Shown: in pieces, positions 1 through 37,365 of the stretch
Position numbering within the stretch: position 1 is the first letter of the stretch
How the letters are laid out: each line of letters opens with the position of its first letter
From: a virus
Strand: one strand, 5' to 3'
IMG/VR virus record: IMGVR_UViG_3300050821_006885
Span: 1 to 37,365 of that record
DNA: 37,365 nucleotides
Translations under genes and position numbers: made by a program
Notes under the pieces: generated by a model
What the model saw: the letters and a program-made list of their open reading frames with translations, nothing else
Told to the model about the DNA's origin: nothing
Database searches by the model: none

Positions 1-550
1 CCTTGGTCACGGCCTCGGTGAGTTTTTCCATGTCCTCGACGCTCGCGTTGACGCCTTTGGTTGCAACCAGGGTATCGCCCAAAACCGGCAACATTTTGGC
101 GATCGTTTGCGGGCCCATTCCGAACAGCGCCAGGGTGCGACTTGCTACTTCGAAATGATCCGAATGCACTACCCCTTGTTTGCCGAGCTCGGCCGAAACT
201 TTCTGCAAAGCTAAAACTTGGCCTTGAATGGCATCGGTCCCAAGCTTTTGGAGTTTCGGGTTAGCGGTAAGCGCGGCAGTTAGCAGTTGCGTGCGTTTGA
301 GCGCATCTTTGGCCGCTTTCTCAGCGCCGCCGAAAATGTTCGAAAAAACTTTGCCAAGCGCAAAGGCGGCCATGCCACCAAGGGCCAATTGAAAGCCGCG
401 AAAGACGGTCCCGAAAACTTTGCCAACTGCTTGGGCCGCTTTGCCCAAACTTTGCATTTGTTTTTTGGCCGCACCGAACGCGGCGCCGAAACTCCCTTGG
501 AGTTTGCCGCCTAATGCGAGAATCGCCTCATATTCCTTCTTGGCCGCCAT
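1..550 (-). CDS. T: Tail tape-measure protein, N-terminal part (gene cut by left window edge)
   Basis: Reads leftward from ATG at 550 and stays open to the window edge for 183 codons. The start MAAKKEYEAILALGGKL is followed by Gly/Ala-rich hydrophobic helices (about residues 30-75) and a region around ALFGMGPQTIAKML, typical of the N-terminal half of tape-measure proteins of P2/Mu-like phages. These proteins set tail length and help eject DNA. It follows the E/E' tail chaperones and tube gene, the P2 order, and its start overlaps the end of E'. The matching C-terminal part is at the right edge of the window. The family assignment rests on composition and gene order as well as sequence. Confidence 0.85.
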   Translation of the reverse strand, partial: MAAKKEYEAILALGGKLQGSFGAAFGAAKKQMQSLGKAAQAVGKVFGTVFRGFQLALGGMAAFALGKVFSNIFGGAEKAAKDALKRTQLLTAALTANPKLQKLGTDAIQGQVLALQKVSAELGKQGVVHSDHFEVASRTLALFGMGPQTIAKMLPVLGDTLVATKGVNASVEDMEKLTEAVTK

Positions 551-674
551 GTTGTTCGCGGAAAGCTTTGATATCCTCGGCCCAATCTAAGAGCTCAATT
601 ATCGGCATCGTGTCCCATGAAGCCGGGGTTGTGCCGGGCAATGCCAAGCAAAGCCCAATCACAACCTGCCGCAT
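528..674 (-). CDS. E': Tail assembly chaperone, P2 GpE'-like small protein
   Basis: A 48-residue protein read from an ATG that overlaps the stop of the upstream chaperone gene (TGATG). Its core MPIIELLDWAEDI resembles the short ELxxW helix motif of the P2 GpE/E' family. In P2 this part is made as a frameshifted extension of E. Here the frame is also -1 relative to E and open for about 15 codons upstream, but I see no good slippery heptamer there, so separate translation by restart is at least as likely. It probably binds the tape-measure protein during tail assembly; the tape-measure gene starts inside its 3' end. Confidence 0.7.
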   Translation of the reverse strand: MRQVVIGLCLALPGTTPASWDTMPIIELLDWAEDIKAFREQHGGQEGI

Positions 675-1060
675 CACCCGTTCCGGGTCGACTTCATGTC
701 CAACGATTCCGCCAACCACCGGAAGGCCTTCCCATAAAGGCCGATTTGATCAGCCGGTTGTAATGCGCGCAAAACCGCCACCGGAATCTTGCCGGCCTTG
801 GCCAGATAAAGCTCTTGAAAATCTTCCTCGTCAATTGCCGATGTCGCCCACTCATTAGCGTGCATCTTCTTCCAAGCTCGCTTGATGTTGTTATGTTCGG
901 GCCGGGTAATTGACGCAAAATCGAGCGTGAATTGGGTATGTGTCACCCCGTCAACGGTCACCGGGAAACGCAAGTGCACCGTAATCGGTTCGCGCAAAAT
1001 GTCGGGTGCCGGCGCCTCGGGTTCGCCTGTTTCTATGTCGATAACTTTTTGAGGTTCCAT
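674..1060 (-). CDS. E: Tail assembly chaperone, P2 gpE-like
   Basis: A 128-residue protein between the tail tube and tape-measure genes, exactly where P2-type phages encode the tail chaperone E. It begins MEPQKVIDIETGE, followed by a small beta-rich domain (residues about 25-55) and a helical half, which is the general layout of these chaperones. It would coat the tape-measure protein before the tube polymerises. Its stop overlaps the start of the E'-like gene. No catalytic motif is expected. The assignment rests mainly on position, size and the E' partner. Confidence 0.7.
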   Translation of the reverse strand: MEPQKVIDIETGEPEAPAPDILREPITVHLRFPVTVDGVTHTQFTLDFASITRPEHNNIKRAWKKMHANEWATSAIDEEDFQELYLAKAGKIPVAVLRALQPADQIGLYGKAFRWLAESLDMKSTRNG

Positions 1061-1063
1061 AGG

Positions 1064-1585
1064 TTAGGCGCGGCCCATCTTTTGCCGAATTTTAGCGGCA
1101 AAATCCACACCTTTGATCTTGCAAATGAAATTGTCTTTATCGATGTGAAACTCTTCTCGGTCCTCGTACAAACCCCGGAAACTTACCACCTCGAGCTCGG
1201 TTGAGGCTGCCCCGGCGGCGCCCACTTCCATCGTGCCGAAATTGATTCCTGTCGGGATCCCGCCAATAAAAAAGCGCCAACCTTTGTAATCGGCTTTGTT
1301 CGTGCCACTATCGCGCCCCTGGTGACAGCACCAGATATCAAGATTAACCGAATCTTGTACGGCCAGGCGCATCGTGTTTTCGTCCGGCACGTGCCAATTG
1401 AGGACGATACTCATGGGCCCAAAATGGCAATGCGTCGGTGCAAGGATTGTGCCCATGACGCCGGCCCCTTTGATTTCCTCGGAAAGCGGGGTCACGTTTG
1501 GCAAGGTGCAATCGGCCAGGCCGAGCAAATCGTACTCTTCCAAGAAAACTGAATAATTGCTAACTCGTTGCGGCCAGTATGGCAT
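1064..1585 (-). CDS. FII: Major tail tube protein, P2 FII-like
   Basis: A 173-residue protein directly downstream of the sheath gene and upstream of E/E', which is the sheath-tube-chaperone order of contractile tails. Length matches P2 FII (about 170 residues). The chain shows alternating hydrophobic strands and ends in a basic stretch (AAKIRQKMGRA). A good ribosome-binding site (AAAGGAA) lies just before the ATG. It would form the inner tube through which DNA passes. I recognise it mostly by context and general pattern. Confidence 0.85.
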   Translation of the reverse strand: MPYWPQRVSNYSVFLEEYDLLGLADCTLPNVTPLSEEIKGAGVMGTILAPTHCHFGPMSIVLNWHVPDENTMRLAVQDSVNLDIWCCHQGRDSGTNKADYKGWRFFIGGIPTGINFGTMEVGAAGAASTELEVVSFRGLYEDREEFHIDKDNFICKIKGVDFAAKIRQKMGRA

Positions 1586-1597
1586 AAATTCCTTTCG

Positions 1598-3109
1598 TTA
1601 AGCGGCCTCTTCAAAAAGCGTATCCAGGTATCCCACGTCGACCTCGAGCAACCCCTCAATCCATTCGGCCGGGCTTGGGGTCATCGAAAAGACGTGAAAT
1701 TTGTAATGGCCATCTAACAAATCCTCACGCGGATTATCTTCGTGCCGAAACTCCACGCGACCACCCAGAAGCGCGCCAGAGGCCGCCAGGCCGGCCAACC
1801 AGTTGTTGAACGAATTAACTACCAGATCGATCAGCCGGCGGTTGCCAGGCCAGTCAACGCGATCTTGCAACGTCAACACAAAGGTGTTGCCAATAAAATC
1901 GTTCATCCGCTTTTGCGGAATCCAAACGTCTTTATAATCGCTGGATTGCCCGCCGCCGGCCGCTGTGCGGTTGCCCCAACTTTTCCAACCGTAAATGCCC
2001 CAATTCAGCGCCGTGACCACCCCGCCGCGGTTCAATGTATTGGCCTGAAAAATGGAGAGTTTAAGCTCGGTACCATCGGGTAAAAATGTGCCATTGGTTT
2101 TGAGCGGTTTATTGCTCGGGCTCCAATAGGGAACGTCCCGACCCTTGGTCGCATCGGTCCACATTTGCAATGGGCCCCACTGGCTCGAAAAATGATAGCG
2201 TCGTTCCCCGAGTCCGAGCTCGAGAAAGCAAACATCTTGCCGCGGATCAACCAGGTTGTTGTTATTTTTCCACGGGATCACGTCAATTACCCTGGTCACC
2301 GTGTCGGCCACATCGATCGCGCACCGGCACTTGAAACACCCGTTAATATCCTCGGCTTTGGTCGCCAAGACCGCGGCAACCTCTGGATCACTCGAAAAGC
2401 CCGGTGCTAACAAGATCCCGGGAATCAAGCCGGTTTGCGGGAATACTAGCTCGACCGCCTCTATTCCTTCCTCGGCACCCGTATTGATATCGATTCCGCC
2501 AAGAATATCATCGGCGGTCACCGCTGTCGGGTCGACCACAAAACCGGTAATTTCAATTTGAGTTGCCGGCGGCGCCGGGATTGTGCCGGTTGAAATCCGG
2601 GTGATTACAATGGAAAGGTCGCGGGCAAAACTGAGCACATAATCGACATCGCGCTCATAAACGATTTGCACCTCGTCAGGGTCATCCGGGTCAACCATCG
2701 GTTGGCGCACGATCAAATCACGCACCACAATTCGGTTATTGCCGGTATTGACCACGCCGGCGGCGCCGATTGGGAATTGCGTTGGCGGCAAGGCGGTTTG
2801 GTGCCGGCCGGGATCCAAAACGTTCAAGTAAGCGACGGGCGAAATCCCGAATTTCCTAAACGCAGAATCCATGTGTTCGCACAGCGTGTAGCTTTCCCAA
2901 TCATCCGAATAACCTAGATACTCGACACAATCGTTAAACGTCGTGCACAGAATCGGCCGATTGACGAAGCGTTCGTAATCGTCCAGCAAATGCACCGGCG
3001 CGGTGCCGATCGGCACGTTCAGGCCGCTGCGGGCGATTAGTGGCGTTAAAACACTGGTTGGAAGTTCTCGGAAACTTACGCCGTGCCAACCCATGGTAGT
3101 GATTGCCAT
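1598..3109 (-). CDS. FI: Contractile tail sheath protein
   Basis: A 503-residue protein with sheath features: an N-terminal segment with PVHLLDDYERFVNRP (the region in sheath proteins where a 'set/jump' loop follows a strand), a central variable insertion (residues about 120-300), and a C-terminal domain with KRMNDFIGNTFVLTLQ, then LIDLVVNSFNNWLAGLAASG and a final strand reading LLEVDVGYLDTLFE. The conserved C-terminal domain interlocks sheath subunits and binds the tube. It is longer than P2 FI (about 396 residues) but within the range for myophages. It is followed by the tube gene. Confidence 0.93.
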   Translation of the reverse strand: MAITTMGWHGVSFRELPTSVLTPLIARSGLNVPIGTAPVHLLDDYERFVNRPILCTTFNDCVEYLGYSDDWESYTLCEHMDSAFRKFGISPVAYLNVLDPGRHQTALPPTQFPIGAAGVVNTGNNRIVVRDLIVRQPMVDPDDPDEVQIVYERDVDYVLSFARDLSIVITRISTGTIPAPPATQIEITGFVVDPTAVTADDILGGIDINTGAEEGIEAVELVFPQTGLIPGILLAPGFSSDPEVAAVLATKAEDINGCFKCRCAIDVADTVTRVIDVIPWKNNNNLVDPRQDVCFLELGLGERRYHFSSQWGPLQMWTDATKGRDVPYWSPSNKPLKTNGTFLPDGTELKLSIFQANTLNRGGVVTALNWGIYGWKSWGNRTAAGGGQSSDYKDVWIPQKRMNDFIGNTFVLTLQDRVDWPGNRRLIDLVVNSFNNWLAGLAASGALLGGRVEFRHEDNPREDLLDGHYKFHVFSMTPSPAEWIEGLLEVDVGYLDTLFEEAA

Positions 3110-3110
3110 A

Positions 3111-3413
3111 TTATTCGGCGCTCCCTTCGTCGCCGGTTATTCCGTGCCGACGCCTGGCGTCAGCGCGCAACCAGGCCTGCACGGCGCCGTTCAGAGCGGC
3201 AAGGCGCGAGCCCGGGGTTTTAAGTTCCACTCTGGCGGCGGCAACCCGCGGCGCTTTAGAGCCAACCGGAATAAACAGATCAACCAGCGCGGGCACTTGG
3301 GCCCGCAGCTCGTCAACCACCGGCGGCAAGCCGCCTTTGTAAACGGTGCCCCTTCTCAACATTCCTTTTGGGAAATTTGGGCCCAGATACATGAAACGTA
3401 GTTCGTCGCTCAT
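3111..3413 (-). CDS. Small phage protein upstream of sheath, unknown function
   Basis: A 100-residue protein ending just before the sheath start. It begins MSDELRFMYLGPNFPKGMLR and has an early GTVYKGGLPP turn and a helical basic C-terminus. Small proteins of this kind often sit between the tail terminator and the sheath in myophages, but I do not know a function. Its position in the late operon makes a neck or tail-assembly role likely. Confidence 0.6.
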   Translation of the reverse strand: MSDELRFMYLGPNFPKGMLRRGTVYKGGLPPVVDELRAQVPALVDLFIPVGSKAPRVAAARVELKTPGSRLAALNGAVQAWLRADARRRHGITGDEGSAE

Positions 3414-3419
3414 AAACTT

Positions 3420-4067
3420 TCAGGGGTTCGGTACGTCATAGAACGGGTTTCGGGTGGTCAAAGGTTCGGGTGTAGCATCTTGGAAAATCACGGTCATGAG
3501 CCCGAAAAAATACGGGTAAGCCGCCGGCACCATGCGCCAGGAAAGCGGCCCACCTTGATCTTTACGGGCCAAAACCGGGCCGCCACCAATGTCGGGAAAT
3601 TGGAAAAAAGCGGTACGCAAAGCGCTCATGATGTTGAGCACATCGAGCCGGCCGGCGCGTTCGGGCGATCGATCCCAAACTCCGGCCAGGATTTGCACAA
3701 CCAGTGTGCCGAGGTCGAAAGTATAATCGGCACTCGAGGCCGCGACCACAATAGACGGATAATCGGGCAAAGCGTCCGGATCGATTTCCCCGGTGATGCT
3801 CAAGGGAATTGCGCCGGCGTAAATCCGCGGCGCCAACTTGCCCGAAAGTGTGCGGATCCGTTCACGGCCAAAACCGTCCAAATCCTCGGGTTCGGGCGGC
3901 AACTTGTCGATCGCCTCGTTATCTAACCTGGCATGTTCAAAGAGCCGACCGACGAACCGAATTACCGCCAATTCAATTTCGCCATAATCGGTCGGCGCGA
4001 TCGGCTCAGAACGTTTGCGGGCCCGGCGCAAAACGGTGCTATCGAATTCTCTGGACGTGCCATTCAT
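3420..4067 (-). CDS. Probable tail terminator / tail completion protein
   Basis: A 215-residue protein overlapping the gpZ-like gene upstream (ATGA). After a helical N-terminus it shows the strand pattern DYPSIVVAA, a hydrophobic strand LGTLVVQILAGVW, helix RLDVLNIMSALRTAFFQF and the late strand YPYFFGLMTVIFQ. Alternating strands with one long helix resemble tail terminator proteins that cap the tube and join it to the head. The location between a Z-like protein and the sheath fits. I cannot confirm the family by alignment, so the function is inferred. Confidence 0.55.
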   Translation of the reverse strand: MNGTSREFDSTVLRRARKRSEPIAPTDYGEIELAVIRFVGRLFEHARLDNEAIDKLPPEPEDLDGFGRERIRTLSGKLAPRIYAGAIPLSITGEIDPDALPDYPSIVVAASSADYTFDLGTLVVQILAGVWDRSPERAGRLDVLNIMSALRTAFFQFPDIGGGPVLARKDQGGPLSWRMVPAAYPYFFGLMTVIFQDATPEPLTTRNPFYDVPNP

Positions 4068-4606
4068 TTGGCCAATAGCCGATTAATTTCGTGATCGATT
4101 CGTTTCTCGAAAACTTCGTTCATTTTCTCCATGGCCGGCTCGGCCACCGGTTCCTGGCTAATCATGATCGGCGCCGAAATGGCTTTTAACTCGCGCACCG
4201 GCAAACGTTTGTTGGTGCTCCGAGCAAAGACGCCGACGTGCCCGCCCATGGCCCCAATGAACGCGCGGCCGAGGGTGCCGCCGCCGCCTTTCTTAACGCT
4301 CGCGTGCAAGAGCCGGCCGGAATAGAGCTTTTTCGGTCGCACTTGGAAATCGATTAACGGCAACATGCCGGAATGTTTCGAACGAATCTCGCCCCTCATC
4401 CCCGCTAGGCGAGTCGTCAAGCTCCCCTGAACATCGCGCGCTTTGATCAAATAAATATTCCGCGTTTGCCGGGTCACTTCGGTGCGGCCGCTTCGCATCG
4501 TGCGGGCCAAAGCGCTCGTGATCGCTTTAGGCGCCCCGCCCTTGATCTTGTCCAGGCGGCGGGCGTGGCGCTTTAGGGCTTTGGTATCGATAACGACTTG
4601 GATCAT
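4064..4606 (-). CDS. Z: Minor tail protein Z-like (tail completion)
   Basis: A 180-residue basic protein resembling lambda gpZ, the tail completion protein. The N-terminus MIQVVIDTKALKRHARRLDK leads into a helix ending ITSALARTMRSGRTEVTRQT, and NIYLIKARDV follows, the usual Z pattern in which a paired helix is followed by a 'K-A-R-D/I' segment. The second half holds strands and a Gly-rich loop (KKGGGGTLGRAFIGAMGGH). Both ends overlap neighbouring genes by ATGA. It would act at the head-tail neck. Confidence 0.75.
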   Translation of the reverse strand: MIQVVIDTKALKRHARRLDKIKGGAPKAITSALARTMRSGRTEVTRQTRNIYLIKARDVQGSLTTRLAGMRGEIRSKHSGMLPLIDFQVRPKKLYSGRLLHASVKKGGGGTLGRAFIGAMGGHVGVFARSTNKRLPVRELKAISAPIMISQEPVAEPAMEKMNEVFEKRIDHEINRLLAK

Positions 4607-4791
4607 AGAAAGTCGTGCCCGTGAATTCTAAGATGTTCGGCAACCGCTACACTTGCCCCCACCCAGCCAAGTTTTAGGTCGAGTCGAACCTCATCCCATT
4701 GCGGCAACGGATCGCCGGTGAAAGATTTCCAGCCAACGCTCTCGCAATAGGCATTATACGCGATTCGGCCTAAATCATCCGATGTTGTCAT
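4603..4791 (-). CDS. Small conserved phage protein, unknown function
   Basis: A 62-residue protein with the pattern AYNAYCESVGWKSFTGDPLP followed by a Trp-rich helix (LGWVGASVAVAEHL). This pattern is common in small structural-region phage proteins of unknown function, often beside neck genes. It overlaps its upstream and downstream neighbours by ATGA, so it is translated within the late operon. Confidence 0.6.
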   Translation of the reverse strand: MTTSDDLGRIAYNAYCESVGWKSFTGDPLPQWDEVRLDLKLGWVGASVAVAEHLRIHGHDFL

Positions 4792-5135
4792 TGGCTTGGG
4801 GCTCCGTGACGGTTAAGGCCAATCTGGTAACGACCCTCGAGCTCGATCGATTCGACAATTTGCCAGGCCTGGTTTTTCGGATAGAAAAGCAATTCGCCAG
4901 GCAACGGTCGCCGCGGCAAATCTTGGGTACGAAGAACCATCACCGCCTCGCAACTAAAAACGATATCGCTTCCAATCATTTGTTTGGCTGCGGTCACATC
5001 TTCGAACCAAAACCCCTCGAGCTTGATCGGTTTTAGAAAATCCTTGCCGCCTTTGACCCAAATTTCCATCGAGCGGCCGGCCAACGGTGCGAACCGGTCA
5101 AAGGCCTCTTTGAAATTATCTAAAACCGTTCTCAA
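4788..5135 (-). CDS. Possible head-tail completion protein
   Basis: A 115-residue protein whose start codon is TTG, overlapping the stop of the gene before it (TTGA). A GAGGA ribosome-binding sequence lies somewhat far upstream. After an N-terminal helix (LDNFKEAFDRFAPLAG) the chain is mostly beta strand, including PGELLFYPKNQAWQIVESIE. Its size, strand content and position after the capsid and before gpZ fit a small beta-barrel head-tail joining protein such as lambda FII. That identity is inferred, not seen in a diagnostic motif. Confidence 0.5.
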   Translation of the reverse strand: MRTVLDNFKEAFDRFAPLAGRSMEIWVKGGKDFLKPIKLEGFWFEDVTAAKQMIGSDIVFSCEAVMVLRTQDLPRRPLPGELLFYPKNQAWQIVESIELEGRYQIGLNRHGAPSQ

Positions 5136-5269
5136 TCGAATTGTGGTTCCTCACGCTTCCGGATCCGCGCTTTTAAATCTTCTTCACGATTTGCTTTGGG
5201 CGGTTCTCTGACTGGTTTATTTCGCTTTTGGCGCGCCTTGGTTGGCGTTGCCGGCTTTTTCGGATCCAT
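5132..5269 (-). CDS. Small basic protein at the capsid 3' end, unknown
   Basis: A 45-residue, very basic and charged peptide beginning MDPKKPATPTKARQKRNKPV. Its start lies inside the 3' end of the capsid gene and its TGA overlaps the TTG start of the next gene. The overlaps suggest it is a real, coupled gene, but low complexity and lack of a recognisable family keep confidence moderate. A DNA-binding or decoration role is possible but unsupported. Confidence 0.45.
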   Translation of the reverse strand: MDPKKPATPTKARQKRNKPVREPPKANREEDLKARIRKREEPQFD

Positions 5270-7250
5270 TTTTGACTGAGCGTTTGAATGGCACATCAGG
5301 CGGGTAGGCCGGATCGCGCGAAACCGCAAAGGCCTCCGGATAACGCACGTTGATATCGTAGAATTGCAAAACTACGATCCGAATTACGGCTTGATGCGCA
5401 CGGGTGTAGGGATCAACAATTATATCCGTCCCGTCCCATTGGCCGATCAATAAATCTTGCCAATTACCAAAGAAAACGAGGCCTTCGTTTGCGCCGGTGT
5501 TCGGGATTTGGTGCGTGGTCAAATAACGATAACCAAGACAAGTTCCCAGGCCGGCGCCGCCGCTCTCAATCACCGTGATTCCGGTATTTGGGAATTTTGG
5601 TGTGCTAATACCGGCACCCCAACATACCGGGTTTGCGATCCAGGCCGGCGTTAAAAGACTCACTCTTGAATCATCAATGGACACTACCGCGGCCACGTAG
5701 CCTTCAAAGAGCGGATCAGTCCCAAAATCCCAACGATTAATCCCAACTTGATTAATGATTCCGCGGGGTTCAGGCGGAACACCAGTTCCAAAAAGCGCGG
5801 TTCGATCAAGCATCGTCGCTTGAGTGATCATTAAATCTGAGCGGATAATCGCTTCAATATCTGGTGAAGATTGAATCACTAATTGCCGCGAATATTCGGT
5901 CATTGAGCTCAAACGCTTAGGCGTTAATGGCACTTGACCAAACGCTTGTTCACTAGGCGTCACAGAAGCGATTTCACTTAACCAATACGAAGTAGCCCCC
6001 CCGGTCTGTTTGGGATAAGCGATATTTCCAGATAGACCAGGCAACATGGTTGCGCCGGCTTGCATAACTTGCATTCGAACGCGCAACAGATCGATCATTG
6101 GTAAAAGCAATTCGCTTGGCACAAGATTGCCGCCACCAGCCCCAGGCGGGCTCGGTGGAATTGTTGACGTCACCTCGCGGGTTTGTAACGGACTCGGGCC
6201 GCGAATAATCTCAGGCGGCAAAAAAAAGCCTTGCGGTTCGCGTTTCAAAACTTTGGCCATGGCCGCCGATGACTCGGCCTCAAGCCCGGTCAATCTCGGC
6301 CCGGCATTAATGTCGGACAGTTCCCGAATCGCTTTCACGATCGAGTATTGCCGCATGTCGCGCCGGGAAAGCCCGAGGTCTTGATTGTTCGCCACCGGTT
6401 GGGCGTTCAAGCGTTCGGTCAAAATGAAATGCTGGAAATCGGCCAGGCTCCGCTCTTGGTCGATATATTGTTGCGCTTCGGCCTGGCAATTAAAGCGTGC
6501 GCCCATTGCCAACATTTCGCGCACCCGTTTTGATTCATCCTTGCGCGTTTGTTCGCGCACCACTTCAATCGTTGGTTCGGCCGGCGGATCACCGTTTCCG
6601 TTTGCGGGTGCCGGCTCATTATTATTTTGGGCTCTTGTCGCCATAATTCTAGACTGTCTTTTTCTGCTTGGTTGCGTGCCGGCTTTCATGCGCACGGCGT
6701 AAAGTTGTCCGTTCTCGGCCTGGTCGCGGCCCATGCCTACGCTAAAATCGGCCGGCACCGAAACGATTGAGATTTCGTGCGGTTCCCAACGGGTCACTAA
6801 AATGGTTGGCAAATCGTTTTCGTCGGCCGCTTCGTCCTCGTTCTCGACCATCTCATATTCGTCGATGATATAGCCGACGGAAATATTTCGCTTCACTTCG
6901 TCGAGCACATCGCGCCAAACTTCCTCTGGATGCGGGTTCTTACTGAAGCGTGATCGGCACCACGCGCGTTCGTTTTTTTCAATCCAAACCTTCTCGATTA
7001 CCCCGATTTGAGATTCCCAATCGTGATTTTCCAAAAGGGCCCCGCCTTTAAGGATTCGTTCAGTATCGATGGCGCCAGGATCGTGCGAAAGAATTTCGAA
7101 GCCGAACCAGCGTTCAATTGGTGTGTTGGAGGAAAAAGAGAATTCAACGGTGCGCGCTTTTTCGTTGATCCATTCCCTACGAATCTCAAGCGATCGATAT
7201 TGAACGGGAAGCTTATCGGGCAAGTGGGTTCGGGTCGCGCGTGTAGCCAT
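5217..7250 (-). CDS. Prohead protease fused to HK97-fold major capsid protein
   Basis: A single 677-residue reading frame. Residues 1-180 form an HK97-type (S78) prohead protease: LLENHDW carries the likely catalytic His76, NISVGY carries the likely Ser124, and HEISIVSVPAD is the usual final strand. Residues about 200-330 are a charged, coiled-coil scaffold (delta-like) region. Residues about 330-677 form the HK97-fold shell protein, with ANPVCWGAG and a late strand HQAVIRIVVLQFYDINVRYP. The protease would cleave itself and the scaffold away during head maturation. An ATG at residue 203 (near 6644) could also initiate a capsid-only product, but no clear ribosome-binding site precedes it. Confidence 0.92.
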   Translation of the reverse strand: MATRATRTHLPDKLPVQYRSLEIRREWINEKARTVEFSFSSNTPIERWFGFEILSHDPGAIDTERILKGGALLENHDWESQIGVIEKVWIEKNERAWCRSRFSKNPHPEEVWRDVLDEVKRNISVGYIIDEYEMVENEDEAADENDLPTILVTRWEPHEISIVSVPADFSVGMGRDQAENGQLYAVRMKAGTQPSRKRQSRIMATRAQNNNEPAPANGNGDPPAEPTIEVVREQTRKDESKRVREMLAMGARFNCQAEAQQYIDQERSLADFQHFILTERLNAQPVANNQDLGLSRRDMRQYSIVKAIRELSDINAGPRLTGLEAESSAAMAKVLKREPQGFFLPPEIIRGPSPLQTREVTSTIPPSPPGAGGGNLVPSELLLPMIDLLRVRMQVMQAGATMLPGLSGNIAYPKQTGGATSYWLSEIASVTPSEQAFGQVPLTPKRLSSMTEYSRQLVIQSSPDIEAIIRSDLMITQATMLDRTALFGTGVPPEPRGIINQVGINRWDFGTDPLFEGYVAAVVSIDDSRVSLLTPAWIANPVCWGAGISTPKFPNTGITVIESGGAGLGTCLGYRYLTTHQIPNTGANEGLVFFGNWQDLLIGQWDGTDIIVDPYTRAHQAVIRIVVLQFYDINVRYPEAFAVSRDPAYPPDVPFKRSVKNGSEKAGNANQGAPKAK

Positions 7251-7289
7251 CCCGAGGAAATTACAAGTTCTTTTTGTCCATTTCCATTT

Positions 7290-7361
7290 TTAACCCCGCC
7301 GCGGGTTCGGTTCGGCCCGTACCGCCAGCCCCTCTGGATCCGTCAACGATATAAATCCTTC
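7290..7361 (-). pseudogene. Detached 3' end of the portal gene (candidate)
   Basis: These 24 codons including the stop sit between the HNH gene and the capsid gene and are not part of any intact gene. They begin GAA GGA TTT and end PNPRRG-stop. At 8111-8113 the portal frame reads CTT-GAA-G just before entering the HNH 3' end; here TTT-GAA-G continues in the same frame. Joining the two at GAAG would give a portal of about 560 residues ending shortly before the capsid gene, as in relatives where portal and capsid genes abut. I infer that a roughly 750-bp insertion carrying the HNH gene separated this piece. Confidence 0.5.
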
Positions 7362-7364
7362 AAA

Positions 7365-7382
7365 ATCGTCCTTTTGACCATG
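7365..7382. repeat. 18-bp direct repeat, copy 1
   Basis: The plus-strand sequence ATCGTCCTTTTGACCATG occurs here and again at 8594-8611 inside the portal gene. On the minus strand both copies are in frames that encode HGQKDD, and this copy runs in frame into the detached portal tail. It lies just beyond the HNH gene start. Confidence 0.8.
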
Positions 7383-7419
7383 GTTTTGGCATAGGCGGTG
7401 CTATGCAAAAGATTTCACA

Positions 7420-8103
7420 ATGACTGGGCAAATTTTAACCAAAGAGCAACAAGCTGATCATCGTAAATCTGCTTTGGCTTGGTATCACAGAAATCGTGAA
7501 GCCGTATTAGCGAAAAGACGGTTAGATTCTAAGCCGCGCATTTATACTGAAGAGCAACGGCGAAAATACCGAATTCGTAACAGTCAATGGCAAAAGCTTA
7601 ACCGCAAAAAATCCAGAGAACGCACCCGCCGATCGCGAATTAAAAATCGGGAAAAAGTCTTAATTCGTGAGCGTGCCTACCGCAAAGCAAATCGAGATTT
7701 GATCAATGATCGAAATCGCAAACGAGACAGAAAAGTCAATAAACGGCTTTATGTGTTCCATCGACGAAAGATGGATTATTTCTTTCGGTTGCGTTGCGCT
7801 TTAGCGAATCGGATTAATCGTGCGATTCGGAAAGGAATTTCAAAATCAAATACAACTATTCAATTGATTGGTTGTGATATCCCCTGGCTAATCGCTTGGC
7901 TCGAGGTTCAATTCCAACCCGGCATGTCTTGGGAGAATTACGGGCTTGTTTGGCACATCGACCATATCCGCCCTTGCGCTACGTTCGATTTGACCGATCC
8001 GCACCAACAAAAACTTTGTTTCCATTGGACGAATTTACAGCCGCTTTTGGCGGCCGAGAATCTTTCGAAAGGCGCGCGGTGGGATCAGGCTGAAGCAGCC
8101 TAG
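7420..8103 (+). CDS. HNH homing endonuclease, plus strand, inserted at the portal 3' end
   Basis: A 227-residue protein with a highly basic N-terminal half (residues 1-115, many Arg/Lys, probably DNA-contacting) and a C-terminal HNH domain. The catalytic motif is WHIDHIRPCATFD (His179, Asp181, His182) with downstream Asn205 in TNLQPL and Asn214 in AAENLSKGAR, the usual pattern of free-standing phage HNH endonucleases. It runs against its neighbours and is visibly more A/T-rich, both signs of a later arrival. Its 3' end overlaps the extended portal frame. It is too tightly bordered for a group I intron. It probably promotes its own spread by cutting related genomes. Confidence 0.93.
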   Translation: MTGQILTKEQQADHRKSALAWYHRNREAVLAKRRLDSKPRIYTEEQRRKYRIRNSQWQKLNRKKSRERTRRSRIKNREKVLIRERAYRKANRDLINDRNRKRDRKVNKRLYVFHRRKMDYFFRLRCALANRINRAIRKGISKSNTTIQLIGCDIPWLIAWLEVQFQPGMSWENYGLVWHIDHIRPCATFDLTDPHQQKLCFHWTNLQPLLAAENLSKGARWDQAEAA

Positions 8104-9724
8104 AGTTTACTTCAAGAAATCGTCTATATCCTTCGTCTCGTATCCCTTGCAAATATGAATCTCTGTCAAAGCTCCGTGGCGGTGGCGGTTCGGCCGCGCC
8201 GCCATTGCCAGCCGCGCCCGCGGCGCCGCCTGATTTTCCTTGCGTGCCTACCGGCGTCAAATCGAGGCCATGTTCCTCAGCCAAATCTTCCTCATATTCG
8301 AGCGTTTCAAAAACGTCCTCGATATCTTCGCCGCGCCGGGCCAAAACTCCGGTGCGCGTTTCTAACTTGTTGTTGATCAGCAACAAATCGCTTTGCCCAT
8401 CTTTGAGCGGGTCAACGTAATGGAAGCCGCGCGGATTCCATTTGATGGCATTCTCGACCATCGGAATATCTTCGAAACCGTAGCTATCAACGTCGATTTT
8501 CCCGCTCAAGGTTGCCATCTCTAACCAGGCCGAAAATATGCGCCAACGGGCCACCGAAATGAACCATTGTTGAATCTCGCGATACACCTCAACATCGTCC
8601 TTTTGACCATGACGCAAACTCGAGTAATTCACCCCCTCGAGGTCACTAGCCAAAGCGTTATAGCCAACGTCAAAGGCGCAACTAATTCCGCGCAAGAAAG
8701 CTTTCCGGAACGTGGCAAACTCGCTTTTCGGTTGGCCCGGATCAAAGGGCACAAACTTTTGGCCGGGATCCAAGAGCTCGATCACGCCGGCGGCAACTTC
8801 GCTGACCAGGTTGCCTTTCGGATCTTCGGTTGCCCCCGTATAAGCCACCGAATCCATCGAGCGCTCAATCATGCCCATCTTGCTAGAACAAACTCGAGCC
8901 GTGACGACCTCGGCCGCCTCGTACTCGCCGAATTGGCGCAAGTTATTAATCGCGGCCACCGGCCATGGCACGCATCGGCTTTGGGGCGATCGCTCGAAAA
9001 TTCCTAAATGAATGATATCGGCCGCATCGATCCGGATCCGCTTGCCTCTTGCGCCGTTCACGCTTGGATAAGAAATGCCGGCGCCCTTTTCCGTAATCCA
9101 ATAGGCCACCGGCCGGTCCCACTGGTTAAATTCGATCCCCATTCGGACCACGTTGCCGTTGTTGAGTTTTTCCTGGTAATCGATATCGATCCAATCGGCC
9201 TCGATAAATTGCACCGCAAAATGCCAAGGGTTATCGGGAAACCCGCGCACCAGGCGAATAAAGATTTCGCCATCCACCACACAACGGCGCAATGCAAAAA
9301 TGTCGCCCATCCGGCAACTGAATTTGCCGGTGACATCGTAATTGCCGATTTCACCGAATTCCTCCCATTGATCCTGAATCGCGTCGTTAAGTTCTTCGTG
9401 CGGCCGATCGCGCCGGCGTTCGTGCCGACATTTGCACTCGATCCGGATCCCGCGATATCCAAACACATAAACTTTGAGCAATGTCAGAAAGCGCCGCATG
9501 TAGGGATTCTCGCGCTCGAGCGATCGGCACTTATTCCGCAATCGTACCCCGCCGGCCTTGATCGATTCGTCGGCGGTCTGACTAGTGAAAATCCAATCGG
9601 CCGTAAGGTGCGACGGGTCGGCTTGCTCATAGTGCCGTTGCGGGCCAATGACAATCGGCCGCGGCCGCCTGGTCGGCTTAATCGGCCGATTGTAGGGATC
9701 GTAAAGCGTAGGTGCCGCGGTCAT
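7979..9724 (-). CDS. Portal protein, lambda gpB-like, with altered C-terminus
   Basis: A 581-residue frame. Residues 1-540 match lambda-type portals: RKCRSLERENPYMRR-like N-terminal helix (here RNKCRSLERENPYMRRFLTL), a strand-rich wing with GDIFALRRCVVDGEIFIRLV, the FERSPQSRCVPWP segment before the clip, and the YSSLRHGQKDD region before the crown helix. The dodecameric ring is the DNA gate and docks the terminase. The start overlaps the connector gene (ATGA). From about residue 538 the frame runs antisense through the 3' end of the HNH gene for some 44 codons, so this tail is probably a replacement for the original one (see the detached fragment at 7290-7361). A Gly/Pro-rich stretch (about residues 490-515) precedes it. 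Confidence 0.92.
   Translation of the reverse strand: MTAAPTLYDPYNRPIKPTRRPRPIVIGPQRHYEQADPSHLTADWIFTSQTADESIKAGGVRLRNKCRSLERENPYMRRFLTLLKVYVFGYRGIRIECKCRHERRRDRPHEELNDAIQDQWEEFGEIGNYDVTGKFSCRMGDIFALRRCVVDGEIFIRLVRGFPDNPWHFAVQFIEADWIDIDYQEKLNNGNVVRMGIEFNQWDRPVAYWITEKGAGISYPSVNGARGKRIRIDAADIIHLGIFERSPQSRCVPWPVAAINNLRQFGEYEAAEVVTARVCSSKMGMIERSMDSVAYTGATEDPKGNLVSEVAAGVIELLDPGQKFVPFDPGQPKSEFATFRKAFLRGISCAFDVGYNALASDLEGVNYSSLRHGQKDDVEVYREIQQWFISVARWRIFSAWLEMATLSGKIDVDSYGFEDIPMVENAIKWNPRGFHYVDPLKDGQSDLLLINNKLETRTGVLARRGEDIEDVFETLEYEEDLAEEHGLDLTPVGTQGKSGGAAGAAGNGGAAEPPPPRSFDRDSYLQGIRDEGYRRFLEVNSRLLQPDPTARLSKDSRPPKAAVNSSNGNKVFVGADRSNRT
8594..8611. repeat. 18-bp direct repeat, copy 2 (inside portal gene)
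   Basis: Same 18 bases as 7365-7382. Here they encode HGQKDD of the portal in the minus-strand frame, in a conserved part of the protein. Confidence 0.8.
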
Positions 9725-10263
9725 ATTTTCCTAAATTGCGTAAAAACCAGTTTTTTGCTTCGGCCTGGCCCGCCGCCCTCTTCGCCGGCAAGTTCGTCCT
9801 GCAAGCGCCGAATCGCGCGATCAAGTTTATCCAGATCGGCCATCGTGTAGGAATGCCCTTGGAAAGTGCTTTGGTGAATCGGCGAGCTCATCACCTCGCG
9901 CCTGGCCTTGAGCGCTTCGTCAAGGGTCTGACGCAAGATCGAACGCGGCTCGATCGGCTTGTCAGTGTGCGGGTTGGGCAAAACTTCGACCTTGCCAAAT
10001 TCCGCGGTAATTATCTCGGCGGCCTTAGTGCAAACGATCCAATAAAGCCATTGACCAGGCGGCACCGCCTTTTCGGTTTCCGCCGGCGGGAAAACGAAAA
10101 CCCATTGTTCATCGGCCTCGCCGCGCTCGCCCTCGACATGTATTCGCACCGTCCCAAGTGCAAAAAACAATTCGGCCGAATAGCTATCCACTTCGCGATA
10201 AACCGGCGTATCCCAAGTTAAGGCCCAAGAATCGCCGGCAACTAGGCTTTCGGGAATCGCCAT
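9721..10263 (-). CDS. Probable head-tail connector / gpW-position protein
   Basis: A 180-residue protein between the large terminase and portal genes, the place lambda uses for gpW. The N-terminal half (MAIPESLVAGDSWALTWDTP) is beta-rich and resembles small phage structural domains. The C-terminal half has the helix-loop-helix TMADLDKLDRAIRRLQDELA, a pattern seen in gpW-like and similar connectors that number 'I' and 'L' along a short helix. It may therefore be a fusion of an unknown N-terminal domain with a gpW-like helical unit. Its stop overlaps the portal start (ATGA). The role is inferred. Confidence 0.6.
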   Translation of the reverse strand: MAIPESLVAGDSWALTWDTPVYREVDSYSAELFFALGTVRIHVEGERGEADEQWVFVFPPAETEKAVPPGQWLYWIVCTKAAEIITAEFGKVEVLPNPHTDKPIEPRSILRQTLDEALKARREVMSSPIHQSTFQGHSYTMADLDKLDRAIRRLQDELAGEEGGGPGRSKKLVFTQFRKI

Positions 10264-10281
10264 TTGTCGCTAGAATATCCC

Positions 10282-10482
10282 ATGGCCTCAAAACATGCCA
10301 GAAAGGCTACCGATGACCTCCCGCTAATTGTGGCTCATCTACTCGGCGGCACGAGCGGTTTAAATTTGTCTCAATCGATGAGCAATGAAGAAGTTTTCAT
10401 GATGGTCAGTCAGGCGGTTCGGATCGCGCGCGAAATTGAACGGCAAACCCAAGAGCTTAAAACCGCCCTCGCACGTTCCTAA
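10282..10482 (+). CDS. Small plus-strand protein between connector and terminase, unknown
   Basis: A 66-residue protein starting MASKHARKATDDLP on the strand opposite to all neighbours; a TTG at 10264 is an alternative start. It is mostly helical, with EEVFMMVSQAVRIAREIERQ in its second half, and has no family I recognise. Its last codons lie inside one copy of a 23-bp repeat whose second copy forms the end of the large terminase gene. Being alone, reversed and bounded by repeats, it looks like an inserted 'moron' type gene. No ribosome-binding site stands out. Confidence 0.5.
   Translation: MASKHARKATDDLPLIVAHLLGGTSGLNLSQSMSNEEVFMMVSQAVRIAREIERQTQELKTALARS
10457..10479. repeat. 23-bp direct repeat, copy 1
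   Basis: The 23 bases starting TTAAAACCGCC and ending GCACGTTCC occur here and, unchanged, at 10528-10550. This copy encodes the C-terminal LKTALAR of the small plus-strand gene. Confidence 0.9.
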
Positions 10483-10491
10483 AGGGTATTA

Positions 10492-10523
10492 CATAATTAT
10501 GCCATAATTATGCCATAATTATC
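10492..10523. repeat. Three tandem 11-bp repeats of a palindromic decamer
   Basis: CATAATTATG, a perfect palindrome, at 10492-10501 and 10503-10512, then CATAATTATC at 10514-10523, each spaced by 11 bases, about one helical turn. The array lies between the two copies of the 23-bp repeat and between convergent 3' ends. Same-face spacing suggests a protein-binding array; it is not a normal hairpin-plus-T-run terminator. Confidence 0.85.
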
Positions 10524-10527
10524 GGCA

Positions 10528-10550
10528 TTAAAACCGCCCTCGCACGTTCC
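10528..10550. repeat. 23-bp direct repeat, copy 2 (end of terminase large gene)
   Basis: Identical to 10457-10479, offset by 71 bases. On the minus strand it contains the last codons (NVRGRF) and stop of the large terminase gene. Confidence 0.9.
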
Positions 10551-12480
10551 ACATAGAACGTGGCCGTTGCAGCCGCGCCGTAACCGCCGGCGGCGCTGAC
10601 GGTGGCGGCGAGCTCGGCGGCAGCGGCGTCGACGGCCCCGATTCGGGCGGCGGCTCATCGTTCTCAAAGAGCTTGGCTAGCGCGCGCCAATTCGGTCGCA
10701 ACCGTTCCATGGCCGCAAAACCATAAACCCAAGTGTCAAGCACCTCGTTGCGTTTGCCGGCCGGCAACTCAAAGCGTTTGATCGGTTGGCCTAAATGGCG
10801 CCTAGTCACAATCCGTTCACTGGTGAGTTGCTCGAAATAATTTAAATCGTACTCGAGCGGGAAATGCATATAACCCGCGCCAGGTTGGAAAATGTTGAGC
10901 CGGCTATAGATCGTCGCCTTGGCCACGTCGACGTTGAGATTTAAAAGCCGCGGGGTTGTCTTGCTTCCGTTAATCCAAGGAATGCTCATCGAGCCGTAAC
11001 CTTTGACTGCGTAGACCGCCCGCGCGCCGCATTCTTTAACGAACCGGTAAACGCTCCGCGGCCGATCGCCCGAATCAAAGCAGGCGCACGCACAATGGAG
11101 CGTTAAACCGCCCGGGTGTTTCCAGCTCTCGAGCAACCAGGCGTTAACCTGGTCCCGAAAGTCGCGATTCTCGAAATCGCCGGGAAACACGCGATAATCT
11201 AAACTCCAACTTTCTTCGCCGAGGCCCCAACCAATTACTTGGGCCTCGATCCGATCAGGCTGTTTATCCGCACCAACCGTAATAAGCCAAACTCCTTGGG
11301 GTAAAACTCGATCTTCATTCGGGCAATCGAGTTCCCAGAATTTTTCGCGCCGGGCAAAGAGAATCTCGGGCGCCGTCGCTTTCTCGGCCGGCTCGATCGC
11401 CGACTCGGCCCAAACGTGCGTGATAATCGTTTTGTAAACCTGCCAACCCTTGGCTTTTTTCTCCAAGAATTCTTGGGTCCATTGGTGCAACCGGTTCAAA
11501 TAGCCGCGCTTGCATTTTAGCAGCGTGATAAACGCATTCGCCCAATAGCCGCGTTTCCGTTTAATGTGCGGCCTGGTCGCAATCCAACGGCCGGCGCGCA
11601 CCATCGCTTGGCGATCCTCATCCGTGAGCCGGGCTTCACAAGCCGAGTTCGGGCACTCAAGGTGCGCGGTTTCCGTAAGATGTTCGCCACCGGGCCCTTT
11701 GTCCCAAACGATATGCGGCCACATAATCACAAACTCGTGGCGGCATTTCGGACAGCGCACGAACCATTTGCGGCAATCTGTTTCGGCAAGCTCGAGCTCG
11801 ATCCGCGCATCGGGCTCGGTCGGGGTCGAGGTCTTGACGCTGAAGCCGTTGGGAAAGGTTTCGGTTCGGCTTTCGGTTAAACTGATCGGGTCGCCTTCGT
11901 TGCCGGCGCTTGGCTCATACTTGTTGACCTCATCAAAAAGCGCAATCTCGCAAGCGAACATCGCCAGGCCGGTCGGGCTCGCCGCGGTCCCGGTCACCAA
12001 AAACCCGCCCGGGAATTGTTTTAAGCTTATCGTGTTGGTGCCCTCGCCCAAATGTTTCGAGCTGCGACCGGTCTTGCCTCTGGGGGTTTCTTGAATAAGC
12101 ACATCACGGATTTCTTTCGTGTTGCGAATCATCGGGTTGAGTTTGGTTTTGGCCCAAGCTTTGGCCATTTCCCCAGTCGGTTGCACCATGATAATTCCGC
12201 ACGGATGGCACTCGATCGCCCAACCGATAATATTGTTTAAAACCTCGGTCTTGCCCAAAACCTGGCTCGCCATCATTAAGACCAGGCTCGACACGTTGGG
12301 ATCGTGCGGCGCGTCCATGATTTCCACTTGGAACGGGAACGGTTCCCAAGGGCCAGGTTTACCGGTTAAACCGCGCGGCAAAACGCGCCGGGCTCGCGCC
12401 CATTCATTAATGGTCATCGCCCGCCAGGCGAATAGATCAAAGGCTTCCGCGATTTGGGTAAACCATGGAAAGCGCCGCAT
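10528..12480 (-). CDS. Terminase large subunit, lambda gpA-like
   Basis: A 650-residue packaging ATPase/nuclease. The ATPase half has the adapted Walker A MASQVLGKTE (about residues 70-79) after a Q-motif-like FPFQVEIMDA, and Walker B ALFDEVNKY with Asp183-Glu184. A zinc-binding insert follows, with CPKC and CPNSAC pairs (near residues 245 and 285), usual in gpA-type terminases. The nuclease half begins around residue 380, with acidic residues in TVGADKQPDR, DSGDRPRSVYRF and a late helix around LDTWVYGFAAMERL. The proline-rich tail (about 615-640) probably contacts the portal. It cuts concatemers and pumps DNA into the prohead. It follows the small subunit by 8 bases. Confidence 0.95.
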   Translation of the reverse strand: MRRFPWFTQIAEAFDLFAWRAMTINEWARARRVLPRGLTGKPGPWEPFPFQVEIMDAPHDPNVSSLVLMMASQVLGKTEVLNNIIGWAIECHPCGIIMVQPTGEMAKAWAKTKLNPMIRNTKEIRDVLIQETPRGKTGRSSKHLGEGTNTISLKQFPGGFLVTGTAASPTGLAMFACEIALFDEVNKYEPSAGNEGDPISLTESRTETFPNGFSVKTSTPTEPDARIELELAETDCRKWFVRCPKCRHEFVIMWPHIVWDKGPGGEHLTETAHLECPNSACEARLTDEDRQAMVRAGRWIATRPHIKRKRGYWANAFITLLKCKRGYLNRLHQWTQEFLEKKAKGWQVYKTIITHVWAESAIEPAEKATAPEILFARREKFWELDCPNEDRVLPQGVWLITVGADKQPDRIEAQVIGWGLGEESWSLDYRVFPGDFENRDFRDQVNAWLLESWKHPGGLTLHCACACFDSGDRPRSVYRFVKECGARAVYAVKGYGSMSIPWINGSKTTPRLLNLNVDVAKATIYSRLNIFQPGAGYMHFPLEYDLNYFEQLTSERIVTRRHLGQPIKRFELPAGKRNEVLDTWVYGFAAMERLRPNWRALAKLFENDEPPPESGPSTPLPPSSPPPSAPPAVTARLQRPRSMWNVRGRF

Positions 12481-12488
12481 GCGCCGCG

Positions 12489-12932
12489 CTATTTTTTTTT
12501 AAGTCCGGCCAAGCGATTTAAGAGAATCTCTTTCTCTTTATCGCTTAAATCGAAAGACAGAATTTCCTCTTTAATCGCCGCAAAGACCGTCTCGTCATGC
12601 CGTTTGATATCGGTGATCGGAATGAGCTCGCCCCGACTCCGCGCGTTTTCCATTTTCAAGGCCTCCGCACGCGCCTTGGTATACTCGTAATGTTGCGCTG
12701 CCTCATCCGGAAAAAGCGCCCGGGTAATGTGCGAAGTTAAAAGCGGGCTTTCGGCGCCAGGCCCATTTTTCACCCAACCGCTCGCCATCAACTTTTTTAA
12801 AAGCGTTTCTCGGCTGGTATTAAATTCGCGGGCCGCAAATTCCAAATTCCAACGAATCGTTTGCCCTTCGAGCCGTTTATCCGGCCGAGCCATTCGGCGC
12901 TTTGGCTTTGGCTTGTTGCCGGGACTAGGCAT
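12489..12932 (-). CDS. Terminase small subunit-like protein (Nu1 position)
   Basis: A 147-residue basic protein immediately upstream of the large terminase. It carries a helix-turn-helix-like segment FAAREFNTSRETLLKKLMAS (residues 32-51), then a long helix with KARAEALKMENARSRGELIP. The last is a frequent pattern in Nu1-type small subunits, where it precedes the oligomerisation region. It would recognise the packaging site. The stop-to-start gap to the large subunit is 8 bases. A TTG/ATG choice is not an issue: ATG at 12932 gives the complete protein. Confidence 0.85.
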   Translation of the reverse strand: MPSPGNKPKPKRRMARPDKRLEGQTIRWNLEFAAREFNTSRETLLKKLMASGWVKNGPGAESPLLTSHITRALFPDEAAQHYEYTKARAEALKMENARSRGELIPITDIKRHDETVFAAIKEEILSFDLSDKEKEILLNRLAGLKKK

Positions 12933-12942
12933 TGCTAATTAA

Positions 12943-13076
12943 AACACAAAATTATTCTGGGGTCGTCTCCGCCCGCACCCGAAAAATCGGCGGAAGAACC
13001 TAACGCGCGAAAATCTTGTCGCGAATTTTCTTTTTTCTGCTTCATTCAATCGGGTCGGGTTGCTGCGTTTGTTCGC
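12943..13076. other. Noncoding gap upstream of terminase genes; possible packaging site
   Basis: 134 bp without a gene. In lambda-type phages the packaging initiation (cos) site lies just upstream of the small terminase gene, so this gap is the natural candidate. It has a small dyad GAAAAT/ATTTTC near 13015-13035 and repeated CGCGAA. I see no proven end site and no clear promoter. Confidence 0.3.
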
Positions 13077-13223
13077 TCATAATTCTTCAAGTGCCGCGTC
13101 AACCCATTGTCGAAAGGCCTGGTCGCGCACCGATTCGTTACCTTCGGCGTGCGCTTCCCAACCAGCATTGAAAGCGTCCTCGAAAAGTTTAAGCAGATCG
13201 CCGAGTTTAACCTTATCGCTCAT
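13077..13223 (-). CDS. Small acidic protein, unknown
   Basis: A 48-residue protein starting MSDKVKLGDLLKLFEDAFNA, amphipathic and helical, with a Trp/Glu-rich end. Its ATG overlaps the last codons of the gene before it. Helical proteins of this size with 'FEDAFNAGWEAH' are common in phage early regions and have no known function. Confidence 0.5.
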   Translation of the reverse strand: MSDKVKLGDLLKLFEDAFNAGWEAHAEGNESVRDQAFRQWVDAALEEL

Positions 13224-13368
13224 CTGTTCTAATTTTGAAACGCCTGGCCCATCGTTGTTCGTCAGTTTCATTCGGAACAAATGGAATCGGGTGATCTAAT
13301 TCCCACGCATCCAAAAATAACTGAATCAATTTCAGATCCCCGTTGGCTATTGCTTCTTTTGCGTTCAT
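13213..13368 (-). CDS. Small protein, unknown
   Basis: A 51-residue protein starting MNAKEAIANGDLKLIQLFLD, coupled to the preceding gene by ATGA and overlapping the next gene by 11 bases. Starting at the internal ATG rather than upstream keeps the compact overlap seen throughout the operon. Function unknown. Confidence 0.5.
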   Translation of the reverse strand: MNAKEAIANGDLKLIQLFLDAWELDHPIPFVPNETDEQRWARRFKIRTDER

Positions 13369-13664
13369 TGGATGCCTCTGCGTCTTTCCCGTCGTCGCTG
13401 GCAAATATGTTCGCGATGCTCTTGGTAGTAAGTGCGCCACCGTGCGCAATAAACTTCGCGTTCCATTTCAGACAGGCCGACGCCGGTCGGCGGGAAGAGA
13501 GTCGGGCTCGCCAGGTTCACCCATTCCTTGGCCCAACAGGCGGCCACTCGCGCGACCGTGCCCTGCACTCTGGGATCGTAAGAGCCGATAAAGGATTGCA
13601 CGGTTTGAGCAAACCGTTGCTCGGCCGAGCTGACATCCAGAAAATGGGTTGATCGCGGCGCCAT
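13365..13664 (-). CDS. Small protein, unknown
   Basis: A 99-residue protein starting MAPRSTHFLDVSSAEQRFAQ. A TTG at 13691 would add nine residues. It is helical with a very basic C-terminus (ICQRRRERRRGIQ). The 3' end overlaps the following gene by ATGA. No family recognised; it lies in the operon leading to the terminase. Confidence 0.5.
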   Translation of the reverse strand: MAPRSTHFLDVSSAEQRFAQTVQSFIGSYDPRVQGTVARVAACWAKEWVNLASPTLFPPTGVGLSEMEREVYCARWRTYYQEHREHICQRRRERRRGIQ

Positions 13665-13691
13665 TGGATTGATTCTCGGAAACGCTAACAA

Positions 13692-13834
13692 ACTGCATTA
13701 CAGGCGGCAAATCCCAAAATCGAGAAAAACAAAACGCTCTAAAATCGTTTATAGGCGCGTTTGATTGGTAGGCTGGTACATTGTAAGGGGTAAAAGGCGA
13801 TCGCCTAGCAGGCGCCAAGCTCGCGCGGCGGCGG
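13692..13834. promoter_or_regulatory. Noncoding gap with 12-bp palindrome, possible operator/promoter
   Basis: 143 bp between two minus-strand genes. It holds the perfect palindrome AGGCGATCGCCT at 13795-13806. On the minus strand the A/T-rich segments TACAAT and TATAAA lie downstream of it and could be -10 elements, but no convincing -35 is present. It may drive the small genes and terminase. No gene seen here. Confidence 0.3.
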
Positions 13835-14020
13835 TCATTTTGGGTGATGGGTCCAGGCCTGAAAGACCTCAAAAATTTGTTGCATCATGGCAATTTCCTT
13901 TTCGGCCTCACGTTTATCGATGATCGCCCGGGCAACCATCTTCGGATATTCCCGCCGGCGGCGGGCGACTTCGCGGCGCAAGCATTCGGCGAGCTCCGCG
14001 GTTGAATATTGATCAGCCAT
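13835..14020 (-). CDS. Small helical protein, unknown
   Basis: A 61-residue protein starting MADQYSTAELAECLRREVAR. It is nearly all helix, with a charged central stretch and a hydrophobic end (MMQQIFEVFQAW), suggesting a coiled coil or dimer. The start lies 6 bases after the stop of its upstream neighbour. Function unknown. Confidence 0.55.
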   Translation of the reverse strand: MADQYSTAELAECLRREVARRRREYPKMVARAIIDKREAEKEIAMMQQIFEVFQAWTHHPK

Positions 14021-14026
14021 ACAATT

Positions 14027-14425
14027 TCATTTCGAATCGTTCACCAATAAATTCATGCCCAGGCGTTCGCACTCGGCGGCAATTTCATCGACGAGTTTTT
14101 GCAAATAAAAGTGGCCGCAACCAAGATGGCCCTCAAATGGGAAACCGATCAATCCACGGGCCATGATCTTTTGCGCATCGGTCCCGTACAATTTAACGAA
14201 ATAAAAAGCGGTTTGGCCATCGACTACAGCCGGGCCGCTCAAGACCGCGGCCAGGCCCTCGGCCTTGAGCACGGCAATTCGGTCGGCGTATTGATCCCAA
14301 ACCCCGAAACATTTGAGCCAATAAGGCACTTCTCGGCCTTGAATCTCGAAACAAGGCACCCCATCACAAACAGGATAAAAAACGGTTTTGACCAGGTCGG
14401 CCGCGTACTTTGCCGGATCGCTCAT
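14027..14425 (-). CDS. Hypothetical early protein
   Basis: A 132-residue protein starting MSDPAKYAADLVKTVFYPVC, with start overlapping the upstream stop (ATGA). It has alternating strands and helices and a Cys/His-containing segment (GHLGCGHFYLQKL), but no recognised family. Position suggests an early accessory role. Confidence 0.6.
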   Translation of the reverse strand: MSDPAKYAADLVKTVFYPVCDGVPCFEIQGREVPYWLKCFGVWDQYADRIAVLKAEGLAAVLSGPAVVDGQTAFYFVKLYGTDAQKIMARGLIGFPFEGHLGCGHFYLQKLVDEIAAECERLGMNLLVNDSK

Positions 14426-14892
14426 GTTTTGTCGGGAAGGAGATAAGATTCAAACCGCCGGCCTTTGAAATGATCGTAAACCGTGACGCCGGCAATGTCT
14501 TGGGCGTAAGGCAAAAAAACCTCTTGGATATCGACCAGGCCGGCCGCGATCATCGCCAGTTGCGCGTCAAGCCAATGGAGAATAATGCGCCAAGCGACTC
14601 GATAAGCTTGGGCTCGCGAAGTGCGCAATGCTCGCGGAATGCTGGTTGAACGCGATAAAACGGCATAAACCCCGTCGACGTTGGCCGGCAATCGAAAGGT
14701 CAAAACTCCAAACTCGGTTTTTATCCGGAACGAAATCGCGACCAGTTTACCAGGTTCGCCAGGTTGGTTCGGTGCCCCATATTCGGATAAGATGGCGATC
14801 GCGCCCGCGCGCGCTAGGAGCGTCATGATTTCGGACACAGTTTTTTCCGCTGAAATGCTGGTTGAATAAAAAGCGATTGATTCCCGGTTCAT
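14422..14892 (-). CDS. Hypothetical early protein
   Basis: A 156-residue protein starting MNRESIAFYSTSISAEKTVS; I chose this ATG because it overlaps the stop of the Lar-like gene (ATGA), four codons after a possible TTG. The N-terminal part (EKTVSEIMTLLARAGA followed by a strand) resembles a small ferredoxin-like fold with a conserved 'ISAEKTVSEI' start seen in phage and bacterial hypothetical proteins. The rest is helical. Function unknown. Confidence 0.65.
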   Translation of the reverse strand: MNRESIAFYSTSISAEKTVSEIMTLLARAGAIAILSEYGAPNQPGEPGKLVAISFRIKTEFGVLTFRLPANVDGVYAVLSRSTSIPRALRTSRAQAYRVAWRIILHWLDAQLAMIAAGLVDIQEVFLPYAQDIAGVTVYDHFKGRRFESYLLPDKT

Positions 14893-15086
14893 ATTCGTTT
14901 CCAAGAGTTGTAAGCAATCGTTGCTTCCTCGACCGTCGTCGCACTAGGACCATGGGCGCCGCACTCGCATTCACCAAAAAACGTGCGGTAAGGCTCACCC
15001 CATTGATCGGTTCGATCTTCAAAGGCGATTCGGCGATCGAATTCCGGGTTCTGGCACCATGGGCAATCGATCAAATGGGTGTTCAT
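14889..15086 (-). CDS. Zinc-ribbon protein, Lar (restriction alleviation)-like
   Basis: A 65-residue protein with two cysteine pairs, CPWC (residues 8-11) and CECG (about 40-43), and the ending PSATTVEEATIAYNSW. This matches small Lar-type zinc proteins (CPxC...CxCG-GP...A...WN) common in prophages. Lar of the Rac prophage modulates type I restriction; whether this one does so is unknown. It is coupled at both ends by ATGA to the vWA gene and the next hypothetical gene. Confidence 0.65.
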   Translation of the reverse strand: MNTHLIDCPWCQNPEFDRRIAFEDRTDQWGEPYRTFFGECECGAHGPSATTVEEATIAYNSWKRI

Positions 15087-15736
15087 CGCTTTTTGCTCGG
15101 TTTTTGGTGCTTGGACAGGGTGATTGAGTAGCTATCCTGCAATGCAAGAGCTTGCAATGAGCCGGAACGCGAAAACTCGCTAAAGGCCTCGTTGACCACC
15201 GAAAAGGCGGCCGCGGTGCCCTCTGTGGTCGCCTTGGTTGAGACGCAATACTTGGGCAGTATTCCGAGACCCTGCCCGGTCTTTTGAGCGTTCTGGTTGG
15301 CTCCTAGGAGCATAAAAAGCCATCCGTGCGCCTTGCTCATGTGTTCAATCAGCGTTTTTAAGCGTTCGAGGGTGTATTCGGTCGATGAATTCTCGAAGCC
15401 ATCGGTCAGAATACAGACCAACACCTTTGGATCGGCATTGCCGCTTTTTTTGAGTGAATCGGCCAGATCGGTGATGGTTCGGCCGATGGCATCCCAGAGC
15501 GCAGTCATTCCGCGCGGCCGATAGGTGGCCTTTGAAAGGTAAGGCGCCTCGGCGAATGGTTGGGCGACATAGACCGACTCATAACGGTGATCGAATTGGG
15601 TTTGGGAGATTGCCGCCTTTGGGTTGGCTACTTTCTGATGGGCCAGAAAGCCGTTGAAGCCGGCGATCGTTTCGCCGGCCAGGATATCCATCGATTCGGA
15701 TCGATCGAGTAAAATGGCAAAATGCGGTGTGTTCAT
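15083..15736 (-). CDS. von Willebrand factor A domain protein
   Basis: A 217-residue protein that is almost wholly one vWA domain. The metal site (MIDAS) is complete: DRSES (Asp11, Ser13, Ser15), Thr78 in GMTALWD, and Asp112 in LTDGFEN. The first strand is HFAILLD. There is no signal peptide or membrane anchor, so it acts in the cytoplasm. vWA domains bind partners through Mg2+ and are found in phages only sporadically. The gene overlaps its neighbours by ATGA. It may act with the 100-residue protein encoded just before it, but there is no direct evidence. Confidence 0.85.
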   Translation of the reverse strand: MNTPHFAILLDRSESMDILAGETIAGFNGFLAHQKVANPKAAISQTQFDHRYESVYVAQPFAEAPYLSKATYRPRGMTALWDAIGRTITDLADSLKKSGNADPKVLVCILTDGFENSSTEYTLERLKTLIEHMSKAHGWLFMLLGANQNAQKTGQGLGILPKYCVSTKATTEGTAAAFSVVNEAFSEFSRSGSLQALALQDSYSITLSKHQKPSKKR

Positions 15737-16035
15737 CCGTTATTTCCTGGTGGCAAAGGTTGTTGCTCAGACTGAAAATCGGCCAATTTTTGATCGTATT
15801 CGGTTAAACATTCGAAGGCACGGAGTAGGTTAGCTTCGAATGTTGGGCCAATGGTGCCATCAGCTTGGCGCGAAAGTTCCAGGGCAAGACCTGAAATTTG
15901 GTAAACACTGATCGGTGATCCGCGACTTGATTTTTTATGAACGATTTCGGTTTTACGTTCGATTTTGCCCTCAGTCTTCTTGGTCGCTGGATTCGGATCA
16001 GCGTGATGAACATGGTGTATTATTCTGTCACTCAT
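15733..16035 (-). CDS. Hypothetical protein preceding the vWA gene
   Basis: A 100-residue protein with a His-rich start (MSDRIIHHVHHADP), a basic middle, and a helical second half. It is the first gene after a 152-bp regulatory gap and overlaps the vWA gene (ATGA). No family recognised. Confidence 0.6.
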   Translation of the reverse strand: MSDRIIHHVHHADPNPATKKTEGKIERKTEIVHKKSSRGSPISVYQISGLALELSRQADGTIGPTFEANLLRAFECLTEYDQKLADFQSEQQPLPPGNNG

Positions 16036-16187
16036 AATATTTGTTTTTGTGCGATTTTTGCTGGTTTTGAACGGATTGAACGGATATCCGATAACTAGGT
16101 TTTCGGATTAGCGTAAAGATGCCTACTTTTTTTGTCCGAAAACCCGGTAATAAGACTTACCGGTTTTCGTACTAGGAAGAGAAAAAA
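16036..16187. promoter_or_regulatory. Regulatory or origin-like noncoding region
   Basis: 152 bp, no gene. It contains a tandem 9-bp repeat GAACGGATT/GAACGGATA (16069-16086), a perfect palindrome CGGATATCCG (16081-16090), and three copies of a GGTTTTCG motif: 16098-16105, inverted at 16137-16144, and 16162-16169. The last two form a stem with loop TAAGAC. ACTAGG also recurs. It lies between the helicase gene and the small early genes, so it could be an origin, an operator region, or both. On the minus strand TTTACG (17-bp spacing) TTATCG is a weak promoter match. Confidence 0.5.
16137..16169. other. Stem-loop in noncoding region
   Basis: Arms CGAAAACCCGGTAA and TTACCGGTTTTCG, complementary apart from one bulged C, around the 6-base loop TAAGAC. 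No T-run follows the 3' arm on either strand, so a simple rho-independent terminator is unlikely. Confidence 0.7.
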
Positions 16188-17264
16188 CTAGGCTCTATAC
16201 GCCGGCCTAATGCATTCCCATTTACCGGAGATTTTGTTCTGAGAAATGAGGCCGGCTTTTTCGGCCTCTCTTTTGAGATCGTAAAAGGTTGTTGGGCTCA
16301 TCCCGGTTTCGTCAATCACCCGCTTTTTGAATTCGGCGGTGGTCAGCTCATCGTCTCCGAGTTGATTAACCAAATCTTGGACTTTGAATTTTGGTGGTCG
16401 GCCGCCCGGTCGTTTCAGATCGTCAGGATCGAGCCCTTGACCGTCACGGACCAGCAAAGGGAATTTTAGGCGAGCCACAAAATTATTAACCGGGGGAAAC
16501 TCGCGCACGGTGATCTCGACGGTAAAAACTCGTTCGGTTTTGGTGGAATCTTTGTGATCGACCAGATCAAGCAAAGCGTCCGGATCGCGGGCCCAACTAC
16601 CGGCCCCGCTCGATCGATCAAGGGCATCTTTGGCCGCCTGGTTACCCTTGGAATGGTGATGGGTCCAGATCATTGCGACGTTGGTTTCCTCACAAAAGAC
16701 AGTCAGGCCCTCGAGCATATCGGCGACCAGTGCGTTGTCGGCCTCGTTGCGGCCCAAGAGAAATTTGTAAACCGGGTCAATAATCACCACCTTGATATCT
16801 TCCAACCGAATAAGGGGTTGGATCTTTTGGAAATTGGCGCAAAATTTGCGGGCCTTACCGCGCAATGAACAGATCACGATATTCTCAAAGGTGCCTTGGC
16901 CAATGGCGCCCCGGATCCGCTCGAGCCGGCGCCGGATCCCGTAACGCGAAATCTCGAGATCAAAAATCATCACCTTCGATTTGATAGTGTCGAAACCGAG
17001 GAATGGGAACCCGTTCGAAATGCAATAGGCCAGGTAAAGCAGACCCCACGTTTTGAAACTTTTGCTGCCGGCGGTGATCGCCAGTTTTTCGCCCACATGC
17101 AAAAGGCCATTGATAATTTTTTCGGGCTCTTTAGCCGGTAAATCGTCGACCGATTCGAATTTGAGCCAAGGGAAATCCTCATCATCGTTGCTTCCGTTCG
17201 CGCCATTGGTGGCGCCATTACGAGCGGCAAAGGCCGCGTTCTCTTCATGGGTTTTGAAGGGCAT
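16188..17264 (-). CDS. RepA-like replicative helicase (AAA_25 ATPase) with C-terminal winged helix
   Basis: A 358-residue protein; I chose ATG at 17264 (MPFKTHEENAAF), which overlaps the primase gene by 20 bases. Residues about 45-270 form a RecA-fold ATPase: Walker A AGSKSFKT (Lys71, Thr72), Walker B VVIIDP (Asp163), and the later IWTHHHSKG motif. This arrangement matches RepA-type hexameric helicases of plasmids and phages. The C-terminal part (about 300-350) is a winged-helix-like domain, LTTAEFKKRVIDETGMSPTT. It should unwind DNA ahead of the Toprim primase encoded beside it. Confidence 0.85.
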   Translation of the reverse strand: MPFKTHEENAAFAARNGATNGANGSNDDEDFPWLKFESVDDLPAKEPEKIINGLLHVGEKLAITAGSKSFKTWGLLYLAYCISNGFPFLGFDTIKSKVMIFDLEISRYGIRRRLERIRGAIGQGTFENIVICSLRGKARKFCANFQKIQPLIRLEDIKVVIIDPVYKFLLGRNEADNALVADMLEGLTVFCEETNVAMIWTHHHSKGNQAAKDALDRSSGAGSWARDPDALLDLVDHKDSTKTERVFTVEITVREFPPVNNFVARLKFPLLVRDGQGLDPDDLKRPGGRPPKFKVQDLVNQLGDDELTTAEFKKRVIDETGMSPTTFYDLKREAEKAGLISQNKISGKWECIRPAYRA

Positions 17265-18219
17265 AGATTTCGGCTGCGGTTTGGGTTTTTGCTGTTTCGG
17301 TGGCTTTCGCCATGAAATCGTTGAGATCGGTGTAAGGCGCCTCGAGATAGAATCTTTCAACATCCTGGCAACCGGCATTTTTGAGTTGGTTCCACCAACG
17401 ACCCGAGGCACCATCGCCGGCTTTATCGTTATGGCAGATGATCCGGACAATTTTAGATTGCAGGCGCACCAAGGCATTATCCCGAATGAGCGATTCGCCG
17501 CCGAGCATCGCGCACACGATCGCGTCCGAGCTTGCGTAATTGACCATCAAATCGACGCCGGCCAGATAATCGGGCCCGCCTTCCACGATCAGGATCCGCT
17601 CAACGGCCCCAAGCTGCGGTACGCCAAGGCCGACCGGCCAATTCTTTTTGGAACCTTTGAAGGTGTGGCTTTTGCGTTCGCCTAGAGAGCCAAAGGCCGG
17701 ATATTTCTGATTATCCAGCCGGCGCGCCTCGGCCACCGCTTTTTTGTCGTCGGTCAAAACCCAAGAAACAAAACCGAAGACCGGCCCGGTCTTTATTGTG
17801 CCCCAAAGGCCGGCCAAATAGATCGCGCCGGGATCGATCCCCCGGGCTTGGGCGATCGCGCGGCAATCTTGATCGCTTGGCGGCCTGAAAAGCCCGAGCT
17901 CTTCAATGGTTGGGCCTGGCGTAAAGTTATTGGCTTGGGCCAAGGCGCCGTTTTGACCGAGCCAAGCCGCGTACTCGGCCACTTGGCGATCGGTCGGAAT
18001 GCCGCGCACGGCGCCAAAGAAATCGATGGCCGAATAGGAGATCCCAAGCGAAAAATCGCGGGCCTTAAACCCGCCATCGAAAATCGAGAAAGACGGGTGT
18101 TTATCGTCGCGTAAAGGCGAACAGACCTTTCCGCCCGGCCGCGGCGGATCGCCGGCCAAACCTAATTTGTGCCAGAGATCGCGAATCGAATAAACGTGAT
18201 TGAGTTCGTCGGGCGTCAT
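17245..18219 (-). CDS. DNA primase with Toprim domain
   Basis: A 324-residue protein. The N-terminal part has the primase-type core CSPLRDDKHPSFSIF (residues 33-47) and ARDFSLG, resembling a CHC2 zinc-finger domain but with only one of the usual cysteines, so metal binding there is doubtful. A Toprim domain follows: LIVEGGPDYLAG (Glu213) and CHNDKAGDG (Asp265, Asp269), which bind Mg2+ and the 5' end of the primer. It overlaps both neighbours, and the helicase gene comes next. It would make primers on the lagging strand. Confidence 0.85.
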   Translation of the reverse strand: MTPDELNHVYSIRDLWHKLGLAGDPPRPGGKVCSPLRDDKHPSFSIFDGGFKARDFSLGISYSAIDFFGAVRGIPTDRQVAEYAAWLGQNGALAQANNFTPGPTIEELGLFRPPSDQDCRAIAQARGIDPGAIYLAGLWGTIKTGPVFGFVSWVLTDDKKAVAEARRLDNQKYPAFGSLGERKSHTFKGSKKNWPVGLGVPQLGAVERILIVEGGPDYLAGVDLMVNYASSDAIVCAMLGGESLIRDNALVRLQSKIVRIICHNDKAGDGASGRWWNQLKNAGCQDVERFYLEAPYTDLNDFMAKATETAKTQTAAEIYALQNP

Positions 18220-18557
18220 TGGTTTAAAAAGTGTTCAATCGCTTCGATCAAATCAGCGAATTTCTTGCGTTTCTCGGGTGTCTCGCACATCCAACCCAAG
18301 AGCCAGGAGAGGTAAGACCGCGGGCAATCCTCAATTGCTTGGCCTTTGTATTTGCCAAACGGGAGAATCCAGGCGCCGTAATCTATTCCGGTGTCAGGCT
18401 TGGCCGCCTGGGCGCCGTTGAGTTCGAAATCTTCAATGACCAGTTTGCGTTTGCGCCAGGCGGCAATCAGCTTGACGGCGCAATTGTGAATTTCGCCCGA
18501 GGCCGCGGCCGGGTCCAAGGCGAGCGCCAGAATCTTTTTTTCCTGGTCGGTCAGCAT
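18216..18557 (-). CDS. DUF3820-like small protein
   Basis: A 113-residue protein, start MLTDQEKKILALALDPAAAS. Its core is LPFGKYKGQAIEDCPRSYLS, the pattern 'FGKYKG...P..YL.WL' of the DUF3820 family, which is frequently found beside exonuclease genes in phages. The preceding N-terminal stretch is helical with AWRKRK. Its 3' end overlaps the primase gene (ATGA). No biochemical role is established for the family. Confidence 0.7.
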   Translation of the reverse strand: MLTDQEKKILALALDPAAASGEIHNCAVKLIAAWRKRKLVIEDFELNGAQAAKPDTGIDYGAWILPFGKYKGQAIEDCPRSYLSWLLGWMCETPEKRKKFADLIEAIEHFLNQ

Positions 18558-18579
18558 AAAAACGCCGTTCAATGACGGG

Positions 18580-19383
18580 TCACCAAAAGGTGGCCGCCGG
18601 CTCGAGCTCGGCCTCTTCTTCAGTACCATCGCCGCGGCCGACACCGGCCGGCTCGGTCAAATCTGGGCCATTGGCCACCTCGGCCTCGGCCGGCCGGATC
18701 ACGCCCAGGCGTTCGGCAATCTTCCAGGTTAGCACCAGGTCGTTCGAAAGGTATTCAATGGCCGCCTCTTGGTTTTCGTAAAGCAGCGCGGCAAAAGCGG
18801 CCCCGGTATTGGCTTTTGAGCCGACGCCCAAAAACCTGGCTAACCGATCAAGGCTAATCATTTCCGGATCCCGGCTCGAGGCTCGCCAGAGCTCGGCCAG
18901 GTCGACAAACCAACTGGTGAGGTACCGGCCTTTGACTAGGGCCCGCGCCGGTACCGGAATATTTAGGGCCCAGGCTCGGCGCATAATGAACGGCACATCG
19001 AAATCGGCAATTCGAAATCCGATCCATTGGGTGAGCTCGCCGAGCCCGGTTGCGAACCATTGGAAAAATGTCTCGATCAATTTCGGTTCATCATCGACGA
19101 TGATCAGCTTGTCCTCGCTATTCGGATTATAAATTCCGAGTGCCATCACCCGACCGGTCAATGCGGAAAGCGCGGCCCGTTCCATGAAACGGGCCTTATG
19201 CTCGAGCCGCTTTTGCTCAATATAGGCCTCGGCATTCTCGGGCTTGCGATTCCCGATCTTTATTTCATCGGGATTAAATTCCGGCATCAAAGCCAGAACG
19301 TCCTCTTCGGAAAGCGCCACCGTTTCGATGTCGAACACGTATTGCGGGTGTTTCACAGAATCACTCGAGCTCGGTTGCGCCAT
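18580..19383 (-). CDS. DnaQ-like 3'-5' exonuclease, PolB-type domain
   Basis: A 267-residue protein with an exonuclease fold related to the proofreading domain of family B polymerases. ExoI motif YVFDIET (Asp18, Glu20), ExoII in WIGFRIADFDVPFI, and ExoIII in YLSNDLVLTWKIAERL, each with the acidic residue that binds metal. There is no polymerase part; the C-terminal tail (residues 235-267) is acidic and low-complexity. It probably processes ends for recombination with the nearby ATPase. Its start lies inside the upstream gene (31-bp overlap). Confidence 0.85.
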   Translation of the reverse strand: MAQPSSSDSVKHPQYVFDIETVALSEEDVLALMPEFNPDEIKIGNRKPENAEAYIEQKRLEHKARFMERAALSALTGRVMALGIYNPNSEDKLIIVDDEPKLIETFFQWFATGLGELTQWIGFRIADFDVPFIMRRAWALNIPVPARALVKGRYLTSWFVDLAELWRASSRDPEMISLDRLARFLGVGSKANTGAAFAALLYENQEAAIEYLSNDLVLTWKIAERLGVIRPAEAEVANGPDLTEPAGVGRGDGTEEEAELEPAATFW

Positions 19384-19925
19384 AACTTTGCATCACCGTA
19401 AATATTTGTTTTGAAAGGAATGTCACGCGGTTCGCCTTTGGCCGCCGGCGGCGGCGGAATGATCGCTTTGCCGTCGCCCGGTCGCGATCGCGGTACATCC
19501 GGCGGTTCCTGATCGCCGGCTTTTCGATCATCTTCCCAAAGGTAATAGTGCACTTTGTTAACTTCTTGGCCGGCCAGTTTGCCCTCTTTGGCAATCTCGA
19601 TTTTGATCCGTACCGCGCCGCGGGCCCCGACCAGGTTAGTCGCGTGTAGGTTCGGCCGTTCACCGGGCTTGGGATTTTTGCCGATCGCTTTCAGGAATCC
19701 GGCAATATTGTCATATGGCCCATTTTTGCCGACGCCCGCGCTCGGATTATCGTAAACCGGGGTTTTGTCGGGCCCCACCGCCAACACTACGGGCAAAACC
19801 AGGTTATTATTCGGTTTGCTCCGATAGATCGGGTTGATGCTCGTGACCACAAAATCATAATCGCCGGCCGGAATCGGCCCGAATATCGGTTTAACCGGAT
19901 CTTGGTAAGTATAGCCTTCGTCCAT
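19353..19925 (-). CDS. DUF669-like single-strand-binding candidate
   Basis: A 190-residue protein beginning MDEGYTYQDPVKPIFGPIPA. The strand GPIPAGDYDFVVTSI and later GPYDNIAGFLKAIGK followed by a beta-hairpin match the DUF669 pattern of phage proteins that often accompany Sak4-type ATPases and are thought to bind ssDNA. The C-terminal third is Pro-rich. Gene order (ATPase, this gene, exonuclease) is the usual one. The ssDNA role is inferred from family context. Confidence 0.65.
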   Translation of the reverse strand: MDEGYTYQDPVKPIFGPIPAGDYDFVVTSINPIYRSKPNNNLVLPVVLAVGPDKTPVYDNPSAGVGKNGPYDNIAGFLKAIGKNPKPGERPNLHATNLVGARGAVRIKIEIAKEGKLAGQEVNKVHYYLWEDDRKAGDQEPPDVPRSRPGDGKAIIPPPPAAKGEPRDIPFKTNIYGDAKLWRNRARVIL

Positions 19926-19931
19926 AAAAAG

Positions 19932-20729
19932 TTAGGTAGTTAGGGTTTTGTCGGTTGAATCGTAAAAGCCTAAAATGGCTTGCCGGAGGGTTGGAAAATC
20001 CAGAGGCATTTCAAAGGGTAGGTTGAACCGGTTTTTCGCATCAAAGGCCGGTCGCTGTTCGGTGTACATCACCCGCGTACCATCCGCCAGGGCCCGGTTT
20101 TGCTTGGGTTGTTTGGCCCGGATCAGATCAATTTTGAAGGTGGCGAACAACACCGCGTCAACCGCTTCTCGAATCAAGCCAGCGGTTTTCTCTTGCATTT
20201 TAAGCTGATAACGATCGTAACCGCTCGCCTGGTTGGGATCTTGAAAGGTCTTGACCAAAGCATGGCCGATTAAAATCATATGGAACCGGTCGGCGATCGC
20301 ATCAAAGCGCGGAATCAAATAGGTGCGCCAAATTTCCGCGGCCCGAATATAGCCTTTACCAAACCCGCCCATGTATTCCTCAATCGAAGTAACCGAGACC
20401 TCCGCACAAGCTTGACGCCAGACTAAGGGCTCAAGCCAATCAATCGAGTCAATCACTACGGTATGATAATCGTGCTTTTCGGCTAAAAGGGTGTCGAGTT
20501 GGGCCAATACTTCATTGAGGGTTTCCGGCCGCGGGAACCGGGCAACATCTTTTTGAAGGGTGCCGGTTTCGGTTCCGATATAGATTGGATTATTGGCTTT
20601 CGAGGCAAAATCGGTCTTGCCTACTCCGTCGATGCCGTAAAGCAACATGTAAATCATCCGCCGAATTTTGCCGGTCGTCACGGTGCCTAAGAGTCCGTCA
20701 AGTTTAGGTTGGTTAGTTAGAGTTTCCAT
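19932..20729 (-). CDS. Sak4-like / AAA_24 recombination ATPase
   Basis: A 265-residue RecA-fold ATPase: Walker A GIDGVGKT (residues 32-39) after MLLY, ETGTL (about 54-58), and Walker B HTVVIDSIDWLE (Asp94). AAA_24/Sak4 proteins are the phage counterparts of RecA/Rad51 and promote single-strand annealing with an SSB partner. The length and motif spacing fit the family. It is placed upstream of the DUF669-like and exonuclease genes, forming a recombination cassette. Confidence 0.85.
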   Translation of the reverse strand: METLTNQPKLDGLLGTVTTGKIRRMIYMLLYGIDGVGKTDFASKANNPIYIGTETGTLQKDVARFPRPETLNEVLAQLDTLLAEKHDYHTVVIDSIDWLEPLVWRQACAEVSVTSIEEYMGGFGKGYIRAAEIWRTYLIPRFDAIADRFHMILIGHALVKTFQDPNQASGYDRYQLKMQEKTAGLIREAVDAVLFATFKIDLIRAKQPKQNRALADGTRVMYTEQRPAFDAKNRFNLPFEMPLDFPTLRQAILGFYDSTDKTLTT

Positions 20730-20732
20730 TTT

Positions 20733-20918
20733 TCAAATTCTTTCTTTAATCGGCCGGCCATCATGGTCGCGGGCCACTTCTGGCGGCCGTTGGTGGCGCG
20801 CCCAATGGGTGTACAGGCTAAATGCTAAGGCGAGCGCATAAACCGTAGCCGCGGCGGCCAAGAGAAACAGAATGGCCGCACCCAAAAGCATAAAATTCAA
20901 AAGGTCTTGCGGGTTCAT
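20733..20918 (-). CDS. Small membrane protein, unknown
   Basis: A 61-residue protein with one long hydrophobic helix, about residues 8-36 (LLNFMLLGAAILFLLAAAAT and onward), then a basic, polar C-terminus. It has no signal-cleavage site. The start overlaps the gene before it (ATGA), and the Sak4-like gene follows directly. A holin is possible but it lies in the replication operon, away from the endolysin, so I would not call it one. Confidence 0.6.
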   Translation of the reverse strand: MNPQDLLNFMLLGAAILFLLAAAATVYALALAFSLYTHWARHQRPPEVARDHDGRPIKERI

Positions 20919-21223
20919 ACTTCCTTGGGTTTGCGGCCGCGTTTCGGTCGTTGCGCGATCGGCCCCATCGGCAACATTGAATCGCCATCGGGTATCGTCA
21001 CCTCGACCGAATCTTTAACGCGCGCACCAAAGGCGATCGCGCTTTTGGTAATACAATCGGCCGGCTCAAAATCCACTGAATGGGTCATTGTAATTTTGAC
21101 CGTGGTATTAGCAAAAACCGCGGCCGCTTTGCTCCAATGATCTTGGAGCAACGTCCGGGTATTTTCGGTTAGTTGCTCAATTAACTTTTCTGGGGTTGGT
21201 TTGCTCATTTTGGTTAGTTTCAT
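20915..21223 (-). CDS. Hypothetical protein in replication operon
   Basis: A 102-residue protein, start MKLTKMSKPTPEKLIEQLTE; an alternative ATG is five codons in. The stem is helical with basic ends (KRGRKPKEV), a DNA-binding-like tail. The upstream nuclease stop overlaps its start (ATGA). No family recognised. Confidence 0.55.
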   Translation of the reverse strand: MKLTKMSKPTPEKLIEQLTENTRTLLQDHWSKAAAVFANTTVKITMTHSVDFEPADCITKSAIAFGARVKDSVEVTIPDGDSMLPMGPIAQRPKRGRKPKEV

Positions 21224-21651
21224 TGGTGAAATTTTTCAGGTAGCGTTTCCTGATTAAGCCATAGGGTTAGAATCCGGTGGCCCTCGGCCGCATCCCACAC
21301 CACGCCGGCCGGATTGCCGGCCGCCCATTCGGCCTGCAAGTTTTCTTTTTGCTCTGAAGTTAGCCCGCCGCCAGGCGCCTTGAATTCCAAGCAAAGGCAA
21401 CGGCCACCGGCGCGGATTCTGAAATCCGTCAAGCCAATTTTATTCGTCGTGCGCCGATGGTGTGGCGAATGTTCAAAGGTCAAAATGCCTTGCTCTTTTT
21501 TGAAGCGCAGCAAAGCGTCAAAAATCGCTTGTTCCTTGAGCTCTTGGCGGCGAGCTCCCCGCGCGCCGGCCTCGGCCGCGGTCCCGCCCAGGCGCGTGCG
21601 TTCGGCGGGATCGGCAATTTTCGAAACGATTCGTTCTGGGAGACTAGTCAT
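21220..21651 (-). CDS. PD-(D/E)XK (VRR-NUC-like) nuclease
   Basis: A 143-residue protein starting MTSLPERIVSKIADPAERTR. The start is chosen because it overlaps the stop of a small upstream gene (ATGA); an in-frame TTG lies 24 codons earlier. Residues about 73-100 carry the nuclease core: GLTDFRI (Asp76), a strand, then CLEFKAPGG (Glu89, Lys91) and SEQKE. This is the D...ExK layout of VRR-NUC and related phage nucleases. It fits DNA-end or branch processing in the replication module. Confidence 0.8.
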   Translation of the reverse strand: MTSLPERIVSKIADPAERTRLGGTAAEAGARGARRQELKEQAIFDALLRFKKEQGILTFEHSPHHRRTTNKIGLTDFRIRAGGRCLCLEFKAPGGGLTSEQKENLQAEWAAGNPAGVVWDAAEGHRILTLWLNQETLPEKFHQ

Positions 21652-21737
21652 TTGGTGAATCTGAGAAAGCACAGCATTAACCAAATGCCGACCAGCCAAC
21701 AAAAAATCGCCAATGATAAGCAACTATGCGGGTTCAT
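21648..21737 (-). CDS. 29-residue membrane peptide
   Basis: A small frame starting MNPHSCLSLAIFCWLVGIWL, mostly one hydrophobic helix. It starts inside the last codons of the preceding gene and its stop overlaps the start of the nuclease gene (ATGA), so it is coupled on both sides. Too short for a family assignment. Only the coupling and composition support it. Confidence 0.45.
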   Translation of the reverse strand: MNPHSCLSLAIFCWLVGIWLMLCFLRFTK

Positions 21738-22035
21738 CTTTTTGCCGTTCGAAAAAGCGTCGAATGGTTCGATTGATCAGGATCCCGAGCGCCCGCGGCG
21801 CACAATAAAAGCGCAAGCGCGGCCAGGGTTTGCCGCTCGGGCTCGAGCCGTAATGCATAAAGACCTCGCCAAGAATAAAGGTTGAGGCCGCCGGCCCTTG
21901 GGGCCCGCGCCGAAATTCGGCCACCACTTCGCGCAATAATTCTTGTTGCGCGGCGGTCAGCTCGATTTCGGCGGCCGCCACACCGCGAAAATCAACTGAG
22001 ATAGATCGCGGCGCCTTTGGGGGGATGGCGGTCAT
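21724..22035 (-). CDS. Hypothetical protein in early operon
   Basis: A 103-residue protein starting MTAIPPKAPRSISVDFRGVA, with AAAGGA ribosome-binding sequence just before the ATG. The middle is helical (ELTAAQQELLREVVAEF), the end Arg-rich (NRTIRRFFERQKDE). No known family. Second gene of the minus-strand early operon. Confidence 0.6.
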   Translation of the reverse strand: MTAIPPKAPRSISVDFRGVAAAEIELTAAQQELLREVVAEFRRGPQGPAASTFILGEVFMHYGSSPSGKPWPRLRFYCAPRALGILINRTIRRFFERQKDEPA

Positions 22036-22052
22036 TTCCTTTCGGCCCTGAT

Positions 22053-22280
22053 TTAAGCTGATTCTTTGGCGAGAGATTCCCGATGATGCCGAATAATCTC
22101 CATATGTTCTTTGAGCCGGTTCTTTAGGAAAATTGGTTGCTCGGATCGGCCGTGCTCAATCATGCCGTCCGGGTTGAGAATGTTTTTGTAAACGTATCGT
22201 TCGAGACTGCCGACATGCACTCCGCTTGCTTGCGCGAGATCCGACAGCCTCACGAAATGAGGAAGGGGTAACGTGCTCAT
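22053..22280 (-). CDS. Small HTH protein, possible excisionase or early regulator
   Basis: A 75-residue protein with an N-terminal winged helix-turn-helix-like segment, FVRLSDLAQASGVHVGSLER, followed by YVYKNIL and a basic helical C-terminus. This size and design is common for MerR-like excisionases and AlpA-type regulators. It is the first gene on the minus strand, divergent from the RHH gene and close to the integrase block, which suits an excisionase or a switch protein. Which one cannot be decided here. Confidence 0.6.
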   Translation of the reverse strand: MSTLPLPHFVRLSDLAQASGVHVGSLERYVYKNILNPDGMIEHGRSEQPIFLKNRLKEHMEIIRHHRESLAKESA

Positions 22281-22425
22281 CTGCCGAGCATCTTCAACCT
22301 TGCAAAGTTTAAAAACAAGCGATTTTCTTTAAAAACATTCGCGATTTAAATGTCTCAAATAAATCGGAATTTTCTATTGAAGTTCCCGAATTTTATTCTA
22401 CAATTTAAACGCGAAAATTTTTCTT
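22281..22425. promoter_or_regulatory. Divergent A/T-rich promoter region
   Basis: 145 bp between a minus-strand and a plus-strand regulator gene. It includes the plus-strand promoter described separately and a dyad ACATT-N9-AATGT at 22335-22353. The region is much more A/T-rich than its surroundings. The HTH and RHH proteins may act here as rival switch regulators; this is inferred from the layout. Confidence 0.5.
22377..22404 (+). promoter_or_regulatory. Sigma-70 type promoter for plus-strand block
   Basis: TTGAAG at 22377-22382 and TACAAT at 22399-22404 with a 16-base spacer. It lies 21 bases before the ATG of the RHH gene, which leaves a short leader. The -10 matches the consensus at 5 of 6 positions. 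Confidence 0.6.
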
Positions 22426-22650
22426 ATGATTGCAAACGGCTTTATGCCAAAACAAACCGGAATGACGATCGCCACGTTCCTCACCGATCAAGGCCTTATC
22501 CTTTTTGTCAAAAAGGAAGCTGAGCTCGAAGGTCGGACGATATCAAATTGGCTCCGCAAGGAGCTCAAGGAGATTTGGAAGCGTCGCGAAGAAGAGAGGA
22601 AAAGACATCGAGGCAACAAAAAGAGCCCCGATGACAATCCCGAAAACTAA
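22426..22650 (+). CDS. Ribbon-helix-helix / CopG-like small regulator
   Basis: A 74-residue protein, ATG at 22426; later ATGs at 22444 and 22462 are possible starts. The core is LILFVKKEAELEGRTISNWL, the strand then helix-turn-helix pattern of ribbon-helix-helix proteins ('xxxxA...GRSISNWLR'), followed by a basic charged tail. Such proteins bind DNA as dimers and often act as phage or plasmid switch regulators. It is the first gene downstream of the plus-strand promoter. Confidence 0.6.
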   Translation: MIANGFMPKQTGMTIATFLTDQGLILFVKKEAELEGRTISNWLRKELKEIWKRREEERKRHRGNKKSPDDNPEN

Positions 22651-22965
22651 GGTGGAAAGAGCGTTTGTTACATTCTGCTTGTTACAGTCGCCGCGTAAAT
22701 CCTTGCGCGATGCAGGGTTCGAACCTGCGACTTCTTGCGTGTGAAAACTGTGCTCGTGCATTTTGAAATAATTTTGGCCAAAACTCTCGTGCATTCTGAA
22801 TGATTTTTGGCGAAATATCGCTTGACTTTGAAATTTTTGGCCGATTTGACCGGCTTGTATGGCTTTTGTATTGCGTCGCGACAAGGGAAAACGCCACAAT
22901 AAACGACGATCCCAAACTGTCACAGCCCCTCCCTGTTACAGTTTTTCACCCATCCATCTCTAGTG
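22651..22965. other. attP region: tRNA remnant flanked by arm-type repeats
   Basis: 315 bp without a gene, between the RHH and integrase genes. It holds the tRNA-derived core (22704-22745) and repeats on both sides: TTGTTACA at 22665-22672 and 22679-22686, TGTTACAG at 22680-22687 and 22934-22941, a related CTGTCACAG at 22917-22925, and the direct repeat CTCGTGCATT at 22753-22762 and 22786-22795. This matches the layout of a tyrosine-integrase attP with P and P' arms. Confidence 0.7.
22704..22745 (-). other. attP core: 3' half of a tRNA-Val(CAC)
   Basis: On the minus strand the sequence is an anticodon loop TTCACAC, an anticodon-stem strand GCAAG, a 5-base variable loop, T arm GCAGG-TTCGAAC-CCTGC and acceptor strand ATCGCGC plus discriminator A. 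The spacing is exactly that of a tRNA 3' half with anticodon CAC (Val). The 5' half is absent: the upstream bases do not pair with GCAAG. The piece would rebuild the host tRNA after integration. Confidence 0.75.
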
Positions 22966-23952
22966 ATGAACGGTATTTACCGGCGCGGTCGAGTTTTCTG
23001 GTTTGTTTACCGGAAAAATGGAGTTCGCAAATTTGTCAGCCTCAAAACAATCAACGAATTCGAAGCCGTCACATTGGCTTTAGGTATTCTTGATTCGGTG
23101 CGGCGCATCGAATCTTTTCCAGCCCAATCTGACCTCACCAATTTTTTGGAATATCGCCACCCGCGAATCTCAGCAAATTTTCATCGGGACACGAGTCTAG
23201 TTCTCTTGGCTTGGTTAAAGGAAAGCCGGATAAACACCGTTTCGGAGATTACAACGGCCAAATTGCAAATCTGGTTTGATCACAAGTGCCAACTGGTAAA
23301 AGTATCGACGGCCGCTAAATATCTGACTTGGGTCCGCGTTTTTCTAAACTGGTGTATTGATCAACATCTCCGCAACGACAACCCGGCCACCGAGGTCAAG
23401 ATGCCGCGCTTTCATAAGCCATTCCGGAAAGTCTTTGTTTCTAAAAAGACAGTCAAAATGCTCTTGGACGAATGCCAAGATCCGGAACTCAAATATTGTT
23501 TGTTCGCCGGCTTCCATGCGGGCTTGCGCTTCAATGAAGTTGTCATGAGCCGGCCGGAATGGTTTGATTTAACCGAAGGCCTGTTGCACGTCACCAGATC
23601 GCAAGAATGGTTCACCAAAGATGATGAAGATCGCACAATCCCTCTGACGGATGATTTTGCCGCTTTCCTTCGAGTCTATGGTTTACGGGTACCCTACATG
23701 ATTGGTTGCCATAAAAAGAAAGGCAAAAGGTATCGATATACCTTCCGAAAACGGTTTGAGCACTACGTGCACAGCAAAGGGGTTCTGATCACCTTTCACG
23801 ATTGCCGGCGAACCTTTGCGAGCCTTCATGCAAGCGCCGGCACCTCAATTTATAAGATATCAAAATGGCTTGGTGATGGCGTTCAAGTCGTCGAAAAACA
23901 CTATGGGCATTTGACTCCGAAAGATGAACAGATAAACGCCGCTTTTGGTTAA
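22966..23952 (+). CDS. int: Tyrosine recombinase integrase
   Basis: A 328-residue protein (ATG at 22966; a GTG lies one codon earlier). Numbering from that GTG, the N-terminal part has an arm-binding-like start (MNGIYRRGRVFWFVYRKNG), a core-binding SAM-like helical domain spans about residues 70-150, and the catalytic domain spans about 158-329. Catalytic residues are Arg189 in GFHAGLRFNE, Lys219 in the beta turn WFTKDDEDR, His279 and Arg282 in FHDCRRTF, and Tyr314 in EKHYGHL. This is the standard set of a site-specific integrase and shows a temperate phage. Its stop overlaps the endolysin start (TAATG). Confidence 0.95.
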   Translation: MNGIYRRGRVFWFVYRKNGVRKFVSLKTINEFEAVTLALGILDSVRRIESFPAQSDLTNFLEYRHPRISANFHRDTSLVLLAWLKESRINTVSEITTAKLQIWFDHKCQLVKVSTAAKYLTWVRVFLNWCIDQHLRNDNPATEVKMPRFHKPFRKVFVSKKTVKMLLDECQDPELKYCLFAGFHAGLRFNEVVMSRPEWFDLTEGLLHVTRSQEWFTKDDEDRTIPLTDDFAAFLRVYGLRVPYMIGCHKKKGKRYRYTFRKRFEHYVHSKGVLITFHDCRRTFASLHASAGTSIYKISKWLGDGVQVVEKHYGHLTPKDEQINAAFG

Positions 23953-24677
23953 TGACTAAATCAGAGATGAGCACTCCCTTTGATTCGCAAACGATTGGCT
24001 TTATTCGCCGGATTCTTTCGGTTGCCGAAACGGGCAAGGCGGAATGGGATCCGAGCGCGATCTACATCTACGCTGACGACAACCGTTTCAGCCCGGCCCG
24101 CAAACAAATCACCCTTTCAATCGGGTTCACGGAAGGCGGCGGGAATCTGAAAAAAGTGCTCGAGCGCTACATCCTCAAAGGCGGCGCGCTCGCCGGCGCG
24201 TTCGCCACCTATTTGCCGAGCTTGGGCTCAAAAAACCAGCCTTCCAAAGCCAACGATGCAAAGTTGATCGATTTACTCAAAAGCGCCGGCAAAGAGCCGG
24301 TGATGCGCCAAGCCCAAATTGAATGCTTTGAAGAGCTCTACATGGCGCCGGCGTTCGCTTGGGCGGGTGCTAACGGATTCGAGTTGCCGTTGTCTTTCCT
24401 GGTGATTGCCGATAGCTTTTTACATTCGGGCTCAATGTTGCCCAAGCTCTTGAACAGTTTCCGCGAACCGCGGCCAGTCGCCGGCGGCAAGGAAAAAATC
24501 TGGATTCAAGATTATTTAAGAGCGCGCCGCGATTGGCTAAAAGGCCATTCCAACCGGCTTTTAAACAACACGGTTTACCGCGCGAATTCATATTTAGAGC
24601 AGCTTGCCCGAGACAATTGGATGTTGGCCGATTCGCCTGTTGTTATGCACGGAACCAGTGTCGCCCGCCTGGTATGA
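23952..24677 (+). CDS. Endolysin candidate with GH46 chitosanase-like fold
   Basis: A 241-residue protein. Residues 15-80 match GH46 chitosanases: FIRRILSVAETGKAEW (candidate acid Glu26), a strand run ending TLSIGFTEGG, then LERYILKGGALAGAFATYLP. Later VMRQAQIECFEELYMAPAFA and ADSFLHSG match the family's second half. The second catalytic Asp of Streptomyces N174 enzyme (Asp40) has no sure counterpart; Asp42/Asp43 lie near. GH46 shares the lysozyme fold, so cell-wall cleavage is a reasonable role. No signal peptide. The gene starts at the integrase stop and overlaps the next gene (ATGA). Confidence 0.7.
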   Translation: MTKSEMSTPFDSQTIGFIRRILSVAETGKAEWDPSAIYIYADDNRFSPARKQITLSIGFTEGGGNLKKVLERYILKGGALAGAFATYLPSLGSKNQPSKANDAKLIDLLKSAGKEPVMRQAQIECFEELYMAPAFAWAGANGFELPLSFLVIADSFLHSGSMLPKLLNSFREPRPVAGGKEKIWIQDYLRARRDWLKGHSNRLLNNTVYRANSYLEQLARDNWMLADSPVVMHGTSVARLV

Positions 24678-24895
24678 GTAAACCAATATTCGGAATTAAA
24701 GGGACTAATCAAAGCGGCTATTGCATCGCCTTTGATGAGATCGAAAAAATCTGGTGCGTGCATGAAATGCCAAGCAAAGCATTGGTGCAACGCTATCGCT
24801 CATTGCCCAATGCTTTCGCTAGAGTTGGCGCGGAATGCGAAAGGCGGATCAATCAAGATCCACCAACCGAATCGCTAAAAGGATCATCCAAATAA
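24674..24895 (+). CDS. Small protein downstream of endolysin, unknown
   Basis: A 73-residue protein starting MSKPIFGIKGTNQSGYCIAF, whose ATG overlaps the endolysin stop (ATGA), so both are translated together. It looks like a small compact domain with Cys/Trp and a basic C-terminus, without a membrane segment, so not a holin. Last gene of the plus-strand block; the block then meets the minus-strand fibre operon head on. Confidence 0.55.
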   Translation: MSKPIFGIKGTNQSGYCIAFDEIEKIWCVHEMPSKALVQRYRSLPNAFARVGAECERRINQDPPTESLKGSSK

Positions 24896-24977
24896 CGAAG
24901 TGAATCAGCAACCCGGCAAAGACGATTTGTTTAATCGCGAAAATTGTGAAAGAGCCGGCGCGGTTCTTTAAATTCAA
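24849..24977 (-). CDS. Possible 42-residue membrane peptide at operon end
   Basis: A frame starting at TTG (24977), inside the 3' end of the sulfatase gene, with a clear hydrophobic helix IKQIVFAGLLIHFVIWMILL (residues about 15-34) and a charged end. It overlaps the 3' end of the convergent small gene. A non-ATG start and full overlap make it uncertain; a small holin or anchor is possible since the endolysin is next door. Confidence 0.35.
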   Translation of the reverse strand: MNLKNRAGSFTIFAIKQIVFAGLLIHFVIWMILLAIRLVDLD

Positions 24978-26895
24978 GCACCAGATTTGCTAACCCCGAC
25001 GTCGCATAATTCAGATCCGCCGGCCCGGCCAATGGCCCCAATTGCTTCGGCCAATCGGCGAGCGATTGGACAAATTCGGCAATTGAATTGCCCACCGGCA
25101 CAAAGAGCCAAAGTTGATCGCCGTAAAACTTCATGTATTGCCCGGCTTCCAAGTGCATCACCTCATAGGGATCACTCCGCAAATGGTTGATTGTCGGATT
25201 TGCGGGCACTTCGCGCAGTGCGTCGAAAATGTTCCCAACCATATGCGCGAAAGACACTTTCCAATCGTTCCAGCGCACGGCGTTCAGTTGGCCGCTTTGG
25301 CCGAAATACAGGAAATATTCCCGCGGCGCTCGGTCAACTTCGCCCAAGAAATAGGGCATAAAGTCGAACCCGTCTAAATGCACTTTCCAGGTTTTATCGC
25401 GTAGCCGGCGCGATTTGCGGCCCGCCTTGAGGTCGGCGACGACATTGGGATTGCCGGCGGCCGCCACCAATGTTGGAACGATATCCTCAAAAGAGAAAAT
25501 AGCGTTTTCCCAAGTGCCGGGCTCGATCACGTCAGGCCAACGCATCACGAACGGCACGCGGAAACCGCCCTCGAATGTCGTCCCTTTCTCGCCGTGAAAC
25601 GGTGTATTGCCGCCATCGGGCCAACTCGCGTGCTCGGCCCCGTTGTCGGTTGTCCAAATGACAATCGTGTCATCGGCAATTTTAAGTTTGTCCAATAACT
25701 CAAGCAACCGGCCGACAAACTTGTCATGCTCTAAGATCGCATCACCAAAGAGCCCGATCCCGGTGACTCCTTCACTCTCTTTTTTCAGCCGGGTCCAGAC
25801 ATGGCATCGGCTTGGGCAAACCCAACAAAAGAACGGCTCTTTGGCGCGCGCGGCCTCTTTAATGAAACTCTCGGCCCGCGGCGCAATCTCTTTATCGTCA
25901 TAATCGGGCATGCGAGCTCGGGTTAGCGGCCCGGTATCTTTAATTCGCTGATTGCCTTGCGGGCCGAATCGCGGATCCTCGCGAATGTCTGGCGGCGGCC
26001 GATCCGTCGCCTGGCAATCCAACACCCCGCGCGGGCCGTAAGATGCGAGAAAGGCGGGATCTTTGGGATAAAATTCGCCCTCGGGTTCCTCGCTCGTGTT
26101 CAAGTGATACAAGTTCCCATAGAATTCATCGAAACCGTGCACGGTCGGTAAATGCTTATTCCAATCGCCCAAATGATTCTTGCCGAATTGCCCGGTGCGA
26201 TAGCCTTCCTCTTTCAAAAGATCGGCGAGCGTTGGTGTCCAATCCGGAATTCCATGTTCACTCCCGGGCATCCCCACCGCAGTCAAACCAGTCCGAAACG
26301 GACATTGCCCTAGAATGAACGCCGAGCGGCCGGCGGTGCAACTATTCTGCCCGTAAGCGTCGGTGAAGATGGCGCCTTCGGCCGCGATCCGATCGATGTT
26401 AGCGGTGCGAAAGCCTTGAATCCCGTGCGTATAAGCGCTCACATTCGAAATGCCCACGTCATCGGACATAATGACCAGGATGTTAGGCTTGCTCTTGCGC
26501 CGCTGCCGACGGCGCCGGATAAGATGGCCGAGGCCAAGTTTGCGCTTTTGCTCATCGGTGATCGGTTCATCGGGTAGCGGTTGCGCCGGCGCCTCGGGCT
26601 CGCCTGGCAATGGTTGTGTCGGCACGCCGGCGCTCGGCGGTTCCATCGGATAAGTCGGGCTTTCGGGATCGGGCAAATTGATCGGCGGCAAAATTTCAAC
26701 GTCCTGATCGGTGTGCCCGTCGGGCAAACTAATCGGCGGCGCCACCTCCCCGCCTTGATCAATTAATTTACGCACTAGCACCCATTTGGCTTGGTAAATG
26801 TAGTAAAAGCCTTCACTGCGGACGGCATAAACATCGCCTATTTGAGCCTCTTCGGGCAATTGGTCAACTGTCTCAACGGTTCCTTTGATTTCCAT
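24931..26895 (-). CDS. Arylsulfatase with tail-fibre N-terminal module (virion sulfatase candidate)
   Basis: A 654-residue protein. Residues 1-45 (VDQLPEEAQIGDVYAV... YYIYQAKWVLV) form a short phage fibre module ('DLP..A.IGD.Y.V....Y.YDG..WV'). Residues 46-125 are a Pro-rich linker, then a basic patch (RRRRQRRK). Residues about 136-654 are a type I sulfatase: Asp145-Asp146 in VIMSDDVG, the Cys-x-Ala-x-Arg signature CTAGR (Cys186, to be oxidised to formylglycine), Lys239/His241 in GKNHLG, His365, Asp417-Asn418 in TTDNGAE and Lys437 in GEKGTTFEGG. All metal and substrate residues are present. No signal peptide, so it is made in the cytoplasm, as virion proteins are. It sits at the end of the tail-fibre operon. 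Confidence 0.93.
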   Translation of the reverse strand: MEIKGTVETVDQLPEEAQIGDVYAVRSEGFYYIYQAKWVLVRKLIDQGGEVAPPISLPDGHTDQDVEILPPINLPDPESPTYPMEPPSAGVPTQPLPGEPEAPAQPLPDEPITDEQKRKLGLGHLIRRRRQRRKSKPNILVIMSDDVGISNVSAYTHGIQGFRTANIDRIAAEGAIFTDAYGQNSCTAGRSAFILGQCPFRTGLTAVGMPGSEHGIPDWTPTLADLLKEEGYRTGQFGKNHLGDWNKHLPTVHGFDEFYGNLYHLNTSEEPEGEFYPKDPAFLASYGPRGVLDCQATDRPPPDIREDPRFGPQGNQRIKDTGPLTRARMPDYDDKEIAPRAESFIKEAARAKEPFFCWVCPSRCHVWTRLKKESEGVTGIGLFGDAILEHDKFVGRLLELLDKLKIADDTIVIWTTDNGAEHASWPDGGNTPFHGEKGTTFEGGFRVPFVMRWPDVIEPGTWENAIFSFEDIVPTLVAAAGNPNVVADLKAGRKSRRLRDKTWKVHLDGFDFMPYFLGEVDRAPREYFLYFGQSGQLNAVRWNDWKVSFAHMVGNIFDALREVPANPTINHLRSDPYEVMHLEAGQYMKFYGDQLWLFVPVGNSIAEFVQSLADWPKQLGPLAGPADLNYATSGLANLVLEFKEPRRLFHNFRD

Positions 26896-26898
26896 TTG

Positions 26899-27225
26899 CT
26901 AGGGGTTTTTCTGTGTTTGTTGCTCTTCCAATCGTTTGATTGAGTTGAGCATGATTACTTGATTCGCTAAAGCTATCTTGATTTGGGCATCTAATGTTTT
27001 TTGCGTTTCTAAAGCCGCTTGGTAGCCATCACTGATCGCGTGAATTTCATTAATTGCCCGGTTAAAATCCGCCCGGTTTTCTTCCTCGGCTTGGTGCCCT
27101 TGGATAAAGTTGCCGCCGCCGGCCAGCACCACTAAGGCCATCAATAGCTTTTGGCCGTTTTCGCCCGTAAGCAATACGCTTAGGATTCTTCCGAAGCCGT
27201 TACGCTTTCCTTGAGCCGCGTCCAT
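26899..27225 (-). CDS. Membrane-anchored coiled-coil protein, unknown
   Basis: A 108-residue protein with one hydrophobic segment (KLLMALVVLAGGGNF, about 27-41) and a long charged coiled coil after it. It overlaps the end of the upstream gene by 46 bases; a TTG 17 codons in would start nearer its stop. The shape recalls small phage lysis or i-spanin-like proteins, but it lacks a clear anchor at the very N-terminus and its partner is absent. Function unknown. Confidence 0.55.
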   Translation of the reverse strand: MDAAQGKRNGFGRILSVLLTGENGQKLLMALVVLAGGGNFIQGHQAEEENRADFNRAINEIHAISDGYQAALETQKTLDAQIKIALANQVIMLNSIKRLEEQQTQKNP

Positions 27226-27401
27226 AGGTTTTTATCTCTGGTTTGCCGAGCCCGCAGCTCGGCCATTTGTTTTTCGAGCTCACGCATTTGTTTTACAAGT
27301 AGACTCACGGCCGCGGCCAGGTTTTCGAGCCGGGCCGCGTCCAAGCCCGCCGCCGGTTCGGTTTGCACAAATCCAACAAAACCGCCCTTTGTCGTTTTCA
27401 T
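27180..27401 (-). CDS. Small coiled-coil protein, unknown
   Basis: A 73-residue protein, start MKTTKGGFVGFVQTEPAAGL, chosen by ATGA overlap with the gene before. The second half is a coiled coil: LENLAAAVSLLVKQMREL and on. It may trimerise. Part of the fibre operon, function unknown. Confidence 0.5.
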   Translation of the reverse strand: MKTTKGGFVGFVQTEPAAGLDAARLENLAAAVSLLVKQMRELEKQMAELRARQTRDKNLWTRLKESVTASEES

Positions 27402-27556
27402 AGTAACCAATCCGGTATCTCTTGGGTGCCCTCGTGCGTTTTGATTTCGGTTTCCTTCGCGGTCTTTTCCTCGGTCGTAATCCTCGAGCTCGCCGGCGCA
27501 TGGAAGCCGAAACCGGCCCCAGGCCCAAATTCTGTGAGTTTGCAAGAAAATGGCAT
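27398..27556 (-). CDS. Small protein, unknown
   Basis: A 52-residue protein starting MPFSCKLTEFGPGAGFGFHA, two bases after the stop of the fibre gene before it and overlapping the next gene by ATGA. This frame is preferred over two overlapping longer frames because its ends fit the operon exactly. No family recognised. Confidence 0.5.
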   Translation of the reverse strand: MPFSCKLTEFGPGAGFGFHAPASSRITTEEKTAKETEIKTHEGTQEIPDWLL

Positions 27557-27558
27557 TC

Positions 27559-28257
27559 TTAAAACGAAATGGTTAAATCGAAAATCTCATTCAGATATAT
27601 ATCGCGCGTTGGTTGTGGAACGAGCACCTCTAATTCGCCAGTGCTTCGCAACCTTAAAGCTACATTCCAAAATTGATTTGCCGCCGCGGGCGCCCCGACC
27701 GCAATTCGGTATTGGAGCGCTAACGCCGGTCGAACACCAACGGGCAACGTGCCGACTAAAACCCAAGTTCCTGGCGTAATCTCGCTTCCGGTAAGCCGTT
27801 GAAAGGTGCCGATCACCTCCAATTGATCGCCAAAATGTAATGTCCGATAAGCGGCGGCCATCGCAAACCAACCAACCCCCGGGAACGCTTGCCCTGGCCC
27901 CGCGGCCCGTTCCCAAGCACCATTGCGCCGGCCGTAAGCCTGACCATCAAGCGGTGCCTCACCGATCCCGGCCGCACCGATCCGTTGGTTAGTATCTAAA
28001 ACGTAGGTAAGCGGCCCCTCGGCCACGAGCGAAATTTCCATAGAACGCGGCGCGCTCTCGCTATCGGTAAAGGAAAAGCCGCGTTCAAGTTTGGTCGAAT
28101 CGTGCGCGCCAGGCGAAGCGTGCCCGCCCGAATAGTTAAACCAGAGGGTGCCGGGCCCGTAATTGACAATCGACCATTGAGCACCGCGCGTGTACCACTC
28201 AAGGTTTTCACTTTCTAAGGCGGCTAGTTGCCGGGTGTTCTGTCGGCTCGCCTGCAT
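27559..28257 (-). CDS. Tail fibre-like protein, short paralog
   Basis: A 232-residue protein whose N-terminal 100 residues (MQASRQNTRQLAALESENLE, later WSIVNYGPGTLWFNY and LDTNQRIGAAG) repeat those of the next gene upstream. Then LDGQAYGRRNGAWERA, a common phage tail-fibre repeat unit, and a C-terminal beta-rich head. The paralogy suggests a duplicated fibre domain that may bind the same baseplate site. It probably contributes to host recognition. Confidence 0.7.
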   Translation of the reverse strand: MQASRQNTRQLAALESENLEWYTRGAQWSIVNYGPGTLWFNYSGGHASPGAHDSTKLERGFSFTDSESAPRSMEISLVAEGPLTYVLDTNQRIGAAGIGEAPLDGQAYGRRNGAWERAAGPGQAFPGVGWFAMAAAYRTLHFGDQLEVIGTFQRLTGSEITPGTWVLVGTLPVGVRPALALQYRIAVGAPAAANQFWNVALRLRSTGELEVLVPQPTRDIYLNEIFDLTISF

Positions 28258-28262
28258 TGCTT

Positions 28263-29525
28263 TTAAGTCATGGTCAAACTGAAAATATTCGAAACATAAA
28301 TGGAAGCCGTTCCTTGCAGCTCGGGCACCGCGGCCAAATCGCGCGGTGCGTGGCCGAAAAAGCTAAGGTCGCCGTTAGTCCCCAATTGCAAAAAGCCGTA
28401 TTCGATTACTTGGTTTAAAGTTGCATCCGCGGGCGTGCCGGCGGCACAAGCACAAATTTGAATTTGTTGACCAATACCTGTTGGACGATACGCGGGCGGC
28501 AATTGGCAAAGGGTTGTCGGCGGCACACCAGGCGGCAAATAATCCGCAATCCCGGCCCGTTGTATTTGCCCGACAATTTGCACTTGCCCGCCACCGTTCA
28601 AATGCCGGTACCGCAATTGTGGCGTGCCCAACCATCCGGTACCGATGACGTTTATCGTTTGAATAGCACCAGGCGCCGCTAGAGCGTCAACGTAAGCTTT
28701 GCGGGCCGCGTGGTTGGTTTCGGTCGGATCGCCGCCATCCAATATAATATGCCGGGCATGAGCGTCGATCGTGGTCGCACCGGCGCCGGTTTGAAAAATA
28801 AACTCATCCGCAAACGCGTTTAAAACGAGTTTGCCAATCCGAAACCCGCCGTTTTGCACCTCGTTATTATTCATGAACACGATCGCGATCGCGCCCGGGA
28901 CGAGAGTTTGATTATAGTTTTTTGCAGCGTGCGCCAGGATGAGGTTTTGCAAATTCCATTGTGTCGGTGTTCCAACCGGCCGGACTATTTCGAGCCGACC
29001 GCCATCAATATTTAAATTGCCGTCGTCAATCACTAAATTACCGGTCACGGTGTCGCCGTCTTTATTTAAAACCGGGATCCAGGCGCCATCACCGCCGCGG
29101 CGGCCGTGCGTCGTCGGATTAAGCGGTGCCTCGGGCACGCCAGGCGAGACCGCATCCCAAGCCGCGTTGCGCCGGCCATAGAGCTCGCCATCCTCGGGCG
29201 CCTCTGGAATCCCGGCGCCTGGCGGCAAGGTGCCGGCACCGTAGCGTTGGTTCGTATTCAAGCAATAGGTCACGTTGCCGGCCTCGGCGTGCAAAGAAAG
29301 TTGCAAAGCCCGCGGCGCGCTTGCGCTATCAGTGAATGAATAGCCGGCCTCGAGCTTGGTTGCTTGCACTTCGCCGGGCGCCGCGTCAACGCCGGGCGTG
29401 TAGCTAAACCAGAGCGTCCCCGGCCCGTAATTGAGAATCGACCACTCAGCCCCTTGCGTAAACCATTCCATGATTTCGGAAGCGCCGGCGGCCAGTTGAC
29501 GGGTGTTTTGGCGGTTAGCTTGCAT
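28263..29525 (-). CDS. Tail fibre-like protein, long paralog
   Basis: A 420-residue protein sharing its N-terminal 100 residues with the next gene (MQANRQNTRQLAAGASEIME). The middle has fibre repeats GELYGRRNAAWDAV and HGRRGGDGAWIPV, then VTGNLVIDDGNLNIDGGRLE, a stretch of beta repeats, and the AARKAYVDAL motif often seen before phage fibre tips. The C-terminal part (about 290-420) is a beta-rich tip domain similar to that of the neighbour. A ribosome-binding AGGAAA precedes the ATG. It probably binds the host surface. Confidence 0.8.
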   Translation of the reverse strand: MQANRQNTRQLAAGASEIMEWFTQGAEWSILNYGPGTLWFSYTPGVDAAPGEVQATKLEAGYSFTDSASAPRALQLSLHAEAGNVTYCLNTNQRYGAGTLPPGAGIPEAPEDGELYGRRNAAWDAVSPGVPEAPLNPTTHGRRGGDGAWIPVLNKDGDTVTGNLVIDDGNLNIDGGRLEIVRPVGTPTQWNLQNLILAHAAKNYNQTLVPGAIAIVFMNNNEVQNGGFRIGKLVLNAFADEFIFQTGAGATTIDAHARHIILDGGDPTETNHAARKAYVDALAAPGAIQTINVIGTGWLGTPQLRYRHLNGGGQVQIVGQIQRAGIADYLPPGVPPTTLCQLPPAYRPTGIGQQIQICACAAGTPADATLNQVIEYGFLQLGTNGDLSFFGHAPRDLAAVPELQGTASIYVSNIFSLTMT

Positions 29526-29556
29526 GATTTTCCTTTAAGCCCGCGAAGTTGGTAGA

Positions 29557-31371
29557 TCAGTTTCTACCGTCATTTTTTTCTAAAATCGGTTGTTGCCCAA
29601 TTTCAGGCAATTGTTCTCCTTCAGCAGGGCCGGTCCGGTTAAAATAGCAACCGTCATCTGACAATCGCATAGGAAATGGTTGATTCGTTGTGCCAAAATC
29701 AATTATCCCACTAACATTAAGCCCACTCAAAAGCGTTAGCCTAATATCGATTAGACTAAAATTGGCTCTCGCGTACAAAAGACTGTTAGCCGCCACTACT
29801 ACATTGCTATTCATGCTTACAGACACTCCATCGGTAGCATTATCGCCAAAATAACAGTTGCCCATTTGTGTCCAACCTTGATTATTACAAGCCAACCCAG
29901 AACCAGCATGACAGGCATGGCCGCGGCATGCTGACAATATTACATAAGCGCTTTCATTTCGCCAATTAAAGGCAGTGTTATGATTGATAAAACAATTATT
30001 TCCAGCCAATACGGTGCCAACACCAGAAATATAGATTCCGGTTTGATTATCAGTTACATAACAACTATCGATGCTTGAGGAACCACCAGTAAATAGGAGA
30101 CCCCTTCCTTGAGCAGTTTTGAATCCAGTTGATCCAATCCATTCGAGATTAGCATTCCTATGGACGGCAAGTCCATCGCCGGAATTCGCACCGCGCCCGA
30201 CCAATCCAAAGTGACGGAATAATTTCAAGCCATTACCGTAAATCTCTACGGCATTGACAGCATCGACATCGACTCTAATTAGGCTGCTCATCTTCCTCAT
30301 GAAAGCAGTCACCGCCCCTATCTCAGCTAACCCTGGACGATAATAGGGAAATAAAATCTGCACAAATCCCGAGCCTACCAAGGTGATGCGATAAAAACCA
30401 TTTAATAGGGCGACGTTTCCAGAATGACCAAAAATAATCACATAATCACCGACCGCAAAAGGTGTCGAGTCAATCACGTTAATATTTAACGTATAAGCAC
30501 CTGCTGATCCGCCTGGAAAGGCGACAAAGGTAATAGCGGTTTCCGGTCCCTGCGTACCTAGGACTTCAATTCGATCGCTTTGCGGATGCTCTATCCGAAT
30601 CGGAGAAGTTATCGGTTGAATAAAAGTATCCACATTGATTCGTGCGGTTCGCTCCGGGGGAATATTAATCGGTCTCAGATAATCGAGGGCATCTTGAATC
30701 GAACTAAAGCGCGTTACAGGCGTTCCGGATGGGTGTGTCAAAGGCACATAAAGATCAAGATCTGTTGTCAAAACTTTTTGCGCAATAGTTACGGTGAACG
30801 GATCAAGCGGATTTTCGGTTAATTCAATACCATAACCGGCGACGGGCCGTTTAAATCTGAGCGTGTTTCCGATCTTTTCTTTAAACCAACCTGGCCCGAC
30901 GGTTTCGGCGCCGATATTCTCAACTAAAATATCGCCGCTGGTGCCAATAACGACCGTGACGTTTGGCGCCCGATCGATCACCACTTTAATTTTAAAAGCG
31001 TGAATGGATTCAACCGCCGGGTCGACGTTATCCGCGCCGGTCGCCAAAACGTTCGCCACCGAATAGAGCCGGTCGGCCTCGGTGCCGATGTGCGCCATTA
31101 CCCCGAGCTCGCACAGCTCAAAAGCGTTTGGCGCCTGGCTCGAATTAAAGGCCGCATCAACTAACAAAATTCCGTCGCCTTGGTCGACTTGCTGAATAAT
31201 CACGACATTCATTTCATGATTAAAGAGCTCAGTCCTCGGCCAAAGGTCGGCCGGCGCGTTCGCGCGACCACTACCAATGACAACCCCGGTAATCGCCAGG
31301 GTTTCGCCGGCATTGGCTCGGCCTAACATGTCGCGGCCGGCGTTCGTGAATTCTTGTCGGTTAATGCTCAT
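29557..31371 (-). CDS. H: Tail fibre / spike, P2 gpH-like N-terminus with beta-helix
   Basis: A 604-residue protein; start MSINRQEFTNAGRDMLGRAN at 31371, coupled to gpI by ATGA (an upstream in-frame start is less likely). Residues 1-140 match the N-terminal domain of P2-like fibres: AGRDMLGRANAGETLAITG, then ELCELGVMAHIGTEADRLYS. From about 260 the protein is a right-handed parallel beta-helix, with ladder repeats such as NCYFGDNATDGVSVSMNSNV, the architecture of depolymerase-type tailspikes. No catalytic triad can be named by eye. It would bind or cut a surface polysaccharide. Confidence 0.85.
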   Translation of the reverse strand: MSINRQEFTNAGRDMLGRANAGETLAITGVVIGSGRANAPADLWPRTELFNHEMNVVIIQQVDQGDGILLVDAAFNSSQAPNAFELCELGVMAHIGTEADRLYSVANVLATGADNVDPAVESIHAFKIKVVIDRAPNVTVVIGTSGDILVENIGAETVGPGWFKEKIGNTLRFKRPVAGYGIELTENPLDPFTVTIAQKVLTTDLDLYVPLTHPSGTPVTRFSSIQDALDYLRPINIPPERTARINVDTFIQPITSPIRIEHPQSDRIEVLGTQGPETAITFVAFPGGSAGAYTLNINVIDSTPFAVGDYVIIFGHSGNVALLNGFYRITLVGSGFVQILFPYYRPGLAEIGAVTAFMRKMSSLIRVDVDAVNAVEIYGNGLKLFRHFGLVGRGANSGDGLAVHRNANLEWIGSTGFKTAQGRGLLFTGGSSSIDSCYVTDNQTGIYISGVGTVLAGNNCFINHNTAFNWRNESAYVILSACRGHACHAGSGLACNNQGWTQMGNCYFGDNATDGVSVSMNSNVVVAANSLLYARANFSLIDIRLTLLSGLNVSGIIDFGTTNQPFPMRLSDDGCYFNRTGPAEGEQLPEIGQQPILEKNDGRN

Positions 31372-32015
31372 AAATTCCAAGGCGGCGCCGGCGCCTCGCT
31401 CGTGACATATTTCCAGGTTAAACTTGCCGCACCCCACCAAATTTCTAGATCACTTCGGCGCGCTCGGATGATTCCCTCGGACCATCGCGTCAGCGGTTTG
31501 TAAGCTTGGACAATTTGGGCAACCCGTTGCTCGGCCTCGGGATTAACTACGTCTTGATCAATAATAATCCGGAACCGATAGCGATCATGCCAAGTGCCGG
31601 CGCCGCCAGGATCATCGATCGGATAGTTTGGCGGAACGGGATTGGTTTTATATTCAAACCATTCTTGCACCACCGCCGAGCCGGGCGGGAAAAACTGATC
31701 GCAAACATCTTGGATCAATTGCACCGTGCCTTTGCGGGTGTGCCAATCTAGGCTCGCTTTAATCACCATTTGCTTTAGTGCCACGGGTGCGGCCGCGTCA
31801 TAGAAATCGACATGGAATTGCCAGGCTAACAAATCCAAAAGCTTGTGATCGGTGATTTGATCGATCGCCGGCAAAATGATCGTTTGGGAAATGTCATCGA
31901 TTAGTTCCCGAAATTGCCAGTCGAGCGCTTCACAAATCGCCTGGACATTAACGTCATCCGCAATCGATGGCGGGCACGCATCAATTAATCGGCTTTCTCT
32001 GATTGGCACGCTCAT
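31368..32015 (-). CDS. I: Baseplate/tail protein I-like
   Basis: A 215-residue protein starting MSVPIRESRLIDACPPSIAD. It contains LLDLLAWQFHVDFYDAAAPV and ASLDWHTRKGTVQLIQDVCD, both characteristic of P2 gpI, a baseplate protein linking wedge and fibres. It lies between gpJ and the gpH-like fibre, as in P2. Length is slightly above P2 gpI (176). The 3' end overlaps the fibre gene (ATGA). Confidence 0.85.
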   Translation of the reverse strand: MSVPIRESRLIDACPPSIADDVNVQAICEALDWQFRELIDDISQTIILPAIDQITDHKLLDLLAWQFHVDFYDAAAPVALKQMVIKASLDWHTRKGTVQLIQDVCDQFFPPGSAVVQEWFEYKTNPVPPNYPIDDPGGAGTWHDRYRFRIIIDQDVVNPEAEQRVAQIVQAYKPLTRWSEGIIRARRSDLEIWWGAASLTWKYVTSEAPAPPWNL

Positions 32016-32016
32016 T

Positions 32017-33240
32017 TTAGGGATCCTCGAATCCGCGGAACGTCACGACTTTTTGGTCCGGATCATTTACGGCCAATTGATTATAGGCCAAATCTTGATA
32101 GGCCGGGATCACCGGCACGAAAGCCCCGGGCGCCGAACCGGTGCCGGCAACTCGTTTCGCGCCGGCCTGGATCACGCGGCGCACCAATTCATCGGGAATA
32201 ATGTCGGCGCCGATCGCGCCGCGTTCCCAAAGAATCCAATCGTCAATCGCCTGGTCAACCTTTTGCTGAATTTCGGCGATCACGATTTCGTTTTCGCGCA
32301 AAGCCCACCAATCCAACCCGATCGGATAAAGAACCTCTTGAGGCGTGAACACGCTCACGTAATCGGCCACCGGCCGCTTGTCGCGCGGGTTGCAAGCGGC
32401 AAGCACATCGGCCAAAACTTCCGGTGGCGGGATTTGGCCGCCGCGCATGAGCGGATAAAGATGCGCCTCGCCGGCAATCGCGGGCGCCGAATAGACCACA
32501 CATTGAATGATATCCGGGTGTGCCCGCAACGCCCAATAGCGATAAGCATCCTCGGGCCCGCAGGTCGAAAAGCTTTCCGGGGTCAACCAGGTCCGATATC
32601 GATAGCGATCGTCGGCCTCATCATCGGCGCCACCGTCGGTTTCGGTAATGTTGCGAACATTGACGCCGAACGGTTGGTTCCAATTGACCAGGGCCGAAAC
32701 CTGGCCCGGGACGTAGCCATTGCCGACTCGGCCAATGGTCAGACAATAGGCTTGTGAAGAGCCGCTTTGTTCCCCCGCTGGAATCAAAATCGCATTTGTT
32801 GTCTCAAAGACCAGTTCGTTAATTGTGGCCGCTTGTGCCTTAACCGGGATCAGTACATCGACGCCCATGATCGCCGTTAAGGTAAACTCGAGCGTGGTTC
32901 CCGCAGCTTGCGCCGGCACCCGATCGGCGCGCGGCCCGTAGAGCGCGGCAAGCTCGGTCAGGAAATCCCCGACCGAATACTTCAAAAGATTCATTTTGCA
33001 CCCCTGATCGATCAACACCCGCAATTGAACGATCAACTGGCAAACGGTCAAAATCAGCATTCGGATTGGATCGGCCGGCGCGAGGGTCTTGGCAATGTTA
33101 GTCAAGGCCAAGTAAGCCGCTTCATAGTCGGCGATCGCCTCGGCCTTGATGAGCTGCGGGTCTTTATACGCAAACTCGACATCGGGTACGTGCGCCAGGC
33201 TCGGCGGGTAGGTAGGCTGATATATAGGCCCGTTGCTCAT
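32017..33240 (-). CDS. J: Baseplate wedge protein J
   Basis: A 407-residue protein with helical N-terminus (KAEAIADYEAAYLALT), ELAALYGPRADRVPAQAAGT, the beta-rich body of P2 gpJ, GGADDEADDRYRYRTWLTPE (a strongly conserved motif of gpJ proteins) and a C-terminal helical end. In the baseplate it joins the wedge with W and I. It follows the gp25/W gene and precedes gpI, the P2 order. Starts where W ends. Confidence 0.92.
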   Translation of the reverse strand: MSNGPIYQPTYPPSLAHVPDVEFAYKDPQLIKAEAIADYEAAYLALTNIAKTLAPADPIRMLILTVCQLIVQLRVLIDQGCKMNLLKYSVGDFLTELAALYGPRADRVPAQAAGTTLEFTLTAIMGVDVLIPVKAQAATINELVFETTNAILIPAGEQSGSSQAYCLTIGRVGNGYVPGQVSALVNWNQPFGVNVRNITETDGGADDEADDRYRYRTWLTPESFSTCGPEDAYRYWALRAHPDIIQCVVYSAPAIAGEAHLYPLMRGGQIPPPEVLADVLAACNPRDKRPVADYVSVFTPQEVLYPIGLDWWALRENEIVIAEIQQKVDQAIDDWILWERGAIGADIIPDELVRRVIQAGAKRVAGTGSAPGAFVPVIPAYQDLAYNQLAVNDPDQKVVTFRGFEDP

Positions 33241-33638
33241 CAGTAGGAATAGCTCGGTTGCGATGAATAAGGAATCCGCCGCGTCCCATAGATCACGTTG
33301 CGGATCCCGAGCTTGATACTCGGCACCAGGTGGCCGTTTTCGGCATCGCCGGTAAAACTCACATCGAGAATTTCAACTCGATTTTCCCAAAAATGGATCA
33401 CCTCTAAAATCTCGGCTACCAAGAGTTCGGGCGCCTGGTCAATCGGTGCGTCGACGACGTTCGATTCAAAGCCCATCAGGCGCTCGAGCGGGACGGAGAA
33501 TTTCGGGGTCAGCATCAGCCGATAAACATTTTGCAATATTTCGAGCTCGCCGGCGGCGCCGAAATCAATCACCGCCAGGTCGGCCATCGTGTAGGGGTAG
33601 GGTTGGCCGTTGGGATCGATGAAATTGATATCTGGCAT
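33240..33638 (-). CDS. W: Baseplate wedge protein W (gp25-like)
   Basis: A 132-residue protein of the gp25 baseplate wedge family: ADLAVIDFGAAGELEILQNV, YRLMLTPKFSVPLERLMGFE. The 'LLTP.GER...P..G' pattern is modified here (LMLTPKFSVPLERLMGF). It binds the tube-baseplate junction. Gene order W-J-I follows. Confidence 0.88.
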   Translation of the reverse strand: MPDINFIDPNGQPYPYTMADLAVIDFGAAGELEILQNVYRLMLTPKFSVPLERLMGFESNVVDAPIDQAPELLVAEILEVIHFWENRVEILDVSFTGDAENGHLVPSIKLGIRNVIYGTRRIPYSSQPSYSY

Positions 33639-33639
33639 T

Positions 33640-34059
33640 TTATCCCCTCATTAAAAGCGGTTCGTACTCCGTAAAGGAAAGATCGAGCTCGACTCGCAAC
33701 GGTGTCCCGTCTTTAAACCATTGGGTTTGGGCTTCGTCGAGCGATCGCAAAACGAACAAACTGGCCCGCGGGCCCATAGGTTTGCCGGCTAAAAGCAAAG
33801 TCGCGGCCAGAGCGTTGCGCTCATAAAATTGGAGTTGCGCAATAATCGGCCGCGGATCCCCGCAGGCATTCGCGTCCAAACACATCTTTATATCAAGTTT
33901 GATCAATTCTGGGCCCCCGTATTCGGTACGCGGTTTGTTTAACCAAACCCCGTGATCCTCGTATCGGCCGGCCTCGCTCCGAGTCACTTCATAAAAGGTC
34001 TGGAACCGGCCAAGCACTTTGCCGAAAAGGAAACTCCCGAATATGCCAACGGTGCCCAT
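33640..34059 (-). CDS. U: Tail protein U-like
   Basis: A 139-residue protein starting MGTVGIFGSFLFGKVLGRFQ. The late part, WFKDGTPLRVELDLSFTEYE, matches the typical ending of P2 gpU ('F.DG.P..I.F.L...Y'). An early 'GDFVF'-like strand (GSFLF) and the middle helix LLLAGKPMGP fit. gpU is needed in P2 tail completion. It stands here between V and W rather than next to the tape measure as in P2, so the order is rearranged. Confidence 0.8.
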   Translation of the reverse strand: MGTVGIFGSFLFGKVLGRFQTFYEVTRSEAGRYEDHGVWLNKPRTEYGGPELIKLDIKMCLDANACGDPRPIIAQLQFYERNALAATLLLAGKPMGPRASLFVLRSLDEAQTQWFKDGTPLRVELDLSFTEYEPLLMRG

Positions 34060-34062
34060 AAA

Positions 34063-34227
34063 TCAGAAAATCCCAAATGTCCGCAAAACGTAGAGCAAAA
34101 AAATTAACAGCAAAATCAAGCCAATAACCAAATGGATTTGGCCACCAATGAACATGCCGACAACCAGATAAATAACGACCAAAATTAGGCCTACAATTAG
34201 CAAGCGAATTAAATTCTGGGCATTCAT
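34063..34227 (-). CDS. Small two-helix membrane protein
   Basis: A 54-residue protein starting MNAQNLIRLLIVGLILVVIY, with two hydrophobic segments (about 6-28 and 31-48) split by GGQIH. The start overlaps the spike gene stop (ATGA). Size and topology would suit a small holin, yet it lies in the baseplate operon, so this is only a candidate. Confidence 0.55.
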   Translation of the reverse strand: MNAQNLIRLLIVGLILVVIYLVVGMFIGGQIHLVIGLILLLIFLLYVLRTFGIF

Positions 34228-34886
34228 AAGTCGTCCTCTTCTTCCTTCCGTTCGCGGCCGCCGCTGTGCTTTCCGAGTCGGTCCTCGTGTTCGCCATCCG
34301 GTTGCAGCATGTCGCCGTTGGCCATAATCCGGATCCGCGGGCCGCCGCCGCCGGTTTCCAAAATGATTTCGCCGCCGGCCCGTAAGGTAATATCGCCGGC
34401 CGATTCCAACCTAACATCGGCGGCACTCTTCACCGTGACCGGGCCCTCGGCCTCGATGTTCGCCGGCCCCATGGTCTTAATGTTCACTGGCCCCTTGAAA
34501 TCAACTAGCAAGTCGCCGGTTGCTGGATCCACAATCACAAAAGATCCGTCGTCAATTTGGATCCCAACTTGATCAACGGTAATCCCATCGGGCGGCGGAT
34601 TGGTTGGCGTATAAATCGCGGCCGTAACAACTCCGTCCTCGATCGAGTTGCCCAAATGATTAATCAGCACCTCTTGGCCGATCCGAAAACATGAAATCGT
34701 CCGCATCCCGCCGGCGCCAGGTTGAGCGACGGGCAACCATTTGGTGATCAGGTTTTGGCGATCCGGACAAATAACGCGAACATAAACCCCGGTCTTGTCT
34801 TTCTTGCGCTCAACCACTCGGCCTACTCGGTTCAAGTTTTTAACCAGGCCATCAGAATCGCGGCGCGCTCGATCGGAAAGTTGCAT
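34224..34886 (-). CDS. V: Baseplate spike, P2 gpV-like
   Basis: A 220-residue protein with the V pattern: N-terminal OB-fold (RVGRVVERKKDKTGVYVRVI, RIGQEVLINHLGNSIEDGVV), then TGDLLVDFKGPVNIKTMG and a triple-stranded beta-prism with repeats 'I/V..a.G.i.l.aGg.i.l' (DITLRAGGEIILETGGGG). The end holds a His-containing segment before a Glu/Asp-rich tail. It makes the membrane-piercing tip of the tail. P2 gpV is 211 residues. Confidence 0.9.
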   Translation of the reverse strand: MQLSDRARRDSDGLVKNLNRVGRVVERKKDKTGVYVRVICPDRQNLITKWLPVAQPGAGGMRTISCFRIGQEVLINHLGNSIEDGVVTAAIYTPTNPPPDGITVDQVGIQIDDGSFVIVDPATGDLLVDFKGPVNIKTMGPANIEAEGPVTVKSAADVRLESAGDITLRAGGEIILETGGGGPRIRIMANGDMLQPDGEHEDRLGKHSGGRERKEEEDDL

Positions 34887-35006
34887 TTAAACAATTCCAG
34901 CTTGGGCGAGTACAATTGGATCAATTTCTTTGAGCGCGGCGGCCAATTGGTCGCGGGTTTCACTCGCGCCAATCGCCTCAATCTGTTTGATAGTAGGTTC
35001 GTTCAT
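34887..35006 (-). CDS. 39-residue small protein between hub and spike
   Basis: A small frame starting MNEPTIKQIEAIGASETRDQ. Its ATG begins on the base after the hub stop, and its stop ends on the base before the spike start. This exact fit in a packed operon supports it as a real gene. Function unknown. Confidence 0.55.
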   Translation of the reverse strand: MNEPTIKQIEAIGASETRDQLAAALKEIDPIVLAQAGIV

Positions 35007-36173
35007 TTAATAGCCTTTGCTGGCGAGCTCCCGGTGCAACGAATAACTGCTTAGGTAAGGCGGGGTTTTGTGGGTCACCTTTTCCAAAAAGTAAATGCCA
35101 TCGAATGCGCCCCAATTCTCGAGCGCGACCGTCAAGCCGCTTTCGGCTAACGGGTTTCCGATCACCTCAAATTGTGCGGTGTCCCGGTGTTTGTTAGCCT
35201 CGCGCAAAGCCGCTTTAGCTTTTTTGGTGCCCTTGGCTTGCAGGCCGGCACCTTTGCCGGCGTTCTTATCGGGCCGGTTATCGTAATAATCCGCATCGGC
35301 CAAGGGCGGCGGATCGGCGAGCGTGCCAGGCGAAACGAAAGGCGCCCGCGGATCCGGTAAAAGGTCCGGATCACTTTTCGGGTTATCGTAAGACCGAATC
35401 TTGCGCGCGTTCTTGAGTTTCGGATCATTGTCGACCGCCTTGGCTTTGGTCAGCTTGCCGGTTTCCGGATCCAAAAATTCGACCTCGGATTCTTTGGCCG
35501 TGTCGGCCGTCTTAGTGTCGAAACTCCAACCCAAGATTTCGTCGGATCCGTACCGCAAGGTGAACGCCGGCGGTCGCTGTTCGTACTCGGCCTCGGCAAA
35601 AATCTTTATCTGGTTGCGTTTGATCTTAATGATCAAGCCGGCCTCTTTGCATTGCGCATCTAAAAATTCGAGGTCGGTTTGGTCGTTCTGATCGATCCGT
35701 TTGAACCGCGGGTTCTCTTGGGTATCCCAATTAATTTCGAGCTCGTTGGCGCCCGAGATATCCTCGGCAATTTGGCGCAACGTTTTGCCTTCCCAAGCGC
35801 GCACCTTATTTTCGCCTTTGGCCGTAACACTGATCGGGATCGAGTTGCCTTTAATCGAAACGGTGTTTGGCGGCCCCTTATGCGATATCGCATCGATTTG
35901 GAAGGTGCCGCAATCCAGCCGTTGCACCGCACCAGGCCAAGGGAAATGCAACGGTAAAATTGCCGCATCGATTGTGACCGAACCTTTGGCCGGGAAAGAA
36001 TCTTTGATCCATTGGCGTTCGATATCCTGCAACTCGATTTGCAGGTCGTCGGCTTGGCCGAGATTGTCCGAATAGGAAAAAGACAACATATCGGGTGCAA
36101 GCTCGGGATAATAGTCGCGGCCATCGATCAGAAGCGAAACGCGGGCGTAACGAACCGGGGTAATCATGTCCAA
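35007..36173 (-). CDS. D: Baseplate hub, P2 gpD / VgrG-like late control protein
   Basis: A 388-residue protein. It has the gpD/gp27-type N-terminal domain (RVSLLIDGRDYYPELAPDML, FSYSDNLGQADDLQIELQD), QIDAISHKGPPNTVSIKGNS, the LRQIAEDISGANELEIN helix, and the typical ending ESGLTVALENWGAF and KVTHKTPPYLSSYSLHRELA. This is the hub onto which the spike docks. Although P2's 'D' is named late control, the sequence class is the baseplate hub. It overlaps the gpX-like gene. Confidence 0.92.
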   Translation of the reverse strand: MDMITPVRYARVSLLIDGRDYYPELAPDMLSFSYSDNLGQADDLQIELQDIERQWIKDSFPAKGSVTIDAAILPLHFPWPGAVQRLDCGTFQIDAISHKGPPNTVSIKGNSIPISVTAKGENKVRAWEGKTLRQIAEDISGANELEINWDTQENPRFKRIDQNDQTDLEFLDAQCKEAGLIIKIKRNQIKIFAEAEYEQRPPAFTLRYGSDEILGWSFDTKTADTAKESEVEFLDPETGKLTKAKAVDNDPKLKNARKIRSYDNPKSDPDLLPDPRAPFVSPGTLADPPPLADADYYDNRPDKNAGKGAGLQAKGTKKAKAALREANKHRDTAQFEVIGNPLAESGLTVALENWGAFDGIYFLEKVTHKTPPYLSSYSLHRELASKGY

Positions 36174-36373
36174 GGGATCCGCGGGTTCGGAGTTCTGGCC
36201 GGCGGCTCGGGAATGTTCAAAACCAAATTTGCACTCAATTGCTTCAAATTTGCATACGCGAGATTTGCTTCCAAAACGACGTGCATCAAATGGTCGTCAC
36301 CGGGCTTTTGGCCGTAGGCAATGCACGCGACCAGATCCCAAAAATCGCCCGAGTTGGTGCGAACCGTTTTCAT
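36164..36373 (-). CDS. X: Tail protein X (LysM-like)
   Basis: A 69-residue protein starting MKTVRTNSGDFWDLVACIAY and ending VLNIPEPPARTPNP. The pattern of a small LysM-like fold ('GD....A...YG......v..aN..l......l..g....lP') matches P2 gpX. It lies just upstream of the hub, overlapping it by 10 bases, the standard X-D pair. Confidence 0.85.
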   Translation of the reverse strand: MKTVRTNSGDFWDLVACIAYGQKPGDDHLMHVVLEANLAYANLKQLSANLVLNIPEPPARTPNPRIPWT

Positions 36374-36450
36374 CTATTGTTCAAAAGAGAAGCTTCCGAT
36401 TCGTTTAGTTTGGGTTTTCTTTGGCGGCGCCGGCATGAAATTAAATGCTC

Positions 36451-36810
36451 CTATGGTAACGGGACGGGAATGCTCGGCACGATCTTCATTCCATTGGGAG
36501 CGGCCGGCACGCCCTTTTGGAACGTGAAAGGGGGAGCGCTCTGCGGGCTCTCCAGACCATAACCGTTTACGGCCGCAGCCGTAACGGTGTAAGTGTTGTT
36601 CCCGAGCGGCGCCAAATCGTAAAACATATATTGCAGGCCGCTCGTGCCAACTTGGGCTTGAATCGTCACCGGATTGGTCGCAACTCCAGTAATGACAAAG
36701 GAAACCACATTAAGGTTTGCATCCGCATTGGTCGGGTACGGATCACAAGTTAGATAAGGGGCAGCAAAGGCCTTGCCGAGCAGACAAAGCAAAATCAATA
36801 GTGCTTTCAT
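36451..36810 (-). CDS. Secreted fibronectin-like protein in the tail operon
   Basis: A 119-residue protein with an N-terminal signal peptide (MKALLILLCLLGKAFA, cleavage predicted before APYLTC), then a beta-sandwich-like domain with VTIQAQVGTSGLQYMFYDLA and TYTVTAAAVNGYGLES, the pattern of a fibronectin type III repeat. A signal peptide is unusual between the tape measure and tail X genes. It may be released to the periplasm or outer surface. It is not a known part of P2-like tails. A lipobox is not seen. Confidence 0.6.
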   Translation of the reverse strand: MKALLILLCLLGKAFAAPYLTCDPYPTNADANLNVVSFVITGVATNPVTIQAQVGTSGLQYMFYDLAPLGNNTYTVTAAAVNGYGLESPQSAPPFTFQKGVPAAPNGMKIVPSIPVPLP

Positions 36811-36825
36811 TTTTTTTAGCGGGGT

Positions 36826-37365
36826 TCAACTAAAGGCCAAACGTCTTTCTTGCTCTTGGGCTTGGGTGAACTTGGCTAGAAAATCGTCGGCCAGGTTGCG
36901 CAAGGATCGGTCAAGTTCGGTCACGGTTTCGCGAGTCGCATTGCCGGCAATCGAAACGTTAGGCGCAAAGTTGAGGGTCGATCGGCCGCCGCCGATCGCG
37001 CCGGCGCCGGCCCCGCCGCCTATTGCGGCCGCGGCGGTGCCTAATAGCCCCTGTGAGCGCGCGGAACGGTTTAATGGAATCACCGCCTCGGGCGTGCCGG
37101 CCTCGGCAATCTGGCGGATCGCCGGCCGCGTAAAGATGCCACCATATTGGGCGCCCTCGGGTTTTTGCCACGGCAATCGTGGCATTTTGAATTCGGGAAA
37201 TTTGAAGTTTGTAAATGCGCTAACCAGATCGTCCCAAACTTTTTTGATGGCATTAAAAGCGTCTAAAAACGGTTTCTTGATTGCCTCGGCCACTTTATCG
37301 ATGGCCGCTTTGACGGCCGCCTCGGCGCCCGAAAAGATTTCGGGCAACTTGTCCCAAACGGCCTT
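36826..37365 (-). CDS. T: Tail tape-measure protein, C-terminal part (gene cut by right window edge)
   Basis: A frame of 179 codons plus stop entering from the right edge. It contains helical segments (AAVKAAIDKVAEAIKKPFLD), a typical C-terminal motif IAEAGTPEAVIPL (many tape-measure proteins end with 'AE.G.PEAVIPL') and a Gly/Ala-rich tail with LNFAPNVSIAGNATRETVTE. It pairs with the N-terminal part at 1-550. If the two edges overlap by the shared CCTT and are joined, the frame is continuous, giving about 362 residues. Confidence 0.88.
   Translation of the reverse strand, partial: KAVWDKLPEIFSGAEAAVKAAIDKVAEAIKKPFLDAFNAIKKVWDDLVSAFTNFKFPEFKMPRLPWQKPEGAQYGGIFTRPAIRQIAEAGTPEAVIPLNRSARSQGLLGTAAAAIGGGAGAGAIGGGRSTLNFAPNVSIAGNATRETVTELDRSLRNLADDFLAKFTQAQEQERRLAFS

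Follow-up and report, generated by a model that had tools for sequence, protein, structure and literature searches.

A protein of 654 amino acids (P0001), encoded at the downstream end of a phage late operon, joins a sulfatase domain to a short N-terminal module of the kind found in tail proteins, and the question raised by this locus is whether the sulfatase is carried on the virion. The phage tail enzymes known to process glycans either cleave the polysaccharides of the host or remove acyl groups from them. The whole stretch of DNA analysed, hereafter the window, is the 37,365-nucleotide IMG/VR record IMGVR_UViG_3300050821_006885. It is a contractile-tailed, temperate phage with genes for terminase, lambda-type portal, capsid, sheath, spike, baseplate W, J and I, replication proteins, a GH46 enzyme and integrase. 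No tape-measure gene was found in the window, and the record begins and ends inside tail genes, where it has probably been truncated. The relatives of the capsid protein in Pseudomonadota genomes are only 35-36% identical. The genes around the sulfatase are as follows.

32017-33240, minus strand: baseplate J (profile matches)
31368-32015, minus strand: baseplate gpI, Tail_P2_I (profile matches)
29557-31440, minus strand: beta-helix tail fibre with a phrog_7037 N-terminal domain (profile matches)
28263-29525, minus strand: tail-fibre-like protein (PHROG matches; 67% identity to G001)
27559-28257, minus strand: short tail-fibre-like protein (weak PHROG tail matches; 75% identity to G001)
27180-27545, minus strand: small late-operon protein of 121 aa (in the sister phage L077 its end forms part of a fibre ORF)
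26899-27225, minus strand: 108-aa protein with a transmembrane segment and a coil, probable lysis gene (weak Rz-spanin match, E = 0.075; its ortholog in L073 precedes a GH46 endolysin)
24931-26895, minus strand: sulfatase fusion protein P0001 (ORF call; PF00884 match; dN/dS ~0.03 against its relative L002)
23952-24677, plus strand: GH46 glycosidase, probable endolysin, convergent with the sulfatase gene (PF01374, E = 1.2e-12; the L073 enzyme follows the 108-aa ortholog)
22963-23952, plus strand: tyrosine integrase (profile match; marks a temperate phage)

The plus strand across 24931-26895 is full of stop codons, and P0001 reads on the minus strand. It can be divided into the following parts.

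26761-26895, minus strand: tail-fibre module, residues 1-45 (PHROG, tblastn and module-profile matches)
26560-26760, minus strand: Pro-rich linker, residues 46-112, predicted to be disordered (pLDDT <50 over residues 48-112)
26494-26556, minus strand: basic helix, residues 114-134, containing KLGLGHLIRRRRQRRK (basic stretch kept in the relative L003)
24934-26490, minus strand: S1-type sulfatase domain, residues 136-654 with the core at 137-481 (PF00884, AlphaFold model, fold matches)
26326-26340, minus strand: formylglycine motif C186-T-A-G-R190 (aligned with CTSSR of PsFucS1, 7aj0)

The PF00884 match covers residues 137-481 of P0001 and positions 1-300 of the 301 of the profile (E = 1.8e-49). 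The catalytic set is complete (D145, D146, C186, K239, H241, H365, D417, N418 and K437), and the metal and sulfate ligands (DD, K-x-H, H, DN, K) align with those of PsFucS1 (7aj0), human STS and GALNS. The catalytic positions are invariant or nearly so among 17 aligned relatives, with Cys186 replaced by Ser in L017. The motif CTAGR fits the pattern C/S-x-P/A-x-R and has Ala where Pro is commoner. The sulfatase core was modelled confidently by AlphaFold, and the closest folds to the model are those of STS (Z 40.8), ARSA (40.4) and PsFucS1 (40.3), with Z values of 32-41 across many sulfatases. P0001 thus contains a complete type I (S1) sulfatase domain that appears to be functional, and every residue number named in the initial annotation was right. 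One can imagine that the protein has the same location and a different chemistry, i.e., that the domain cleaves phosphate diesters or phosphonates rather than sulfate esters, since a formylglycine-dependent phosphonate monoester hydrolase/phosphodiesterase exists (Jonas 2008, as cited in PMC3920027). The nearest solved relatives, PsFucS1, STS, ARSA and GALNS, are all sulfatases, however, and the model of PehA, a phosphoric/sulfuric ester hydrolase, gave 33.8 bits against a cut-off of 900, which makes this alternative very improbable.

The short segment in front of the domain had been read as a fibre module. Residues 1-45 have a match to PHROG 35286 (E 2.4e-5) and weaker ones to two PHROGs of tail fibres; in tblastn searches with this segment, all informatively annotated matches were tail proteins, the best of them (E 2e-4) being the C. 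difficile BppU baseplate protein. A profile built from five foreign modules picked P0001 alone among the window frames and 5000 shuffles (E 3e-13). Since the five modules had been chosen partly by similarity to the P0001 query, this result is circular in part, and the other module copy in the same BppU protein, which was not chosen by similarity, was therefore searched. It retrieved 289 phage records. Those listed carry annotations as tail fibres, as minor tail or lateral fibre proteins, as BppU, or as collagen-like or hypothetical proteins, and the tail association of residues 1-45 follows from these annotations. By these similarities the segment is a genuine tail-fibre module, and the fibre-domain searches bore out the initial reading. 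Searches of the PDB with the module profile gave marginal matches only, the best of them being 8y6v, whose chain is named gp184 (E 0.005).

The Pro-rich linker and the basic patch that had been described behind the module are both present, and the AlphaFold model is disordered over residues 48-112 and helical over residues 114-130. The N-terminus of P0001 is acidic and non-hydrophobic, and it is true that there is no signal peptide (signal peptides were called by eye and hydropathy throughout).

The genes from gpW to the sulfatase form an uninterrupted minus-strand run, with -73 to +31 nt between neighbouring genes and 3 nt just before the sulfatase gene. No promoter of the sulfatase's own was found, promoter and terminator sites were not in excess, and the codon use of the gene is that of the structural genes; the features expected of a moron, namely a promoter and a terminator of its own and an atypical composition, were not seen at this gene. 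The description of the sulfatase gene as the last of the tail-fibre operon is right in that it ends the late operon, and has to be amended in that the gene 3 nt upstream encodes a lysis-type protein with a transmembrane segment and a coil, not a fibre.

These observations bear on lysogenic conversion or auxiliary metabolism, whereby a prophage-encoded sulfatase would yield sulfate or sugar for the host from sulfated glycans. The window phage is temperate and its sulfatase gene lies between tail genes and the integrase, a usual site of conversion genes; a sulfatase relative in the phage G003 likewise stands apart between tail genes and integrase. The distance of 3 nt from the late gene that precedes it and the promoter and terminator counts speak against such a role, as does the missing signal peptide: the lysogen would not export the sulfatase, unlike nearly all bacterial relatives. 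We consider this explanation improbable.

The 108-aa gene and the sulfatase gene are in the same frame, with a TAG stop and one codon between them (minus-strand positions 26893-26901 in the window and 7995-8003 in L002), and TAG is the rarest stop codon in the window phage. Readthrough of this codon would produce a membrane-anchored fusion. Recoding of TAG at the junction is unsupported; the codon ends 5 of the 33 genes. Farther upstream, the adjacent fibre-like proteins encoded at 27559-29525 have their first ~120 residues in common, and there are more copies in sister phages.

A search for homologs in other phages, suggested earlier, found phage-borne relatives (L002, L003, and those in G005, L054 and G003). 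INPHARED contained no close phage homologue: no record covers more than 69% of P0001 and all are below 40% identity. Many of the INPHARED matches are unannotated gut records named "Bacteriophage sp." or bacterial-looking contigs and were not counted as phage relatives. L002, from the same metagenome, is 97% identical to P0001 and has the same architecture; the neighbouring fibres of the two phages are 54-75% identical. L003, from a different phage of the same metagenome, is 74-76% identical and starts within the Pro-rich linker, with neither fibre module nor signal peptide; it is located between an HNH gene and the terminase gene, after a 33-aa transmembrane peptide. In G005, a contractile phage, the sulfatase (L011) follows collar-fibre genes and is close to an endolysin gene, and the relative in L054 is close to GH46 and portal genes. 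Both L011 and the L054 protein have predicted signal peptides.

Such enzymes are also frequent on Pseudomonadota chromosomes, with relatives at E<=1e-90 in 47 of 398 genomes; of 12 bacterial relatives examined, nearly all begin in a signal-peptide-like manner. In the phylogenetic tree, the window clade is nested among bacterial enzymes, and well-supported branches require the phage label to have changed two times or more. If a bacterial ancestry is assumed, phages would have acquired the sulfatase at least twice. The dN/dS values relative to L002 are 0.09 for the module, 0.04 for the linker and 0.03 for the catalytic domain, and the value relative to L003 is 0.06; the sulfatase is under strong purifying selection.

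The place occupied by the sulfatase gene has other contents in sister phages. In L073, whose baseplate J is 72% identical, the 108-aa ortholog is followed directly by GH46 and then by a Pro-rich protein; in L074 and L077 (J 87% identical) the genes behind it are those for a Pro-rich protein of 171 aa, a signal-peptide protein of 583 aa, an M15 peptidase endolysin and the integrase. The sulfatase thus sits in a variable lysis or cargo slot and not strictly within the fibre set, and the varying content of the slot is the main weakening of the proposal that the enzyme is virion-borne. It is compatible with a free late enzyme, a cargo of the lysis cassette that would build up in the cytosol and be freed at lysis, loosening a sulfated matrix or the surface of neighbouring cells for the progeny, with the module serving in oligomerisation or glycan binding. 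The signal peptides of L011 and the L054 protein, the position of the latter beside GH46, and the lack of a fibre module in L003, behind its transmembrane peptide, favour the same explanation. So does the lack of a common anchor: no counterpart of residues 1-135 was found in this phage's own fibres, which have other N-termini, although anchors differ between fibres. On the other hand, in the window and L002 proteins the signal peptide has been swapped for a module that is under selection and is otherwise a tail-protein module. We regard a free enzyme as the main rival of a virion-borne one, though as less likely than not.

The 583-aa protein of the sister slot (L077 4571-6322) looks beta-helix-like by eye. 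Nothing above noise matched it in Pfam, in the PDB or among phages, and its single-sequence model, with a pLDDT of 34, is too poor for use. Short, very Pro-rich proteins adjoin lysis genes at L077 4001-4516, L073 12993-13439 and L034 15704-16198, and they are similar to the sulfatase linker in composition. Chitosanase-type GH46 genes occur in or near the lysis region in the window (23952-24677), L073 (12243-12950) and L054 (7787-8566), and probably encode endolysins.

That P0001 is a late sulfatase which acts outside cells is likely and well supported. The best reading of its N-terminus is attachment to the virion, and to a sulfatase carried on the virion in this way we give about an even chance. 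Several observations speak for a virion location: the catalytic site is intact and both the core and the linker are constrained; the module at residues 1-45 is known from tail proteins, and the signal peptide typical of nearly all bacterial relatives is missing; the gene is the last in a contiguous baseplate and fibre operon and has the codon use of structural genes; a near-complete phage gene set surrounds it; and G005, also a contractile phage, carries such a sulfatase behind its collar-fibre genes. The earlier proposal of a virion-borne desulfating enzyme therefore stands as far as the fusion of a sulfatase to a fibre module in a contractile phage is concerned, and is weakened by the missing shared anchor, the lysis-type slot with its lysis-type neighbour, and the signal peptides or bare linker of other phage relatives. 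In addition, foreign copies of the module are usually internal in their proteins, often beside collagen-like repeats, and the module by itself is not a known attachment domain.

For the virion-borne enzyme the following course of events may be envisioned. An exported bacterial S1 sulfatase would have been captured by a phage, as the tree suggests, and in the window lineage a fibre module and a long flexible Pro-rich arm stand where the signal peptide would be. Judging from the short gaps, the gene would be co-transcribed late with the baseplate and fibre genes; the protein would be synthesised in the cytosol, where a formylglycine-generating enzyme of the host would mature it, and would be joined to the tail by its fibre module. 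When the phage meets a new host, the enzyme would strip sulfate esters from the glycan of the surface or matrix and thereby let the phage reach or expose its receptor. We put the chances just short of even for this picture, in which the phage particle bears a formylglycine-dependent sulfatase on an arm derived from a fibre and desulfates the surface glycan of the host as it approaches.

Neither an FGE nor a radical-SAM gene was found in the phages, so the maturation of C186 must be host-derived; the lack of a signal peptide would fit maturation in the cytosol. The radical-SAM enzyme anSME, first thought to be specific for Ser-type sulfatases, accepts Cys as well (PMC3920027). PsFucS1, a fucoidan sulfatase of subfamily S1_13 (PMC8484680), is the best PDB sequence match of P0001 (E 3.9e-43), and has the same fold (448 residues at 2.7 A) and a Cys-type nucleophile; it is a bacterial protein without a fibre module, and its 25% identity to P0001 is too distant to assign S1_13 or a substrate.

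Several other known systems resemble P0001 in part. Exported Pseudomonadota sulfatases such as L056 and L057 are up to 57-60% identical to it over the whole catalytic domain; these chromosomal proteins are ~525 aa long and have signal peptides, and they lack the fibre module, the linker and the phage operon. Conversely, BppU of the C. difficile phage, gp156 of phage EL, gp151 of phi92 and mycobacteriophage minor tail proteins contain a module homologous to residues 1-45, and none of them showed a sulfatase domain. Phage tail deacetylases act on the host surface glycan from the virion. P0001 would share such action from the virion with depolymerase tailspikes (PMC6966330), and unlike the lyases, glycosidases and deacetylases among tailspikes it is a predicted formylglycine sulfatase removing a sulfate substituent. 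Giant-virus sulfatases have a similar fold (Yasminevirus A0A5K0U8V6, E 1.3e-21 in BFVD); this protein comes from a eukaryotic giant virus, is 18% identical and has no fibre module.

The earlier statement that no sulfatase tailspike is well established agrees with our searches. The significant BFVD matches were giant-virus sulfatases only, with no tailed-phage sulfatase among them. In the open-access papers searched, an absence from which proves little beyond open access, we found no phage sulfatase tailspike and no arylsulfatase described as a phage auxiliary metabolic gene, subscription papers being outside this scope; the word "sulfatase" is absent from the depolymerase review PMC6966330. 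Phage-borne sulfatase genes are already present in databases (PHROG 19870, unknown function). The gene type is thus not new, and it is the fusion with a tail module that stands out.

If P0001 is indeed virion-borne, it would represent a catalytic class new to phage tail enzymes, in which a bacterial export signal has been swapped for a fibre module and which depends on a radical-SAM or FGE protein of the host for its maturation. A tail sulfatase would mark sulfated glycans of bacterial surfaces as a phage barrier or receptor and would give a precise desulfating tool. The occurrence of a signal peptide, a bare linker or a fibre module on one catalytic domain provides a testable case of the choice between a secreted and a virion-borne enzyme.

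Two further observations were made in the course of the comparisons. Gene product 51 of the crAss-like phage cr56_1 (L043 3261-4502), a tail protein, is annotated as "similar to sulfatase, major tropism determinant", and its gene adjoins a module-bearing gene and a reverse transcriptase gene; it probably has an FGE/C-type-lectin fold rather than being a sulfatase. G002 contains two adjacent large capsid-like ORFs (L032 13437-15992 and 15895-18369), one of which has a capsid-like N-terminus followed by fibre-like stretches and is possibly a decorated or fused capsid protein.
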